From NCBI RefSeq assembly GCF_022763245.1, contig NZ_JALEGV010000005.1, positions 124,001-188,000 on the forward strand: a stretch of DNA of 64,000 bases. The letters run 5' to 3'. This document shows positions 1 through 64,000 of the stretch, in pieces (positions within the stretch are counted from its first letter, which is position 1; every line of letters begins with the position of its first letter). The notes below the pieces were generated by a model that worked only from the letters and a program-made list of their open reading frames with translations, did no database searches and was not told the DNA's origin. Both the position numbers and the translations under genes were made by a program. Source of the stretch: Oricola sp. Lineage in GTDB: Bacteria > Pseudomonadota > Alphaproteobacteria > Rhizobiales > Rhizobiaceae.

Positions 1-895
1 TGGCGAGAAACCGTTTCTGCATGTCGGACGGGCCGACCTCCACCTGCTCCTGCTGTGGCGCGGCCTTCTTCAGGGTCAGGGTGACGCCCTCGCCGCTCGG
101 TGCGATATCGACGGCGAGCGACTGGAAGGATTGCGGTTCGCCCGGTGCCGCCAGATCGAGGCGCAATTCGAGATCCGCGCACGTCCTGCGCGTCTTCGAC
201 ACGTCGGCGAGCGTCTCGAGAAAGGCGATCCGGTCGGCCAGATGAACATGATCGATGAAGGGACGGCGCGACCGTATCTGGCTCGCCATTTCCCCAATCG
301 CACGCGCGACCGTGCCATCGCGCGTCAATTCAATACGCGTGTCTGTTTCGACGGTCTCCGAATCCACCTCACCGGTCGGCTCGTTCGCCAACAGCATACG
401 GATACGAGTCGTGGTATCGCCTCGCGCAACGACCAGGAAGAGGATGAGTCCGCTCAACAGCGCGAGCGAGGGCGAAACGGCGACCAAGGCGCCGGCAAGT
501 GCGCTCCAACTGGCGACGGCAAACAATCCGGCTTTCCACGGGGTCTGACTGATGCTGAGCCAGCCGAGGGCGAGGAACGGGATAGCGACATGCGTCAGTG
601 CGATCGCAGTCGCGGCGCCATAGCTGCCCGGCAGACCGAGACCGCTGAGCGCGATGGTCGCGGGTGCGAGAACCAGCGCCGCGCCGGCGGCAAGGGCGAT
701 CAGCTTCTCAGCGATGACTACGGACATGGCGTCACCGTCGATGGCCGGATTTCGGACGGCAGCAACCGACCGTCGCGCCAGATCCTGGAGCGCCTTTTCA
801 TATCGGTCTTGGATGTTACGCAGAAACGCCAACTCATACACTCGCGAAGCGGTCTGAACGGCATACGACGCCGCAGATCCAGAATCGCACCTCAC
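1..895 (-). CDS. Membrane-anchored PAS sensor histidine kinase, N-terminal part (cut by window edge)
   Basis: An open frame with no stop runs leftward off position 1, giving about 298 residues. I chose the GTG at 895 because no ATG lies near the frame's beginning; the frame stays open further upstream, so the start is uncertain. The protein opens with a charged, soluble stretch. A hydrophobic block follows (about residues 60-150), compatible with several membrane helices. After it comes a PAS-like region with the motif FIDHVHLADR, which is common in alphaproteobacterial sensor kinases. The last visible residues, MQKRFLA, are what normally precedes the SHELRTPLN phospho-acceptor box, so the kinase domains should lie outside the window. 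It is divergent from the DUF5330 gene. The stimulus is unknown. Confidence 0.62.
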   Translation of the reverse strand, partial: MRCDSGSAASYAVQTASRVYELAFLRNIQDRYEKALQDLARRSVAAVRNPAIDGDAMSVVIAEKLIALAAGAALVLAPATIALSGLGLPGSYGAATAIALTHVAIPFLALGWLSISQTPWKAGLFAVASWSALAGALVAVSPSLALLSGLILFLVVARGDTTTRIRMLLANEPTGEVDSETVETDTRIELTRDGTVARAIGEMASQIRSRRPFIDHVHLADRIAFLETLADVSKTRRTCADLELRLDLAAPGEPQSFQSLAVDIAPSGEGVTLTLKKAAPQQEQVEVGPSDMQKRFLA

Positions 896-1163
896 CTTTA
901 ATGAATGGATAAGCGAACCGCCCGGCGACGCAGGATTGCCTTCACAATCGCCCGAAGGAGGCTGCAGGAGGCCCAGATTTGACGTTATGGTTAACGGACG
1001 GTTCAGCCACCAACCGCTTGATCCAACGTCACTTTTCGCACTTGTGTGCAATTTGAGCAAAATCCGGCTCAAATCCCCCGCAATTGCCACTCAAACTCCC
1101 AATCACCACTATCGTATCGATGCACAGGGATTGCTGTCCAAAGACAGGGTTTGGTGGAAAACA

Positions 1164-1535
1164 ATGCGTTTTCTCTTCAGGATGTTCATACTCGGCTTCA
1201 TCGGCCTGGCGGTTTTGCCCGCCTTCGTTCCGGCTGCCTACCGGGATGCGGCCGCCGACAGGTCGCCCGACGCCGCGCCCGCCCCCTCCCCGTTCAAGGT
1301 CGCTGCGGTCGTTGGCGAAGCGGTCTCCGACATAAGGGGCATTTGCGATCGACGCCCGGATGTGTGCGAGACCGGCGGAGAGCTCTTCTCATACGCCGGC
1401 TCAAGGGCACGCGAGGGTCTCGTCATCGCCTATTCCATGTTCCGCCATGGTCATCCATCGATGAAGCAGGAAACGGCGACCGACGAACTCACACCCCGGC
1501 CGGCGGCCCTTGTCCCGAATGAAGGCTCCAACTAA
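1164..1535 (+). CDS. Small exported or anchored protein, DUF5330-like
   Basis: This 123-residue protein opens with a hydrophobic segment (MRFLFRMFILGFIGLAVLPAF), so it is either secreted or anchored in the inner membrane. The rest contains the short Cys-bearing motif IRGICDRRPDVCETG, as in the DUF5330 family of Rhizobiales, whose function is unknown. The open frame extends upstream to 936, but the ATG at 1164 puts the signal-like segment exactly at the N-terminus and is preferred. The gene sits between a sensor kinase (divergent) and sufE (same direction, 63 bases downstream). Both Cys residues could form a disulfide in the periplasm; this is inference. Confidence 0.65.
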   Translation: MRFLFRMFILGFIGLAVLPAFVPAAYRDAAADRSPDAAPAPSPFKVAAVVGEAVSDIRGICDRRPDVCETGGELFSYAGSRAREGLVIAYSMFRHGHPSMKQETATDELTPRPAALVPNEGSN

Positions 1536-1598
1536 GTAGCGTGCCATGTTCCGGCTCTCGTCGCCGGTGTTGCCAACGCTAGCCATCAGGCGCCAGCC

Positions 1599-2024
1599 AT
1601 GCTCCCGAACCTGGAAACGATCCAAGACGATTTCGCCTTTCTGGACGATTGGGAGGACAAGTATCGTTACGTGATCGAACTCGGGCGCAGCCTGCCTGAC
1701 ATGCCGGATGCAGAGAAGACGGCAGAGAACAAGGTGCATGGCTGCGTCAGCCAGGTGTGGCTCGCCTCCACCGTGGAAGGCGCCGACGATCCGGTCGTGT
1801 CGTTTCGCGGGGATTCCGACGCCCATATCGTTCGCGGCCTCGTCGCCATCATGATCGCGGCGATGTCGGGTCGCAAAGCCTCGGAAATCGCCGGGTTCGA
1901 CGCCGCGGCCCTCTTGAAGACGCTGGGACTTGAGGACAATCTCACGCCACAGCGCTCCAACGGACTGCGTGCGATGGTCGCCCGGATGAAGGATGAAGCC
2001 CGCGCTGCTGCCGAGGCCGCCTGA
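1599..2024 (+). CDS. sufE: SufE, cysteine desulfurase sulfur acceptor
   Basis: SufE takes the persulfide sulfur from the cysteine desulfurase SufS and passes it on for iron-sulfur cluster assembly in the cytosol. The 141-residue length is normal for the family. The opening MLPNLETIQDDFAFLDDWEDKY is typical, and the acceptor cysteine is C49 in KVHGCVSQVW. The C-terminus ends with the alanine- and charge-rich helix usual in this family. The rest of the suf operon is not in the window, so this is a stand-alone copy, as is common in Rhizobiales. It is read convergently with the DUF6456 gene, with only two bases between the stops. Confidence 0.93.
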   Translation: MLPNLETIQDDFAFLDDWEDKYRYVIELGRSLPDMPDAEKTAENKVHGCVSQVWLASTVEGADDPVVSFRGDSDAHIVRGLVAIMIAAMSGRKASEIAGFDAAALLKTLGLEDNLTPQRSNGLRAMVARMKDEARAAAEAA

Positions 2025-2026
2025 CC

Positions 2027-2845
2027 TCAGCTCACGATGTTCGGCCGATAGCCCTCGCCTCCCCAATGCAGGATCCTGCCTGAACGACGCCGATGCGTCG
2101 CTTGCGGGTGATAGTGCCTGTCGAGCATGCCGAGCGCCGTCTTCAGCATCAGTTTCGCCGAACGACGCGGCCATGCTCGCTCCCGCTCGACCTGTTCCAA
2201 GCCCTTGAGAAAGCAGCAGATGTCAACAAGGGCCCCGCCCAGGTCAGGACCGACCGCCTCGATCGCCGCGTTCACCCGTTGCCGCGCTGCGAGCGCCCGA
2301 TCCGTTAGATCGTTTGCAGCGCCTCCCGAACTCGAGCCGGACCGGGCGACCCGCGACATATCCCACGAAGCCGTGACGCGCGGCTGAAGCATGGCCTGCT
2401 CGAAATCCACCCGCAGCCTCTCCCCCGCCGCCAATTCCGCGCGGTCGAGCCAGGATTGGCCCTTCGCATGCCGCAGTCGCGCAAGTGCTGCGAGCGGTGA
2501 TTCAGCGATGTTGATCACGACGCTTTCGCTGTGACCTTCAATCTCCAGATGCGCTTGCCGTAGAACGCGGTGCTGATCAGCAAGATCTACGGCGCCGGCC
2601 CGCCGAGCGGCCGAACGTCCGGACGCGGTCAGCCAGATCCATCGATCATCGCCCCGAGTCGAGATTGCAACGCTATCCATCCGCGCCATGGCTTCGATAT
2701 CGGCGCTTCGGCACCGCACGGACCGCTCGCCCGGGAATTCGAGCAACTTGACTACCGGATCGCCCGTTTCACGCAACCTGGCGGGCGCCTTCGCCAACAA
2801 CCGTAGGAAACGAAAGACGCGCTTTTCTGCCTTTCGGTCAGTCAT
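2027..2845 (-). CDS. DUF6456 protein, possible DNA-binding regulator
   Basis: The chosen start is the ATG at 2845 (MTDRKAEKRVFRFLRLLAK), giving 272 residues; an upstream extension to 2911 is possible but runs through the preceding gene. The C-terminal half (ARQRVNAAIEAVGPDLGGALVDICC ... KLMLKTALGMLDRHY) matches the pattern of the DUF6456 domain found across Rhizobiales, where it resembles the end of a winged-helix regulator. Near the N-terminus, the stretch from about 40 to 90 (IEAMARMDSVAIS ... WLTASGRSAARR) looks like a marR/iclR-type winged helix. It overlaps the upstream DnaA-C-like gene by 8 bases, so the two are probably co-translated. The target is unknown. Confidence 0.7.
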   Translation of the reverse strand: MTDRKAEKRVFRFLRLLAKAPARLRETGDPVVKLLEFPGERSVRCRSADIEAMARMDSVAISTRGDDRWIWLTASGRSAARRAGAVDLADQHRVLRQAHLEIEGHSESVVINIAESPLAALARLRHAKGQSWLDRAELAAGERLRVDFEQAMLQPRVTASWDMSRVARSGSSSGGAANDLTDRALAARQRVNAAIEAVGPDLGGALVDICCFLKGLEQVERERAWPRRSAKLMLKTALGMLDRHYHPQATHRRRSGRILHWGGEGYRPNIVS

Positions 2846-3299
2846 CGGCGCGCACCGCGTGGTGGTCCAGCGAGAACGCCACGCTGATGAGCCTCTCGAC
2901 GCGCGAGACAATCACATCGAAATCCTCGTCGTCACGCATGTCTTCGATCGTGTGACAGGCATGCACCACCGTGCTCTTGTCACGCCCGAAACCCGTTCCG
3001 ACGGCCGTCATCTTCATTCCGAGCGTGACGTGAGCGACATACATGCCAATCTGGCGAACCCGAGAGACCGGCCTGGACGTCCTGTGAGGCGAACGCAGCT
3101 GGCGGCCGCTCACATTGAAGAAGATCGCAATCAGATCGATGATGCCGTCGCACATGGCGCTGGCTGTCGCCGGATCGCTGACGGTGGCGACAGGCGCGGC
3201 CCTCCGCGTCCTGCCGGTCTCGTCGAAGTCTCGGCACGTCGACTCGCGCATGACCGCGCAATCGACGCCCAGTGGAATATCAGCGAGTGCATCTGGCAT
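2838..3299 (-). CDS. DnaA C-terminal-domain-like helix-turn-helix protein
   Basis: The 153-residue protein carries a helix-turn-helix resembling domain IV of DnaA, the part that reads DnaA boxes. The segment RQIGMYVAHVTLGMKMTAVG is followed by GFGRDKSTVVHACHTIEDM, the latter close to the DnaA signature with its conserved D-x-T/S-T-V-x-H-A. The ATPase domains of real DnaA are missing and the protein is far too short, so this is a paralogue used as a regulator, not the initiator. Two Cys residues occur in the N-terminal part. It overlaps the DUF6456 gene by 8 bases and forms an operon with it. A 6-bp dyad lies just upstream at 3330-3348. Confidence 0.8.
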   Translation of the reverse strand: MPDALADIPLGVDCAVMRESTCRDFDETGRTRRAAPVATVSDPATASAMCDGIIDLIAIFFNVSGRQLRSPHRTSRPVSRVRQIGMYVAHVTLGMKMTAVGTGFGRDKSTVVHACHTIEDMRDDEDFDVIVSRVERLISVAFSLDHHAVRADD

Positions 3300-3329
3300 T
3301 CATCTTCTCCGTAATAGGATTTTATTCCT

Positions 3330-3348
3330 ACAACGGAAAAGACGTTGT
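3330..3348. promoter_or_regulatory. Dyad upstream of the DnaA-C-like gene
   Basis: ACAACG and CGTTGT form a perfect 6-bp inverted repeat with a 7-base spacer. They lie about 31-49 bases upstream of the start at 3299 in an AT-rich stretch. This could be an operator, perhaps for autoregulation, but a dyad this short can occur by chance. Confidence 0.3.
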
Positions 3349-3495
3349 TGAATAGATTTTCTCAATTCGGGGCCAGCATCCCCGGAATTCCGGGCCTCTT
3401 TGGATGCAAGAGGTGCGATGTGGCCGAGCGCTTATCCAACAGGTCGCGACCGCCCCTAGGCTCAGACGCAAGAGCCGCACAGGAGAGAAAGCGTC

Positions 3496-3810
3496 ATGGA
3501 CAGTGCGTCATCAAACGTCCCGTCGAACCGCAAGGTTGCAGCCTGCCGGCTGGCGAGCCGGCCTGCAGACTTGTTGGTGCTGGCCCGCGCTACGCGCGCT
3601 CAGCTCGCACACGCAACACCCCAGGATCTCGGCACATGGATCGACGGATTTGACATTGCGTTACGCCGCGAACACAGCAAGAGCCTATTACGCCACTGGT
3701 CCTACGACCTGAACCGGCACATCGCCCTGAAAGTGGCTCGCGACTGCCTCGTCACTGAACTCTCGTCACGCGCGAACAAGACAAAAGGGCAAAGAAAAAG
3801 CCGCGATTGA
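3496..3810 (+). CDS. Small hypothetical protein (104 aa)
   Basis: A good ribosome binding site (AGGAGAG, about 8 bases before the ATG) precedes a 104-residue frame. The protein is basic, especially at the C-terminus (RANKTKGQRKSRD), with no signal peptide or membrane segment. The middle (TPQDLGTWIDGFDIALRREHSKSLLRHW) looks like amphipathic helices. I do not recognise a family. The stop lies inside the stem of the hairpin at 3796-3823, so translation would run right up to the terminator. It sits between the divergent DnaA-C-like gene and convergent mucR. Confidence 0.5.
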   Translation: MDSASSNVPSNRKVAACRLASRPADLLVLARATRAQLAHATPQDLGTWIDGFDIALRREHSKSLLRHWSYDLNRHIALKVARDCLVTELSSRANKTKGQRKSRD

Positions 3811-3823
3811 GGCCGCGGCTTTT
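3796..3823. terminator. Bidirectional intrinsic terminator
   Basis: AAAAGCCGCG pairs perfectly with CGCGGCTTTT (10-bp stem, 8-base loop). On the minus strand the stem is followed by a T-rich run (reading TTTTTCTTT), which suits termination of mucR. On the plus strand TTTT closes the stem, serving the small ORF ending at 3810. Confidence 0.75.
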
Positions 3824-3849
3824 GGAATCTTTCCGCGAGAGAAAGACGA

Positions 3850-4263
3850 TCACTTGCCGCGCTTGCGGCCGAGGCCCATTTCACGAGCGAGTTTCGACCG
3901 CTGCGCCGCGTAGGACGGAGCGACCATCGGATAGTCGGCCGGCAGGCCCCACTTCTCGCGATATTCTTCCGGCGTCATGCCATAATGGCTCATGAGGTGA
4001 CGCTTCAGCGACTTGAACTTCTGCCCGTCTTCCAGACAGATGATATAGTCGTCAGTGACCGAACGCTTCGGATTGACCGCCGGGCGCGGTTTCTCCTGCA
4101 CTTCCTCGACGACGCCGCCAAGCGTCTTGCCGAGAGCCACATGGATTTCGGAGATGAGCCCGGGCAAATCCGCCGCCTGAACCGGATTGTTGCTCACATA
4201 AGCAGAGACAACATCCGCTGTCAGCTCGGCCAAAAGATCATTTTGCCCTGCATTCTCTGTCAT
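3850..4263 (-). CDS. mucR: MucR/Ros family zinc-finger transcriptional regulator
   Basis: MucR/Ros proteins bind AT-rich DNA and control exopolysaccharide, motility, cell-cycle and virulence or symbiosis genes in Rhizobiales. The 137-residue length is typical. The prokaryotic zinc finger is visible as C76-x2-D79-x9-H89-x3-H93 (in [19 protein letters not shown]), where Asp replaces the usual second ligand Cys, as in Ros and MucR. The following [21 protein letters not shown] is the family's hallmark, and the basic tail GLGRKRGK adds DNA contact. The N-terminal half ([15 protein letters not shown]) is the oligomerisation region. The AT-rich upstream stretch 4264-4461 would suit autoregulation. 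The gene is monocistronic and ends at the hairpin at 3796-3823. Confidence 0.95.
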
Positions 4264-4461
4264 ATGGTATAGTCCTTTTTTTGTTGTTTTTGACGGCGCC
4301 TACTTAGTCGCGCCGAATCTGGTTATTCAACCCAAACCATATGTGACATCTATCACAACAAGTTGGAAACAAACAATAAAAAACATCACCCTTTTCAGCA
4401 ACCAAAGGTTGCAATTGCTAGGAATTTCTAATGAACTAACGCTTAGGATGTATAAACGCAC
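4264..4461. promoter_or_regulatory. AT-rich region upstream of mucR
   Basis: About 200 bases between mrpG and mucR are strikingly AT-rich compared with the rest of the window, with T-runs and TTGTGATAGATGTCACATAT-like sequence on the minus strand. The region holds the mucR promoter. MucR family members bind such AT-rich DNA, including their own promoters, so autoregulation is likely; that step is inference. TGTGATAGATGTCACA contains an imperfect dyad (TGTGA/TCACA), reminiscent of a Crp/Fnr-type site. Confidence 0.5.
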
Positions 4462-4803
4462 TCATACATTGCGTTTTGATTCGTTCATTTCATCCAATAC
4501 AGAAGACTTCGCCAGCTCATAACCTACGACGTAAGCTGCCTTGGCAAGCAGATGCGCCGAAATCGGGGCGGTCAAAAGAAAAAAGGTGATCCCGGCCAGT
4601 GCACGGCTCACTGTGGCGGTGTCACCGGCGTGAACAGCGAGCGCAAGCAAAACGAGTCCCGAGCCAAGTGTACCGGCCTTGGAAGCTGCATGCATCCTCG
4701 AATAAATGTCAGGAAAACGCCATAAACCGACCGCGGCGACAAATGCAAAGAAAGTTCCGGCCAGTATTAACAGGCCTGCGATCACATTGATTGCGGTTTC
4801 CAT
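4462..4803 (-). CDS. mrpG: Mrp (Pha) cation/H+ antiporter subunit G
   Basis: This is the last gene of the Mrp operon. The 113-residue protein has three hydrophobic helices and the MrpG hallmark FPDIYSRMHAASKAGTLG after helix 1, followed by ITFFLLTAPISAHLLAKAAY. Mrp complexes exchange Na+ or K+ for protons across the inner membrane and need all seven subunits; MrpG is a small structural subunit near the cation-path end of the complex. It lies 12 bases downstream of mrpF. The family is also named PhaG in rhizobia and MnhG in staphylococci. Confidence 0.93.
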   Translation of the reverse strand: METAINVIAGLLILAGTFFAFVAAVGLWRFPDIYSRMHAASKAGTLGSGLVLLALAVHAGDTATVSRALAGITFFLLTAPISAHLLAKAAYVVGYELAKSSVLDEMNESKRNV

Positions 4804-4815
4804 GCCCTGCGCCTC

Positions 4816-5217
4816 CTATGTGCGCCCTGCGTCAGTTGTCTTCTCAGAAGCGTCGCTGCGGGCGCCACCTTCCGGCGACAGCGAGATTCCCGCACGCGGG
4901 TTGGACACCAGCCTCGGACGCCCCTCTTCCGCCTCCTCGATGCGGCCACGCGCCAGGATGAAGCGCGCGAAAGCGACAGTGGCGAGGAAGCCGACGAGGC
5001 CGAGCGCGATGGCGATGTCGAGGTAGAGCGTGTAGCCCGTCTTGATGCCCAGAACGGCAATAAAGCCGATCGCGACGGCCACCAGCATGTCGAGCGCCAG
5101 GATCCGGTCGGGCAGCGTCGGCCCGTATATCACCTTGACGACGGTGACGAGGAAGGTGACCGACAGAAAGGCCAGCGCGACGTGAACGGCGATATAGAGA
5201 AAGTCCGCAGACGACAT
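4816..5217 (-). CDS. mrpF: Mrp (Pha) cation/H+ antiporter subunit F, with long C-terminal tail
   Basis: Three membrane helices cover about residues 5-90. The family motif is visible in [24 protein letters not shown]. The total of 133 residues is longer than the roughly 90 usual for MrpF. The extra C-terminal part ([17 protein letters not shown] ... [17 protein letters not shown]) is hydrophilic and low in complexity, probably a cytoplasmic tail. The start overlaps the mrpE stop in a TGATG, so translation is coupled. Confidence 0.92.
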
Positions 5218-5690
5218 CAGCGAAATGCCTCCAATATCTTGCGTTCGAAGCCGTCGGCGATGTCCTCACGGGCCTGATCGGGGTCAGAACAGTCCAGCGC
5301 GTGGACGTAGAGATAACGGCGGTCGTCGGACACATCGACCGACAGCGTACCGGGCGTCAGCGTGATCAGGTTCGCCAGAAGCGTGATCTCGAAATCGCGA
5401 TCCACCTTGAGCGGGTAGGCGAAGATGCCGGGCTTGAGGTTCATGTTCGGCTTGAGCACAAGCTTCGCGACGCGCCAGGCGGACAGGACCAGTTCGTAGA
5501 TGAACAGAGCAATCAGCGATCCCACGCGCCAGGCACGCGAGAAATAGCCCATCGAGCCAACCTGTTCGCGTATGAGCGAAAGCGCCAGCGCGCCGAGCGC
5601 AAAACCGAAGATCACGTTGATCAGGCTGAAGGAGCCAGTCACTGCGGCCCAAACCAAGGCCATCAGGACATTGACAAGGTAGAGGTTCAT
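5217..5690 (-). CDS. mrpE: Mrp (Pha) cation/H+ antiporter subunit E
   Basis: The 157-residue MrpE has hydrophobic helices at the N-terminus and near residues 45-75 ([23 protein letters not shown]). A soluble domain follows with the family signature [17 protein letters not shown]. It ends in a [21 protein letters not shown] helix. In the Mrp complex this subunit helps assembly and lies near MrpF/G. The 4-base ATGA overlap with mrpD and the TGATG overlap with mrpF indicate a single translationally coupled operon. Confidence 0.93.
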
Positions 5691-7267
5691 GGCTGCACCT
5701 CGCTCTCGATTGCGCCCGTCGGGAAGACCGAGTCGACATAGGCCTGCGGCGACAGGAGTTCACCCGCGATGCGGTCCGTGACCTGAACGAAAGGCTCGGG
5801 GTAGAAACCCACGGCGATCGTGAGGAAGGTCAGGCCAAGCAGCGAGCCAACCACAGCCTTGCTGCTTGCAGGTGCTGGCGTCTCGTCATCCGGGACCTGG
5901 CGTTCGCGCCAGAAGGCGAAGGCGAAAGTCCGGCCCACAGCGATCGTGGTCAGCAATCCTGTCACAAGGATGGCCAGGGCGAGCCACCAGGCCCCGACGT
6001 CGAGCGATGCCTTGACGAGAAACGCCTTCGGCCAGAGGCCAGAGAAGGGCGGCAGGCCCGAGACCGCCAGGAAAAGGACCAGGCCAACGCCCGCCAGCCA
6101 CGGCGCCTGTGAATAAAGCCCGCCCGCTTCCCTTAGTGAGAAGCCCCTCATCCGCTCCCCCATGATCCCGGCGAGGAAATAGAGCGCTGTCATCACGACC
6201 ATCGAATGGGCTGCGTAGAACACCGCGCCCGAGAGACCCGTGCGACTGCCCAGTGCGAGACCGGCCAGCATCATGCCAATGCCCGAAATGACCAGATAGC
6301 CGAGCATGCGCCGAATGTCGTTTTGGGCCAGTGCACCCATCGCGCCAAGCACCATGGTCGCGGCCGCCACCACCGCGATCGTGCCGGCGAGCAGGTCGCG
6401 CTCGACTTCGAACAGCATCAGGAAGATGCGAAGCAACGCGTAGATGCCCACCTTGGTCAGGAGGCCGGCGAACAGGCCGGACACGACGATCCGCGGGGTG
6501 TGATAGGAGGCCGGCAACCAGAAATTGACCGGGAAAGCCGCCGCCTTCATGGCGAATGCGAAGAGGAACATCGCTGCGATCGTGAAAAGCGGCCCGGCGT
6601 CACGTCGCTCCGCCACCTTTCGGGCAATGTCCGCCATGTTAAGCGTGCCGAGCGTACCGTAGAGATAGGCGACGGCGAGCAGAAACAGCGTGGTGGCGAC
6701 GAGGTTCAGAAGCGCATATTTCGTCGCTCCGTCGAGCTGCTCACGCTCCGAGCCGAGAACCAAAAGCCCGAAGGAGCCGATCAACAGCACCTCGAACCAG
6801 ACATAGAGGTTGAAGATGTCGCCGGTCAGAAACGCCGCGGTAACGCCCGCCATCATCAAGAGCAGGAAGGGATAGAAACCGTAGCGCCTCCCGGTCTGGT
6901 TCACGTCCTCCAGCGCATAGACGCCACCCGCCAGGCCGACGATCCCCGCGACGAGGGCGAAGGTTGCTCCGAGCATGTCGGCGGCGAAGGTGATGCCGAA
7001 TGGCGGCAGCCAGCGTCCCATGGTCATCGCCACGGTGCCATTCTGCCAGACATGCCAGAACAGGCCGATATCGGCGGCGAGCATCAGGGCCAGTCCGGTG
7101 ATGGCGATGGCCGGCTGGCGGCCCGTGTCCTTGCGCATCATCAGGCACAAAGCGCCGAAGACGAAGCCGATCACCAGCGGCGCGACCACAAGCCAATCGG
7201 CGAGCGGCGGCGCAGTCGTCACCATCGCTTCGGCAAGATCGACATTGATTTGGGTTTGTCCGGCCAT
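5687..7267 (-). CDS. mrpD: Mrp (Pha) cation/H+ antiporter subunit D
   Basis: MrpD is related to the proton-pumping subunits NuoL/M/N of complex I, and this 526-residue protein has the expected size and about 14 hydrophobic helices. The region GDIFNLYVWFEVLLIGSFGLL carries the conserved membrane glutamate (VWFE), and AMKAAAFPVNFWLPASYHTP contains the conserved lysine and the signature proline segment. These residues form a proton path in the family. About 20 extra residues stand before the first helix. The next gene, mrpE, starts within the mrpD stop (ATGA). Confidence 0.95.
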   Translation of the reverse strand: MAGQTQINVDLAEAMVTTAPPLADWLVVAPLVIGFVFGALCLMMRKDTGRQPAIAITGLALMLAADIGLFWHVWQNGTVAMTMGRWLPPFGITFAADMLGATFALVAGIVGLAGGVYALEDVNQTGRRYGFYPFLLLMMAGVTAAFLTGDIFNLYVWFEVLLIGSFGLLVLGSEREQLDGATKYALLNLVATTLFLLAVAYLYGTLGTLNMADIARKVAERRDAGPLFTIAAMFLFAFAMKAAAFPVNFWLPASYHTPRIVVSGLFAGLLTKVGIYALLRIFLMLFEVERDLLAGTIAVVAAATMVLGAMGALAQNDIRRMLGYLVISGIGMMLAGLALGSRTGLSGAVFYAAHSMVVMTALYFLAGIMGERMRGFSLREAGGLYSQAPWLAGVGLVLFLAVSGLPPFSGLWPKAFLVKASLDVGAWWLALAILVTGLLTTIAVGRTFAFAFWRERQVPDDETPAPASSKAVVGSLLGLTFLTIAVGFYPEPFVQVTDRIAGELLSPQAYVDSVFPTGAIESEVQP

Positions 7268-7286
7268 GGGGTCTCAGTCTTGCGTC

Positions 7287-7664
7287 TCAGTAGCCAAGCG
7301 GCGGCGCCGGCTCGTCGCGCGGTTCGGCATCGCGCATCTCGTCGGTGTCGTCGGTTCCAAGCTCCTGGTAGCTGCGGAAAACGAGCACCAGCAGGAAAGC
7401 GAAGAAGGAAAAGGAAATCACGATGGCCGTCAGGACCAGCGCCTGCGGCAGAGGATTGGCGATGGCCACCTCCGGCATGGCCGCATGATCGGGAATGATC
7501 GGCGGCACTTCGCGCGTGATCCGACCCGTCGTGAAAATGGTCAGGTTGACCGCGTTTCCGAGGATCGCCACGCCGAGCAGAATGCGGATGATGTGGCGTG
7601 ACAGCATCAGGTAGAATGCCGTGGCGAAGAAGACGCCCGTCATGATGGCGATCGCTGTCTCCAT
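7287..7664 (-). CDS. mrpC: Mrp (Pha) cation/H+ antiporter subunit C
   Basis: MrpC is a homologue of NuoK. The 125-residue protein has three hydrophobic helices and the family pattern ILLGVAILGNAVNLTIFTTGR, followed by the conserved loop leading to NPLPQALVLTAIVISFSFFAF. The tail (GTDDTDEMRDAEPRDEPAPP) is acidic. Its start coincides with the last base of the mrpB stop region, and mrpD follows 19 bases later. Confidence 0.95.
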   Translation of the reverse strand: METAIAIMTGVFFATAFYLMLSRHIIRILLGVAILGNAVNLTIFTTGRITREVPPIIPDHAAMPEVAIANPLPQALVLTAIVISFSFFAFLLVLVFRSYQELGTDDTDEMRDAEPRDEPAPPLGY

Positions 7665-8083
7665 CAGTCGCGCTCCCTTTCCTCAAGCGCCAGCGCGGTC
7701 GAGGTGATCGATCCGAACACGACGAAGTAGACGCCGATGTCGAACAACATCGGTGTCGAAAGGGCGATCGGGACGCCGAAGAATGTCGGGGTCACCCACA
7801 GACCGGTCAGGAACGGCACGCCGGAGAAGATCGACAGCATGCCCGCGATGGCGGCCAACAACAGGCCAAAACCCGACAGCGCCATCGGGTGAAACCGGAT
7901 GGCACGCCGCACCGGCGAGACGCCGAACGCGATACCGTAGATCGCCAGCGCGGAGGCGGCGATCAGGCCGCCGATGAAACCTCCGCCAGGCTGGTTGTGG
8001 CCGCGCAACAGAACGAAGACCGAAAACAGGATCATCAGGCTCGACAGGAACGGCGCGATGGTGCGGAAAATCAGCGTGCGCAT
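7664..8083 (-). CDS. mrpB: Mrp (Pha) cation/H+ antiporter subunit B
   Basis: The 139-residue protein carries the MrpB hallmark [20 protein letters not shown] after its first helix and has four hydrophobic helices in all. MrpB is a NuoJ-like structural subunit. Here it is a separate gene just one base after mrpA, whereas several rhizobial Pha systems fuse the A and B subunits into PhaAB. Confidence 0.95.
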
Positions 8084-8084
8084 G

Positions 8085-10442
8085 TCAGGCCATCTTTCCC
8101 GCTGCTTCGCCGGCCGGCGCCGGCGGCTCGCTCGACGACGAGCGCGAGCGCCGCGGCAGGACGCGGATCAGGGCCAGAATGGCGAGACCCGACGTCATCA
8201 CCACGGCGATCTCGCCGAACGTGTCGATCCCGCGGAAGTCGACCAGGATCACGTTGACGATGTTTCGGCCATGCGCGATCTGGTAGGAATAGGTGTTGAA
8301 GAACTCCGTCAGCGACGCATCGAAATCGGTCTCAAGAACGCGCAGCAGCAGAAGCGTCAGCGCCCCGCCCGTCGCGGTGGCGATCGTTCCGTCGAGCACC
8401 ATCTGGAACGGCGAACGATGGTCTTGCGGCGACAGGCGCAGTCGCGTCATCGCCAGGGCGAGGATGACCACCGACAGTGTTTCGACCATGAATTGAGTGA
8501 AGGACAGGTCCGGCGCGCCCATCAGCATGAAGAAGACCGCCACGGCGAAGCCCTGGATGCCGAGCGAGACGATCGCAGTCAGGCGGTTCTTCGCCCAGAT
8601 CACCGCAAATTGGCCAAGCACGGCGATGAGGACGAGCAGCCATTCGTAGAAATAGAGCTTCGGGAACGCGAGGGCGTCCGGCCAGTCGCCAGCGATACCC
8701 ATCGGAATGAGGATGGCGGCGGCGAGCATCACGAAGGTGGCGGTGATGTAGAACTCGAGCCGGCCGTTCTGGATCGTCTTCGTCACGGCGACGGAGAACT
8801 TCACGATGCCGACAATCGCCTGGTCAAAGCCCCGGTCCGGACCCCAGCCGATCGCCTCCAGCAACCCGGCCATGGCCGCGCGAAGGCGCGCAAGCGAGAG
8901 ATAGAGCAGGACGCCAAGCACGATCGTCAGCAGTGACAGGTAGAAGGCGAGGCCCAGATGCGGAACGATCGTGATCGTGATGTGCGCCTCATGTCCCATG
9001 ACCGCGCTTGCCATCGGGCCTGAGAAATACTCGTGGAACCATCCGGAAAACAGCGCGGCGAACAGGCTGCAAAGCGCCAGGATCGCGGGCCCGGCCAGGA
9101 GCAGGACCGGCCCTTCATGGGCGTGTTTCGGCGTTTCCACCTTCGGTCCCAGGAACGGTTTCAGCGCAACGGCAAACCCGATGACGAACATCAGGGCGTT
9201 GCCGGCGATCGCGACGATCGTGATCATGATCGACCAGGTGTCGCCATGGGCGAGGCCGGCATAGATCTCTTCCTTGGCGAGGAAGCCGACGAAGGGCGGC
9301 AGACCGCCCATGGAGATCGCGGCAAACAATGCGGCGAGGAAGGTGACCGGCATGGCGCGGGCGAGCCCGCCGAGCTTGGTGACGTCGCGCGTTCCGGCCT
9401 CGTGATCGACATTGCCGGCGACCATGAACAGGCCGCCCTTGAACATGGAATGAGCGATCAGATAGAGCACCGCGCCTTCGGCGGCCTTTTCCGAGCCGAA
9501 GCCGGTCAGCATCACCAGCAGACCAAGCGAAGCCATGGTGGTGTAAGCGAGCATCAGCTTCAGGTCGGTCTGGCGCGCGGCCAGCAGCGTGCCGGCGATC
9601 AGCGTGAAACCGCCGAAGATCGGCAGCACGGTCTCCCATGCCGCGGTCTCGCCCATCACCGGGTTGAGCCGCATCAGCAGGAACACGCCGGCCTTCACCA
9701 TGGTGGCGGAATGAAGGTAGGCGGAAACCGGCGTCGGCGCCTCCATGGCGTTCGGCAACCAGAAATGGAACGGAAACTGCGCCGACTTCGTGAACGCGCC
9801 GCCAAGCACGAGAACGAATGCGGCGATGAAGAACGGGCTGTCGCGCAGCAGATCGCCGGTCGACAGCAGAAGCGACATCTCGCTGACGCCGGTGATGTTC
9901 CAGATGATCAGCAAGCCTGCCAGCAGGGACAAACCGCCCAGCCCTGTCACCACCAGCGCCTGGATCGCGGAGCGGCGCGAGCGCTCCTCGGCATGGTTGA
10001 AGCCGATTAGCAGGAAAGAGGTGATGGAGGTCAGTTCCCAAAAGACGAACAGCATCAGGAAGCTGTCCGACAGGACAAGCCCCTGCATCGCGCCCATGAA
10101 CATCAGGATGAAGGAGAAGAACCGGCCCTGATGGCGATGGCCTTTCAGATAGCCGCCGGCATAAAGCACGATCAACGTGCCGATGCCGGTTATCAGCAGC
10201 ACGAATGTCAGAGACAGCCCGTCAATCAGCCAGGAGAAATTGACATTGAACGACGGGATCCACGGATAGCCGCCGGTGAAGCGCTCACCGTGGGCCACGC
10301 CGTCGGCGAAGCCGAGGAAATGCACGAAGAGCAGCGCCGGAGCGGCGGCCAGCACCCATGCTGCGTTGTGTTTCAGATAACGGGTCAGGATCGGCGCGAA
10401 CAACGCGGCGATGAAGGGAAGAAAGAGCGCGTAAAACGTCAT
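8085..10442 (-). CDS. mrpA: Mrp (Pha) cation/H+ antiporter subunit A
   Basis: At 785 residues with around 20 membrane helices this is the largest subunit. It resembles NuoL over the first two thirds ([20 protein letters not shown] and [35 protein letters not shown]), holding the conserved ion-path residues. The final third (about 620-770) resembles the MrpB/DUF4040 region seen at the C-terminus of MrpA ([33 protein letters not shown]). It is the first gene of the operon A-B-C-D-E-F-G, which extends to 4462, and the promoter should lie in 10443-10701. The system supports Na+ or K+ tolerance and alkaline-pH growth; which cation is used cannot be told from sequence. Confidence 0.96.
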
Positions 10443-10701
10443 AACAAGGGACGCACCCTCTCAGTCTGGAAAGAAAACAGGCAGCGCTGAGCTCATGAGA
10501 TGCGGACCTAGGTCGGATTGTTGCGAAGCACAAGAGGTCGGCAGGTGAAACAAACCGGTTTTCAAGCACTTTTCTCGCCTTTCAAGCCGGTCGGCCCGAA
10601 AAGATGCATGACAGAAGCGTCAATTCGCCACACGGCACCCGGCGATTCGCAAACCGCTCCCTCGCCCCGCTTCGGCAACATCGCCTGACCGCCGGTCGCC
10701 G

Positions 10702-11850
10702 CTACTCGTCGAGCAGGTGCTCGTATCGCGCGTCGGTCAGGGTCTTCAAAAACGCGACAAGGGCATCGACGCGCTTGTCGTCAAGGGCGGGACCGTGGGT
10801 CAGTTCCTTCACCGCGAGCGTGTCAGGTACAGGCGGCGGCGCAAATGTTTCGCCTGTCTCCGGGTTGATCCGACGCGTCTCGGACTTGGTGTTGTACTGA
10901 TTGTAGAACAGGATCACCGTGCGCAGGTCTTCGAACACGCCATTGTGCATGTAAGGCCCTGTCACCGCGACATTGCGCAGCGTCGGCGTGCGGAACTTGC
11001 CGCGTTCGCCCGGGTCGTCGATCGCCGGATTGGCCAGGAGACCGTCGTCCACCGTTCCCGGTTCGACGCCGTTCGTCTCACGCAACGCCAGGTTTTCCGG
11101 CGTGCCGATGTTGTGAAAGCGGTAATCCGAGAAGGTTTCCTGTCGGTCAATCGCGCTTGTTGCGAGCTGATGGCACAGGTTGCAGTTCGTGAACTGTTGC
11201 GAGAAGAACAGGACCCGCCCTAGTTCCTCCTGATCCGTCAGTTTCGCCTCCCCGCGCAGGAAGCGGTCGTATTTGGAATCGAACGGCGCGAAGCTTTCCG
11301 TACGCTCGAATGCCGCGATCGCGCGGGTCATCGCGTCATAGCCCGCCTCCGGGTCGTCGAGAACGCCATTGTCGAAGAACGCGTCGAAGGCGGCCGGATA
11401 GAGGGGGTTCTCGCGCAGCCGGTCAACCACTGCCGCCTTGTCCGGCATTCCCATCTCGATCGGGTTCAGGGGCGGACCGCCGGCCTGCTCCTCCAGGGTC
11501 GCGGCACGGCCGTCGAGAAACTGGCCGCCGACCCAGTCGCCATCGTCGTTGCGGTGGAATTCGGGGGAGAAGGCCGCATAGGCCGCCGTCGGCGCGTTCC
11601 GGTCGCCCAGCGAGACGCCGTCGTCGCCCGGAGACGCCATGCCGCGCGGATCGGTGAACGCGAATTCCGGGTCGTGGCAACTGGCACAAGCCTGGGTGCG
11701 GTTGGCCGAGAGGTTGGTGTCGAAGAAAAGGGCCTCGCCAAGCGCCTCAAGCGTCGCCGGCGGCACGTTTTCCGTCTGGCTCGCCGCCGCAATGGCGAGA
11801 AAGCAGGCCATGGCCGGCGCAAGAGCAGTTGCGATCGCGATGCGCCTCAC
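10702..11850 (-). CDS. Di-heme cytochrome c peroxidase (MauG/CcpA family)
   Basis: A periplasmic protein of 382 residues with a signal peptide ending near ...AIAAASQT. Two heme-c motifs are visible, C55-ASC-H59 and C223-NLC-H227, as expected for bacterial di-heme peroxidases (CCP_MauG family). These reduce hydrogen peroxide with electrons from small cytochromes, or in MauG oxidise a protein substrate. Other family marks are LGDRNAPTAAYAAFSPEFHRND and PYMHNGVFEDLRTVILFYN near the end. No amine dehydrogenase genes are visible nearby, so a peroxidase role is likelier than a maturation role. It is monocistronic. Confidence 0.9.
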   Translation of the reverse strand: MRRIAIATALAPAMACFLAIAAASQTENVPPATLEALGEALFFDTNLSANRTQACASCHDPEFAFTDPRGMASPGDDGVSLGDRNAPTAAYAAFSPEFHRNDDGDWVGGQFLDGRAATLEEQAGGPPLNPIEMGMPDKAAVVDRLRENPLYPAAFDAFFDNGVLDDPEAGYDAMTRAIAAFERTESFAPFDSKYDRFLRGEAKLTDQEELGRVLFFSQQFTNCNLCHQLATSAIDRQETFSDYRFHNIGTPENLALRETNGVEPGTVDDGLLANPAIDDPGERGKFRTPTLRNVAVTGPYMHNGVFEDLRTVILFYNQYNTKSETRRINPETGETFAPPPVPDTLAVKELTHGPALDDKRVDALVAFLKTLTDARYEHLLDE

Positions 11851-11960
11851 GGCACGCCCCCTTTTATGACTGGATTTGTCATGTTTACGCCGGGCATTGT
11901 CCGGCAGAATTGATCCAAGTCAATCCTGCCGACGCCGGGAGGGCAGCGTGTGCGATCGGG

Positions 11961-12326
11961 TCAATGCGGACGCATGTAGCGCATATAGACCCAGCCGGTC
12001 TGCCACTGGCCGCTATTGGCCGGATCGTGCCAGACTTCGCACCATTTGTAGCGAACCACCTGGCGCTTCTGCCAGTCGGTCAGATGGGCGATGTCATCGA
12101 GCATCAGGCCGCCCTTGCAGCGGCCGGTCAGCGACAGGACGGTGCCGTTGGGATAAGCGCTTTCGATCTGCGAATAGGAGGCAGGCCAGCGGCGGACGTT
12201 GAGGACATCGCCCCACGGCACGTTGGTGACTTCCCAAGCGTGAAAGACGGATGCCTTCGACGGAAGGCTGGTGGCAAGGGCTGCAACCGTGACGGCCAGC
12301 GCGATCGGGATGGATTTCAGTTTCAT
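11961..12326 (-). CDS. Secreted SH3-like domain protein
   Basis: This 121-residue protein begins with a clear signal peptide (MKLKSIPIALAVTVAALATS, cut near SLPSKA). The mature part resembles a bacterial SH3 fold: DVLNVRRWPASYSQIESAYPNGT is the usual LNVR...P/S...I pattern, and WCEVWHDPANSGQWQTGWVY provides the last strands with the GW-V motif. Two mature-chain cysteines (GRC, WCEV) could form a disulfide. Such periplasmic SH3 domains often bind cell-wall peptides, but the ligand here is unknown. It is read in the same direction as the peroxidase gene after it, with about 110 bases between them. Confidence 0.78.
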   Translation of the reverse strand: MKLKSIPIALAVTVAALATSLPSKASVFHAWEVTNVPWGDVLNVRRWPASYSQIESAYPNGTVLSLTGRCKGGLMLDDIAHLTDWQKRQVVRYKWCEVWHDPANSGQWQTGWVYMRYMRPH

Positions 12327-12472
12327 GGTTTCCTCCGGACTTGGACGAGGGGCTTCTATCGTTGCCTTCGATCTATCAGCCCCTTGCTGAACCGGCCCCG
12401 ATCATGCCGTTCAGTCCGCGTTCATGCCGTGACGCCGCGCACATGCCGGGCGACGCCACGGCGTCGGCGCGC

Positions 12473-13108
12473 CTATTTCGCCGCGTACATCCTGGCGGCA
12501 TGGGCGTCATCGATCGCTCTCGCCGCCTTGTAGGCGTCGCGGCCCCGCAATCGCTCGGCATAGGCGGCCAGTTCATCGCGCTTCGGCAGCAGCCCGAAGG
12601 CCAGCCCCCAGACGACCTGTGAGCCGACATAGATGTCGGCGGCCGTGAACCGGTCGCCGCAGACATAGGCCCGGTCCCTCAGAAAGCCCGACAGCACCTC
12701 GACCGTGAGGTCGTAATTGCCGAAGCCCAGCCGACCGTATGACTGCGGATCGAGCCCCTCGTCCCATTTGAAGGCGTGGGTGGTGACTGCCTGTTCGACA
12801 GGTCCGGCCGCAAAGAAGCTCCAGCGCAGATAGTCCGCCTTTTCAGACAGGCCTTGGGGCAGCAGCCCTGCATCCGGGAACGCTTCCGCCAGATAGAGGC
12901 AGATCGCGGCGGCCTCGGTGACCGTGCGGCCGTCATGGACGATCGCCGGCACCTTGCCCATCGGATTGATGTCGCGATACGCCTGTTTCATGTCGGGTCC
13001 GTAACCGAGAATGTGCTCGTCGTAATCGGCGCCAGCCTCGTGCAGCGCCCAGCGCGCGATCTGCCCGCGACTCATCGGATTGGTGTAGAACTGGATCTTC
13101 TCGGTCAT
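12473..13108 (-). CDS. Glutathione S-transferase family protein
   Basis: 211 residues with a thioredoxin-like N-terminal domain and an all-helical C-terminal domain. The N-terminus FYTNPMSRGQIARWALHEAG places a serine (in MSRG) as the likely catalytic residue. The cis-proline region is GKVPAIVHDGRTVTEAAAICLYLAE, with the conserved VPA and the glutathione-binding E-A/S pair. The ATG at 13108 has a good AGGAGATCCT Shine-Dalgarno; an upstream extension to 13141 has none. It is divergent from ptrB. The natural substrate is unknown. Confidence 0.9.
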   Translation of the reverse strand: MTEKIQFYTNPMSRGQIARWALHEAGADYDEHILGYGPDMKQAYRDINPMGKVPAIVHDGRTVTEAAAICLYLAEAFPDAGLLPQGLSEKADYLRWSFFAAGPVEQAVTTHAFKWDEGLDPQSYGRLGFGNYDLTVEVLSGFLRDRAYVCGDRFTAADIYVGSQVVWGLAFGLLPKRDELAAYAERLRGRDAYKAARAIDDAHAARMYAAK

Positions 13109-13364
13109 GCAGGATCTCCTGGAACGGTTCGCCGCATACAACCGAAGCGGGCGCCAGCGCGCAACGGCGATTTCGTGCCGCTGGAACCCCTCCTGACACG
13201 ACTGTCAGGAGCGCGCCCGTCATCGTCATTTCGCACCCGGTCGCGCGGCGGGGTTGAAGTCGGCCCGTCAATCGATACATCTGCGGAAAGCCTTTTGCGC
13301 CGACCACCGCCTTGCCCGGCCCTCGGCTCCCGATCAATCCGCAAAGCCGCATACCGGAGGCCCG

Positions 13365-15485
13365 ATGCCCAGCCCGTTCAAGACCCAGCAAACGGCGCCC
13401 CTCGCCGACAAACGTCCCGTGTCCGACACCCGCCACGGCATCACCCGCACGGACGATTACGCTTGGCTGCGTGCCGACAACTGGCAGGAGGTCTTCAAGG
13501 ACACGAGCGTTCTCGACGCGGACATCCGCGCGCATCTGGAGGCCGAGAACGCCTATCAGGACGCCCTGATGGCGGATACGAAGGACCTGCAGAAGGTCCT
13601 GTTCGAGGAGATGAAGGGCCGCATCAAGGAAGACGATTCCGCCGTCCCCTCGCCCGACGGGCCATGGGCCTACGGATCGTCCTACAAGAAGGGCGGCCAG
13701 CAGCCGCGCTTCGAGCGCATGCCGCGGGACAAGACCGCAGAGGCGCTACGCGACCAGCGGACGATCATCCTCGACGGCGACGAGGAAGCCGAGGGCAAGG
13801 CCTATTTCCGCATCTCGGCGGCGGATCATTCGCCGGACCATTCCAAGCTGCTATGGGGCTATGACGACAAGGGCTCGGAGTTCTTCCGCCTGCGTGTGCG
13901 CGACCTCGAGACGCTGGCCGACAGCGACGACGACATCGCGGACACGGTCGGCGGCGGTGTCTGGGACGCGGCCTGCGAAGGCGTGTTCTACGCCAAGCTC
14001 GACGCCAATCACCGCCCGTCGAAGCTCTATTACCACAAGCTCGGCACGCAGCAGTCCGAGGACCGCCTGATCTTCGAGGAGCCCGATGCCGGTTTCTTCA
14101 TGGGCGCGGGCGGCAGCCGGCTGAACGACTTCGTCTACATCAACATCCACGACCACGAGACCAGCGAATATCTGCTGCTGCGCGCCGACGATCCGCTGGC
14201 CGCGCCGGTCCTGGTCGCGAAACGCGAGACCGGCGTGGAATATGAGATGGACTCGGGCGGCGACGTCTTCTTCATCCTGACCAATGCCGACGGCGCCAAG
14301 GACTTCAAGATCATGACCGCGCCGGTCGACGCGCCGCAGAAGGAGAACTGGACCGAACTCGTCGCCCACAAGCCGGGCCGGCTGATCCTCTCGGTGCAGG
14401 CCTACGCGAATTTCGTCGTCTGGCTGGAGCGCGAGAACGGATTGCCGCGCATCGTCGTGAAGGATCGGGCAAGCGGCGAGGAACATGCCATCGCCTTCGA
14501 GGAGGAAGCCTATTCGCTCGGGCTGGCAGGGTCCTACGAATACGACACCGACGTCATCCGCTTCTCCTACTCCTCCATGACGACGCCCTCTCAGGTCTTT
14601 GACTACGACATGCGGACGCGCGAGCGCGCGCTGTTGAAGACGCAGGAAGTGCCGTCGGGCCACGATCCCGACGACTATGTCACGCGGCGCATCCTCGCAC
14701 CGTCGCACGACGGCGCCCAAGTGCCCGTCACGCTGCTGCATCGCAAGGACACACCGCTCGACGGATCGGCGCCATGCCTGCTCTATGGTTACGGTTCCTA
14801 CGGCATTTCGATCCCCGCCTCGTTCAACACGAACTGCCTGTCGCTTGCCGATCGCGGCTTCGTCTACGCGATCGCGCATATTCGCGGCGGCAAGGACAAG
14901 GGGTTCGCCTGGTACGAAGACGGCAAGCGCGCCGCCAAGCAGAACACCTTCAAGGATTTCGTCGCCGTGGCCCGCCATCTGGCCGCGGAAAAATACACAT
15001 CTGCGGACCGCATCGTCGCGCAGGGCGGTTCGGCCGGCGGAATGCTGATGGGCGCGGTCGCCAACATGGCGCCGGACGCCTTCGGCGGGATCATCGCCGA
15101 GGTGGCTTTCGTCGACGTGCTGAACACGATGCTCGACGACACGCTGCCGCTGACTCCACCGGAATGGCCCGAATGGGGCAACCCGATCGCCTCGCCGGAC
15201 GATTACAGGACCATCGCGGCCTATTCGCCCTATGACAACGTCACCAAGGCCGCCTATCCGTCCATCCTCGCCGTTGCCGGCCTGACCGATCCGCGCGTCA
15301 CCTATTGGGAGCCGGCGAAGTGGATCGCCAAGCTGCGTGCGCTGAACCCCGAGGCGGGGCCGTTCCTGCTCCAGACGCACATGGATTCAGGCCATGGCGG
15401 CGCGTCGGGCCGCTTCTCGCGGCTCGAGGAGATCGCGTTCGGCTATGCATTCGCGCTGAAGGTGACCGGATCAGCCGGGCAATGA
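13365..15485 (+). CDS. ptrB: Oligopeptidase B (S9A prolyl oligopeptidase family)
   Basis: A 706-residue serine peptidase with an N-terminal seven-bladed propeller and a C-terminal alpha/beta hydrolase. It cleaves short peptides, in oligopeptidase B mostly after Lys or Arg. The catalytic Ser is S556 in GGSAGGML, the Asp is D642 in GLTDPRV, and the His is H677 in DSGHGG. The hydrolase domain also shows LYGYGSYGISIPASFN, diagnostic of the S9A group. The ATG at 13365 is chosen because it is preceded by CCGGAGG and matches the family length. Its stop overlaps the end of the GlxA-type gene by 15 bases (convergent). Confidence 0.94.
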   Translation: MPSPFKTQQTAPLADKRPVSDTRHGITRTDDYAWLRADNWQEVFKDTSVLDADIRAHLEAENAYQDALMADTKDLQKVLFEEMKGRIKEDDSAVPSPDGPWAYGSSYKKGGQQPRFERMPRDKTAEALRDQRTIILDGDEEAEGKAYFRISAADHSPDHSKLLWGYDDKGSEFFRLRVRDLETLADSDDDIADTVGGGVWDAACEGVFYAKLDANHRPSKLYYHKLGTQQSEDRLIFEEPDAGFFMGAGGSRLNDFVYINIHDHETSEYLLLRADDPLAAPVLVAKRETGVEYEMDSGGDVFFILTNADGAKDFKIMTAPVDAPQKENWTELVAHKPGRLILSVQAYANFVVWLERENGLPRIVVKDRASGEEHAIAFEEEAYSLGLAGSYEYDTDVIRFSYSSMTTPSQVFDYDMRTRERALLKTQEVPSGHDPDDYVTRRILAPSHDGAQVPVTLLHRKDTPLDGSAPCLLYGYGSYGISIPASFNTNCLSLADRGFVYAIAHIRGGKDKGFAWYEDGKRAAKQNTFKDFVAVARHLAAEKYTSADRIVAQGGSAGGMLMGAVANMAPDAFGGIIAEVAFVDVLNTMLDDTLPLTPPEWPEWGNPIASPDDYRTIAAYSPYDNVTKAAYPSILAVAGLTDPRVTYWEPAKWIAKLRALNPEAGPFLLQTHMDSGHGGASGRFSRLEEIAFGYAFALKVTGSAGQ

Positions 15486-16529
15486 CCTGTCCGGCTCACG
15501 TCCGGTACCGGTCGTGGCGGTGCGGCGAAAGCGTTGACGGTAGCGCGCGAGCGTGGTGCCGGTCTTCCGCTTGAACAATCGGCGGAAGAAGGCCGGTTCC
15601 TCGTAGCCGACCTCACGGCCGATCTGGTCCGTCGGCATGTCGCTCGTCTCCAGGAGATGCTTGGCCTCCTCGACACGCAGTGACTGCACGTAATCGATCG
15701 GCGCGAAGCCCGTCGCCGCCTTGAAGCGCCGCTTGAAGGTCCGCTCGTTCAGGCCGGACAGCGCCGCCATCCGGGCGACTGGGGCAGGATCGTCGTAGTG
15801 GGCACCGACCCATTCCTGGCACTTGCCGATCACCGCGTCCTCGTGCTGGCGCGGCAACATCGCAGCAAAGGGCAGTTGCCCCTCGCTGCGGTCGCCGAGC
15901 AGATAGACCTTCGCCGCGCGGCGCGCCTCCTCCTCGCCGGCATAGCGGGCGATCAAGTAGAGGAGAAGGTCCTGCCAAGCCGACATGCCGCCGGCCGTGA
16001 TGATCCGGTGCTCCTTGCCCGCCGGCTGCAGTATCCTCTCCGGCCTCAGCAGCACGCCCGGGAAACACTGAGTCATGATGCCGACCGCCATCCAGTGCGT
16101 CGTCGCCTCGATGCCGTCGAGCAATCCCGCTCTCGCCAAGAGCACCGCGCCCGTGCAGACGGAGCAGATCGTCGCTCCCGCCGCGTATTGGCGGGACAGC
16201 CATTCGGCGACCTCCGGCCAGGCCTCGCGCGGATCGCAGTCCGGGCGGATGTCTATGTCGGTGACGATGACGAGATCGAACACGTCATCCGACACGACCG
16301 ATCGCCCCGGCGTTACCGGCACGCCCACCAGCGTGCAGAAGGGCTGATCGTCGACCGCCACGAGTTCGACCTCGAAACGCGGGAACACCTGCCCGTCGCC
16401 CATCACCTGCTGCCAGACGACTCCGACCGAGGACAGGATTTCGAACATCCCGTACATCGCCGTGGGGGTCGTTTCCGGCAGTGCGAGGATCGCGGTGCGG
16501 ATCCGTGCCTTCGTGTTTTCGTCGGCCAT
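15471..16529 (-). CDS. GlxA-type transcriptional regulator (DJ-1/PfpI + AraC)
   Basis: The protein (352 residues from the ATG at 16529) has an N-terminal DJ-1/PfpI-like domain, with the elbow-type Cys near GATICSVCTGAVLLARAGLL. A C-terminal AraC-type pair of helix-turn-helix motifs follows (VARMAALSGLNERTFKRRFK and PTDQIGREVGYEEPAFFRRL). Such GlxA/FtrA-like regulators sense small metabolites through the N-terminal fold. It is divergent from the flavin monooxygenase and methyltransferase genes, which it probably controls from the shared region 16530-16653. An upstream in-frame extension to 16679 would invade that region and is rejected. Confidence 0.9.
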   Translation of the reverse strand: MADENTKARIRTAILALPETTPTAMYGMFEILSSVGVVWQQVMGDGQVFPRFEVELVAVDDQPFCTLVGVPVTPGRSVVSDDVFDLVIVTDIDIRPDCDPREAWPEVAEWLSRQYAAGATICSVCTGAVLLARAGLLDGIEATTHWMAVGIMTQCFPGVLLRPERILQPAGKEHRIITAGGMSAWQDLLLYLIARYAGEEEARRAAKVYLLGDRSEGQLPFAAMLPRQHEDAVIGKCQEWVGAHYDDPAPVARMAALSGLNERTFKRRFKAATGFAPIDYVQSLRVEEAKHLLETSDMPTDQIGREVGYEEPAFFRRLFKRKTGTTLARYRQRFRRTATTGTGREPDRSLPG

Positions 16530-16653
16530 GGGGCCATCGTTGTCACAAACGGACCGTTTCTGTCCAGATTCGATCTCACGCCCCGAGCCGTCCTTCTCCA
16601 AACAGAGCGCACACCGCCTAGGCGGCAGCAACCACCCCTGTTGGAGAACTCGA

Positions 16654-17862
16654 ATGAACACACCGCCAACCATCGGCACTCATGATGCCGTCATCGTGGG
16701 CGCCGGACTGTCCGGCCTCAGTCTCGCCTGGGAACTGAAGCGCAAGGGCATCCGCGCAGTCATCCTGGAGAAGGAAACCGAAATCGCCGCACCGTGGCAA
16801 CGCCGGCATCCGCAACTGCGCCTGAACACGCACCGCAGGCTGTCGAGCCTGCCCGGTTACGCCCTGCCCAGGCACGGGCCGGCCTTTCCCTCTCGCGATG
16901 AGATCATTGCCTATCTGGAACGCTACGCGGCGCAGACAGACGCGGACATCCGGTTCGGCACCGCCGTGAAACGGCTGGACCGATGCGGGGACGATTGGGA
17001 ACTGACCACCGACGCGGGCCCGGTGCGGGCGCGCAATGTGATCTTCGCCACCGGCAAGGAAAACACCCCTCGTATTCCCGACTGGCCCGGCAGGGCACGC
17101 TGGCGCGGCGAACTGATTCACTCGGCCGCACTCGGTGACGTGTCGCGCTACGCCGGCTTGGACGTGCTCGTCGTCGGCGCGGGCAATTCGGGCTCCGACG
17201 TCCTCAATCACCTCGCCGGCGTCGACACCCGCTCGCTCTCGGTTGCAGTCAGGCAAGGATCGGTGGTCGTGCCCTCGCGCCTGCTCGGTTTCCCGATGCA
17301 GCTTGCCGCGCCGATCATGGACGCGCTGCCGAATTGGCTCGTGGACCGGCTGCTATTCGACACCGAGCGGCTCGCCTTCGGCAGGTTGGAGCGTTTCGGC
17401 TTCCCGGTCCGCAAAGGTGGCGCCAGCCGTTTGCTCGCCGAAGGTGTCTCGCCGGCGATCGACAACGGTTTCATAGCCTCGCTCAAGGCGGGCAAGGCGT
17501 CCATCGTGCCTGCGATCGACCGCTTCGAGGAGGACGCCGTCATCCTCTCCGACGGGCGGAGACTGAAACCCGACATCTTGATCGCGGCGACCGGATACCG
17601 AACAGGGCTGCACGGCCTGCTCGACCACCTCGGCGTCCTGTCGGACCACGGCTATCCGCAGGCCGGTACCGACGGCGCGGCGATCGGCCAGCCCGGGCTC
17701 TGGTTCGCCGGCATGGCGCCTCGCATGAGCGGCTATTTCCGCGCCGCCAGCAAGAACAGCCCTGTGATGGCGGAGGCGATCTCGCAATGCCTGGCCGCGT
17801 CCCCGCGGCACGAACTCCTCAACCTTCGCGGGCCGGCGCCCGTTCTCAACCCCGCCGAATGA
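16654..17862 (+). CDS. Flavin-containing monooxygenase family protein
   Basis: A 402-residue flavoprotein with an N-terminal FAD-binding motif (VIVGAGLSGLSLAWELKRKG, GxGxxG) and a second NADPH-binding motif (VLVVGAGNSGSDVLNHLAG). The sequence also shows ATGYRTGLHGLL near the end, the ATGY box found in flavin monooxygenases and trimethylamine/ornithine hydroxylases. It would oxygenate a nitrogen, sulfur or carbonyl carbon of an unknown small molecule. The ATG at 16654 directly precedes the FAD motif and a TTGGAGAA site lies 5' of it. A methyltransferase gene follows 36 bases later, so the two likely act in one pathway. Confidence 0.87.
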   Translation: MNTPPTIGTHDAVIVGAGLSGLSLAWELKRKGIRAVILEKETEIAAPWQRRHPQLRLNTHRRLSSLPGYALPRHGPAFPSRDEIIAYLERYAAQTDADIRFGTAVKRLDRCGDDWELTTDAGPVRARNVIFATGKENTPRIPDWPGRARWRGELIHSAALGDVSRYAGLDVLVVGAGNSGSDVLNHLAGVDTRSLSVAVRQGSVVVPSRLLGFPMQLAAPIMDALPNWLVDRLLFDTERLAFGRLERFGFPVRKGGASRLLAEGVSPAIDNGFIASLKAGKASIVPAIDRFEEDAVILSDGRRLKPDILIAATGYRTGLHGLLDHLGVLSDHGYPQAGTDGAAIGQPGLWFAGMAPRMSGYFRAASKNSPVMAEAISQCLAASPRHELLNLRGPAPVLNPAE

Positions 17863-17898
17863 TCGGCGACCAACCCGACCATGGAAAGGATCAAACCC

Positions 17899-18984
17899 AT
17901 GTCACTCCCGCTTGAAACGCAATCCACACCCGACATGACCGAGGCGGCGGCGTTCGCCGAAACCGTCGGAAGCATCATCAATTCCGGGGCCATCTCGATC
18001 ATGGTGTCGATCGGTCATCGCACTGGCTTGTTCGACCTGCTGGCCGACATGCCCCCGGCCACGTCACAGGACATCGCCGATCATGCCGCGCTGGCCGAGC
18101 GCTATGTGCGTGAATGGCTCGCCGTCATGGTGACAGGCGGCATTGTCGTTTATGACCCGGCGCGGCGGACCTATCAGCTACCCGCCGAACATGCCGCCTG
18201 CCTCACCCGCGCTGCCCCGCTCGGCAATCTTGCCGTCTATGCGCAGTTCGTCTCGATGGCCGGCTCGGTTCAGGAGAAGATCCTCGAGTGCTTCGAGACC
18301 GGCGACGGGCTTTGCTATCACGACTATCCGTGTTTTCACCGCATCATGTCGGAAGACAGCGAGATGACCGTGATCGCCGGTCTCTTCGACGCGATCCTGC
18401 CGCTGGTGCCGGGTCTGACCGAACGTCTCGAGGCGGGTATCGACGTGCTCGACGCCGGTTGCGGCTCCGGGATCGCCCTGGTCGAAATGGCGAAGCGCTT
18501 TCCGGCCAGCCGCTTTACTGGCTACGATTTGTGCGAGGACGCGCTTGCGACCGGTCGCAAGGCCGCAGCCGGGCTGGACAACGTCCGCTTCGAGGTTCGC
18601 GACCTGACAGGATTCGACGAACCGGAAAGCTACGATTTCATCACTTCGTTCGACGCGATCCATGACCAGAAGGATCCGCAGGGGCTGCTGAACGGCATCC
18701 ATGGCGCGTTGCGCGCCGGCGGCACCTATCTCGTCCAGGATATCGGCGGATCGGCCAGTCTGGAGAACAATCTGGACTTTCCGTTCGCAGCCTTCCTCTA
18801 CACGGCCTCATGCCTGCACTGCACGCCCGTCTCGCTCGGCCAGGGCGGTGAAGGTCTCGGCACGATGTGGGGATGGGAGACGGCGAAGCGGATGCTCGCC
18901 CAGTCCGGCTTCAAGGACGCGGCGATGCATCGCTTCGAACACGACCCGCTCAATGTCTGGTACGTTTGCCGGAAATCGCCCTGA
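17899..18984 (+). CDS. Class I SAM-dependent methyltransferase with N-terminal winged helix
   Basis: The protein has an N-terminal winged-helix dimerisation region (IGHRTGLFDLLADMPPATSQDIADHAALAERYVREWL), as in O-methyltransferases, and a Rossmann-type C-terminal domain with the SAM motif DVLDAGCGSGIALVEMAKRF (about residues 187-206). It resembles the Rv2258c-type methyltransferase group. The start at 17899 is preferred over 17881 because GGAAAGG stands 9 bases before it. It follows the flavin monooxygenase gene in the same direction. A hydroxylation-then-methylation pathway on an unknown small molecule is an inference from this pairing. Confidence 0.87.
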   Translation: MSLPLETQSTPDMTEAAAFAETVGSIINSGAISIMVSIGHRTGLFDLLADMPPATSQDIADHAALAERYVREWLAVMVTGGIVVYDPARRTYQLPAEHAACLTRAAPLGNLAVYAQFVSMAGSVQEKILECFETGDGLCYHDYPCFHRIMSEDSEMTVIAGLFDAILPLVPGLTERLEAGIDVLDAGCGSGIALVEMAKRFPASRFTGYDLCEDALATGRKAAAGLDNVRFEVRDLTGFDEPESYDFITSFDAIHDQKDPQGLLNGIHGALRAGGTYLVQDIGGSASLENNLDFPFAAFLYTASCLHCTPVSLGQGGEGLGTMWGWETAKRMLAQSGFKDAAMHRFEHDPLNVWYVCRKSP

Positions 18985-19077
18985 CGACAGATGCGCGATG
19001 GCCGGAGGCAACGCTTCCGGCCGTCTGCCTCTCCAGAGTGGTCCCCTTGGAGAGGACAGGAGAAGCTGCGTCAAAAT

Positions 19078-19100
19078 AACATGACAAAAAATATCATGTT
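19078..19100. promoter_or_regulatory. Operator-like dyad upstream of the FecBCD-type operon
   Basis: AACATGA and TCATGTT form a perfect 7-bp inverted repeat with a 9-base AT-rich spacer. The dyad ends 5 bases before the -35 box at 19106. A further TCATGTT half-site sits at 19119-19125, inside the -35/-10 spacer. A repressor binding all three would block the promoter. I cannot match the sequence to a known regulator. Confidence 0.6.
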
Positions 19101-19105
19101 CGAAC

Positions 19106-19134
19106 TTGACAATCTAACTCATGTTTTCTTGATA
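19106..19134 (+). promoter_or_regulatory. Sigma-70-type promoter of the FecBCD-type operon
   Basis: TTGACA (19106-19111) matches the -35 consensus exactly. A 17-base spacer leads to TTGATA (19129-19134), a moderate -10. The first gene starts at 19168, giving a leader of about 25 bases. Together with the flanking dyad this looks like a tightly switched promoter. Confidence 0.6.
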
Positions 19135-19167
19135 GGCTCGCATCCATAGGACAACGGAGCCTTTCAA

Positions 19168-20262
19168 ATGTCCCTCTCAACCCTCCGGGCAGCGCTGCTC
19201 GCTGCCGGCGCGGTTTTCGCCGGCGCGTCAGCCGTCCAGGCCGACCCCGTCACCACGACCGACCTCAACGGCCGAACCGTGACACTGGACAAACCCGCCG
19301 AACGCATCGTCATGATCCCGATCCCGTCATCATCGACGGTCATCGCCCTCGACGGCACCACAGACCATCTTGTCGGCATGCACCCGTTGTCGAAGTCGGC
19401 GATCGAGGAAGCGATCCTCGGCGAGTTCTTCCCGGATGCGAAGGACATCGCTTCCGACATCATCGCGTCGGGCGGCAGTTCCGGCTTTTCGCCGAATGTG
19501 GAGGCCATCGCCGCGCTTCGGCCGGATCTCGTGGTGCAATGGGGCCATCAGGGCGAAGACATCGTCGCGCCGCTGACCAATGCGGGGCTGACGACCGCCC
19601 TGATCCAGTATGGCACCGAGGAGAAGGCGCGCGACATCATCAAGCTGCTCGGCACGCTGATCGGCAAGCCGGAGAAGCTCGACGAGATCATCGCCTGGCG
19701 CGACGACACCACGGCCAAGATCGAAGCCGGCCTCGAAGGCCTGTCCGACGAGGACAAGCCGAGCGTGCTCTATCTGCTGCGCGCACAGACTGAACTGCGT
19801 GCCTCCGGCACCGGCTCCTACAACGACTTTTACATCAATCTCGCCGGCGGGAAGAACGCGGCGGCGGAACTCCAGGGGCTGAAGCCGGTCAATGCGGAGC
19901 AGGTCGCGGCCTGGAACCCGGACGTGATCCTGCTCAACGGTTTCGAATCGGAACTCGATGTCAGCCGCATCTATGACGACCCGATTCTCGGCGCGACCAA
20001 CGCCGCGATCAGCAAGCGCGTCTACAAGATGCCGATCGGCGGCTATCGGTGGGATCCCCCGAGCCAGGAATCGCCGCTCACTTGGCAGTGGCTGGCAACG
20101 CTGCTGCACCCCGACCTCTTCGACTTCGACATTCGCGGCGAAATCACCGGCTGGTACGCCAAGCTTTACGGCCAGACGCCGACGGCGGAGCAGATCGACG
20201 GAATCCTGCGTGTTTCGATGAATGGCGGCGGCGCCAATTACGACCGCTTCCTGGCGGACTGA
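19168..20262 (+). CDS. FecB/BtuF-type ABC transporter substrate-binding protein
   Basis: A 364-residue periplasmic protein whose signal peptide ends near AVQADPVT. It shows the class III (cluster A) binding-protein pattern: DLNGRTVTLDKPAERIVMIP, followed by ALRPDLVVQWG and, near the C-terminus, WDPPSQESPLTWQWLATLLHPD. Known relatives bind ferric siderophores, heme, cobalamin or molybdate/tungstate. No histidine cluster of Zn or Mn binders is evident. The gene begins a coupled operon; the permease starts 6 bases after its stop. The substrate cannot be read from sequence; the distal genes suggest something other than a standard ferric siderophore. Confidence 0.87.
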   Translation: MSLSTLRAALLAAGAVFAGASAVQADPVTTTDLNGRTVTLDKPAERIVMIPIPSSSTVIALDGTTDHLVGMHPLSKSAIEEAILGEFFPDAKDIASDIIASGGSSGFSPNVEAIAALRPDLVVQWGHQGEDIVAPLTNAGLTTALIQYGTEEKARDIIKLLGTLIGKPEKLDEIIAWRDDTTAKIEAGLEGLSDEDKPSVLYLLRAQTELRASGTGSYNDFYINLAGGKNAAAELQGLKPVNAEQVAAWNPDVILLNGFESELDVSRIYDDPILGATNAAISKRVYKMPIGGYRWDPPSQESPLTWQWLATLLHPDLFDFDIRGEITGWYAKLYGQTPTAEQIDGILRVSMNGGGANYDRFLAD

Positions 20263-20268
20263 GGCACG

Positions 20269-21327
20269 ATGTCCGATACGGCCATCCATGCGCGCGGGCA
20301 GTCGCTGCCCGCGCGCGGCAGCGGCGCTGTCTGGCTTGCGGCCTTCGGCGGCCTTCTGATTGTCGCCATGCTGGTCAGCCTCGGGCTGGGACGGCTGTCG
20401 ATCCCCCTGCCCACGGTCGCCGCGATCGTCGGCCACCTCGCGCTGCCGGTTCCAGAGAGCTGGACGGTGCTGGAAGAACGGGTCGTCCTCCTGGTCCGCG
20501 AGCCGCGCGTGCTGCTGGCGGCCCTCTCAGGTGCGGGGCTGGCGATGTGCGGTGCGGCTCTTCAAGGCATTTTCCGCAACCCCCTCGTCTCGCCGCAGAT
20601 CCTCGGCATTTCGCCGGGTGCGGCCTTCGGCGGGGCGCTCGCCATCCTGCTCGGCCATGCCGGCGTCGTGCTGATCGGCTCGTCCTTCGTCTTTGGTGTC
20701 GCGGCGCTGGTGACCGTCGGTCTGATCGCGCGTATCGACGGGCGCACCGAGACGGCGACCATCGTTCTGGCCGGCATCATCGTCGGCGCGCTTTTCTCGG
20801 CGCTCGTCTCGCTTCTTCAATTCGTCGCCGATCCCGATTCGTCGCTGCCGGCGATCGTGGGCTGGCTGATGGGGTCTTTCGCCTCCGCCACTTGGCCCCG
20901 TCTTGCGCTCGCCGCCCCGGCCATCCTGATCGGCGTGATCGGCCTCTTCTTCCTGCGGTTTCGCGTCAACGTTCTGTCGCTGGGCGATGACGAGGCCCGC
21001 TCGTTCGGCGTTTCCGTGGAACGCGACCGCTGGATCTTCTTCATACTGGTGGCGCTGACCACTGGCGCCGTCGTTTCGGTTGCCGGGGTGATCGGCTGGG
21101 TCGGCCTCGTTGTGCCGCATGCCGCGCGCCTGCTGGTCGGTGAAGACCATCGCATTCTCGTCCCGGCCTCCGGGCTGCTCGGCGGCGCCTATCTCGTGAC
21201 CGTCGACACGATTTCGCGCACCGCTACCGCAGCCGAAATCCCGCTCAGCGTTCTGACGGCGATCATCGGCGCGCCGGTCTTCGCGATCCTGTTGCGCCAC
21301 TCCTGGCGAAAGGAGCATGCACGATGA
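20269..21327 (+). CDS. FecCD-type ABC transporter permease
   Basis: 352 residues with about ten hydrophobic helices, as in BtuC. Typical family stretches are GAALQGIFRNPLVSPQILGIS, which is the FecCD hallmark (LQ...NPL..P..LG), VRWGDDEARSFGVSVERDRW-like sequence before the penultimate helices, and GVIGWVGLVVPHAARLLVGEDHR near the end. It forms the inner-membrane channel as a dimer. The stop overlaps the ATPase start by 4 bases (ATGA). Confidence 0.92.
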   Translation: MSDTAIHARGQSLPARGSGAVWLAAFGGLLIVAMLVSLGLGRLSIPLPTVAAIVGHLALPVPESWTVLEERVVLLVREPRVLLAALSGAGLAMCGAALQGIFRNPLVSPQILGISPGAAFGGALAILLGHAGVVLIGSSFVFGVAALVTVGLIARIDGRTETATIVLAGIIVGALFSALVSLLQFVADPDSSLPAIVGWLMGSFASATWPRLALAAPAILIGVIGLFFLRFRVNVLSLGDDEARSFGVSVERDRWIFFILVALTTGAVVSVAGVIGWVGLVVPHAARLLVGEDHRILVPASGLLGGAYLVTVDTISRTATAAEIPLSVLTAIIGAPVFAILLRHSWRKEHAR

Positions 21328-22088
21328 CCACACTGACCGGCGCCGGCGTGCGCTTCGGATCGCGGTGGATCTTCCGCAATCTCGACCTTCACGCGCCGGT
21401 GGGCCGCAGCCTCGCCATCCTCGGCCCGAACGGGCGCGGCAAGACCACGCTCCTGCGCTCGCTTCTCGGCTTCCAACCGCTGACCGAGGGCCAGCGCGAC
21501 GCGCCGTCCGTGATCGGCTATGTGCCGCAATATGCGAGCCACGAGGTCGGCTATTCCGTTCGCCAGGTTGTCGCCACCGGCCGCGTCGCCCAGCGCGGCC
21601 TCTTCGCCCAGCCGACCGCGGGCGACATGGAGGCTGCCGATGACGCGCTCGCGCGTGTCGGCATGGTCGGTTTCGCGGAAAACCGTTTCGACTGGCTTTC
21701 CGGCGGCGAGCGCCAGTTGGTGCTGCTGGCCCGGGCTATTGCCACGGGCGCCACGACCCTCGTCCTCGACGAACCGGCCTCGGCGCTCGACCTGCGCAAC
21801 CAGGACCGCTTTCTCGCGGTCGTCGATTCGCTTCGGGAGGACGGGGACCACGCGATCCTGTTCACCACCCACCTGCCCCAGCATGCTGCCGCGGTCGCAG
21901 ACGACGCGCTGCTGCTCTACGGGCCGGAAGACCGCCTTCTCGGCCCGGTGGAGGACACGGTAACCGAGGACGCCATCGCCCGGCTCTACGGCATCCCTGT
22001 TCGGATCGTCGATTGCGACCTGCCGGGCGGCGCGCGCCCGGCCCGTGGCGTCATTCCCCTATTCGGTCAAGCCGGGAGCCAGGCATGA
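21324..22088 (+). CDS. FecE/BtuD-type ABC transporter ATP-binding protein
   Basis: 254 residues with all nucleotide-binding motifs: Walker A LGPNGRGKTTLLR (Gly-Arg replacing the usual Gly-Ala/Ser), Q-loop near YVPQYASHE, signature LSGGERQLVLLARAI, Walker B LVLDEPASALDLRNQ and the H-loop in LFTTHLPQHAAAV. It energises uptake through the FecCD-like permease. ATGA overlaps with both neighbours show strict translational coupling. Confidence 0.93.
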   Translation: MTTLTGAGVRFGSRWIFRNLDLHAPVGRSLAILGPNGRGKTTLLRSLLGFQPLTEGQRDAPSVIGYVPQYASHEVGYSVRQVVATGRVAQRGLFAQPTAGDMEAADDALARVGMVGFAENRFDWLSGGERQLVLLARAIATGATTLVLDEPASALDLRNQDRFLAVVDSLREDGDHAILFTTHLPQHAAAVADDALLLYGPEDRLLGPVEDTVTEDAIARLYGIPVRIVDCDLPGGARPARGVIPLFGQAGSQA

Positions 22089-22708
22089 GCAGACACGCCA
22101 TTTTCATCGTCTCGACCGACGCCCCCATGCCGGCGCAGTTCGTCGAGTTGCAGAGCCAAGGTCTCGTCCTCCCGGTGCGCCAGGACAGGCTGACGCCCGA
22201 AATCATCGCCAGCGCGGCGGGGCTGATCGCGACGGCCAGCGTCGACCAGATCGACCTGCTGTCCAAACGCGACGCCATCATGAAGCTGCTCGACACGGGT
22301 GGCCGGATGGTCGTCAACGGCCACGTCATGCGCCCGTTCATCGACGGATTGGAGACATTCGTGCCGCTGCAACATCCGGGCCGGGCGAGCTACACGTTGA
22401 CCCGGCTTGCCGCGCATCCGGTGTTCGACGACATTCCCGCCAAGACGCTCGAGACCAATCGCGGCGTCGCCGGTTTCTACGGACGCGGCTACAACCCGCC
22501 GCCGCCGGGCGCGATCGCGATCACCGGGATCGGCCCGGATCAATTGCCGGTCGACTGGGTCTGGCAGCGCCCGGCCGGCGGGTCGCTGTTCGTCCATTCA
22601 GGCAATGATCTGTGGGGCGTCGGCGACGATGCACAGATCAAGAAGAAGATTGCGGAACGGCTGGTTGGCTGGTGCCGCGCCGCATCGCGCACGGAGGCGT
22701 TCGCATGA
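22085..22708 (+). CDS. Hypothetical protein, possible class I amidotransferase-like fold (first of two)
   Basis: 207 residues, no signal peptide and no membrane segment. The visible pattern is a Rossmann-like alternation of strands and helices with the loop LDTGGRMVVNGH (residues 74-85). This has the shape of the nucleophile elbow of ThuA/GATase-like proteins, but with Gly-His where catalysis would need Cys. A second similar region is in FVHSGNDLWG. It resembles the next gene in layout (GG-x-MV-x-x-G), suggesting an old duplication. Coupled by ATGA overlaps on both sides, it is committed to the transporter. The function is unknown. Confidence 0.72.
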   Translation: MSRHAIFIVSTDAPMPAQFVELQSQGLVLPVRQDRLTPEIIASAAGLIATASVDQIDLLSKRDAIMKLLDTGGRMVVNGHVMRPFIDGLETFVPLQHPGRASYTLTRLAAHPVFDDIPAKTLETNRGVAGFYGRGYNPPPPGAIAITGIGPDQLPVDWVWQRPAGGSLFVHSGNDLWGVGDDAQIKKKIAERLVGWCRAASRTEAFA

Positions 22709-23322
22709 GCATCCTGGCAATCAATGGCGGCTCTGCCTACCAGATCGAGGCGGTCGAAGGGCGTCATGCCGGCTTCTTCGACGCCGCGATCAGGCCGGAG
22801 GAAATCGCCCGGACCGCCCTTGCCGCCTTCGACTGCGTCATCGTCCTGTGTCGCACGCCGGCCTGGCGCATGGAGCCCGTTGCAGACCGATTGCTCGCCT
22901 ATCTGGATCGCGGCGGCACGATGGTTGCCATGGGCGAATGCCACAGCGAGCGCTGGCTGCCCGGCATCTCGTTCGAGCCGTGCGAGACGAATTTCTGGTG
23001 GTGGCTCACACCGGGCGCCGACCTCGGCACGCAGGTCGTCAAGCCGCAGCACGCCCTGTTCTCACACATCGGCGAGAACGACATTCGCTGGCACCTGCAC
23101 GGCTCCTTCGACGCGCCCGAGGGCGCCGAGGTACTTGCGACGAACAAGGAAGGGCGCGCGATCCTCTATGTCGACGAGGTGACGACGCGCGGGCGGATGA
23201 TCGTCACCAGCCTCGATCCCTTCTTCCATCACGGACACCATTTCATGCCGGCCACGACCCGTTTTCTGGACGGGTTTCTGCCGTGGCTTCAAGAAGACAT
23301 CAAACGAAAGGCGGCCGCATGA
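22705..23322 (+). CDS. Hypothetical protein, possible class I amidotransferase-like fold (second of two)
   Basis: 205 residues, cytosolic. DRGGTMVAMGECHSERWLPG (about residues 70-90) looks like the glycine-rich turn with a Cys at the elbow (GEC), as in ThuA/GATase1 folds; a histidine-rich segment FFHHGHHFMP occurs near residues 172-181. The His-Cys combination could be catalytic or metal-binding; this is inference. It is paralogous in layout to the preceding gene and coupled to it by an ATGA overlap, and to the FmdE-like gene likewise. Unlike its partner, this copy keeps the Cys, so it may be the active member of a pair. Confidence 0.72.
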   Translation: MSILAINGGSAYQIEAVEGRHAGFFDAAIRPEEIARTALAAFDCVIVLCRTPAWRMEPVADRLLAYLDRGGTMVAMGECHSERWLPGISFEPCETNFWWWLTPGADLGTQVVKPQHALFSHIGENDIRWHLHGSFDAPEGAEVLATNKEGRAILYVDEVTTRGRMIVTSLDPFFHHGHHFMPATTRFLDGFLPWLQEDIKRKAAA

Positions 23323-23825
23323 CGCGGGACACGATCACCGTTCTCGAGAACGAAAAGCCCCTCACCTACGACATCGACGCGCTGACGCTCTATCACGGCT
23401 ACGGCTTTCCCGGCGGCGTGGCGCATGGCTTCCGCGTGATGCAGCGCGCCTTCGCCCTGCTGAGCTCGGACAATCCTCCCGAACGACGGTCGATCTCAGT
23501 GCGCACGGCCTTTCGTGGCCCCGGCGCGCGCGACGCATTCGAGATGGTTACGCGCTCGACGAGCGAGGAGCGCTACGTGATCGATGACGCGCTGGCGGAA
23601 CCCGAGCGCGGCGAGACGCTCATGCGCTATGTCTTCCATGTTTCCTGTGGCGACGAGACTGTTCGCCTGCATATCCGCGACGGCATCGTGCGCGACGACT
23701 TCATCGCGCTAGGCCGCAAGCCGGATCGCACCGCGCAGGAGGAGGAACGCCTTGTCGACCTGAAGCGCGACATGGCCGAGCGGCTGTTCGCCCTGCCCGC
23801 CCACCAGATCTACGAGCAGTATTGA
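23319..23825 (+). CDS. FmdE-like protein
   Basis: 168 residues, soluble. The stretch LYHGYGFPGGVAHGFRVMQRAF resembles the FmdE signature (HGH...PG...LG-R), and RGPGARDAFEMVTRST fits the following conserved G-x-G/A-x-DA-E/I-x-x-x-T block. FmdE-type proteins were first seen with molybdenum/tungsten formylmethanofuran dehydrogenases and are often encoded near metal ABC importers in bacteria. The zinc-finger C-terminus of archaeal FmdE is absent here. The gene is last in the six-gene coupled operon and lies convergent to the aldo/keto reductase gene. The role is unknown; a part in handling the imported metal or cofactor is inference. Confidence 0.65.
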   Translation: MTRDTITVLENEKPLTYDIDALTLYHGYGFPGGVAHGFRVMQRAFALLSSDNPPERRSISVRTAFRGPGARDAFEMVTRSTSEERYVIDDALAEPERGETLMRYVFHVSCGDETVRLHIRDGIVRDDFIALGRKPDRTAQEEERLVDLKRDMAERLFALPAHQIYEQY

Positions 23826-23832
23826 CCGTCGG

Positions 23833-24810
23833 TCAGGCGAAGCCGCTTATCGCCCGCGGCCGGTAGGGTGCCTCGATCTCGGCGACATCTTCGTCGTCGA
23901 GAGAGAATTCGAGCGCCGCGAAGGCGTCGGTGACGTGGCTTTCCTTCGACACGCCGACGATGGGCGACGTCACGCCCTTCAGTTGGAGAACCCAAGCCAT
24001 GGCGACGCGCGCCATCGGCACGCCGCGCCGCTCGGCAACGCGCTGCACGGCTTCGACCACCGCACGATCGACGGTGTTCGCGTCGGCATAGGCGTCCGTG
24101 AGACGCTGATCGGTGGTCGAACGCCCGGTCTCTTCGCCCCACGGCCGTGCGAGGCGGCCCGACGCCAGCGGCGACCAGGGCATGACAGCGATGCCGTCGT
24201 GGCGGCAGAGCGGCAGCATCTCGCGCTCCTCCTCGCGGTAGATCAGGTTCACCTGGTTCTGCATGGAAACGAATTTCGTGCCGCCGATTCGCTCTGCTGC
24301 ATGCTGATATTTCAGGAACTGCCATGTATGCATGGAGGACGCGCCGATGTAGCGGACCTTTCCGGCTTTGACGACATCGTGCAGCGCCTCCATCGTCTCC
24401 TCGAAGGGCGTTGTCGGGTCGGCGCGGTGGATCTGGTAGAGATCGACATGGTCGGTCCCGAGCCGCGTCAGGCTTGCGTCGATTTCGTGCAGGATTGCCT
24501 TGCGGGACAGCCCGCGTCCGTTCGGCCCCGGCCGCATGGGCGCCCAGACCTTCGTGGCAAGAACGATCTCGTCGCGCGGCGCAATCTCCCAGAGTGCCTT
24601 GCCCGTGATCTCCTCTGAGGTTCCGCCGGAATAGGCGTTCGCCGTGTCGTAGAAGTTGATACCGCCCTCCCAGGCGGCACGGAACATGGTGCGGGCCGCG
24701 TCGAGATCGAGCGTCCAGGGTCTGAGTTCCGTCGGCGCGCCGAAGGACATGGAGCCGAAACACAGGCGACTGACGTCCAGTCCGGTCTTTCCGAATTTCA
24801 CGTAGTCCAT
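23833..24810 (-). CDS. Aldo/keto reductase
   Basis: 325 residues forming a TIM barrel that reduces aldehydes or ketones with NADPH. The catalytic tetrad can be seen: D in NFYDTANAYSG, Y in the same segment, K in LATKVWAPM and H in LYQIHRAD. The opening MDYVKFGKTGLDVSRLCFG is typical of the AKR11/13-like group. A strong GGGGGAGG ribosome site precedes the ATG. It lies 8 bases from the end of the FmdE-like gene, on the opposite strand. The substrate is unknown. Confidence 0.93.
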   Translation of the reverse strand: MDYVKFGKTGLDVSRLCFGSMSFGAPTELRPWTLDLDAARTMFRAAWEGGINFYDTANAYSGGTSEEITGKALWEIAPRDEIVLATKVWAPMRPGPNGRGLSRKAILHEIDASLTRLGTDHVDLYQIHRADPTTPFEETMEALHDVVKAGKVRYIGASSMHTWQFLKYQHAAERIGGTKFVSMQNQVNLIYREEEREMLPLCRHDGIAVMPWSPLASGRLARPWGEETGRSTTDQRLTDAYADANTVDRAVVEAVQRVAERRGVPMARVAMAWVLQLKGVTSPIVGVSKESHVTDAFAALEFSLDDEDVAEIEAPYRPRAISGFA

Positions 24811-24908
24811 GGCATCCTCCCCCGATCAACGCTCAATCATCCCATAGATGATTTCGCGCCATCGTTGAAGTCATGTATACATATTGGAGTGCCGACGACG
24901 CCCTGCCC

Positions 24909-25757
24909 TCACGGCGTATCGTCGAGTTCTTCCTGGATCGAGGCGATGATGTCGGTGCGTTGAAGCGCCGTGTCGCCGGCGCGCGCGAGAAATGCGACGG
25001 CCAGCAGCCGCAGCGCACTGAACAGGCCGGTATGGGAGGGCGCGAGCCCGAAGCCGGCGACATGACAGGGCAGGACGACGCTTGAGAAGCGCTGCACCGT
25101 GGCAAGCGAACCATGGTCGGTAACCGTAATGACATTGGCCCGCGTCGTCTTGGCATAGGACAGCACCGAGCGCACTGTGCGCGCCAGCGGCTCGAGCGTG
25201 AGCACCACCACCGCGTCGCGCGGGCCCATCATGGCGAGATCCACCGACAGCGCGCCGTCCGAGAGGTTGAGCAACGACACGTTCGGCCGCAGGCGCGAGA
25301 ACTGATGCTGGCCGTGGCGGGCAAGACTGTCCTCGGCGCCAGCCCCGCAAAACCACAGCCTCGGCGCATTGGCGATCAGCTCGGCTGCAGCCGTCAGGCG
25401 GTCGGAGCGCATCTCCTCGAAGGTGCGGGTCAGGTTGGAGATTTCGAGCGCGAGGTGGTCGCCGATGGCGCGCCCCAGCACCACCTTCTCGGACGCCGCC
25501 ACCGAATAGGAATAGGGCTGCGTGCGATTGCGCTCCTCGCGCGCCTGGGCCTTCACCTCCTCGAAATCGGCATAGCCAAGCGACCGGAAGAAGCGCGCCG
25601 CGGTCGCCTTGGAGACCCCTGCCATACGCGCCAACTCGGTGGCCGAATGGGTTTCCACCACGCCTTGGCGCTTCAGGATTTCCTGGCCGAGCTTCTGCTC
25701 ACTCGCGGTGAGGCGAGACATGCGTTCCTGAATTCTCAGAGCTAGACGTTGCGACAT
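24909..25757 (-). CDS. MurR/RpiR family transcriptional regulator
   Basis: 282 residues. The N-terminal helix-turn-helix (about 1-75; LTASEQKLGQEILKRQ ... SATELARMAGVSKATAARFF) is of the RpiR type, and a SIS sugar-isomerase-like effector domain covers about 115-240 (RLWFCGAGAEDSLARHGQ and DAVVVLTLEPLARTVRSVL). It is divergent from the cyclo-ligase-like/ABC importer operon and a likely regulator of it through the dyad at 25808-25844. The effector may be a phosphorylated or nucleoside-like compound; this is inference. Confidence 0.92.
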   Translation of the reverse strand: MSQRLALRIQERMSRLTASEQKLGQEILKRQGVVETHSATELARMAGVSKATAARFFRSLGYADFEEVKAQAREERNRTQPYSYSVAASEKVVLGRAIGDHLALEISNLTRTFEEMRSDRLTAAAELIANAPRLWFCGAGAEDSLARHGQHQFSRLRPNVSLLNLSDGALSVDLAMMGPRDAVVVLTLEPLARTVRSVLSYAKTTRANVITVTDHGSLATVQRFSSVVLPCHVAGFGLAPSHTGLFSALRLLAVAFLARAGDTALQRTDIIASIQEELDDTP

Positions 25758-25807
25758 GATGCGGTTTCGATGCCCGAAAAAATACCGAATGCCAACTCTT
25801 GCATTTC

Positions 25808-25844
25808 TGAAACACTTGTTTCAATCTTATGAAACACTGAAACA
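25808..25844. promoter_or_regulatory. RpiR-type operator between the RpiR gene and the importer operon
   Basis: TGAAACACTTGTTTCA (25808-25823) is a perfect 7-bp inverted repeat around CT. Two more direct TGAAACA half-sites follow at 25830 and 25838. The cluster lies in the 102-base divergent region and ends 15 bases before the GTG at 25860, a good position for repression of that operon. Confidence 0.65.
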
Positions 25845-25859
25845 CCAAAGGGGATCGCA

Positions 25860-26597
25860 GTGTCGAAATCGAAACTGGTGCGCCAGCAGATCTGGGCCGG
25901 GCTGAAGGACGTCGCGAAACCCGATACGCGCTTTCACCTCAACTTCGCCGAGGTCATCCCGGACTTCGAAGGCTCGGAGCTCGCCACCGATCGTCTCGTC
26001 GAGATGGACGCCTACGGATCCTGCACAAACGCCTTCATCACGCCGGACAATTGCCTCGTCGATCTGCGTCGCAGGATGATCGAAGCCGAAATTCCCTTCG
26101 TCATGTCGACCTACGGCATCTATCGCGGCTTCCTCTTGATGGAGCCCGGCATGGTGCCGAAAGGCGCGGAACTCTACGCCGCATGGCTCGACGGCATGGA
26201 GCATTTCGGCCGGCCGATCTCGCTTGAGGAAATCGCCGGGCGCGGCCGCTTCGACCTGATGGTCACAGGCGCGTCCGCCGTCTCCGTCGATGGTGTGCGC
26301 TTCGGCAAGGGACACGGCTTCTTCGACCTCGAATGGGGCATGTTCACCGATCTCGGCATCGTCGACGAGGCCACGCCGGTGGTCGCCGTCGTCCATGACT
26401 GTCAGGTCGTCGAAGAGAAGCTGCAGCCGAGCGAAACCGACATCCTGGTCGACACGATCGCGACACCGACGCGCCTCCACACAGTGGAACGGCGCGCCAG
26501 GCGCCCAAAGGGTGTGCGCTGGGAACTGCTCGACCCCGAACAGATCAGCGTCACGCCGCCGCTTCAGGAACTGCAACGCATCAGGGGCCTCGCCTGA
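25860..26597 (+). CDS. 5-formyltetrahydrofolate cyclo-ligase family protein
   Basis: 245 residues, starting at a GTG with AAAGGGG before it. The region DLMVTGASAVSVDGVRFGKGHGFFDLEWGMF has the GKGxGFxD pattern of the family, which in authentic enzymes binds ATP and converts 5-formyl- to 5,10-methenyl-tetrahydrofolate. The N-terminal half diverges from true FthC, so the natural substrate may be another folate-like or pyrimidine-related molecule. It is followed by a periplasmic binding protein, ATPase and permease, and is divergent from an RpiR regulator. A link between the imported compound and one-carbon/folate chemistry is inference. Confidence 0.85.
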   Translation: MSKSKLVRQQIWAGLKDVAKPDTRFHLNFAEVIPDFEGSELATDRLVEMDAYGSCTNAFITPDNCLVDLRRRMIEAEIPFVMSTYGIYRGFLLMEPGMVPKGAELYAAWLDGMEHFGRPISLEEIAGRGRFDLMVTGASAVSVDGVRFGKGHGFFDLEWGMFTDLGIVDEATPVVAVVHDCQVVEEKLQPSETDILVDTIATPTRLHTVERRARRPKGVRWELLDPEQISVTPPLQELQRIRGLA

Positions 26598-26638
26598 TTT
26601 CCTTCCCAGACCGCCACCGCAACCAAATGGAGACCGCA

Positions 26639-27610
26639 ATGAGACTTTCCATGGACAGACGCCACTTCATGGGCCTGATGGCCGGAACCGCAACCTTGCC
26701 TTTCCTGCCACGCGCCGCTTCGGCAGCAACACCGCTCACCATGCAGGCCGCCTGGATCAATGACGCCGAATTCTCCGGCTATTTCGCCGCGATCGACAGC
26801 GGTTTCTACGGAGAAGAAGGGCTAGACCTGACCTATTTGTCCGGCGGCCCGGATGTCATCCCGGAAAGCTCGATCATCGCCGGAAAGGCCGATCTTGCGC
26901 TGACGACGCCGGACACCACCATCAAGGCGATCGTCGAACAGGGCGCTCCTTTCAAGATCATCGGCGCGCAGTATCAGAAGAACCCGATCGGCATCGTCTC
27001 GCTGACGTCGAACCCGATCGCGACGCCGCAGGACCTCGTCGGCAAGACGCTCGCCGTTCCGCCGGTGAATGTGATTTCGGTGGAGGCGATGTTGAAGATG
27101 AACAACATCGATCCCGCCGACGTGAAGATCGTGCCCTACGCCTACGATCCGACGCCGCTGATCAAGGGCGAGATCGACGCCTCGCTCGATTTCACCACCA
27201 ACGTGCCCTACACGATCAGCCTGCAGGGCGTGGAGGCGACGTCGTTCCTGCTCTATGATTTCGGCTACACGATCTACAACGACACTGTCGTCGTGACCGA
27301 AGACGTCCTCGCCTCCAAGCGCGCCGAACTCGTGTCCTGGCTGCGGGCGAGCCGCAAGGGCTGGGAAGCGAACTTCACGGATCCGGAAGCCTGGCCGCCG
27401 AAGTTCGCCGACAGCTGGTTCAAGGGCACGGGGCGCACCATCGACAACGAGATCTTCTTCAACAAGGCGCAACAGCCCCTCATGGAAGCGCCGGGCGGCA
27501 TCTTCTCCATGACCGAAGAGGACATCCAGAAGAACATCGACGCGCTGGGCGCGGTCGGCATCACCGCAACGCGCGAGATGTTCGACACCACGCTGCTCGA
27601 AGAAGTCTGA
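26639..27610 (+). CDS. NMT1/SsuA-type ABC transporter substrate-binding protein (Tat signal)
   Basis: A 323-residue periplasmic binding protein with a twin-arginine-like signal (MDRRHFMGLMAGTATLPFLPRAASA). The start at 26639 is preferred over 26627 because GGAGA stands before it. The mature part shows the NMT1/THI5/SsuA pattern: MQAAWINDAEFSGYFAAIDSG, followed by YGEEGLDLTYLSGGPD, and LVGKTLAVPPVNVISVEAML. Relatives bind sulfonates, nitrate, taurine or the thiamine precursor hydroxymethylpyrimidine. Its gene lies between the cyclo-ligase-like gene and the ATPase gene, which starts in its stop (TGATG). Confidence 0.9.
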   Translation: MRLSMDRRHFMGLMAGTATLPFLPRAASAATPLTMQAAWINDAEFSGYFAAIDSGFYGEEGLDLTYLSGGPDVIPESSIIAGKADLALTTPDTTIKAIVEQGAPFKIIGAQYQKNPIGIVSLTSNPIATPQDLVGKTLAVPPVNVISVEAMLKMNNIDPADVKIVPYAYDPTPLIKGEIDASLDFTTNVPYTISLQGVEATSFLLYDFGYTIYNDTVVVTEDVLASKRAELVSWLRASRKGWEANFTDPEAWPPKFADSWFKGTGRTIDNEIFFNKAQQPLMEAPGGIFSMTEEDIQKNIDALGAVGITATREMFDTTLLEEV

Positions 27611-28380
27611 TGAACGACACGGCGGGCATCGCACTGACGGGGGTCTCCAAGACCTTCGTCGGGCGCGGCCGGACTGTCGAGGCGCTGAAAGACGCCTCGC
27701 TGTCCTGCCCGCCGGGGTCCTTCACCGCCCTGATCGGACCGTCAGGCTGCGGCAAGTCGACCATATTGCGGCTTGCCCTCGGGCTCGACAGCGCCGACAC
27801 GGGCACGATCGCCATCGACGGCCTGACGCCGGAGAAGGCCACGAAAGGCGGCGTGACCGGCGTCGCCTTCCAGGACGCGGCGCTGATGCCGTGGCGAACC
27901 GTCCGGCGCAACGTCGCCCTGCCGCTGGAGGTGCTGGGCCGAGACGTGAAGGCTGCGCAAGACAGCATCGAAGCGCTCATCTCGATGGTCGGCCTCGGCG
28001 GCTACGAGGAATCCCTGCCGGGAGAACTCTCCGGCGGCATGCGGCAGCGCGTCGCCATCGCGCGTGCACTCGTCACGCATCCCAAGGTCCTGTTTCTGGA
28101 TGAACCCTTCGGCGCCCTCGACCAGATCCTGCGGCGCCAGATGAACATCGAGCTGCAGCGCATCTGGCGCGAAACGGGATCGACCGCGCTGCTCGTGACG
28201 CACGGTATCGATGAAGCCGTGTTCCTGGCCGACCGGGTCGCGGTCATGCATGCCGGGCCCGGCCGCATCGTCGAGGTTGTCGATATTCCATTCGAACGCC
28301 CCCGCTCACCGGATCTCTTCACCTCACCGGATTTCCATGCGCTGACAGACCGCATCGAGGGCATCCTGCATGGCAAGTGA
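27610..28380 (+). CDS. SsuB/TauB-type ABC transporter ATP-binding protein
   Basis: 256 residues with Walker A IGPSGCGKSTILRLALG, signature ELSGGMRQRVAIARAL, Walker B VLFLDEPFGALD and the H-loop in LLVTHGIDEAVFLADRV. This is the usual partner of NMT1/SsuA-type importers. It overlaps the binding-protein stop by one base and overlaps the following permease gene by 11 bases, so the operon is translationally coupled. Confidence 0.95.
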   Translation: MNDTAGIALTGVSKTFVGRGRTVEALKDASLSCPPGSFTALIGPSGCGKSTILRLALGLDSADTGTIAIDGLTPEKATKGGVTGVAFQDAALMPWRTVRRNVALPLEVLGRDVKAAQDSIEALISMVGLGGYEESLPGELSGGMRQRVAIARALVTHPKVLFLDEPFGALDQILRRQMNIELQRIWRETGSTALLVTHGIDEAVFLADRVAVMHAGPGRIVEVVDIPFERPRSPDLFTSPDFHALTDRIEGILHGK

Positions 28381-29950
28381 GGGCGCCGGTTTCCTGCACC
28401 GCCACACCGGTCTGCGCAACGCGCTCCTGATCCTGGTGGCCTGGGAACTGGTCGGACGGCTCGATCTGGTGGCCGGCGGCGCCCTTCCCGGCTTCACCGA
28501 GATCCTGGTGCGCTTCTGGCAGGATCGCGCCGACTACCCGCCGCATATCGCGGCGACGCTCTACGGCGCAGGCGCAGGCTTTCTGATCGGCAATCTGATC
28601 GCGGTCGCGGCCGGCGCGCTGTTCGTCCTGTCGCCGCTGGCGGCGCGGTTGGCGCGCGGCGTCAACATAGCCATCTTCGCCCTGCCGCCCATCGCCATCG
28701 CTCCGATCCTGACGCTGACCCTGTCCGGGATGGCGCCACGGATCGTGCTCGCAGCGCTCGGCTGCTATTTCGTCACGATGACGGCAACCGTGATCGGCCT
28801 GACACAGCACGATGCGCGTTCCGCCGATGTCATCCGCGCCTATGGTGGCGGCCGCTGGGACATCTTGCGCTTCGTGCAGGTTCGGGGCGCGCTGCCGGTG
28901 ATCATGAGCGGATTGCGCGTCGCCGCGCCAAATGCGGTCCTCGGCGCCATCCTCGCCGAATTCGGCGGCGGAGGCCGCTGGGGGCTCGGCGCCTATCTGC
29001 TGGGCTCTCTCGGGCGTGGCGAACCCGCGCGCCTTTGGGGCATCGGCCTCGTCGCAACCATCATCGCCGGCCTCGGCTACCTCGTCTTCGCCGCCCTGTC
29101 GGCCCGCGTCCTGGGCGCGACGCGCGCCGTCAGCCTGAACACGGCCGTTCCGTCCGAGACCCCGGCATCGCTCGCTTTCGGCGAGACGCTCCTGGTCGGG
29201 GCGAGCGCCGTCGCCCTTCCGCTTCTCGCCTGGTGGGCCTTCATCAAGCTGACTGGCGTTCCCTCCCTCATCGCCAAGACACCGGTCGGCGTCATCGACT
29301 ACCTGTTCTTCTCGCCCGCCTCCGGCAAGGCGCAGGCGCGCCTGCTGGCCGCCCTCGCAGAAACACTGCCGATCACCTTCGTGGGCATGGCGGCGGGTAT
29401 CGGCGGAGCTTTCCTGCTCGCGATCTCGTCGCGGCTCTTCCCGAATTTCGTACGGGCGTTCATGCCGGTCGCGCTCGTGACCCAGACGATGCCGCTGGTC
29501 GCGCTCACTCCCCTGCTCGTGCTGGTGTTCGGACGCGGCATTTCCGTGACGCTCTGGATCACCGTCTCGGTGACGTTCTTTCCGGCCTTCGTGACGATCG
29601 CGCAGGGGCTGGCGCTGGTGCCGCGCACCGCCCTCGACGTGCCGCGCGCCTATGGCGCCTCGGCGTGGCGGGAGATGCGGCTGGTGTCCATTCCCGCCTC
29701 GATGCCGTTCGTCTTCGCGGCCACTCGGTTGACCGTGCCGCGCGCGCTGCTGGGCGTGATGATCGCCGAATGGCTCGCCACAGGCACCGGTCTCGGCAAC
29801 CTGCTCAACCAGTCACGCGGTTATCTCGACTACGGCATGATCTGGACGGTCGCCGCAATCTCGGTGATCCTGTCGGTCGTATTCCATGAAATCGTCGCCC
29901 TGATCGAGCGGCGAACATTGGCCAGAATGGGTATGAAGTCCGAACAGTGA
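28370..29950 (+). CDS. Fused (tandem) ABC transporter permease
   Basis: At 526 residues this is about twice the size of a SsuC/ThiX-type permease. Two permease units follow one another. In the first half, HDARSADVIRAYGGGRWDIL then ILAEFGGGGRWGLGAYL is the EAA-type loop and membrane region; in the second, LVPRTALDVPRAYGASAWRE and MIAEWLATGTGLGNLLNQ repeat the same pattern. The fusion would supply both halves of the channel from one polypeptide. The ORF is intact with no frameshift between halves. It ends the importer operon; a c-type cytochrome gene on the other strand follows. Confidence 0.9.
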   Translation: MASEGAGFLHRHTGLRNALLILVAWELVGRLDLVAGGALPGFTEILVRFWQDRADYPPHIAATLYGAGAGFLIGNLIAVAAGALFVLSPLAARLARGVNIAIFALPPIAIAPILTLTLSGMAPRIVLAALGCYFVTMTATVIGLTQHDARSADVIRAYGGGRWDILRFVQVRGALPVIMSGLRVAAPNAVLGAILAEFGGGGRWGLGAYLLGSLGRGEPARLWGIGLVATIIAGLGYLVFAALSARVLGATRAVSLNTAVPSETPASLAFGETLLVGASAVALPLLAWWAFIKLTGVPSLIAKTPVGVIDYLFFSPASGKAQARLLAALAETLPITFVGMAAGIGGAFLLAISSRLFPNFVRAFMPVALVTQTMPLVALTPLLVLVFGRGISVTLWITVSVTFFPAFVTIAQGLALVPRTALDVPRAYGASAWREMRLVSIPASMPFVFAATRLTVPRALLGVMIAEWLATGTGLGNLLNQSRGYLDYGMIWTVAAISVILSVVFHEIVALIERRTLARMGMKSEQ

Positions 29951-29984
29951 TCGGGGCCACCGGTCATCCGGTGCCGCTCGATGC

Positions 29985-30899
29985 TCACTGTCCCTGATGC
30001 GCGGGGATCGCCTTCAGATAAGCGGCGATGGCGTCGCGGTCGGATGCCGGAAGCTTCGCCATGTTCTCCTGGACATCGGCCATCGAACCACCAACCGAAT
30101 TGAAGTCCGGCGTGAAGCCGCTTTCCAGGTAGTAGGCGATGTCGGACTCGCTCCAGTCGGCGATCGTGCCGCCGGGCGTGATGTTGGGAATCCGGCCGCG
30201 ACCGTCCGGGTTCGGCGCTCCAGCCAGCCAGGAGCCTTTCTTGAGGCCGCCGGCGAAATCGCGCGGCGTGTGGCACTCGCCGCAATGGCCGAGCCCTTCG
30301 ACCAGATACTGTCCGCGCGCGAGCACCGCGTCATCGGCGCCGAGATCGACCACCGGACCGTCGTCACCGGCATAGAGCAACTTCCAAAGGCCCACGCCGC
30401 GGCGAACCGAGAACGGGAAACCGAGCCGATGCGGGCCCGGGTCGTTGTCCACCGCGGGCAGCGTCTGCATGAAGGCCCAAAGATCGGAAACATCCTGCGG
30501 CGCCATGCGCGCGTAGGAGGCGTAGGGGAAGGACGGGTAAAGATGGGAGCCGTCCGGGGCGACACCACGCTGCATGGCGTTGGCGAAGTCCTCCCGGCTC
30601 CATCCTCCGATGCCGTTGTCGGCATCCATCGAGATGTTCGGCACGACGAAATCGCCGAAATCGCTGGCCAGCACATGGCCGCCGCCGAGTTTCAGCTTGT
30701 CGTCGCCCTGCGCATCGTCTGCCGCGTGGCAGGAGGCGCATCCTCCGGCCCAGAAGACAAGTTCACCGCGCTTCGCGTCGCCGTCGGGCAATGCCGCCAG
30801 CGTTTCAGGCGACAGGGTCTTCGGCGACGTCAGCAGATAGAAGGCAAGCCCGCCCGCAATCGCGGCCAGAATGACAATCAGGGCGAGCTTGCGAATCAT
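29985..30899 (-). CDS. Di-heme c-type cytochrome
   Basis: 304 residues with an N-terminal hydrophobic anchor or signal (about residues 3-23) and two heme-c sites, C54-ASC-H58 and C206-GEC-H210. The pattern is two cytochrome c domains in tandem, as in alcohol/aldehyde/gluconate dehydrogenase cytochrome subunits and related electron carriers. The motif VPNISMDADNGIGGWSREDFANAM is typical of these. No dehydrogenase partner is encoded next to it. The cytochrome c' gene lies 8 bases upstream on the same strand, so the two form a small operon for periplasmic electron transfer. Confidence 0.9.
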   Translation of the reverse strand: MIRKLALIVILAAIAGGLAFYLLTSPKTLSPETLAALPDGDAKRGELVFWAGGCASCHAADDAQGDDKLKLGGGHVLASDFGDFVVPNISMDADNGIGGWSREDFANAMQRGVAPDGSHLYPSFPYASYARMAPQDVSDLWAFMQTLPAVDNDPGPHRLGFPFSVRRGVGLWKLLYAGDDGPVVDLGADDAVLARGQYLVEGLGHCGECHTPRDFAGGLKKGSWLAGAPNPDGRGRIPNITPGGTIADWSESDIAYYLESGFTPDFNSVGGSMADVQENMAKLPASDRDAIAAYLKAIPAHQGQ

Positions 30900-30907
30900 G
30901 GGTACCG

Positions 30908-31354
30908 TCAGCGTGTCTGGTAGCCTTCATGGCAGCTTCTGCAGCTGCCGAGAACGGGGCCGACCGCGGCCTTGAAGGCGTCAAGGTCGGCCGGGCCGGA
31001 CCGGCCCGAAGCCTCAACAGCGGCAGCGGAGGCGGAGGCGAACTTGTCGAGTTCGGCCTGCCAGCCGGCAGCGTCTTCCCAGATCTTCGACGACGCCTTC
31101 GTGTCGGCGGCCATGTCGCTGCCGTCGGGGAAATAGTCTCCGAAGGTCTGCGAAACGGCATAGAGCGCGGTGATCGCGTTCTTGCCGACCGCCGGATTGT
31201 ACTCGATGTCGCCCTTCATCAGGCCTGCGGCGACGCCCGCAGCGCCGCCATTGGCCTGCATCAGCGCCTTGCGCGTTGCGACCGGGTCATCTGCCGCAAA
31301 GGCGCTCATTGTGGCCGCCGCGACCAGAGAAAGGGTCAGAACTGTTTTCTTCAC
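30908..31354 (-). CDS. Cytochrome c' family (class II) protein
   Basis: 148 residues with a signal peptide (cut after AAATMSAFA) and a single heme motif, C138-RSC-H142, close to the C-terminus, the layout of cytochrome c'. The all-helical body (RKALMQANGGAAGVAAGLMKGD) fits a four-helix bundle. Family members bind nitric oxide and carbon monoxide or carry electrons in the periplasm. It is the first gene of a pair with the di-heme cytochrome. Confidence 0.88.
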   Translation of the reverse strand: MKKTVLTLSLVAAATMSAFAADDPVATRKALMQANGGAAGVAAGLMKGDIEYNPAVGKNAITALYAVSQTFGDYFPDGSDMAADTKASSKIWEDAAGWQAELDKFASASAAAVEASGRSGPADLDAFKAAVGPVLGSCRSCHEGYQTR

Positions 31355-31473
31355 GGGGGATTACCTCCTGGAACTCGTTGCACTCCTACGAGAACCGCAA
31401 TCTGCGACAAATGTTCGATCACAGGGGATCACGCTTGCGTGAGTACCCGCGACAGTTTGTCAACAAATAGGAA

Positions 31474-31503
31474 ACGCGGCCCCGCATCGCTGCGAGGCCG
31501 CGT
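31474..31503. terminator. Hairpin downstream of sodB
   Basis: ACGCGGCC pairs perfectly with GGCCGCGT (8-bp stem, 14-base loop). It lies about 25 bases after the sodB stop. Following bases on the minus strand are T-rich (TTTCCTATTTG), so this is a plausible intrinsic terminator. Confidence 0.55.
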
Positions 31504-31526
31504 CGAAAGAAGAGCCGCGAGACGGA

Positions 31527-32129
31527 TCAGGCGGTCGCCGCCTCGTACATTTCGAGCACATAGTCCCAGTTGACCATGTTGTCGACGAAGGCCTCGAGAT
31601 ACTTCGGACGCGCGTTGCGGTAGTCGATGTAGTAGGAATGCTCCCACACGTCGACGCCGAGGATCGGCTTCGCGCCATGCACCAGCGGGTTTTCACCGTT
31701 CGGCGTCTTCATGATCTCCAGCTTGCCGTCCTTGACCGCGATCCAGGCCCAGCCGGAACCGAACTGCGTCACGCCGGCATTGATGAAGTCGGCGCGGAAC
31801 TGGTCGTAGCCGCCGAGGTCGCTGTCGACCGCCGAGGCAAGCTTGCCGGGAAGCGAGCGGCCGCCGCCGTCCTTCTTCATCCATTTCCAGAAATGAATGT
31901 GGTTGTAGTGCTGGCCGGCATTGTTGAAGAGGCCCGGGTTCTTTCCATAGGACTGCGTCACGATCTCTTCGAGCGACAGGCCGTCCATGCCGGCTTCAGC
32001 AGCAAGCTTGCTGCCGTTGTCGACATAGGCCTTGTGGTGCTTGTCGTGGTGGAATTCCAGCGTCTCCTTCGACATGTACGGCGCGAGCGCCTCGTAGTCG
32101 TAGGGAAGTTCGGGGAGCGTAAAGGCCAT
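31527..32129 (-). CDS. sodB: Superoxide dismutase (Fe/Mn family)
   Basis: 200 residues, cytosolic. The opening MAFTLPELPYDYEALAPYMSKETLEFHHDKHH gives the first metal-ligand His. The others are His in NHIHFWKWM and Asp/His in the DVWEHSYYIDYRN signature. The enzyme converts superoxide to oxygen and hydrogen peroxide. The metal (Fe, Mn or either) cannot be read from this alone; the name sodB follows the usual alphaproteobacterial annotation. Cytochrome c' lies downstream on the same strand. Confidence 0.95.
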   Translation of the reverse strand: MAFTLPELPYDYEALAPYMSKETLEFHHDKHHKAYVDNGSKLAAEAGMDGLSLEEIVTQSYGKNPGLFNNAGQHYNHIHFWKWMKKDGGGRSLPGKLASAVDSDLGGYDQFRADFINAGVTQFGSGWAWIAVKDGKLEIMKTPNGENPLVHGAKPILGVDVWEHSYYIDYRNARPKYLEAFVDNMVNWDYVLEMYEAATA

Positions 32130-32257
32130 TGGGGATCTCCTTTGAAACGTATCCTGTCAAAAACAGATGCGGCGGCAATTGGTTCCGCCCGTGCGAGAGA
32201 CACATAGAAGTCCCGCCCCGGTACGGCAACAAAGGCCGCAGACTTTTTCTCCACGCC

Positions 32258-33124
32258 TCAGGCGTGCGCCCACTCCCAATAGAGTTCGCGCGCCTTGGCC
32301 GCGACCGGTCCCGGCTGCAGATCGCGATCCTCGATCCTGACGATCGGCACGACCTTCGAGTGATTGCCGGTCGAGAAGATCTCGTCCGCCTCCATGAAAT
32401 CACGGATGCTCAGCGTCTTTTCCACGGTCGAGAAGCCATATTGCGCCAGCAGGTCGATCGTCCGCGACCGGGTGATGCCGGACAGGAACGTGCCGTTGGG
32501 CGCGGGCGTGAAGACCTGCGAATCCTTGACCATGAAGACGTTGGACGCGCCGGTCTCGGCGACGTTGCCCAGCATGTCGAGGACGAGGCAGTTGTCGAAG
32601 CCGCGGCTCTTGGCCTCCAGGATCGCACGACCGTTGTTGGGATAGAGGCAGCCGGCCTTGGCGTTGGTCGGCATCGTCTCCAGCGTCGGACGGCGGAACG
32701 GCGACACCGTCACCGAGAAACCCTGCGGCGCCAGCATGGGCGCCTCGTAGAGGCACAGGCAGAACCGCGTCGAATCCGGATCGGCCGGCACCGACATGTA
32801 GCCGCCATGCTCGGCCCAGTACATCGGCCGCACATAGACGGCCGTCTTGCCGTCGAATTTCTTGAAGCCCTCCAGGCTCAATGCGACGATCTCCTCGACC
32901 GTCATGGTCGGCTTCAGGCCAAGTGCGACCGCCGAGGCGTTCACACGCTCTGCGTGGCGGTCGAGATCGGGAGCGACACCCTCGAACCAGCGCGCGCCGT
33001 CAAAGACCGACGAGCCGAGCCACATCGCGTGGGTGCGCGGGCCGACGATCGGGACATTGCCCTCGAACCAGTCGCCATCGACATAGGTCCATGTCGCGGT
33101 TTGCGCCTTGGTATCGACCGCCAT
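32258..33124 (-). CDS. ilvE: Branched-chain amino acid aminotransferase
   Basis: 288 residues of the fold-type IV PLP enzymes. KAGCLYPNNGRAILEAKSRGFD holds the PLP-binding lysine, and NVAETGASNVFMVKD then GTFLSGITRSRTIDLL supply the conserved cofactor-phosphate-binding E, SN and G-I/T-T/R segments. It transfers amino groups between glutamate and leucine, isoleucine or valine, the last step of their synthesis. The gene is separated from sodB by 128 bases and is divergent from the HAD gene. Confidence 0.92.
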   Translation of the reverse strand: MAVDTKAQTATWTYVDGDWFEGNVPIVGPRTHAMWLGSSVFDGARWFEGVAPDLDRHAERVNASAVALGLKPTMTVEEIVALSLEGFKKFDGKTAVYVRPMYWAEHGGYMSVPADPDSTRFCLCLYEAPMLAPQGFSVTVSPFRRPTLETMPTNAKAGCLYPNNGRAILEAKSRGFDNCLVLDMLGNVAETGASNVFMVKDSQVFTPAPNGTFLSGITRSRTIDLLAQYGFSTVEKTLSIRDFMEADEIFSTGNHSKVVPIVRIEDRDLQPGPVAAKARELYWEWAHA

Positions 33125-33265
33125 CTTTTCCTCCGGTTGCGTGACCAGCGAAAGGCAAACCGGATTTCCGTCAAAACGTCAATGAGTCGGGCTGCCGCAG
33201 CCGCGACATACAGCTATTGACCGTCCCGCCTTCTTTCATCAAAGTCTGCGCGAGCGAGATATCGG

Positions 33266-33916
33266 ATGCAGTTCAAGACCTTCGTTTTCGACGCCTACGG
33301 CACATTGTTCGACGTACATGCGGCCGTTCGCAGGCATGCCGACACCCTGGGGCCGGACGGTCAGCGCCTGTCGGAATTGTGGCGCACCAAGCAGCTGGAA
33401 TATTCCTGGGTGCGCACGATGATGGGTTCCTACACGGACTTCTGGCGGCTGACCGAGGAAGCGCTGGATTTCGCACTCGCCGTCATGCCGCAGATCGACC
33501 CCTCGTGCCGCGACACGCTGCTGGAAGCGTATTGGCGGCTCGACTGCTATCCCGAAGTGCCGGAGGTTCTGGCGCGCCTGCGGGATCGCGGCGCGCGGAC
33601 CGCCATCCTGTCCAACGGCTCGTCCGACATGATCGCGGCGGCAGTCGATTCGGCGGGCATCGGCGACCTGTTCGACGCCGTGCTCTCCGTCGACGCGGTG
33701 AAGATCTTCAAGACGGCGCCGGAGGTCTACCAGATGGTCACCGACACGTTCGACATCCAGCCGGCCGAAGTTTCCTTCCAGTCGTCGAACCGGTGGGACA
33801 TCGCAGGCGCGCACAGATTCGGTTTTCACACGGTCTGGATCAACCGCGCCGGCCTGCCGAACGAGTATCTGAACTACGGCCCGGCAAGCGAAGTAAGTGA
33901 CCTAACGGCACTCTAA
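33266..33916 (+). CDS. Haloacid dehalogenase, type II (HAD superfamily)
   Basis: 216 residues. Motif I is FVFDAYGTLFDV with the nucleophile Asp, motif II is AILSNGSSDM, the Lys is in KIFKTAPEVYQM and motif III is QSSNRWDIAGAHRFG. The region SSN-x-WD matches L-2-haloacid dehalogenases, which release halide from 2-haloalkanoic acids such as 2-chloropropionate. The usual Lys-Pro after motif II is Lys-Thr here, a mild departure. True substrate use is not shown by sequence; many relatives are phosphatases. Confidence 0.88.
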   Translation: MQFKTFVFDAYGTLFDVHAAVRRHADTLGPDGQRLSELWRTKQLEYSWVRTMMGSYTDFWRLTEEALDFALAVMPQIDPSCRDTLLEAYWRLDCYPEVPEVLARLRDRGARTAILSNGSSDMIAAAVDSAGIGDLFDAVLSVDAVKIFKTAPEVYQMVTDTFDIQPAEVSFQSSNRWDIAGAHRFGFHTVWINRAGLPNEYLNYGPASEVSDLTAL

Positions 33917-34093
33917 CCGTGTTGCGCGTGTGTTGCGGCACTGCAACGGTGAGGCGGCTTCTGACGCCTGTCGTCGCGTTGGACGGTGCCGTCATGAAAT
34001 TCCGCTCTATCTTTTTTTCGAAACCGGCTATGTGCTTTGTGCCAATCAAAAGAGCTGCGCACCGCGCCCACGCAGCGTTATCGCCACGGAACG

Positions 34094-34804
34094 ATGATGA
34101 ACGACATTTCACGCCGCAGCTTTCTTTCTGTTTCCGCCTCGCTGACCGCCGGCCTTGCCGTCACCGCCTGCACGACGACGCCGAGCGACGAGAACACGGA
34201 GCCCCGGTTCACCGGACGCGCGCCGGTGTTCCCGGATTTCGCCACCATGTACGCCTCGGTGACCGATGGCGGTTTCACCATTCCGGCGGTGCCCTACACG
34301 AAGATCCCGTCGAAGTTCCTGCGCCAGGTCGTGCCGTCGCCGGCCGGTGAGGCGCGCGGGACGATCGTCGTGGATACGAGCGCCCACTTCCTCTATCTCG
34401 TGCTCGGCGGCGGCCGCGCCATTCGCTATGGCGTCGGCCTGGGCCGCGCCGGTTTCGCCTGGTCCGGCCGGGCCGAGGTCGGTGCGCGGCGGGTGTGGCC
34501 GAAATGGTTCCCGCCAGACGAGATGATCGACCGTGATCCGAAGCTCGAGAAATACCGGATGAGCTACGACCGCGCGAACGACGAGTATCTCGGCGGCATG
34601 GAGCCCGGCATCCGCAACCCGCTCGGCGCACGCGCGCTGTATCTCTACCAGAACGGCAAGGACACGCTTTACCGCCTGCACGGCTCGCCGGAATGGAATT
34701 CGATCGGCAAGTCAGTCTCGTCGGGCTGCGTGCGCCTGATGAACCAGGACATCATCGATCTGTACAGCCGGGTTCCCAAGGGCACGCCCGTCCTGGTGCG
34801 CTGA
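34094..34804 (+). CDS. L,D-transpeptidase (YkuD family), Tat/lipoprotein signal
   Basis: The protein (236 residues from the ATG at 34094) has an RR-containing signal (ISRRSFLSVSASLTAGLAV) followed by a lipobox-like TAC, so it may be a Tat-exported lipoprotein. The YkuD catalytic domain shows the His in YRLHGSPEW and the nucleophilic Cys in SVSSGCVRLMNQD. It would make 3-3 cross-links in peptidoglycan or attach outer-membrane proteins to the wall. A hairpin at 34818-34840 follows the stop. Confidence 0.92.
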   Translation: MMNDISRRSFLSVSASLTAGLAVTACTTTPSDENTEPRFTGRAPVFPDFATMYASVTDGGFTIPAVPYTKIPSKFLRQVVPSPAGEARGTIVVDTSAHFLYLVLGGGRAIRYGVGLGRAGFAWSGRAEVGARRVWPKWFPPDEMIDRDPKLEKYRMSYDRANDEYLGGMEPGIRNPLGARALYLYQNGKDTLYRLHGSPEWNSIGKSVSSGCVRLMNQDIIDLYSRVPKGTPVLVR

Positions 34805-34817
34805 CCGCTGCCAGTTC

Positions 34818-34840
34818 GACGCCGGCCATGCGCCGGCGTC
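34818..34840. terminator. Bidirectional hairpin between the L,D-transpeptidase and HerA-like genes
   Basis: GACGCCGGC pairs with GCCGGCGTC (9-bp stem, 5-base loop) between two convergent genes whose stops are about 40 bases apart. The plus-strand tail CTTCT is only weakly U-rich, so this could be a terminator or a barrier to read-through. Confidence 0.55.
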
Positions 34841-34843
34841 CTT

Positions 34844-36415
34844 CTATCGCAGGTTCTTCTTCAGGCTTCCCAGGATGCCGCGCACCAGAGCGCGGCCGAG
34901 TTGCGTGGACACCGACCGCGCGAGAGACTTCATCGCCGCTTCCGTGACCGTCTGGCGACTGGACGAACGCTTCGTCGTCGTGCGGCTGCGCGATGTGGAT
35001 GTCTTGCGCCGATCGTCCGACCCGTCGAAATCAGGCAGCGTCCAGCGCGAATCGCGCTCGTCGCGGGTCTCGGCACTCTGCTTCTCGCGCTCGGCGGCTT
35101 CCGCTGCCTTTTCGGCGCGCGCCTTCAGCATCTCGGCGGCCGATTCGCGGTCGATCGTCTCGTCATACTGGCCTGCGACCGGGCTGAGCTTCATCAGGTC
35201 GCGGCGCTCGTCGTCTTCCAGCGGCCCGAGCCGGGAGGACGGCGGACGCATCAATGTCCGCTGCACCACGCCCGGAATGCCTTTCGCTTCCAGCGTGGAC
35301 ACCAGCGCCTCGCCGACGCCGAGTTGCGTGATCGCTTCGTAAGAGTCGAAATCGGGATTGGGCCGGAAGGTTTCGGCGGCGACCTTCACCGCCTTCTGCT
35401 CGCGCGGCGTATAGGCGCGCAGCGCATGCTGGACTCGGTTGCCGAGCTGCGACAGGACGGAATCGGGCACGTCGAGCGGGTTCTGCGTCACGAAGAACAC
35501 GCCGACGCCCTTGGAACGGATGAGCCGGACGACCTGCTCGACACGCTCCAGAAGCACCTTCGGCGCCTCGTCGAACAGCAGATGGGCCTCGTCGAAGAAG
35601 AAGACCAGACGGGGCTTTTCCGGATCGCCGACCTCGGGCAGTTCCTCGAACAGTTCCGACAGGAGCCACAGCAGGAAGGTGGCGTAGAGGCGCGGGTTCA
35701 TCATCAGCTTGTCGGCGGCCAGCACGTTGATGGCGCCGAGACCGTCGCGCGTGGTGCGCATCAGGTCCTTGATGCGCAGCGCGGGCTCCCCGAAGAAATG
35801 CTCGGCCCCTTCCCTCTCCAGCACCAGCAGCGAACGCTGGATCGCGCCGAGCGAAGAGACATGGACATTGCCGTATTCCAGCGAGATTTCCTTGCGGTTC
35901 TCGCCGATATGCACGAGCAGCGACCGCAGGTCTTCCAGGTCGAGCAGCAGCAGGCCTTCCCTGTCGGCGATCTCGAAGGCGATGTTGAGAATGCCCTCCT
36001 GAGCGTCGGAGAGATCCATCAGCCGCGACAGAAGCAGAGGCCCCATTTCGGAGATCGTCGCACGGATCGGGTGGCCCTTCTCGCCGAACAGGTCCCAGAA
36101 GATGACGGGGAAATCCTGAAACTCGTAGGGATCGAGCTGAACGGCCTCGGCTCGCTTCAGGAGGAAGTCCTTCGCCTCGCCCTTCGTAGCGATGCCGGAC
36201 AGGTCACCCTTCACGTCGGCGCAAAAGACGGGAACTCCGGCATTGGAGAAGGCTTCGGCGAGGATCTGAAGGGAGACGGTCTTGCCCGTGCCGGTGGCGC
36301 CGGTGATCAGGCCATGCCGGTTGGCATAGCGCAGCGCCATGAATTCCTGCTTCTGGAAACTGTCGTCCGGCGTGCGGCTGGCGCCGAGAAAGATCCGGTC
36401 AGTCACGTCCCACAT
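34844..36415 (-). CDS. HerA-like ATPase, DUF853 family
   Basis: The chosen ATG at 36415 has GAGG about 6 bases upstream; an alternative start is at 36445. The Walker A loop is [17 protein letters not shown] and Walker B is [17 protein letters not shown], followed by the arginine-finger region [28 protein letters not shown]. This matches the HerA/FtsK-like ATPase family DUF853, seen in many bacteria as a stand-alone gene. The C-terminal tail is basic and serine-rich ([17 protein letters not shown]), compatible with DNA or membrane contact. Its function in the cell is poorly known. Confidence 0.88.
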
Positions 36416-36567
36416 GATCGCCTCGTTCCTCTGGATCGGTGTCATCGCGTATAGTCGTGGCGGCCGGCAACGGCAATGCCGCGGGAAACTTCGCCGGACA
36501 TCAACAATCGGCTTTACGGCGCCCGGCATTCTGCATATTACGTAAACGTCAAAATCCGGAGGACGAC

Positions 36568-36927
36568 ATGGACGAACTCATCTCCCGCATCAGCGCCTCG
36601 GTCGGCATCGATGCCGACGTCGCGAAAAAGGCCGTCGGCATGATCCTGGGCTTCCTGCAGAAGGAAGGCCCGGCCGACAAGATCAACGAAATGCTGTCGG
36701 CGATGCCGGACATGCAGTCCCTTATCGACGACGCGCCTGAAGTCGGCGGCGGCATGTTCGGCGGCGGCGTGATGGGTCTCGGCTCGGCACTCATGGGAAT
36801 GGGTCTCGGGATGGGCGAAATCTCCGGTGTGTCGAAAGAGACCATCGCCTTCGCCAAGGAAAAAGCCGGCGAAGGCCCTGTCGATGATGTCATCGCGTCC
36901 ATTCCGGGCCTCAGCCAGTTCGTCTGA
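36568..36927 (+). CDS. Small helical protein, similar to DUF2267/DUF2780 in layout
   Basis: 119 residues with a strong GGAGGA site before the ATG. Two amphipathic helices ([32 protein letters not shown] and [17 protein letters not shown]) are joined by a Gly-rich loop ([24 protein letters not shown]). A final helix ends in SIPGLSQFV. The layout resembles DUF2780/DUF2267 proteins; the function is unknown. It lies divergent from the HerA-like gene. An intrinsic terminator follows at 36951-36979. Confidence 0.75.
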
Positions 36928-36950
36928 CGCCTTCCGCATGTGATTGAAGC

Positions 36951-36979
36951 GCCCGGCCGGTCCGCCCGCCGGGCTTTTC
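36951..36979 (+). terminator. Intrinsic terminator
   Basis: GCCCGGC pairs with GCCGGGC (10-base loop), followed directly by TTTTCT. A good rho-independent terminator after the small helical gene. Confidence 0.8.
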
Positions 36980-37025
36980 TATGCGCTCAAGCCGAATTGC
37001 TTCATCCTGCGGCTGGAGCGAATCA

Positions 37026-38390
37026 ATGAAGCGACGCCAGTTCATCACCCGCGCAAGCGCCACCGTCGTTGCGGCAGCGACACCGTTCGCAGCGCTCACG
37101 CAGACACGCCCCCTTCTCGGAACCGGCCTTCGCGGAACGCGAAACGCGCTCGATTTCGGCATCGCGCCGGACGTAGCGACCGATCAGTCCGCCCTGTTCC
37201 AGGCCATGGTCGACACCGCTGCAACAGAAGGAACCGCCATTTTCGTGCCCGGCGGCATGTACGTCTTGTCAGGTGTGCTCCTGCCTTCAGGCATCGTCAT
37301 CGAAGGCGTTCCGGGCGCCACGCGGCTGGTCCACACCGGCGACGGCCCCCTGCTTCGCGCCGCCGGCGCGAACGGCATCACGATTCGAGGGCTCGCTCTG
37401 GACGGCGTGCTGCGTCCCGCCGATGAACGGCAAGGCCTGATCGATCTGCGCGACGTCGCGGGCTTTTCGATCGAGGATTGCGCTCTCGACCGCGCCGGCG
37501 CCAACGCCGTCTACCTGCAGGGCTCAACAGGCGAGGTCAGAGGCACCACGATCTCGAGTGCTGGTCAGTTCGCGGTCTTCGCCATGGACTGCGCCGGCGT
37601 CACCGTCACGGGGAACCGGATCGACGGCTGCCTGAACGGCGGCGTGATCGTCCACCGCAGCGAACCGGGGCACGACGGCGCCATCATCACCGAAAACCAC
37701 ATCGCGAATACCGGCGCGTCGAAGGGCGGCACCGGGCAATGGGGCAACGCCATCAACCTGTTTCGCGCCGATGACGCGATTGTCGCCAACAACGTCATCT
37801 CCGGCAGCGCCTTTTCGGCCATCCGCGGCAACACCGTGCGTCGCATGCAGGTGATCGGCAATGTCTGTCGAGACAATGGCGAGACGGCAATCTACGCAGA
37901 GTTCGCCTTCGGGGACGCCGTGATCGCCAACAATATCATCGACGGCGCCGCCAACGGGATCTCGGCGCCCAATCTCGACCATGGCGGACATGGGGCGACG
38001 ATTTCCGGCAACATCATTCGCAATCTGCGCACGGCCGGCCCCTATGTGCCGGAGTTTCCGGGATTTGGAACCGGCATCGCCGTGGAGGCCGATGCGGTCG
38101 TGACCGGCAACCTGATCGACGGCGCGCCGCTCTACGGCATCAACGCGGGATGGGGCCCCTATCTGCGCGAAGTGGTGGTTTCGGCCAACACGGTTCGCAA
38201 TGCGCGCATCGGCATCGGGGTATCCGATGTCCAAGGCGCGGGGCGCGCGCTGATCCGGGGTAATTTGATCGATGCGCACGAGGCCGGCATACAGCCCCAC
38301 GCCTGGGGCAAGGCGACCGGCCCCGACCTCCTCGCCGACCCGCAAGCGGCGCCGGACCATGTCCTGGTGTCCGGCAACGTCCCAACCTGA
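37026..38390 (+). CDS. Tat-exported parallel beta-helix protein (TIGR03808 type)
   Basis: 454 residues. The signal MKRRQFITRASATVVAAATPFA has the twin Arg, so export is by Tat. The body is made of many repeated right-handed beta-helix rungs (pattern G-x-x-I-x-x-N-x-I, as in VTGNRIDGCLNGGVIV, ITENHIANTGAS and VISGSAFSAIRGN). A pectate-lyase-like opening block with DFGIAPDVATDQSALFQAM is also seen. Family members occur widely in Rhizobiales with no assigned substrate. A polysaccharide-related role is inference from the fold and context. Confidence 0.88.
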   Translation: MKRRQFITRASATVVAAATPFAALTQTRPLLGTGLRGTRNALDFGIAPDVATDQSALFQAMVDTAATEGTAIFVPGGMYVLSGVLLPSGIVIEGVPGATRLVHTGDGPLLRAAGANGITIRGLALDGVLRPADERQGLIDLRDVAGFSIEDCALDRAGANAVYLQGSTGEVRGTTISSAGQFAVFAMDCAGVTVTGNRIDGCLNGGVIVHRSEPGHDGAIITENHIANTGASKGGTGQWGNAINLFRADDAIVANNVISGSAFSAIRGNTVRRMQVIGNVCRDNGETAIYAEFAFGDAVIANNIIDGAANGISAPNLDHGGHGATISGNIIRNLRTAGPYVPEFPGFGTGIAVEADAVVTGNLIDGAPLYGINAGWGPYLREVVVSANTVRNARIGIGVSDVQGAGRALIRGNLIDAHEAGIQPHAWGKATGPDLLADPQAAPDHVLVSGNVPT

Positions 38391-38411
38391 TCCGGGCGGG
38401 CAGCCTCGCCT

Positions 38412-39434
38412 TCAGCCCTGAAGGGCGACGGAGCGCATCGCTCCGACCTCGATTCCGTTCCAGTTGGTGATCACCCTGTGTACGAGTGGCTCGAGCCGGG
38501 CGCGTAGATTGTCATCATCGCCCCCGAGCAACCGCAGAAGGACGGCTGCAAGCATGAGTTCCGACGCGGCCGTCGAACCGTCGTCGCATTTGAGCGCCAC
38601 GCCGAGCCCGATCGTGGGAAGCGCGGCCACGTAGACGCCATCGGCGCCTGTCTTGGCGTAGATCGCCCCCTCGCCCGCCTCAATGATGCGCGTGCAGAAG
38701 CGGTTCGTCCCCGCCGTGAACCAGGGATGGGCAATGCAAGCCGACATCAGCCGCCTTGTCGCTGCAGCGCGCCCGCTTTCCAGCCCCTCGCCCGTCGCGA
38801 CGCGGGCAAAGCCGAGCGCCAGCGCCCGCAGGGGAAACGCGTGGGTCGGGATCGAACATCCGTCGACGGCCCCGACCTCCCCCCACAACCGAAAGCCCGT
38901 CATCGCTTCCTGGGCAGCCTTCACCTGGCTCTGTATTTCATGTGCCGCATCGACATAGCCGACCAGATCGATGTCCTGATGGCACGCGGCGCAGAGGAAT
39001 CCGGCATGTTTGCCGGAGCAGTTGTTGTGCAGTTGTGTGGGCGTCTTGCCCCGGCCCGCGAACTCGATCAGCTGCTCCTGGCCGAAGATCGGCCAATGCG
39101 CGCCGCAGGCAAGATCGGCTTCGCCGAGGCCGACGGTCTCCAGCATCGCACGCGCCGTTGCGACATGGCCGTCTTCGCCCGAGTGGGAGGAGCAGGCCAG
39201 TGCCAGTTGCCGGTCCGACAAGCCGTAATGATCCGCCGCGCCGCTTTCGACCAGCGGCAATGCCTGGAACAGTTTCGCCGCCGAGCGCGGATAAACCGGC
39301 CGCTCCACATCGCCCGTGGACCAGACAAGCCGGCCTCTTGCATCCGACACCGCGATCGCGCCGCGGTGCCGCAGATCGACCGCGCTGCCGCGAAGGGTTT
39401 CCACCAGGACCGGATTGCTCAATTTCGTCTCCAT
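38412..39434 (-). CDS. Class 3 (Rhizobium etli ReAV-type) L-asparaginase
   Basis: 340 residues of the zinc-containing asparaginase II family (PF06089). The catalytic Ser-Lys pair is visible at S51-x-x-K54 (RSAAKLFQ), a second serine segment is CSSHSGEDGH, and C139-SG-K142 and C193 correspond to the zinc-binding Cys/Lys/Cys set of the R. etli enzyme. It hydrolyses asparagine to aspartate and ammonia. It is divergent from the DUF3750 gene. Confidence 0.92.
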   Translation of the reverse strand: METKLSNPVLVETLRGSAVDLRHRGAIAVSDARGRLVWSTGDVERPVYPRSAAKLFQALPLVESGAADHYGLSDRQLALACSSHSGEDGHVATARAMLETVGLGEADLACGAHWPIFGQEQLIEFAGRGKTPTQLHNNCSGKHAGFLCAACHQDIDLVGYVDAAHEIQSQVKAAQEAMTGFRLWGEVGAVDGCSIPTHAFPLRALALGFARVATGEGLESGRAAATRRLMSACIAHPWFTAGTNRFCTRIIEAGEGAIYAKTGADGVYVAALPTIGLGVALKCDDGSTAASELMLAAVLLRLLGGDDDNLRARLEPLVHRVITNWNGIEVGAMRSVALQG

Positions 39435-39537
39435 TCATGGCAGTCGCGCAATCGCCATATTGGGCCGTCAGTCTCGGTGCCGAACATGGCGCGCCTGCTT
39501 CCGTGACGGCCATTACACGAAAAGCGAGGAGAATCGG

Positions 39538-40281
39538 ATGCGTTTCGTGAAGTTCTTCCTGCTTTTCGTGGCGCTCGCCTTCGTTGCGCCGATGGCCGCT
39601 GCAGCCGGATGGTGGGCGACGGTGGACCGGCCCGGTTCGTGGCGATCGGCCAACTGGTCCGCGACCGGGCTTCTGCCCGCACCTGCCGAAAACACTGATG
39701 CCGCAATCTATGTCCTCTCGGCGCGAACGGGCGGCTTCAAGGGCGCCTTCTCCGTACACTCCTGGATCGTGGTCAAGGATAGCGGCGCAAGCCACTATGA
39801 GCGCTACGAAAAGGTCGGCTGGGGCAGCCCGATCCGGCAGGATGCCTATGCTGCCGACGCCGCGTGGTACTCCAACCGCCCTTGGATCGTCGCCAAGCTG
39901 AATGGCCAAAGCGCGGAAGCTGCGTTGTCGCAGGTGCGCAAAGCCATCGCGACCTACCCCTTCAACCATCGCGGCGACTACCGCATCTGGCCCGGACCGA
40001 ACTCCAACAGCTTCATCGCCCATGTGCTGCGCGAAGCACCGGCACTTGACGCCGTGCTTCCTCCGAATGCCGTCGGGCGGGACTATCTGGCTTCAGGCGA
40101 CTGGTTCTCGGTCGATCCGGACGGACGGGACCTGCATGTCTCGCTCGCCGGACTGATCGGCCTGTCGGCCGGGCTGCGCAGCGGGCTGGAATTCCACCTG
40201 CTCGGACAGACCGCCGGCTTCGACATCCGCCGCCCTGCCCTGAAGATCCCGGCCGTCGGCCGCGTCGGCGTCGATCTCTAG
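39538..40281 (+). CDS. DUF3750 protein, secreted or anchored
   Basis: 247 residues from an ATG preceded by GCGAGGAG. The N-terminal hydrophobic stretch (FVKFFLLFVALAFVAPMAAAA) is a signal or anchor. The main part has the DUF3750 pattern AIYVLSARTGGFKGAFSVHSWIVVKD, with GDYRIWPGPNSNSFIAHVLREA further along. This sequence, with His, Asn and Ser near one another, looks like a possible hydrolase fold, but the family function is unknown. Its stop overlaps the phosphomannomutase stop by 4 bases (convergent). Confidence 0.86.
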   Translation: MRFVKFFLLFVALAFVAPMAAAAGWWATVDRPGSWRSANWSATGLLPAPAENTDAAIYVLSARTGGFKGAFSVHSWIVVKDSGASHYERYEKVGWGSPIRQDAYAADAAWYSNRPWIVAKLNGQSAEAALSQVRKAIATYPFNHRGDYRIWPGPNSNSFIAHVLREAPALDAVLPPNAVGRDYLASGDWFSVDPDGRDLHVSLAGLIGLSAGLRSGLEFHLLGQTAGFDIRRPALKIPAVGRVGVDL

Positions 40282-41792
40282 ATCGACTGGTTGTAGGCGC
40301 CGACTTCCTCATTTTCCCGCAGGATCGCGTCAACGGCGCGGAACATGGCGAGCTTGCGCTCCTCCGACACCGGGCTCTCCACCACGACGACGAGCTCCGG
40401 CTTGTTGGACGAGGCACGCACGAGGCCCCAGGTGCCGTCATCGGTCACGACACGTATTCCGTTGACCGTCACCAGATCGGTGATCGCGTGGCCGGCAACC
40501 GGTTCGCCCGCGTCGCGCATCGTCGTGAACCGGTTCACGACGCGCTCGATGACGCCGTATTTCACCTCGTCGTCGCAATGCGGCGACATGGTCGGCGAAC
40601 CGAATGTCAGCGGCAGGGCACGATAGAGGTCCGCCATCGACTTGTTCGGATTGCGGTCGAGCATCTGGCACACCGCGATCGCCGTGACGAGCCCGTCATC
40701 GTAGCCGCGGCCGATCGGCGGGTTGAAGAAGAAGTGGCCCGACTTCTCAAAGCCGGCAATCGCGCCGAGTTCGGCCACGCGGCGCTTGATATAGGAATGC
40801 CCCGTCTTCCAGTAATCGGTCGTCGCGCTATTGGCCTGCAGCACGGGGTCTGTCGCGAACAGGCCGGTGGACTTCACATCCACGACGAATTTCGCGTCTT
40901 CGTGCAATGCGGAAATGTCACGCGCCAGCATGACGCCGACCTTGTCGGCGAAGATTTCGCTGCCCTCGTTATCGACGACGCCGCAACGGTCTCCGTCCCC
41001 GTCGAAGCCGAGGCCGACATCGGCCCCCGTCTCCAGGACCTTGTCCCGGATCGCGTGCAGCATCTCCATGTCTTCCGGGTTGGGATTGTAGCGCGGAAAG
41101 GTGAAATCGAGATCGGTGTCGAGCGGGATCACCTCGCATCCGATCCGCTCCAGAACCTCTGGCGCGAACGCACCCGCAGTGCCGTTGCCGCAGGCCGCCA
41201 CCACCTTCAGCTTGCGCTTGATTTGCACACCGTCGATCAGGTCGCTGACATAGCGGTCACGGAAATCCTCGACGATCTCGTAGGATCCGCCGCCGGCGAG
41301 ATCGAAATCGCCGTTCAGCACGATGTCGCGCAACTGCGCCATCTCGTCCGGCCCGAAGGTGAGCGGGCGCTGGCAGCCCATCTTCACGCCCGTCCATCCG
41401 TTTTCGTTGTGCGATGCGGTCACCATCGCCACGGAGGGGGCGTCCAGCGCGAATTGCGCGAAATAGGCCATGGGCGACAGTGCCAGGCCGATATCCTTGA
41501 CGTCTGCGCCGGCCGCCATGAGGCCCTGGGCCAGCGCAAGCTTGATCGACAGCGAATAGCCGCGAAAATCGTGGCCGACCACGATCTTCGGACCGACGCC
41601 GCGCCGGCGGATCAATGTCGCCAGCCCCATGCCGAGGGCCTGCACGCCGAGAAGGTTGAGTTCCGGGGGCTTCGTCGAGGCGGGGTGACCGAACCACCAG
41701 CGCGCGTCGTATTCGCGAAACCCGGTCGGCTTGACCAGCGGCCGGGTTTCGAAGGCAAAGCTGTTCGGCTGGAGTTCCGCAAGAGGCTTCAT
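40278..41792 (-). CDS. Phosphomannomutase/phosphoglucomutase
   Basis: 504 residues, four-domain alpha-D-phosphohexomutase fold. The phosphoserine loop is MVTASHNENGW (TASHN), the metal loop is GFDGDGDRCGVVD, the sugar-specificity loop is AGFEKSGHFFF (GEKSGH-like) and the phosphate-binding part is near GLVRASSNKPELVV (RASNTE-like). It interconverts 6- and 1-phosphates of mannose or glucose, feeding GDP-mannose and UDP-glucose for surface polysaccharide. galU is in the same window, 11 kb away, and could use the product. The C-terminal tyrosine end (EVGAYNQSI) is short. Confidence 0.92.
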   Translation of the reverse strand: MKPLAELQPNSFAFETRPLVKPTGFREYDARWWFGHPASTKPPELNLLGVQALGMGLATLIRRRGVGPKIVVGHDFRGYSLSIKLALAQGLMAAGADVKDIGLALSPMAYFAQFALDAPSVAMVTASHNENGWTGVKMGCQRPLTFGPDEMAQLRDIVLNGDFDLAGGGSYEIVEDFRDRYVSDLIDGVQIKRKLKVVAACGNGTAGAFAPEVLERIGCEVIPLDTDLDFTFPRYNPNPEDMEMLHAIRDKVLETGADVGLGFDGDGDRCGVVDNEGSEIFADKVGVMLARDISALHEDAKFVVDVKSTGLFATDPVLQANSATTDYWKTGHSYIKRRVAELGAIAGFEKSGHFFFNPPIGRGYDDGLVTAIAVCQMLDRNPNKSMADLYRALPLTFGSPTMSPHCDDEVKYGVIERVVNRFTTMRDAGEPVAGHAITDLVTVNGIRVVTDDGTWGLVRASSNKPELVVVVESPVSEERKLAMFRAVDAILRENEEVGAYNQSI

Positions 41793-41978
41793 CGCAAACT
41801 ACCCTCGGTCGTGTCGAAGAATCGGTTCCACTTGGCCGACAGCACTACGGCCCGCGACCGCCGCTGTACAGGCTTGGACACCATCGCGCAGGGCAAGGTG
41901 GACGAAACCTCAAGGAATTCGAAATCACGGTCTTGCGGGAACGAGGATCGGGCGCTATAGACCGCATCCGTTCGGTCG

Positions 41979-42055
41979 CGGAGTGTAGCGCAGCTTGGTA
42001 GCGCACCTCGTTCGGGACGAGGGGGTCGCAGGTTCAAATCCTGCCACTCCGACCA
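41979..42055 (+). tRNA. tRNA-Pro (anticodon CGG)
   Basis: The acceptor stem CGGAGTG (41979-41985) pairs with CACTCCG, and CCA is encoded. The anticodon stem CCTCG (42006-42010) pairs with CGAGG (42018-42022) around the loop TTCGGGA, with anticodon CGG at 42013-42015. The T-loop GTTCAAATC is standard. The whole is 77 bases. Confidence 0.97.
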
Positions 42056-42136
42056 ACATCCCTTCTGCCCATGGCGATCATGCGGCAGATGCGGGCTTCA
42101 GTGCCCTGGAGTTGGACCGCGACCTTCGGATTTCTC

Positions 42137-42223
42137 AAAGCCGGAAGCGAAGCGTCGTTTTCTTAACGACTTCTTTCCCGCATGCAGGCGAAATCTCTCT
42201 ACCAGGATCGCTTCATCATCAGA
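42137..42223. repeat. Imperfect direct repeat, copy 1
   Basis: This 87-base unit recurs 133 bases further on at 42270-42356 at about 70% identity without gaps, estimated by eye. It includes a small hairpin (GTCGTT/AACGAC with a 5-base loop) and the well-conserved block AAATCTCTCTACCA followed by GATCGCTTCATC. It lies in the gene-free 431-base stretch between tRNA-Pro and the PilZ-like gene. Confidence 0.7.
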
Positions 42224-42269
42224 CCAGCCTGATGGCATCGGAGTGAGAGCCGCGTCCGTCAGTTCCTTG

Positions 42270-42356
42270 GAAACCGGCGACGAAACATCGTTGGGTTAAC
42301 GACGTGTTTCCAGCGGCCAGGCCAAATCTCTCTACCAAGATCGCTTCATCGTCACA
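42270..42356. repeat. Imperfect direct repeat, copy 2
   Basis: Second unit of the tandem pair. The hairpin is kept (TCGTT/AACGA) although the loop has changed (GGGTT for TTCTT). The shared 3' block AAATCTCTCTACCA...GATCGCTTCATC is nearly unchanged. The preserved stem and 3' block suggest that the unit is transcribed or bound; no protein-coding reading is supported. Confidence 0.7.
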
Positions 42357-42486
42357 TACGGCAATCTAAACATCGGCCGGTGGATAAGAAGCCTACGGTC
42401 GCGGAAGGTGTGCGGCCGCTACGCATGTCCGGTGAGGAGACGGTCGCCTGACCTTGGGCAAGACGAACAGGAGAGAGACGCGTTCG

Positions 42487-42759
42487 ATGGAATCCTTCCG
42501 ATTGCCGGTCGAAAGGCGAGCGGCGCAACGCAACCGATGCGCGCATCTCGCCGAAATCAGACTCGGGTCGAGCGTCGTCCTTCAGGCCATCGTCAAAGAT
42601 CTTTCGCCGCACGGTGCCAAGCTTCAGGTTCTGCGCGATTCATGGCTTCCCCGGTCGTTCGAACTCGCGATCCCGGCGCTGGACCTGCGGCAACCGGCGA
42701 CCTGCCGCTGGAGACGCGGCGACTTCGCCGGCCTTGAATTCGACACAATGGAGAGATAA
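42487..42759 (+). CDS. PilZ-like domain protein
   Basis: 90 residues. The ATG at 42487 has AGGAGAGAG before it; an upstream TTG at 42454 is possible but less likely. RRAAQRNRC resembles the RxxxR motif and DLSPHGAKL resembles the D/N-x-S-x-x-G motif, the two parts that bind cyclic di-GMP in PilZ domains. CRWRRGDFAGLEFDTMER fits the domain's end. It is a single-domain protein, so it probably acts by binding a partner. It stands alone in this region. Confidence 0.75.
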   Translation: MESFRLPVERRAAQRNRCAHLAEIRLGSSVVLQAIVKDLSPHGAKLQVLRDSWLPRSFELAIPALDLRQPATCRWRRGDFAGLEFDTMER

Positions 42760-42945
42760 CGCCGCCCGCTTACAGGTTGCAGCGCGGCCATCCAGCAGAC
42801 ATTGTCGCTTCCGTCGACAGGCTGAACTTGCCTTCAGTCCCCGTTGGCCCGTATCCTTTGCCGCATACGACAACCCTTTGCCAAACGAAGCCAATTTTCG
42901 ACGCGGGATTGCCGCATCGTCAATGAGACAATGGAATAATCTATT

Positions 42946-43686
42946 ATGTCGCAGAACGTCGTTCCGCTGCCCGCGGACACCGAATCAGGATTTGCAGAGC
43001 GCATATCGGCCTGCAATACGAGCTACGACATCCTTCGCCTGACCCGCGAAATCGCGAAGTCCCACGGATTTGACTATTTCTCGATCATTCGCCTGCCGCA
43101 TAGCGGCGAAACCACACTCTCGTCCCTCTCGATCATCAGCAACTGGCCGCCGGAACTCGTCAGCGCCTACGACCAGCTCGGCCTCCTGGAAAACAGCCCA
43201 GTGATGAAGGCGCTCAGGCAGAGCACCAAGCCATTTCTCTGGCGGCTGGAGGACGTCAATCGCGGACGTCCGGACGGGCGAGACGACGAGGTGACGACGC
43301 TCTTCGCCGCCCACGGGTTTCATCGCGGCATCTATGTGGCCACGCAGGACCCGTCCGGAGACCGCGGCGCCGTCTCCTTCAGCGGCTCTCGCGACACGCC
43401 GTCGGAGGCGGAACTGATGGAGCTCAGCTACATCTCCAACCTGATCTACGAGAAGGTCTGCGAGATCAAGAAGTCCCGGCCGACCGAAGACCAGCGCCTG
43501 AGCGCGCGCGAACGCGAATGTCTGCACTGGACGGCGAGCGGAAAGACGAGCAACGAAATCGCGGTCATCCTCAATCTGTCCGAGCACACCGTGAACCATT
43601 ATCTGAGCGCCGCCAGCCAGAAGCTCGGCGCTGCCAACCGCGCCCACGCGGTCGCCAAGGCCTTCCGCGCCGGCTTGCTGGATTAG
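42946..43686 (+). CDS. LuxR-family regulator with autoinducer-binding-like domain (solo)
   Basis: 246 residues. The N-terminal half (about 20-165) fits the autoinducer-binding domain: AKSHGFDYFSIIRLP, SNWPPELVSAYDQLGLLENSPV and, in the region where Trp/Tyr/Asp contact the acyl-homoserine lactone, PVMKALRQSTKPFLWR. The C-terminal half carries the LuxR helix-turn-helix: LSARERECLHWTASGKTSNEIAVILNLSEHTVNHYLSAASQKLG. No luxI-type synthase gene is in the window, so it is a solo or has a remote partner. Residues Tyr and Asp of the ligand pocket cannot be assigned with certainty. It lies 5 bases before the PAS gene, with which it is co-oriented. Confidence 0.9.
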   Translation: MSQNVVPLPADTESGFAERISACNTSYDILRLTREIAKSHGFDYFSIIRLPHSGETTLSSLSIISNWPPELVSAYDQLGLLENSPVMKALRQSTKPFLWRLEDVNRGRPDGRDDEVTTLFAAHGFHRGIYVATQDPSGDRGAVSFSGSRDTPSEAELMELSYISNLIYEKVCEIKKSRPTEDQRLSARERECLHWTASGKTSNEIAVILNLSEHTVNHYLSAASQKLGAANRAHAVAKAFRAGLLD

Positions 43687-43691
43687 GCGTC

Positions 43692-44159
43692 ATGAGGAAA
43701 TCGGCCGACTCGCAGCTCTACCTGGAAATCCGCGAACACACGCGTCCTGCCCAGTCGCTGGCGGCGATCGGCCTTGACGACGCCTCGCTTCTCGACGCGC
43801 TCGCCCAGTTCGACCTCTACGGAGCATGGCGGCTCGATCTGGAGACCGGCATGGTCTTCTGGACGCCCGACGTTTTCGAAATCCACGGTCTCCCCTACCG
43901 CGAAGGACCGGTCGATCTCGGTCAGGCCATCGCGCGCTACCATCCCGAAGACCGTGAAATGGTCGCGAACTGCATCGAGGAAGCCGCGACGCGCAAGTCG
44001 GGCTTCCGCTTCGTCCTGCGGCTGACCACGCCGGACGGCCGCAGCAAGCTGGTCAAGTCCAGCGGCCGCTACCGCGTCAACAAGCAGGGCGGTGAAGAGA
44101 TCTACGGCACCTTCTCGCAGTTTCAGGAACGCATCCGCACAGTCGCCGTCAACTCCTGA
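43692..44159 (+). CDS. Stand-alone PAS domain protein
   Basis: 155 residues. The region from about 40 to 140 is one PAS domain: FDLYGAWRLDLETGMVFWTPDVFEIHGLPYREGP, then HPEDREMVANCIEEAATRKSGFRFVLRL, a very typical PAS/PAC pattern. There is no kinase, GGDEF or helix-turn-helix part. The start at 43692 (ATGAGGAAATCG) follows the luxR stop by 5 bases. Being co-oriented and adjacent, it may modulate the LuxR protein directly; this is inference. Confidence 0.87.
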   Translation: MRKSADSQLYLEIREHTRPAQSLAAIGLDDASLLDALAQFDLYGAWRLDLETGMVFWTPDVFEIHGLPYREGPVDLGQAIARYHPEDREMVANCIEEAATRKSGFRFVLRLTTPDGRSKLVKSSGRYRVNKQGGEEIYGTFSQFQERIRTVAVNS

Positions 44160-44305
44160 CCGCGATCACGTTTGCCCTGCGTCTTTGTCACGAATTTGAA
44201 TCGTGCTTTAACCATTTGCTGTCAGACTCGGCGCCGTCCGGGTTGCGGCAAAGGCTTGGCGGTTTCGCAAAATTGCCGCATTGGGCCTGGCGAAGTCCGG
44301 GCTAT

Positions 44306-46315
44306 ATGTCCGTGTGGTGTAAGCGTTTTGAGCGTCAAGGCAGCGATGTGAAGATTCCAGGCAAATCGACCGTGAGACTGCACGCGACGCCGCCTTTGCG
44401 CGGCGCTGTCGCGAAGCTCGCTTTGCCTGTCGTTCTCGCAGCGGCCCTTTCGGCGCCGCCCCCCGCGGCGCAAGCCTTCGAACTCTTCGGCAAATGCCTG
44501 TTCGGCACATGCAAAGCGGATGACGAAGACGGCCCGATCGACCCGAAGAACTATCAGGTCGCTCTTACGGTCCTTTCCGAGGGCGAACCGGATCGCGACC
44601 TTCGAAAGGCGGTGGCGAGTGCGTCGCTGCTCTGGCAACAGCGCGGCGAGGCCGCAGCCGGATCCGCCGGACTGCTGACGCGTGCCAAGGCGGATTACAA
44701 GCGCATTCTCGCCTCGCTCTACAATGACGGGCGCTATGCCGTCGAGATTTCGATCAGTTGGAATGGCCGCGAGGTGTCGAACATCCCTGCGGGCACGGAA
44801 CTGCCCGACGGCATCGAACTCGCGGTCACCGTCGATGCGCAGCGCCGCTTCCAATTCGGCACCGCGGAAATCGAGAACAGCGCACCGCCGCCGACCGACC
44901 GACACGATCGCGTCGATCTCCCGAAAGATGAAGGTTTCGTGAGCGGCGCTCCGGCCTATGCGACGGCGGTGAAACGCGCCGAAGCCCTGGCGCTGGAGGC
45001 CTGGCGCCAGCAGGGCTACGCGCATGCCGAGATATCCGACCGACGGGTGACCGCCAATCACCAGACGCAGGAACTGAACGTCCGTCTGACGGTCGAGCCC
45101 GGGCCGCGCGCCGTCTATGGGCCGGTCGAGGTCACCGGCACGGATCGCATGCGTGCGCAATTCGTCGCCCGCCAGACCGGGCTCATTCCCGGCGCGGAGT
45201 ATGATCCCGACGATCTCAAACGCGCTGAACAGCGCCTGCAACGCCTCGGCGTCTTTCAAGCCGTCTCCCTGAAGGAGGCCGGCCCGATCGGGCGCGACGG
45301 CGCGCTGCCGATGATGCTGACCGTGCAGGAACGCAAATTGCGGCGGATCGGGGTCGGGGCCAGTGTCTCGTCTGTCGACGGTGTTGGTGTCGAAGGTTAC
45401 TGGCTGCACCGCAATCTGTTCGGGCGTGCCGAGAGGCTGCGCGTGGACGGGAGGGTGTCGGGTATCGGCACGACGATGGACTTCCAGAAACTCGACTACT
45501 TCCTCGGCGCCGAATTGACGCTGCCCGGGCGTTTCACGCCGGACACGGACATCGTCATCGGCGGATATTTCGAGCGCGAGGTGCTGGACCTCTACACGAA
45601 GGATCTCGGCTCGGCGTCGGTCTACGCGACGCATTTCTACAGCGACGAGATCACGCTGAAGGGTGGCACCTATGTCACCTATGGCGAATATGACGACGTG
45701 TTCGGCCAGCGCCGCTTCGGCGTGATCGGGGCCGAGGCGAGCGTGGAATACGACACGCGCGACAACGAACTCGACGCGAAGAGCGGCGTCTACGCGCGCG
45801 CCGCCGTCGAACCCTTCTACGAATGGGAATACGGCAACGTGGTCGGCAAGGCGGAAGCCGAGGCGCGCGTCTTCCGTGCCCTCGACGCAGACGAGCGCAC
45901 GATCCTGGCCGCCCGTCTGAAGGTCGGGGCGATCGTCGGCGCGCCGATTTCCGAGATTCCACACGACGAGTTGTTCCTGGCGGGCGGCGGCGCGTCGGTG
46001 CGCGGCTACCCCTATCGCAGCATCGGCGTCGACGTTCCCGGTGGCACATCCGGCGGCCGCGCCCTCTTCGAGGCGTCGGCCGAAGTGCGTCGCGACATCA
46101 CCGATTCGATCGGCGTGGTCGGCTTCGTCGATCTGGGTCACGTCAGTTCCGGATCGTTCCCCGACTTCTCGGACGACCTCAAGATCGGCGCGGGCGCCGG
46201 ATTGCGCTACGACACCGGTCTCGGACCGATCCGCCTCGACGTGGCGGTGCCGGTCAATCACCAGTCGGGCGACCCGAGTTTCGCCATCTATGCCGGAATT
46301 GGACAGGCGTTCTGA
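44306..46315 (+). CDS. tamA: TamA, outer-membrane BamA-family assembly protein
   Basis: The chosen start is the ATG at 44306; a GTG at 44348 is possible and would put the signal peptide closer to the N-terminus (ends near PPPAAQAFE). After the signal come POTRA domains (about residues 60-290), with LTVEPGPRAVYGPVEVTGTD as one visible pattern. A 16-strand barrel follows, with GGGASVRGYPYRSIG as the conserved RGY loop. TamA partners TamB to move proteins, and probably lipids, to the outer membrane. The stop overlaps the tamB start (TGATG). Confidence 0.92.
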   Translation: MSVWCKRFERQGSDVKIPGKSTVRLHATPPLRGAVAKLALPVVLAAALSAPPPAAQAFELFGKCLFGTCKADDEDGPIDPKNYQVALTVLSEGEPDRDLRKAVASASLLWQQRGEAAAGSAGLLTRAKADYKRILASLYNDGRYAVEISISWNGREVSNIPAGTELPDGIELAVTVDAQRRFQFGTAEIENSAPPPTDRHDRVDLPKDEGFVSGAPAYATAVKRAEALALEAWRQQGYAHAEISDRRVTANHQTQELNVRLTVEPGPRAVYGPVEVTGTDRMRAQFVARQTGLIPGAEYDPDDLKRAEQRLQRLGVFQAVSLKEAGPIGRDGALPMMLTVQERKLRRIGVGASVSSVDGVGVEGYWLHRNLFGRAERLRVDGRVSGIGTTMDFQKLDYFLGAELTLPGRFTPDTDIVIGGYFEREVLDLYTKDLGSASVYATHFYSDEITLKGGTYVTYGEYDDVFGQRRFGVIGAEASVEYDTRDNELDAKSGVYARAAVEPFYEWEYGNVVGKAEAEARVFRALDADERTILAARLKVGAIVGAPISEIPHDELFLAGGGASVRGYPYRSIGVDVPGGTSGGRALFEASAEVRRDITDSIGVVGFVDLGHVSSGSFPDFSDDLKIGAGAGLRYDTGLGPIRLDVAVPVNHQSGDPSFAIYAGIGQAF

Positions 46316-49300
46316 TGACCAGGAAGCAAATCGCACTCTGGCTCTCCGCCTCGGCCGCGCTCTGTGCCGTCCCGGCCGGCTTCGTGCTGGCGCAGAGCGA
46401 CGACGCGCAGGAGAAATCCAGCCTGATTCGCTACGTCGAAGAGCAACTCTCGACACCGAACCGCCAGATCCGACTGAACGGGATCGAGGGTACGCTGTCG
46501 TCGAATGTGCGGTTCGACAGCATCACGATCTCGGACGAGAACGGCGTCTGGCTGACGATCGAGCAGCCGAGCCTGCAATGGCGGCGCACGGCGCTCCTGA
46601 CGGGCAAGCTCGACATCGAGAGCCTGACCGCCGAACGCATCGACTGGCCGCGCAATCCCGTTCCCGACGAAACCCTGCCCGCGCCCGAAGCCTCCGGCTT
46701 CGCCCTGCCCGAGCTTCCGGTGTCGGTCGCGATCGACCAGATCGCGATCACCGAAGCGCAGTTCGGCGCGCCGGTGTTCGGCCTCGCCTCCAGCCTGTCG
46801 CTGAATGGCGCCGTGTCGCTCGAGGACGGAGCCCTGAACGCCAATCTCGACATCGAGCGGCTCGACGGACCGGGCGGACAACTGACGCTCGCGACCGCGT
46901 ATTCCAACGACACGACGCAGCTCGACCTCGACTTCTCGCTCCGGGAGCCAGCCAACGGCGTGGTCGCCAACTTGGCGAACATTCCGGATCGGCCACCCGT
47001 CGCGCTGGCGATCACAGGCTCAGGCCAACTCGACGATTTCAACGCGGAACTCGCCTTCGATGTCGAGGGTGAACGCACTGCGACAGGCACGCTGCGCATC
47101 GCGGACGACCGATCGGGGGATCGTGCGATCGCGCTCGACATCTCCGGCCCGATCGCGCGGATTCTCCCGGCGGAGCATCGGGCGTTCTTCGGCGACGAGA
47201 CGGCGCTCACGGCCGAAACGATTCTGCGCGCCGATGGCGGCATGGACATTCGCAGCCTTGCCGTGGACAGCGGCGCGCTCGACATCTCGGCCGCCGGCTC
47301 GACACTCGCCGACGGGTTCCTGCGCGATCTGACCGTCGACCTGACCTTGCGCTCCATCGACGCCCGCCCCGTACGGTTGCCCGTCTCCGGCGACGCGATC
47401 ACTATCGACAACGGCGCGCTGGCTCTGCGCTACGGCGTCAACGGGGCCGACAGCTGGTCGCTCTCGGGCTCGCTCAACGGCATGGCCCTGCCCGACGCCC
47501 GCATCGACGCGGTGGAAATCGAAGGCGGAGGCCAGATTCGCGACATGAACACAGCCGCAAGCCGGTCGATCGACTACACGATCAACGGCACCGCGCGCGG
47601 CATCGCGCCTGACGACGCCGGGATCGCAGCCGCCGTCGGCGACGAGATCACCTTCACGGCGGAGGGCGGCTGGAACGCCGGCGAGCCGGTGCGCATCGCC
47701 AGAACCGCCCTGTCGGGCGACACGCTGCGCGTCGCGGCGCAAGGCCTGATCGAGGAACTGACATTCAAGGGCCAGGCGCGCGTGGACGCCACGAACCTCC
47801 AGGCGTTCTCGCTCGTCGCCGACCGTGACCTTGCCGGTCGCGCGGCGCTTGCCATCGATGGCGACATCGCCCTTGCCGGCGGCGGCTTCGACCTTGTTCT
47901 GGACGGCACACTCACCGATGCGCGCGTTGGAAGCCCGGTCGCCGACAAGCTGCTCAATGGCCAGACGCGGCTGACCGGCGGCGCGGCACGCACGCCCGAC
48001 GGCCTGCGCTTCACTGATCTCGTCCTTGCCAACCCGCAGGCTCAAACCCGCGTCAACGGTACCTACGCCACCCGCAGCGCCGATCTGCGCGTAACGGCCG
48101 AAATCGCTGAGATCGCTCGGATCGTCGACAACGGGTCCGGACGGCTGTCGCTGGAAGCGTCCATCGACAAGCCGGAAGGCTCCGAACGCGAGACGCCGTT
48201 CGACGTCGCCGCACGCCTGGCCCTGTCTTCCGGACGACTGGCGGGCCGTGCCGTGCCGAACGCCACATTCGCCTTTGACGGCAGGATCGCCGGCGACGAC
48301 CTCTCCGGCACGATTTCCGGGAACGGTCTTGTCGACGGCGAGACGCTGGAACTGTCCGGCGCTCTGGCGCGGGCGGGCGAGCGGTTCTCGCTGTCCGGCC
48401 TTGCCGCGCGCATCGGATCCGCCCAGCTTGCCGGCGACCTGTCGGTCGACAACACCAGACTTGGCGGGCGTCTCGACATCGCAGCCGACGAAATCGCCCC
48501 GCTGACCGCGCTCGCCCTCGTCGAAGCGTCCGGCGCCGTCAACGGCACGGTCGACGTCTCCGGCACGACTTCCGACCCGCAACTGGCGTTCAGCCTGCGT
48601 GGCGCCAATCTGACCGCGCCGCAATTGCGCGAGGCATCGATCTCGCCGGTCACGCTGAGTGCCGACGGCCGCTTCGGCGGCAACGCCGTCCGGCTGTCGC
48701 AACTGTCGGTGCAGAACGCGCAGGACCTGAACTTCACCGGCTCCGGCACGATACCGCTTTCGGGCAGCGGCCTGTCCGTGAAGGTCAACGGCGCCGTGCC
48801 GCTCGGGCTTGCAGAGCGCTATCTCCTCGAGCGCGGCACGCGGGTTTCCGGCACGCTTCGCGTCGATGCGAGCATGAGCGGTTCGCTCTCCGCGCCGCAG
48901 GCCGACGGTCTGTTCTCCATCTCCAACGCGTCCGTGGTCGATCCCCAGTCGAACCTTCGCTTGAATGGGATCGGCCTTGTAGCGGGCCTGCGCGGCGACA
49001 CGCTGTCGATCAGCCAGATGAGCGGCCAGCTCGCGGATGGCGGATCCATCGCCGTCAGCGGCACGGTCGGCCTCGCCGCCCCCCTGCCCGCCAACATCTC
49101 GATCCGGCTCTCCAACGCGGTCTATTCCGACGGGGCGACCGTGCGGACGAAACTCTCCGGCGATCTCTCGGTCACTGGCGGCCTGATGGCCGGGCCGCTG
49201 CTCTCCGGCCAGATCAACCTGCTCGGGACCGAAATCACCGTGCCGGAAACGCTGACCGGCGAAGTCGATCTGCTGGATGTGAAGCATGTGGCCGCGGACA

Positions 49301-50067
49301 GCGACACGCTGCGCACCTTGAGCCGCATGCAGGCCGTCCTGCCGAAAGAGTCCGGCGGCGCTCCGCAAGCGCCGATCCGGCTCGACCTGACGATCAATTC
49401 TCCCAACCAGATCTTCCTGCGCGGCCGCGGCATCGACGCCGAACTTGGCGGGCGGCTGCGCGTCGTCGGTCCGCTCGACGACCTGGAGCCGATCGGCGCG
49501 TTCAACCTCATCCGCGGGCGCCTTTCGATCCTCAACAAGCGGCTGGAATTCACCGAGGGGCGGATCACGCTGACCGGATCGCTCGATCCGACGATCGACC
49601 TCACGGCGCAGGTCGAGGCCAACGACATCGTCGCCAGCATGCGGCTGAGCGGCCGCGCCTCCGACCTGTCGCTGACGCTGTCCTCCTCGCCGGAACTGCC
49701 GCAGGACGAGATCCTCGCCAGCATCCTGTTCGGCAAGAGCATTTCCAACCTGTCGCCGCTGCAGATCGCGAGCCTTGCGACCGCCGCGGCTTCGCTTGCC
49801 AGCGGCGGCGGAGGCGGCGGCCTGTCCGAGCAGATCCGCGGCGGGATCGGCGTGGACGATCTGGACCTCACCCGCGACACCGAGGGCAATGTCGCGGTGC
49901 GCGCCGGAAAATACATCCAGGACAATGTCTATCTGGACGTGCAGGCGGGCCAGTCGGGCGGCGAAGCGTCCATCAATCTCGACATCACCGACGCGCTGAC
50001 CGCCAAGGGCACGGTCACGTCGGAAGGCGATTCGCGCCTCGGCATCTTCTTCGAAAAGGACTATTGA
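46315..50067 (+). CDS. tamB: TamB, translocation and assembly module inner-membrane component
   Basis: 1250 residues. A single N-terminal hydrophobic helix (QIALWLSASAALCAVPAGFVLA) anchors it in the inner membrane. A very long periplasmic stretch of repeated beta-strand modules follows, consistent with the beta-taco groove that carries lipids. The C-terminal DUF490/TamB domain is seen in LRVVGPLDDLEPIGAFNLIRGRLSILNKRLEFTEGRITL and SSSPELPQDEILASILFGKSISNLSP. Coupled to tamA by a TGATG overlap; convergent with dxs, the stops being 6 bases apart. Confidence 0.95.
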   Translation: MTRKQIALWLSASAALCAVPAGFVLAQSDDAQEKSSLIRYVEEQLSTPNRQIRLNGIEGTLSSNVRFDSITISDENGVWLTIEQPSLQWRRTALLTGKLDIESLTAERIDWPRNPVPDETLPAPEASGFALPELPVSVAIDQIAITEAQFGAPVFGLASSLSLNGAVSLEDGALNANLDIERLDGPGGQLTLATAYSNDTTQLDLDFSLREPANGVVANLANIPDRPPVALAITGSGQLDDFNAELAFDVEGERTATGTLRIADDRSGDRAIALDISGPIARILPAEHRAFFGDETALTAETILRADGGMDIRSLAVDSGALDISAAGSTLADGFLRDLTVDLTLRSIDARPVRLPVSGDAITIDNGALALRYGVNGADSWSLSGSLNGMALPDARIDAVEIEGGGQIRDMNTAASRSIDYTINGTARGIAPDDAGIAAAVGDEITFTAEGGWNAGEPVRIARTALSGDTLRVAAQGLIEELTFKGQARVDATNLQAFSLVADRDLAGRAALAIDGDIALAGGGFDLVLDGTLTDARVGSPVADKLLNGQTRLTGGAARTPDGLRFTDLVLANPQAQTRVNGTYATRSADLRVTAEIAEIARIVDNGSGRLSLEASIDKPEGSERETPFDVAARLALSSGRLAGRAVPNATFAFDGRIAGDDLSGTISGNGLVDGETLELSGALARAGERFSLSGLAARIGSAQLAGDLSVDNTRLGGRLDIAADEIAPLTALALVEASGAVNGTVDVSGTTSDPQLAFSLRGANLTAPQLREASISPVTLSADGRFGGNAVRLSQLSVQNAQDLNFTGSGTIPLSGSGLSVKVNGAVPLGLAERYLLERGTRVSGTLRVDASMSGSLSAPQADGLFSISNASVVDPQSNLRLNGIGLVAGLRGDTLSISQMSGQLADGGSIAVSGTVGLAAPLPANISIRLSNAVYSDGATVRTKLSGDLSVTGGLMAGPLLSGQINLLGTEITVPETLTGEVDLLDVKHVAADSDTLRTLSRMQAVLPKESGGAPQAPIRLDLTINSPNQIFLRGRGIDAELGGRLRVVGPLDDLEPIGAFNLIRGRLSILNKRLEFTEGRITLTGSLDPTIDLTAQVEANDIVASMRLSGRASDLSLTLSSSPELPQDEILASILFGKSISNLSPLQIASLATAAASLASGGGGGGLSEQIRGGIGVDDLDLTRDTEGNVAVRAGKYIQDNVYLDVQAGQSGGEASINLDITDALTAKGTVTSEGDSRLGIFFEKDY

Positions 50068-50073
50068 GGCCGG

Positions 50074-51999
50074 TCAGGCGCGCAGGTTGAGCGGCTTGGC
50101 CTGATCGAGGCCGAGCGCCGCCAGGGCGGTGTTGGCGATGCCGGCGCGGTCGAGGCCGACCCGCTGGTACATCCGCTCGGGGCTGGCGTGATCGAGGAAC
50201 ACGTCCGGCAGGATCAGCGAGCGAACCTTCAGGCCGCCGTCGAGCAGACCGTTCTCGGCGATGAACTGCAGCACATGGCTGCCGAAGCCGCCGACGGACC
50301 CTTCCTCAACGGTGATCAGCACCTCGTGCTCGCGGGCAAGGCGGCCGACCAGCTCATGGTCGAGCGGCTTGACGAAGCGCGCGTCGGCTACCGTGGTCGA
50401 GAGGCCGAAGCTCTCCAGGTCCTCGGCGGCCAGCAACGCCTCTTTCAGCCGCGTGCCGAGCGACAGGATGGCGATCTTCGTGCCCTCGCGGACGATCCGG
50501 CCCTTGCCGATCTGCAACAGTTCTCCGCGCTCCGGCATTTCCACGCCGACACCTTCGCCGCGCGGATAACGAAAGGCGACCGGCCCCTCGTCATAGGCGG
50601 CCGAGGTGCGCACCATGTGCTTGAGTTCCGCCTCGTCGGCGGCCGCCATGACCACCATGCCCGGAAGGCATGCGAGATAGGCTATGTCGAAGGCGCCGGC
50701 ATGGGTCGCCCCGTCGGCGCCGACGAAGCCCGCCCTGTCGATCGGAAACCGCACCGGGAGCTTCTGGATCGCCACGTCGTGGACGACCTGGTCATAGGCG
50801 CGCTGCAGGAACGTCGAATAGATCGCCGCATAGGGCTTCATGCCGTCCGCGGCGAGACCCGCGGCAAACGTCACCGCATGCTGCTCGGCGATGCCGACAT
50901 CATAGGTGCGGGCCGGGAATTCCTTCTCGAAGATATCGACGCCAGTGCCCGACGGCATGGCAGCCGTGATCGCGACGATACGGTCGTCCTCGCGCGCTTC
51001 CTGCACCAGCGACTGGCCGAACACCTTGGTGTAGGCGGGCGCGTTGGGCTTGGGCTTCGCCTGCGCGCCGGTGATCACGTCGAACTTGGCAACGCCGTGA
51101 TACTTGTCGGCGGCCTGTTCGGCCGGCGCGTAGCCCTTGCCCTTCTGCGTGACGCAGTGGATCAGCACGGGCCCGGAGATGTTGTCGCGCACGTTGCGCA
51201 GCACGGCGAGCAGCGTCGGCAGATCGTGACCGTCGATCGGGCCGATATGATAGAAGCCCAGTTCCTCGAACAGCGTGCCGCCAGTGACGTAGCCCCGGGC
51301 ATGCTCGACAGCGCGCGTGATGGCGCGATCGATGCGGTGGCCGAGATAGGCGGTCAGCTTCTTGCCGAAATCGCGGAAGTTCAGATAGGTCGCGCCGGAG
51401 GCGAGCCGCGCCAGATAGGCGCTCATCGCACCGGTCGGCGGCGCGATCGACATGTCGTTGTCGTTCAGGATGACGATCTGGCGCGCGTCCAGCGCCCCTG
51501 CATTGTTCAGCGCCTCATAGGCCATGCCCGCCGACAGCGCGCCGTCGCCGATCACCGAAATGACATGCCGGTCCTTGCCCTGAAGCCGTGCCGCCTCGGC
51601 CATGCCGAGGCCGGCCGAGATGGATGTCGAGGAATGTCCCGCGCCGAACGCGTCGAATTCGCTTTCCGAGCGCTTGGTGAAGCCGGACAGGCCGCCTTCC
51701 TGGCGCAGCGTGCGGATGCGGTCGCGGCGCCCGGTCAGGATCTTGTGCGGATAGCACTGGTGGCCGACATCCCAGATCAGGCGGTCGTCGGGCGTGTTGA
51801 ACACGTGGTGGATGGCGATCGTCAGTTCGACCACGCCCAGCCCGGCGCCCAGATGCCCGCCGGTCTTCGACACCGCGTCGATCATCTCCGCGCGCAATTC
51901 GCCGGCGAGCTGCGGCAGCAGTTTCTCGTCGATCTCACGCAGACGCGAAATGTCGGTTATGCCGTCAAGAAGCGGCGTGTCGGGGCCGTTGGTCGTCAA
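50074..51999 (-). CDS. dxs: 1-deoxy-D-xylulose-5-phosphate synthase
   Basis: 641 residues. The enzyme joins pyruvate and glyceraldehyde 3-phosphate to make deoxyxylulose 5-phosphate, the start of the MEP isoprenoid pathway, with thiamine diphosphate. The TPP-binding motif is in [18 protein letters not shown]; the transketolase central domain shows [22 protein letters not shown], and [12 protein letters not shown] and [16 protein letters not shown] are also family segments. It lies 118 bases downstream of the COG4091-type gene on the same strand. Confidence 0.97.
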
Positions 52000-52116
52000 T
52001 TGTCCGATCCGTATATCCGCACAGGCATAGCCGAAAATGCCGGTCCGTCACAAGCGGGAGAGCTGAGTTGCAGTCAAACATGGCGGAAGGAAGGAGGAAT
52101 TCAATGCGGCGTCGGC

Positions 52117-53439
52117 TCAGGCGAGAAGCCGGTCCTGGCGCGCGCGCAGTTCGGCGATCAGCGAATTCTCGAAGGGCCGCGCATTGTCCCAGGTGAGCAG
52201 TTCGCCCTTGGCGACGGGCTTCAGCGCCGTTGCGCGCTCGAGCAGTCCGCAGGGAATGGCGTTGGTGCGCTTGGCTTCCTCGGCAGTCATCGTCCACGAC
52301 CGGTAGCAATACTGGCCGACCGCGTCGAGCGTCTCGCCGGCGGCGATGTCGCGCTTAGCAACCGCGCAGACCTCGGCGACGCGCCGCGGCAGCGGAACCA
52401 TGTCGCGCTTTCCGTGCAGAACGACGCGCGCCGCCGTCAACGGCACTTCCAGCGACGTCAGGTGATAGGGCCGGTGGAACGTGAAATAGGGTCCGTCGCC
52501 CATCTTCAGGTCGGCCATGCGCTCATGGATGCGCGGGTGTTCCGCCTTGACGATGACGAACACCCCGGGCGAAACGCCCTTGCCGATCGAATAGTCCACG
52601 CAGCCCGGTTTCGACAGCACGCCGCCATCGGATTGCGGGATCAGCACCTCGGCGAGCTCGCCAACCGTGGCGCGCGGGCCGTGCATGCCGGGAATGTCGG
52701 GCACAAGGCCGGTCGCATTGGCGATCGCCGCCATCTCGACCATGGTCTTCGACCCGTCGACGAACTCGACGAGCATGCGCACATTCATGTTCCGGCGGTC
52801 GGCTTCTTCCTGATAGTCGTCCGGCACGGCGTCGAATTTGAGCGGATTGTTCTTGCCCTTGCCCGCGCACACGACCGAATGGCCCATGGCGGTGACGAAC
52901 TCGATGATCTCCATGCATGACGACGGTTCGTCGCCCGCGCCGAGCGTGTAGATTACCCCGGCCTTGTCCGCCTCGTGCTTCAGATAGGGGCCGATGCACA
53001 CGTCGCACTCGACATTCATCATGATCAGGTGCTTGCCGTGCCCGATGGCGCGCATGCCGATGTCCGCACCGGCCTCGGGCACGCCGGTGGCGTCGATCAC
53101 GACATCGATCAGGCCGTGCGAAAGCGCCAGATCCAGATCCTGGGTCACGGCGATGCGGCCGGCTTCCATGGCCGCCGACATCTGGTCGTGCGTGGAGACA
53201 TCCTGCGTGTGTCCGGCTTCGCCATAGGCGAGTTCCGCCCCGAGCGCAGCCCGCCCCGGCGTGCGTTCCACGACCGCCCCCACCCGGATGCCCTGCATCT
53301 GGGCGACCTGGGTGAAGATGTCGGTGCCCATTTCTCCGGTTCCGACAAGGCCGATCCGGATCGGCGCGCCCGTCCGGGCGCGTTCACGCAATTCGGCGGC
53401 AAGCCCGGTCAGGGCGACATTTGGCGGCGGTATCGGCAT
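52117..53439 (-). CDS. COG4091 oxidoreductase with SAF domain; likely DXR-like (DRL) reductoisomerase
   Basis: The start is the ATG at 53439, giving 440 residues; an upstream in-frame extension to 53481 lacks support. The N-terminal Rossmann part has IRIGLVGTGEMGTDIF, and the middle shows GKGKNNPLKFDAVPDDY. A SAF-like C-terminal domain is seen in VCAVAKRDIAAGETLDAVG. COG4091 proteins are homoserine-dehydrogenase-like; one subgroup, DRL, replaces the classical deoxyxylulose 5-phosphate reductoisomerase in Brucella abortus and relatives. Here the gene sits directly upstream of dxs on the same strand, supporting the DRL role; other COG4091 members have unrelated roles. Whether a classical dxr exists elsewhere in the genome cannot be seen. 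Confidence 0.8.
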   Translation of the reverse strand: MPIPPPNVALTGLAAELRERARTGAPIRIGLVGTGEMGTDIFTQVAQMQGIRVGAVVERTPGRAALGAELAYGEAGHTQDVSTHDQMSAAMEAGRIAVTQDLDLALSHGLIDVVIDATGVPEAGADIGMRAIGHGKHLIMMNVECDVCIGPYLKHEADKAGVIYTLGAGDEPSSCMEIIEFVTAMGHSVVCAGKGKNNPLKFDAVPDDYQEEADRRNMNVRMLVEFVDGSKTMVEMAAIANATGLVPDIPGMHGPRATVGELAEVLIPQSDGGVLSKPGCVDYSIGKGVSPGVFVIVKAEHPRIHERMADLKMGDGPYFTFHRPYHLTSLEVPLTAARVVLHGKRDMVPLPRRVAEVCAVAKRDIAAGETLDAVGQYCYRSWTMTAEEAKRTNAIPCGLLERATALKPVAKGELLTWDNARPFENSLIAELRARQDRLLA

Positions 53440-53544
53440 CAAGTCTCTGGCACAATGAGGCCGCAATCCAGCGGCGTGCAATCGGAGCCTTGTTCACCAT
53501 CGCGATAGCGAAAGCAACCGCGAAGGCGCAAATGTCGCATGCCG

Positions 53545-54417
53545 TCAGAGGTCGAGCGACTTGATCAGTTCCGAAACCTCGTCACGCACGTCGTCGTTCT
53601 TCAACGCCAGCATGATGTTGGCTTCCAGGAAGCCGAATTTCGACCCGCAATCGTAGGTCCGGCCGTCGAACGAAACGCCGTAGAAGGGGTCCGTCTCCAT
53701 CATGGCCAGCATGGAATCGGTCAATTGGATCTCGCCGCCGGCACCCGTCGACTGGCTGGACAGGAGGTCCATGATCTTCGGCTGCAGGATGTAGCGGCCG
53801 TTGATGTAGAGGTTCGACGGCGCCGTCCCCTGGGCCGGTTTTTCGACCATGCCGGTGATCTCGAACGCCTTGCCCTTCTCGGCGCCCGTTTCCACGATGC
53901 CGTATTTGTGGGTCAGTTCCGGCAGGGTCTCCTGCACCGCGATGATGTTGCCGCCGACCTCGTCATAGGCGTCGATCATCTGCTTCAAGCAGCCCGGCTT
54001 TCCGTCCATGACCATGTCGGGCAGCAGGACCGCGAACGGCTCGTCGCCGACGATGTCGCGCGCGCACCAGACGGCGTGACCGAGGCCGAGCGGCCGCTGC
54101 TGGCGAGTGAAGCTGATCTGTCCGGCGCCGGGCGTCTGGGCGTCGAGTTGATCGGCCACCGGCACCTTGCCGCGCTGGCGCAGCGTCGCGTCCAGTTCGA
54201 ACTGGTAGTCGAAGTGATCCTCGATCAGGCCTTTTCCGCGCCCGGTGACGAAGATGATGTGCTCGATGCCGGCCTCGAAGGCTTCATCGACGCAGTATTG
54301 CACGACCGGGCGATCGACCACCGTCAGCATCTCCTTCGGCAGCGCCTTGGTGGCGGGCAGGAATCGGGTTCCCAGACCAGCGACGGGTACAACGGCTTTG
54401 CGAACGGGTTTGGTCAT
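53545..54417 (-). CDS. galU: UTP-glucose-1-phosphate uridylyltransferase
   Basis: 290 residues. KAVVPVAGLGTRFLPATKALPKEML is the nucleotide-binding signature. VDRPVVQYCVDEAFEAG and GAGGEIQLTDSMLAMM are further family segments. The enzyme makes UDP-glucose from UTP and glucose 1-phosphate for polysaccharide and glycolipid synthesis. The gene is divergent from cysQ (215 bases between), and the phosphomannomutase and CapD-like genes in this window act in the same general pathway. Confidence 0.96.
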   Translation of the reverse strand: MTKPVRKAVVPVAGLGTRFLPATKALPKEMLTVVDRPVVQYCVDEAFEAGIEHIIFVTGRGKGLIEDHFDYQFELDATLRQRGKVPVADQLDAQTPGAGQISFTRQQRPLGLGHAVWCARDIVGDEPFAVLLPDMVMDGKPGCLKQMIDAYDEVGGNIIAVQETLPELTHKYGIVETGAEKGKAFEITGMVEKPAQGTAPSNLYINGRYILQPKIMDLLSSQSTGAGGEIQLTDSMLAMMETDPFYGVSFDGRTYDCGSKFGFLEANIMLALKNDDVRDEVSELIKSLDL

Positions 54418-54632
54418 GATGGTTTCTTGTCTCCCAAATCTATTTCAGGGTTGCTTGGCGGGTGACTGCATGTGCGCCGCAACATACTGACATTTCAGCC
54501 GAACGGAACCTCTCTGTCGAGGTAAGGACGTTTCGAAAGGGTATGTCATCCGCGCCAAACGTATCTTGAAAGGCTAAATTCTTTCCTCCATCACCGGCAC
54601 AACGACGCCGAAATACAAGGAAATGACAGACC

Positions 54633-55418
54633 ATGGCCGAATTCCGCATCGACGATCTCATCGAGGTCACGCGTCAGGCCGGAGACGTGGCGATGGCGAT
54701 CTACGGACGCGACCACGACGTCGCCTTCAAGGACGACAAGAGCCCGGTGACCGAAGCCGATCTCGCGGTCGACAACCTTCTCTTCCCTTTCCTCACCGAG
54801 CACTTCCCGGACACGCCGGTGGTGACGGAGGAACGCGCGTCCACGCATGTCTCATTGCCGGCCGACGGGCGCTTCTTCCTTGTCGATCCGATCGACGGAA
54901 CGAAGGAATTCATCAAGCGCACCGGCGAGTTCACGATCAATGTCGCGCTGATCGAGAACGGCCAGCCGATTGCGGGCATCGTCCATGCCCCGGCGATCGG
55001 CCGCATGTTCGTCGGCGAACTCGCGACCGGAGCCCGCGAGATCGACGCCGACGGTGCATCGCGCAGAATCGCGGTTCGCGGCTGCGATGCGACGCCGACA
55101 GCGGTCGCCAGCCGCTCGCACATGACGAAAGAGACCGAAACCTTCATTTCGGAAAATAAAATCGGCCATTGCGTCAATGCGGGATCGTCGCTGAAATTTT
55201 GCCTTGTCGCCGCCGGCGAAGCGGACATCTATCCACGGTTCGGACCGACAATGGAATGGGATACCGCAGCCGGTCACGCGGTTCTGGCCGCTGCGGGCGG
55301 TCGGGTTTTGACATGCGATGGCGCGCCGCTTAGCTACGGCAAACCGCAGTTCAGGAACCCCTATTTCATCGCCGCGTCACCCACCGCGCACTACACAGTC
55401 CCAGCGCTGGTCGCCTGA
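54633..55418 (+). CDS. cysQ: 3'(2'),5'-bisphosphate nucleotidase CysQ
   Basis: 261 residues, inositol-monophosphatase fold. The metal-binding motifs are [19 protein letters not shown] and [10 protein letters not shown]. The enzyme dephosphorylates the 3'-phosphate of PAP and PAPS, limiting their build-up during sulfate assimilation. It precedes cysD in the same direction with a 46-base gap, so the three genes cysQ-cysD-cysNC probably form one operon. An alternative frame inside its 3' end is a shadow of cysD upstream sequence. Confidence 0.94.
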
Positions 55419-55464
55419 ACCGGACCCCTTCAAGAGCCGCGCGAGACCACGGAGCCCTTCCCGC

Positions 55465-56367
55465 ATGCCCACCCTGACCCATCTTGAGCGCCTCGAAGCC
55501 GAGAGCATTCACATCATGCGCGAGGTGGTGGCCGAGGCCGAGAACCCGGTGATGCTGTATTCGGTCGGCAAGGATTCGGCCGTGATGCTGCATCTGGCGC
55601 TCAAGGCCTTCTATCCAGCCAGACCGCCCTTCCCCCTGCTGCATGTCGATACGACCTGGAAGTTTCGCGAGATGATCACTTTCCGCGACGAGGTGGCGGC
55701 GAAATACGGGCTCGACCTGATCGTGCATATCAACGAAGACGGCGTGCGCCAGGGGATCGGGCCGTTCTCCCACGGTTCGGCGCTGCACACCGACATCATG
55801 AAAACCCAGGCGCTGAAACAGGCGCTGGAGATCTACAAGTTCGACGCCGCCTTCGGAGGCGCCCGGCGCGACGAGGAAAAATCGCGCGCCAAGGAGCGCA
55901 TCTTCTCCTTCCGCACCGCCGATCATCGCTGGGATCCCAAGAACCAGCGCCCCGAACTCTGGCGGCTCTACAATGCCCGCAAGGCGAAGGGCGAATCCAT
56001 CCGCGTCTTCCCGCTCTCCAACTGGACCGAGCTCGACATCTGGCAATACATCCATCTGCAGAAGATCGACATCGTGCCGCTCTATTACGCCGCCAGGCGG
56101 CCCGTCGTGGAGCGCGACGGCACGTTGATCATGGTCGATGACGAGCGCATGCCGCTTCAGCCGGGCGAGACGCCGCAGGAGAAGATGGTGCGCTTCCGCA
56201 CGCTCGGCTGCTACCCGCTGACCGGGGCCATAGAGAGCGAGGCCGCAACACTCACCGAAATCATCCAGGAAATGCTCCTGACCACCACCTCCGAACGGCA
56301 GGGCCGCGTGATCGATCACGACCAGTCCGCATCGATGGAGAAGAAGAAGCAGGAGGGGTACTTCTGA
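55465..56367 (+). CDS. cysD: Sulfate adenylyltransferase subunit 2 (CysD)
   Basis: 300 residues. The PP-loop [20 protein letters not shown] (SxGKDS) binds ATP, and the start [20 protein letters not shown] is typical. The enzyme with CysN makes adenosine 5'-phosphosulfate from ATP and sulfate. The final residues KKKQEGYF are the family's usual C-terminus. The last base of the stop overlaps the cysNC start. Confidence 0.97.
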
Positions 56368-58274
56368 TGGCGCACAAATCAGATCTCATCGCCTCCGACA
56401 TCGAGGGCTACCTGAAGCAGCAGGAAGAAAAATCGCTTCTGCGCTTCATCACCTGCGGCAGCGTGGACGACGGCAAATCGACGCTGATCGGCCGGCTGCT
56501 GTATGAGTCCAAGCTTATCTTCGAGGACCAGCTTTCCGCTCTGGAAGCCGATTCCAGGAAGATGGGCACCCAGGGCGACAAGCTCGATTTCGCTTTGCTC
56601 GTCGACGGTCTCGCCTCGGAGCGCGAACAGGGCATCACCATCGATGTCGCCTATCGCTTCTTCTCGACGGAAAAGCGCAAGTTCATCGTCGCGGACACGC
56701 CCGGCCACGAGCAATACACGCGCAACATGGCGACCGGCGCCTCGACCGCCGATCTGGCGATTATCCTGATCGACGCGCGTAAGGGCATCCTGACGCAGAC
56801 GAGACGGCACTCCTTCATCGTGTCGCGGCTCGGCATCGCCAATGTGGTTCTGGCGATCAACAAGATGGACCTGGTCGACTACTCGCAGCAGGTGTTTTCC
56901 GATATCGAGATCGCCTATCGCGCCTTTGCGCAGGAACTGGGCGGCATCGAGCACATCACCGCCATTCCGATGTCGGCGCTGGAGGGCGACAACATCGTCG
57001 AGCGCAGCGCCAACATGGACTGGTACACCGGCCCCGTGCTGCTCGACCATCTGGAGACCGTGGGCTTGCGCGACACGGCGCAGACCAAGGCCTTCCGCCT
57101 GCCGGTGCAATGGGTCAACCGGCCGGATCTCGACTTTCGCGGCTTCGCCGGCTTCATTCCGTCGGGCGCGGTGAAGCCGGGCGACCGGATCAAGGTCCTG
57201 CCCTCGGCCAAGGAAAGCACGGTCAAGCGCATCGTCACCATGGATGGCGATCTCGACGAAGCGGTCGCCGGCCAGTCGGTGACCCTGACGCTCGAAGACG
57301 AGATCGACATCTCGCGCGGCGACATGATCTGCGCAGCCGGCGATCCGGCCGAAGTCGCCAACCAGTTCGAAACCACGATCCTGTGGATGGCCGACGAGCC
57401 GATGTATCCGGGCCGGCCCTATCTCCTGAAGATCGGCGCGGCGACGGTCAACGCCACCATCACCCGGCCGAAATACCGCGTCGACGTCAACACGCTCGCC
57501 CACGAGGCGGCCCACGAGTTGCATCTCAACGAGGTCGGCGTCTGCAACATCTCGCTCGACCGCACGATCGCGTTCGACGCCTACGACGACAACCGCGAAA
57601 CCGGCGGCTTCATCCTGATCGACAAGATCACCAACGCCACCGTCGGCATGGGCATGATCCATTTCGCGCTGCGCCGCTCGGCCAACGTGCACTGGCAGGC
57701 GCTCGACGTCGATCGTAACACACGCGCCGCGATCAAGGGTCAGAAGCCCGTCGTCCTGTGGTTCACCGGCCTGTCCGGTTCCGGCAAGTCGACAATCGCC
57801 AACATCGTCGACCGCAAACTGACAGCCTTGGGCGCGCACACCATGCTGCTCGACGGCGACAATGTGCGCCACGGGTTGAACAAGGACCTCGGCTTCACCG
57901 ATGCCGACCGGGTCGAGAACATCCGCCGCGTCGCCGAAGTGTCCAAACTGATGACGGATGCCGGCCTGATCACGCTGGTCTCGTTCATCTCGCCCTTCCG
58001 CGCCGAACGCCGCCTGGCGCGCGAACTCATCGGCGAGGACGAGTACAAGGTGATCCACGTCGACACGCCGCTCGAAGTGGCCGAAGCACGCGACGTCAAA
58101 GGCCTCTACAAGAAGGCCCGCGCCGGCCAGATCAAGAACTTCACCGGTATCGATTCGCCCTACGAACTTCCTGAAAACGCCGCCATGACGATCGACACAA
58201 CGAGCACTTCACCCGAAGAGTCTGCGGAAGCCGTCCTCAAGAAGCTCGTTGAATGGGGCAAGATCCCGGGCTGA
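56367..58274 (+). CDS. cysNC: Bifunctional sulfate adenylyltransferase subunit 1 / adenylylsulfate kinase (CysNC)
   Basis: 635 residues. The N-terminal two thirds are a GTPase of the elongation-factor type: [18 protein letters not shown] (P-loop), [18 protein letters not shown]. The C-terminal third is an APS kinase, with its own P-loop [14 protein letters not shown] (about residue 468-481) and [15 protein letters not shown]. Together with CysD it makes APS and then PAPS, the sulfate donor for sulfotransferases. The fused arrangement is common in rhizobia (NodPQ-type). A hairpin follows at 58281-58303. Confidence 0.97.
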
Positions 58275-58280
58275 CCGGGA

Positions 58281-58303
58281 CCGCCGACCCCCGCGGTCGG
58301 CGG
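58281..58303 (+). terminator. Hairpin downstream of cysNC
   Basis: CCGCCGACC pairs perfectly with GGTCGGCGG (9-bp stem, 5-base loop), 7 bases after the cysNC stop. It is not followed by a clear U-run, so it may only be a stability hairpin. Confidence 0.45.
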
Positions 58304-58539
58304 CGCTCAGCGCGACTGGTCGAGGCATGTCATCGAATCGTGTCGCCGCGATTCGCGCGACATGAAGTTACGCAGCCTCACCCCTGACTCTACGTCATCG
58401 ATCGAAAGTCGTTCATTTGCGTTCGCCGAGCGCGATTTCGGCAAGAACTTACAATACCCAACACTGCAACCATGTGTTGAAGATGAGCCAGACCTGCCAC
58501 GGCAACCAGCCTTCTCCATTCTCGACGAAGGGGACTGCG

Positions 58540-58674
58540 ATGCACCTGACCATTCCGCTGGTCGTTGGGAAGCTGAAGATCAAATCGTATCGCTATCTCC
58601 GCAGCCGGGAGCGTGAAGGCCACGTTCCCATGTGGAAACTCGGCGGGCTGTATTTCGTGTTCCGACGCGACTGA
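58540..58674 (+). CDS. Small basic protein (44 aa)
   Basis: ATG at 58540, preceded by AAGGGG at a suitable distance, opens a 44-residue frame: a short hydrophobic start (MHLTIPLVVGKLKIKSY) then RYLRSREREGHVPMWKLGG. It is strongly basic, with no family I can name. It stands alone in the roughly 470 bases between cysNC and the CapD-like gene; the rest of that stretch (58304-58539) shows nothing else. It could be a chance ORF. Confidence 0.42.
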   Translation: MHLTIPLVVGKLKIKSYRYLRSREREGHVPMWKLGGLYFVFRRD

Positions 58675-58745
58675 CCTGCAGGCGACATCCCCGCTTGCGC
58701 GTTTTCTACGTCGAATGGGCTGAAGACTATTGTCAGTGAGAATCA

Positions 58746-60794
58746 CTACTGGCGATGGGGAAAGGCGACCACTCGCGGTTCACTGCGGTCGCCATTGAGC
58801 CCTGATATCAGGTCGAAGACGAGGTCGCGCAGCGCGCCCTCGTCCAGTTCGTCCAATGCCGTTTCCAGCGTGTCCAAGGCTTCGCTGATGTGCCGGCCGG
58901 CGTCGGTGCGACGCTTCACCATCATGATCTTCGGATGTCCGGTCTTCTCGATCGCGTTGATATCGTACCAAAGTTGCTCGCTGAGCTTCTCGCCCGGCCG
59001 CAGATCGGTGAACTTGATCTCGATGTCGCCATCGGGATGCTTCTCGTCCCTGACCGCCAATCCTGCCAGCCTGACCATGTCACGAGCCAGTTGGTGGATC
59101 TTCACCGGCTCCCCCATGTCCAGTACGAAGGTTTCGCCCCCTTGCGAGAGGGCCGCTGACTGGACGATCAACTCCACTGCCTCCGAGGCGGCCATGAAGT
59201 AGCGACTGACGTCCCTGTGGGTGACGGTTACCGGCCCACCGCGCGCGATCTGCTCGCGAAACAGGGGCACGACCGACCCGCTCGATCCGATCACGTTGCC
59301 GAAGCGCACCGTGAGGAACTTCTGGCCGGTCCGCTCGAGCTCCGCCCGATCGGCGTAGGATCGCAACGACAACTCGCTCAGACGCTTCGTCGCTCCCATC
59401 ACGCTAGTCGGGTTGACGGCCTTGTCCGTCGAGATGAGCACGACCGATTTCACCCCCGTCTCAAAGGCGGCGTCCAACACGTTGCGCGTTCCGTAGACAT
59501 TGTTGCGGACCGCTTCGCGTGTGTTCTGTTCGACCAGATCGACATGCTTGAAGGCCGCGGCATGGAAGATGACGTCGATCGTATGCGTCGCCATCAGCCG
59601 CATCATGAACCCTTTCTCGGCGACCGAGCCGAGGATCGTGTGGGCCGGATAGAACTGGCGCGCGTTGTGGAGCGAATTCCAGACGCGGTAGAGCGCATAT
59701 TCGCTGTTGTCCAAGAGGATGAGTTCGCTGGGAGCGTGCTGATCGATCAGCCGAGCGAGATGGGCGCCGATCGACCCGCCCGCGCCCGTGATCAGAATGC
59801 GCTTGCCGCGCACCACCTTGTCGAGCAGCTCACGGTCTGGCGGAACGGCCGAACGCCCGATCAACTGGGCGATGTCGAGCTTCTCCAGCATCTGGACATC
59901 GAAGCGGCCGCTGGACAATCCCGAAGACGCCGGCAGGATACGAACGGAAACCGGCAGATCCGCGACCAAGGCGCCGACACGAAGTTTCTCCTCCGTGGAT
60001 GCGGAAGGGATGCTCAGGACGATCTCGTCGATGCCCAGAATGTCGACCAACTGTTTCAGGTTCGTCGGATCGTAAACGCGGATTCCGCCGAGGTTTCTGG
60101 CGTGGAGTTTCGCGTCGTCGTCGAGAAAGCCCAACACCTCGGCCACCCCGGCCTCCTGCATGGCGTGTGCAAGAGCGTTGCCGCTGCGCCCGGCGCCATA
60201 GATCAGTATCCGGCGCGTACCGGCGTTCCTGGCCGAATTGAGAAGGATCCACTTGGCCGCAAAGCGCGAGATTCCAATTCCAAACAGTGCCAGGATTCCG
60301 AAGATGAAGGGTACCGTGCGCGGCACGCCGGACCCGCCATAGCTGCCGGAGAAGAACGCCAGGGCGGTCCAGATGAGCGCGGAAATCACCACCGCCCTGA
60401 AGATCGTTAGAAACGCCTTTTCGGGCAGGAAGCGCAGAACCATCCGGTACAGGCCAGACCGAATGAAAACCGGGACAGCGACGCATGGAGCGACCACGAT
60501 CATCGCCAATTGCGCGCTATTGAGCGGACTTTGAAGACCTAAACGAAGAACAAAAGCACCGTATGCGGCGATCCAAAGGATGCCGGCATCCACCACAATC
60601 TGGATGATCTGCTTTTCGCGACGCGATAGTCTTTGCGTGTACTCTATCAGTCTCGTTTGTAGAGATACGCCAATCATGACAATCGTTTCCGCCCCGAAGA
60701 ACAGGTCTATCAGAGCAAGGCCAGCGGGTCGACTCTCTTCGGCCCCTTCCGGGCGGCTTTCCGGCGTCGGGATCGAGTTCACGTTTTTCGACAA
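58746..60794 (-). CDS. Membrane nucleotide-sugar epimerase/dehydratase (FlaA1/CapD/WbpM type)
   Basis: 682 residues. The N-terminus (about 60-185) has several membrane helices and the usual coenzyme-binding region LIYGAGRSGNALAHAM. The C-terminal SDR domain (from about 325) shows ILITGAGGSIGAHLARLI, FHAAAFKHVDLVE, ISTDKAVNPTSVMGATKR (with Met in place of the usual catalytic Tyr, as in the PglF/WbpM/FlaA1 group) and TDLRPGEKLSEQLW. Members dehydrate or epimerise UDP-GlcNAc for capsule, O-antigen or protein glycosylation. It is divergent from the small secreted protein gene. Confidence 0.94.
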   Translation of the reverse strand: MSKNVNSIPTPESRPEGAEESRPAGLALIDLFFGAETIVMIGVSLQTRLIEYTQRLSRREKQIIQIVVDAGILWIAAYGAFVLRLGLQSPLNSAQLAMIVVAPCVAVPVFIRSGLYRMVLRFLPEKAFLTIFRAVVISALIWTALAFFSGSYGGSGVPRTVPFIFGILALFGIGISRFAAKWILLNSARNAGTRRILIYGAGRSGNALAHAMQEAGVAEVLGFLDDDAKLHARNLGGIRVYDPTNLKQLVDILGIDEIVLSIPSASTEEKLRVGALVADLPVSVRILPASSGLSSGRFDVQMLEKLDIAQLIGRSAVPPDRELLDKVVRGKRILITGAGGSIGAHLARLIDQHAPSELILLDNSEYALYRVWNSLHNARQFYPAHTILGSVAEKGFMMRLMATHTIDVIFHAAAFKHVDLVEQNTREAVRNNVYGTRNVLDAAFETGVKSVVLISTDKAVNPTSVMGATKRLSELSLRSYADRAELERTGQKFLTVRFGNVIGSSGSVVPLFREQIARGGPVTVTHRDVSRYFMAASEAVELIVQSAALSQGGETFVLDMGEPVKIHQLARDMVRLAGLAVRDEKHPDGDIEIKFTDLRPGEKLSEQLWYDINAIEKTGHPKIMMVKRRTDAGRHISEALDTLETALDELDEGALRDLVFDLISGLNGDRSEPRVVAFPHRQ

Positions 60795-60948
60795 ACGGTT
60801 AGATCTCGCGCGGCGAAGGCTTCACACGCACGTCGGTGCTGTGATTGCCGTTCGGACAAGCCAACACAATTCTGCGACAAAGTTGCCTTAACCGGGCACG
60901 AGTATCGTGGTCGATCTGGATCATGGAGATTCAAGTTCGGACGGGCGC

Positions 60949-61398
60949 ATGACGATGAAGAGAACTTGCAGTCTCGCAGCAGCTTTGATGCTGTTTGCAG
61001 CGGAAGAAAGTGGAGCGCAGTCGATGGATTTCGTTTTCTGCCGTTTTGTCGACAAGACTGGCGGCCTGGCCATCGGATCGGATGAATTCTGCGACCGCAT
61101 TGCGGACGCGATCGACGCACGTCTCATTGACCCCGCAGATCTTGGCTCCGTCGTTGCCGGCAAGACGTCGTTTGAACCGGCCAGCCGATTGCACAAGGTC
61201 GAGGCGACCGCCGTGTCCCCGCACGCTATCACGATGCGTTACGCCGTCGGCACAGTCGAAGCATGGGGCCGAGACAGCGAGCGCGTCTACGACGAGCAGC
61301 GCTTCGACATCATGGATGCATCCGTCAATGAGGCGCTTGTCTCGATGGTTGTCGAGACCGTCGTCGAACTGGCTGAAGACGCCGAGATGAACCGTTAA
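60949..61398 (+). CDS. Small exported protein, unknown function
   Basis: 149 residues from the ATG at 60949; an ATG at 60955 is an alternative with a more compact signal (MKRTCSLAAALMLFAAEESGAQS). The mature part is acidic and contains two Cys (FCRFVDK, EFCDRIADAIDARL). Conserved-looking strands are VEATAVSPHAITMRYAVGTVEAWG. I do not recognise a family. It lies 117 bases upstream of the serralysin-like gene in the same direction, raising the possibility of a protease inhibitor or chaperone; this is inference only. Confidence 0.62.
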   Translation: MTMKRTCSLAAALMLFAAEESGAQSMDFVFCRFVDKTGGLAIGSDEFCDRIADAIDARLIDPADLGSVVAGKTSFEPASRLHKVEATAVSPHAITMRYAVGTVEAWGRDSERVYDEQRFDIMDASVNEALVSMVVETVVELAEDAEMNR

Positions 61399-61515
61399 CA
61401 AAGCACTTCCGACATAGGGCGAATCGTGTTGCCGCGTTAACGCATTCTACGACAGTGAAACGCTAGAACCGGGCGTGAAGACGCCTTCTTCTGGAAGCCT
61501 TTTGGAATAGACATC

Positions 61516-64000
61516 ATGTGCCAGCTTTGTAGCGCGCTAAAGACATTTTCGAGCGAGTGCGTCCTGACCGGCGAGGTCAACACGCAGAGCGGCGCGAATG
61601 CGGAAGTGAGCCTTGCCGACATTCCCGGCACCAGCGCCACAGGCGCCACCATCACCGTCGGCGGCACATATGTCGGCGAGTTGGAAACCGTTGGCGACAA
61701 CGACTGGATCGCAGTCAACCTCGTTGCTGGTGAAACCTACCTGATCACGCTTGAGGGCTACGGCAGTTCGGAGGTGAGCGACCCTTATCTTCGGCTGTTC
61801 GAACCGGGTTCGACTGATCGCGCAACCGGAACACTTGCAGCATCCAACGATGACGTGGACTGGCCATCCGACCTTGATTCCGCGCTCTACTACACAGCCA
61901 CGTCGAGCGGCACCTATTATATCGACGCCGGGTCTTTCAGCGACAACTATGCCGGTGATTACATCATCGAGATCGTCACATCCGAGCCGCCGCCCAATGC
62001 TCAGGTCTGGACACTTCAGCAGATCGCCGACCAGCTGACTACCGGTTACTGGACGAATCAATCAGCACAGCAGCGTTCCTTCAACGTCGGTACGGACAAC
62101 TCGATCACCGTCAATCTGACGGCGCTCAGTTCGACATATGCCGATATCGCACGGGATGCCCTGCAGACCTGGACCGACGTCATTGGCGTGACCTTCGTCG
62201 AAACGACGGGGACTGCGGAAATCACCTTCACCGAGACGGGCGAACGCGAAGCCTGGTCAAGTTCACGCACAAGCGGCACGACCATCACCAGTTCAAAGGT
62301 GAACGTTTCCACGGACTGGCTTACCAGCCAAGGCAGTCAATACACCTATCAGACGTTTATCCATGAAATCGGTCACGCGCTCGGGCTGGGACATGCAGGA
62401 AATTACAACGGCAGCGCGAATTACGGGACCGACAATCTCTACGCTAACGATTCCTGGCAAGCGACGATCATGTCGTATTTCAGCCAGAGCGAGAACACCT
62501 CAATCAACGCCTCCTTCGCGTATCTGCTCACCCCGATGCTCGCCGACATCGTCGCGATCCGTGACCTCTATGGCACCGCTGCAACGACGCGGACGGGAGA
62601 CACGGTCTACGGTTACAGCAACAACACGGGCAACAGCAGTTTCGGCGAAAGTGTGATCGACTTTCTGGGCAGCAGCGCGTTCTCGCTGACGATCGTTGAC
62701 GACGGTGGAACGGACACGCTCGACCTTTCGGGGTCGAGCAAGAACAACCGTATCGATCTCACGCCTGGTTCTATTTCAGATACAGGCGGGCTGATCGGCA
62801 ATCTTTCGATAGGCCCGAACACCGTCATTGAGAACGCTTATGGCGGAACGGGCAACGACACCATCACCGGCAATGACGCCAACAATGTTCTTGCAGGCGG
62901 CGATGGCGACGACACGCTCTATGGCAAGGACGGGGACGATGTGCTCCACGGAGAGGCCGGCGCGGACGCGCTCGACGGCGGCATCGGTATTGACTGGGCA
63001 AGTTACGCCGACGCCCCGGCCGGCGTGAAGGTCGACCTGGTCAATCCGGGTGACAATACCGGGGTCGCCGCCGGCGACACATTCGTCTCGATCGAGGCCC
63101 TTGAAGGCAGCGCCTACAATGACATTCTGTACGGCGACTCCGGCGACAACATACTTGTTGGCAATTGGGGAAATGACCAATTGGCCGGCCGGTCCGGCGC
63201 GGACAGCTATGTCGGCGGCATCGGTGCGGATGATTTCTACATCGACGCCCAGGACGTCTCCTTCGATGGCGGCAGCGGCTATGACCGCATCATTGTCTTC
63301 GATACCAACGGCGTGAATGTCGCGCTCTCGGGCACCAACATCGAACGCGTCATCGGCGGCAGCGGTGACGACACCTTCGATGGCACCGGGGTCACGACGT
63401 CGCTTGTCATCAGCGGGCTCGGCGGCAACGACACGCTCACCGGCGGTTCGGCGGTAGACCAGATCTCGGGTGGCGACGATGACGACACGCTGGACGGTGG
63501 CGATGGCAACGACTTCCTTTTCGGCGATGGCGGGTCGGACAACTTCATCGGCGGCAAGGGCGACGATCGCTTCTTCGCCGATTCCGGCGACGCCTCCTTC
63601 GACGGCGGCGAGGGCTATGACCGGATCTACATCCAGGACACCGGAAGCTTCGTCTTTTCGTTGGCCGGCACGGATGTCGAGCGGGTCAACGGCAATGACG
63701 GCAATGACGTTCTCGACGCGACCGGCGTGACGACCAGTGTCACGCTGGCGGGCGGTGGCGGGTCCGACACGCTCACCGGCGGCGACGGCAATGACGTGAT
63801 TGCGGGCCAGGCCGGCGCCGACATCATCGAAGGCGGGGCCGGAACGGATTCGCTGTTCGGCGGTGCGGATGCGGACACCTTCGTGTTCAATGCCGGCAGT
63901 GGCGTCGACTACATCGCCGACTGGGAAGACGGCTCCGACAAGATCGACTTCTCCGGCTATGCGGCTGTCGACGAGTTCTCGGACCTGACGATCATCGACA
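61516..64000 (+). CDS. Serralysin-like RTX zinc metalloprotease (cut by window edge)
   Basis: The frame stays open to the window end, giving about 828 residues so far. There is no signal peptide ([20 protein letters not shown]), as expected for type I secretion. A PPC-like beta domain comes first (about 50-155), followed by the catalytic domain with H283-EIGH287-ALGLGH293 and the Met-turn at M319 ([10 protein letters not shown]). After the protease, glycine-aspartate RTX nonapeptide repeats (GGxGxDxLx, as in [17 protein letters not shown]) bind calcium and continue to the edge. The C-terminal secretion signal and any exporter genes lie outside. Rhizobial M10 proteases of this sort are exported and degrade proteins outside the cell. 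Confidence 0.93.

Follow-up and report, generated by a model that had tools for sequence, protein, structure and literature searches.

The window analysed here is a 64,000-nucleotide stretch of an Oricola sp. genome (contig NZ_JALEGV010000005.1, positions 124,001 to 188,000, forward strand). At positions 19168-23825 it contains six ORFs of the plus strand, comprising an importer trio followed by genes for MID1, MID2 (names coined here for two homologous proteins of 205-207 aa) and an FmdE-like protein. Two predicted iron boxes stand ahead of the binding-protein gene. The features are listed below in window coordinates.

19079..19099, no strand assigned: iron box 1, ACATGA-N9-TCATGT, RirA IRO type (TGA-N9-TCA), sequence ACATGACAAAAAATATCATGT
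19104..19124, no strand assigned: iron box 2, ACTTGA-N9-TCATGT, sequence ACTTGACAATCTAACTCATGT
19168..20262, plus strand: periplasmic substrate-binding protein (Peripla_BP_2), 364 aa, from ORF call and Pfam
20269..21327, plus strand: permease of the FecCD family, 352 aa, from ORF call and Pfam
21324..22088, plus strand: ABC ATPase, 254 aa, from ORF call, Pfam and ATGA overlap
22085..22708, plus strand: MID1, homologue and partner of MID2, with conserved D54, R134 and H171, 207 aa
22705..23322, plus strand: MID2, predicted class I amidotransferase-like fold, no conserved Cys, 205 aa
23319..23825, plus strand: FmdE-like protein, remote relative of PF02663, 168 aa

The tetranucleotide ATGA, read in the sequence, is shared at the permease/ATPase, ATPase/MID1, MID1/MID2 and MID2/FmdE-like junctions (21324, 22085, 22705, and 23319, respectively). 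The ORFs and junctions thus bear out the six-gene, one-direction operon with four such overlaps described in an earlier note on this DNA. The gene arrangement is not a product of chance, since related genomes contain the operon as well and importers adjoin MID homologues in other phyla too. The preceding genes for a flavin monooxygenase (16588-17862) and an HTH_65 methyltransferase (17881-18984) were considered as operon members and rejected, both being upstream of the iron-box promoter; next to the operons of L035 and L068, both near relatives, no homologue of either was flagged.

The three component families of an ABC importer of the FecBCD type were all found above Pfam cut-offs within the one operon: Peripla_BP_2 at 74.5 bits, FecCD at 279.7, and ABC_tran at 76.4. 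The host genome contains two full-length FecCD genes, besides which two further matches are weak and partial. With two full-length copies, a given gene there has about a 0.4% chance of lying within 6 kb of one, an estimate that applies to FecCD; the Nik/Opp and Ssu classes are commoner. No specific NCBIfam importer model reached its cut-off for the operon proteins, and no nickel-specific models were listed for the binding protein or permease. The permease and ATPase resemble the BtuC and F420-0 models below cut-off, and the binding protein matches HI_1472, presumably MolA, at 56.9 bits. These likenesses speak for an importer of molybdate, tungstate, or a cofactor (cobalamin, F420-0), at which the earlier note had hinted from FmdE and a resemblance to MolABC. 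Such a cargo is highly improbable and was rejected: the promoter carries iron boxes, the specific models (including those for BtuC, BtuF and F420-0) stay far under their cut-offs, and neither a cognate nor any other Rfam riboswitch was found at the operon, or adjoining MID genes in 14 further loci. In L014, a cobalamin riboswitch sits beyond the operon, ahead of other genes.

The two boxes have the TGA-N9-TCA form given for the RirA operator in PMC8822346 and PMC6386902, and PMC10510648 quotes a fhuA IRO box. Across the 5.63 Mb genome, exact matches to ACWTGA-N9-TCAWGT number five, the pair in this promoter and three on contig 17, against an estimated 0.3-0.4 expected from base composition. 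One mismatch allowed, 36 places were found versus 14 for the reversed control pattern, and single weak matches therefore mean little. The contig-17 sites lie between a heme-type TonB receptor (TIGR01785 and TIGR01786 above cut-off) and a HemS gene that is followed by binding-protein, FecCD and ATPase ORFs; and ahead of a minus-strand series including ExbB- and TonB-like ORFs, named by eye. The window operon thus carries the same boxes as the heme cluster of its own genome. A RirA gene is encoded as well (NF008886, 241.8 bits, cut-off 193), so that both sequence marks of RirA regulon membership, the TGA-N9-TCA promoter element and the regulator gene, were found. Import and iron control can be strongly inferred from these sequence data.

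Among relatives, 36 regions preceding the binding-protein gene were scanned; 19 contain a box with up to two mismatches and 17 lack one (L013, L015 (2), L017 (2), L023, L026, L030, L032, L033, L038, L056, L058, L059, L060, L062, and L064); these fractions are optimistic, since the random control sampled whole loci and not intergenic DNA, and they include near copies (L019, L025) and two loci counted twice (L015, L017). Fur-like boxes (4 mismatches of 19) precede the TonB receptor heading the cluster in L030 and L062. They are the only results of the Fur-like and ICE scans (made with consensus sequences, controls of 100-150 random stretches per locus) used as support; a Fur-like match with 6 mismatches in L013 was not counted.

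The relatedness of the two middle proteins, proposed earlier, was confirmed by hhalign (probability 99.5, E 2e-22). It had also been claimed that they match no nameable family, and this held: Pfam gave no family for MID1, and the only match of MID2 was ThuA (PF06283) at E 0.12, with 13.0 bits against a cut-off of 33.4, so MID2 is not a member by score. The amidotransferase-like fold suggested in the same note, with structure prediction as its check, was recovered for MID2, whose predicted structure matches GATase1/ThuA structures; MID1 is assigned to it by homology to MID2 only. Searches of PDB sequences with MID1, MID2 and the FmdE-like profile, and of PHROGs and viral contigs, provided nothing useful. 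The Cys of the 'GEC' turn, which had been likened to a nucleophile elbow, proved not to be a conserved feature: C79 of MID2 is retained in 6 of 61 alignment rows, and a Cys nucleophile was rejected on this count. MID2 therefore lacks the conserved nucleophilic Cys of class I glutamine amidotransferase enzymes. It differs in this respect from the class I glutamine amidotransferase-like proteins (ThuA, STM3548, and DUF4159), and also in carrying Trp/His motifs of its own and in occurring in a MID1-MID2 pair. The near-invariant residues of MID2 are three His and one Asp (H116, H130, H175, and D171), with W99, W100 and W129 further conserved; D54, R134 and H171 are the conserved residues of MID1.

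Class I amidotransferase-like folds include hydrolases, and Fes-type esterases release iron from siderophores by ligand hydrolysis. MID1 and MID2 might accordingly cleave the imported siderophore as amidase- or esterase-like enzymes and not bind and hand it over; the operon would follow the logic of iron release by hydrolysis, and the His/Asp set of MID2 could activate water. This is considered quite unlikely, given the rarity of C79 and the absence of any other conserved Cys/Ser nucleophile among the listed near-invariant residues.

The homologues are scattered: MID1 homologues were found in 9 of 201 relatives, and the MID2 profile matched 27 of 397 genomes of the order and 4 of 398 of the phylum (each count including the window's own genome), 8 loci in the genome collection, and 32 plasmid records. 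Carriers of MID2 include Spirochaetes, Pseudomonas, Cupriavidus, Aliivibrio, Paenibacillus, and a haloarchaeon. In the records opened, the MID and FmdE-like families were annotated merely as 'hypothetical'. Mapping gave 62 MID groups in total, once L011 (at the site of L068) and the short initial copies L001-L010 had been set aside. MID1-MID2 pairs made up 61 of them. A Fec permease was located within 6 kb of 41 of the 62 groups, a Nik/Opp permease of 21, and an Ssu permease of 4; these counts overlap and cover either strand, and for L012, L022 and L051 the nearby Nik/Opp gene may have no connection with the MID group. An importer of one of the three kinds adjoins 60 of the 62 groups. The exceptions are L018, which has a partial MID1 match and a contig that stops some 290 bases beyond MID2, and L028, which is flanked by genes for an Fbp-like binding protein, BPD permease and TOBE ATPase.

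MID1 and MID2 are fused as one reading frame in 18 of 60 pairs, and the fusions show both gene orders; this points to a complex. A MID2 tree built by a quick method from 61 rows requires 7 changes of importer class, and the starred branches force at least four for Fec and at least three for Nik; L053 (Fec) and L039_1 (Nik) are each nested in a group of the other importer kind. The same pair therefore persists through exchanges of the importer. The FmdE-like gene was found near 25 of the 62 groups and is thus not an obligatory partner. TonB receptors are encoded beside MID pairs in L013, L023, L030, L033, L054 and L062, those of L023 and L033 being specifically siderophore receptors.

The frequent Nik/Opp neighbours bring in nickel, the main rival to iron: the operon may import a nickel or cobalt chelate, with MID1-MID2 and the FmdE-like protein passing the metal on. 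Fec-like nickel importers exist, HupE/UreJ-type proteins are encoded beside MID or FmdE genes in L014, L052 and L103, and the Nik/Opp-associated binding proteins of L042, L048 and L061 scored best with nickel models, at 250-271 bits against a cut-off of 600. No nickel model reached its cut-off. For L039 and L052, it was an oligopeptide model that the binding proteins matched best. Iron boxes occupy the promoter of this operon, and L052, the one Nik/Opp-type locus of 17 tested that has an iron box, carries an exact match before its Nik-type operon. Moreover, NikA itself binds Fe-EDTA according to PMC11091072, so a NikA-like protein is no proof of nickel. Weakened by the L052 box and by this property of NikA, the nickel reading appears unlikely; the window operon probably encodes, on its sequence features, an iron-regulated importer of ferric chelates rather than one for molybdenum, tungsten or nickel.

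The FmdE-like protein of the operon scored 14.9 bits against PF02663 (cut-off 22.9). Eight of 14 FmdE-like members matched this family at E values up to 1 (best 1.4e-4), and the hhalign probability against FmdE was 79 (68 in global mode). The canonical FmdE cysteine motifs (HGHxCPG and a later Cys) are absent; the canonical set used for comparison comprised 5 of 16 loci, chosen by a motif filter requiring HGHxCPG. The window's protein also differs from FmdE in its context, an importer and not formylmethanofuran dehydrogenase. FmdE-like genes were detected in 21 of 397 genomes of the order (13 near MID, 8 MID-free) and in 39 plasmid records. Seven of the eight MID-free loci are beside Ssu-type importers and one is beside a HupE/UreJ gene.

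On plasmids, a sister arrangement, in which a Fec-type importer is followed by the FmdE-like gene and phnG-H-I-J-K-L, was found in Martelella (L019), Rhizobium (L024 and L108), Agrobacterium vitis (L110) and Proteus (L107, the same module as L020), and Labrenzia L025 contains a Fec-type importer, the FmdE-like gene and phnG-H, at which point the stretch ends. L110 carries both forms adjacently: importer-MID1:MID2-FmdE, then LysR and importer-FmdE-phnGHIJKL. In L019, PhnG, H, I and J passed Pfam cut-offs, as did PhnI and J in L107, and PhnJ retains its cysteine pattern of CX2CX21C and a later Cys. The sister modules thus share PhnG, H, I and J with known C-P lyase operons (phnGHIJKLM), to which they add a Fec-type importer and FmdE-like gene in front, together with iron-box-like sites; phnM was not annotated in the modules opened, and the window's operon contains no phn genes. 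In L019, L024, L108 and L110, a box with 1-2 mismatches lies 34-37 bases ahead of the binding-protein gene; L107 lacks one, and the first binding-protein gene of L110 had no box match at the scan threshold.

The occurrence of the FmdE-like gene with phnGHIJKL, and of Ssu importers with NMT1/THI5-type binding proteins at the MID-free loci, could mean that an organic compound such as a phosphonate is taken up as a nutrient or signal, the metal being incidental and MID1-MID2 and FmdE acting on the organic part. Against this improbable reading are the iron boxes, which recur with 1-2 mismatches in four of five phn-linked modules scanned and with one mismatch in three of seven Ssu-FmdE loci, and the TonB siderophore receptors beside MID pairs. 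Polyphosphonates chelate iron, as described in PMC10574752, and the phn-linked modules may take up ferric phosphonates and then destroy the ligand, the boldest step of the interpretation.

Taken as a whole, the operon is somewhat favoured to be an iron-starvation-induced importer of ferric chelates with its own cytoplasmic chelate-handling proteins. Counting against this reading are the 17 of 36 upstream regions that lack a box, the single boxed locus among the 17 of Nik/Opp type, the NikA-like and HupE/UreJ proteins that hint at nickel in some relatives, and the presence of the FmdE-like gene near no more than 25 of the 62 groups. The earlier proposal that the trio processes or senses an imported metal or cofactor is supported in part. 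When iron is plentiful, RirA would occupy the two iron boxes by predicted binding and keep the operon off; when iron is scarce, the operon would be expressed. The binding protein would capture a ferric complex with a putative ligand, and the FecCD permease and ATPase would import it whole. In the cytoplasm, a predicted MID1-MID2 heterodimer would receive the complex through the His/Asp/Trp residues of MID2 and the Arg/His/Asp residues of MID1 and would help to free the iron. The FmdE-like protein would act after MID1-MID2, on the freed ligand or iron, and in the sister modules the C-P lyase beside it would destroy a phosphonate ligand, each of these chemical steps being hypothetical.

The importer shares the three Pfam families of the binding protein, FecCD permease and ATPase with the FecBCD/FhuBCD/HmuTUV importers of ferric siderophores and heme, from which the operon is set apart by three additional translation-coupled genes for cytoplasmic proteins. 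In heme import, HemS-type proteins act as the cytoplasmic receivers of cargo. By analogy, the best-supported role of MID1-MID2 and the FmdE-like protein would be to receive cargo in the cytoplasm in much the same manner: HmuS/HemS likewise handles an imported iron complex in the cytoplasm and shares an operator with the importer beside which it is encoded, and HemS is at the other boxed locus of this genome. The searches made here showed MID1-MID2 and the FmdE-like protein to be unrelated to HemS in sequence.

In the open-licence PubMed Central literature searched, no description of the trio was found, nor any link of FmdE with C-P lyase, of the 'FmdE family' with a transporter, or of C-P lyase with RirA; the fmdE of PMC10308882 is a formate dehydrogenase gene name. 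As far as these searches show, the importer is of a known kind and its cytoplasmic partners are undescribed there.

The removal of iron from chelates after import and the fate of the ligand are known for only some siderophore classes. A MID pair that stays constant while the importer class changes is a testable candidate for a general chelate-handling step. It is possible, if doubtful, that MID1-MID2 and the FmdE-like protein together act as a portable cytoplasmic machine that dismantles ferric chelates and works with four or more unrelated families of importer across bacteria and archaea, with a sister form recruiting C-P lyase under iron control against a phosphonate iron ligand. The FmdE-like partner of the MID pair also forms the bridge to C-P lyase, which, if this is true, would serve the supply of iron rather than phosphorus. 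The results suggest a role for families annotated only as 'hypothetical'.

MID1 and MID2, the paired homologous cytoplasmic proteins of the studied operon, were found together with NikB, NikC, and NikA genes at the Nik-type loci L042-L046, L048-L050, L055, L061, and L069-L071. No Nik-type ATPase gene was flagged inside the operon on the maps of these loci, and their ATPase may be located elsewhere. Among the other loci with MID or FmdE-like homologues, a cobalamin riboswitch was detected beyond the MID/FmdE operon of L014 (11561-11775), and two C4 antisense RNA matches were observed at L013, one on each side of the locus (717-800 and 16083-16167).

In the window, the region directly 5' of the iron-box promoter (16588-18984) encodes a flavin monooxygenase and an HTH_65 methyltransferase. 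The nearest model for the monooxygenase was ArsO (158 bits vs. a cut-off of 425). Homologues of these two genes were not flagged at L035 or L068, near relatives carrying the operon. A second importer operon near the studied one (25860-28380) comprises three ORFs, named by eye:

25860-26597, 5-formyltetrahydrofolate cyclo-ligase-like ORF
26627-27610, NMT1/THI5-like binding protein
27610-28380, ABC ATPase

At L098, L099, and L100, an Ssu/NrtA-type importer is followed by FmdE-like genes in tandem; on the E. coli plasmid pDETEC45 (L021:11953-15430), an ABC importer of this type lies between two FmdE-like genes. A Proteus mirabilis plasmid carries a module of a Fec-type importer, an FmdE-like gene, and phnGHIJKL (L107:4405-12082). 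This module was found in eight plasmid records at no less than 99% identity (five from Proteus, two from Morganella, and one from Klebsiella), and plasmid typing classified the plasmid of one Proteus copy, L107, as mobilizable.
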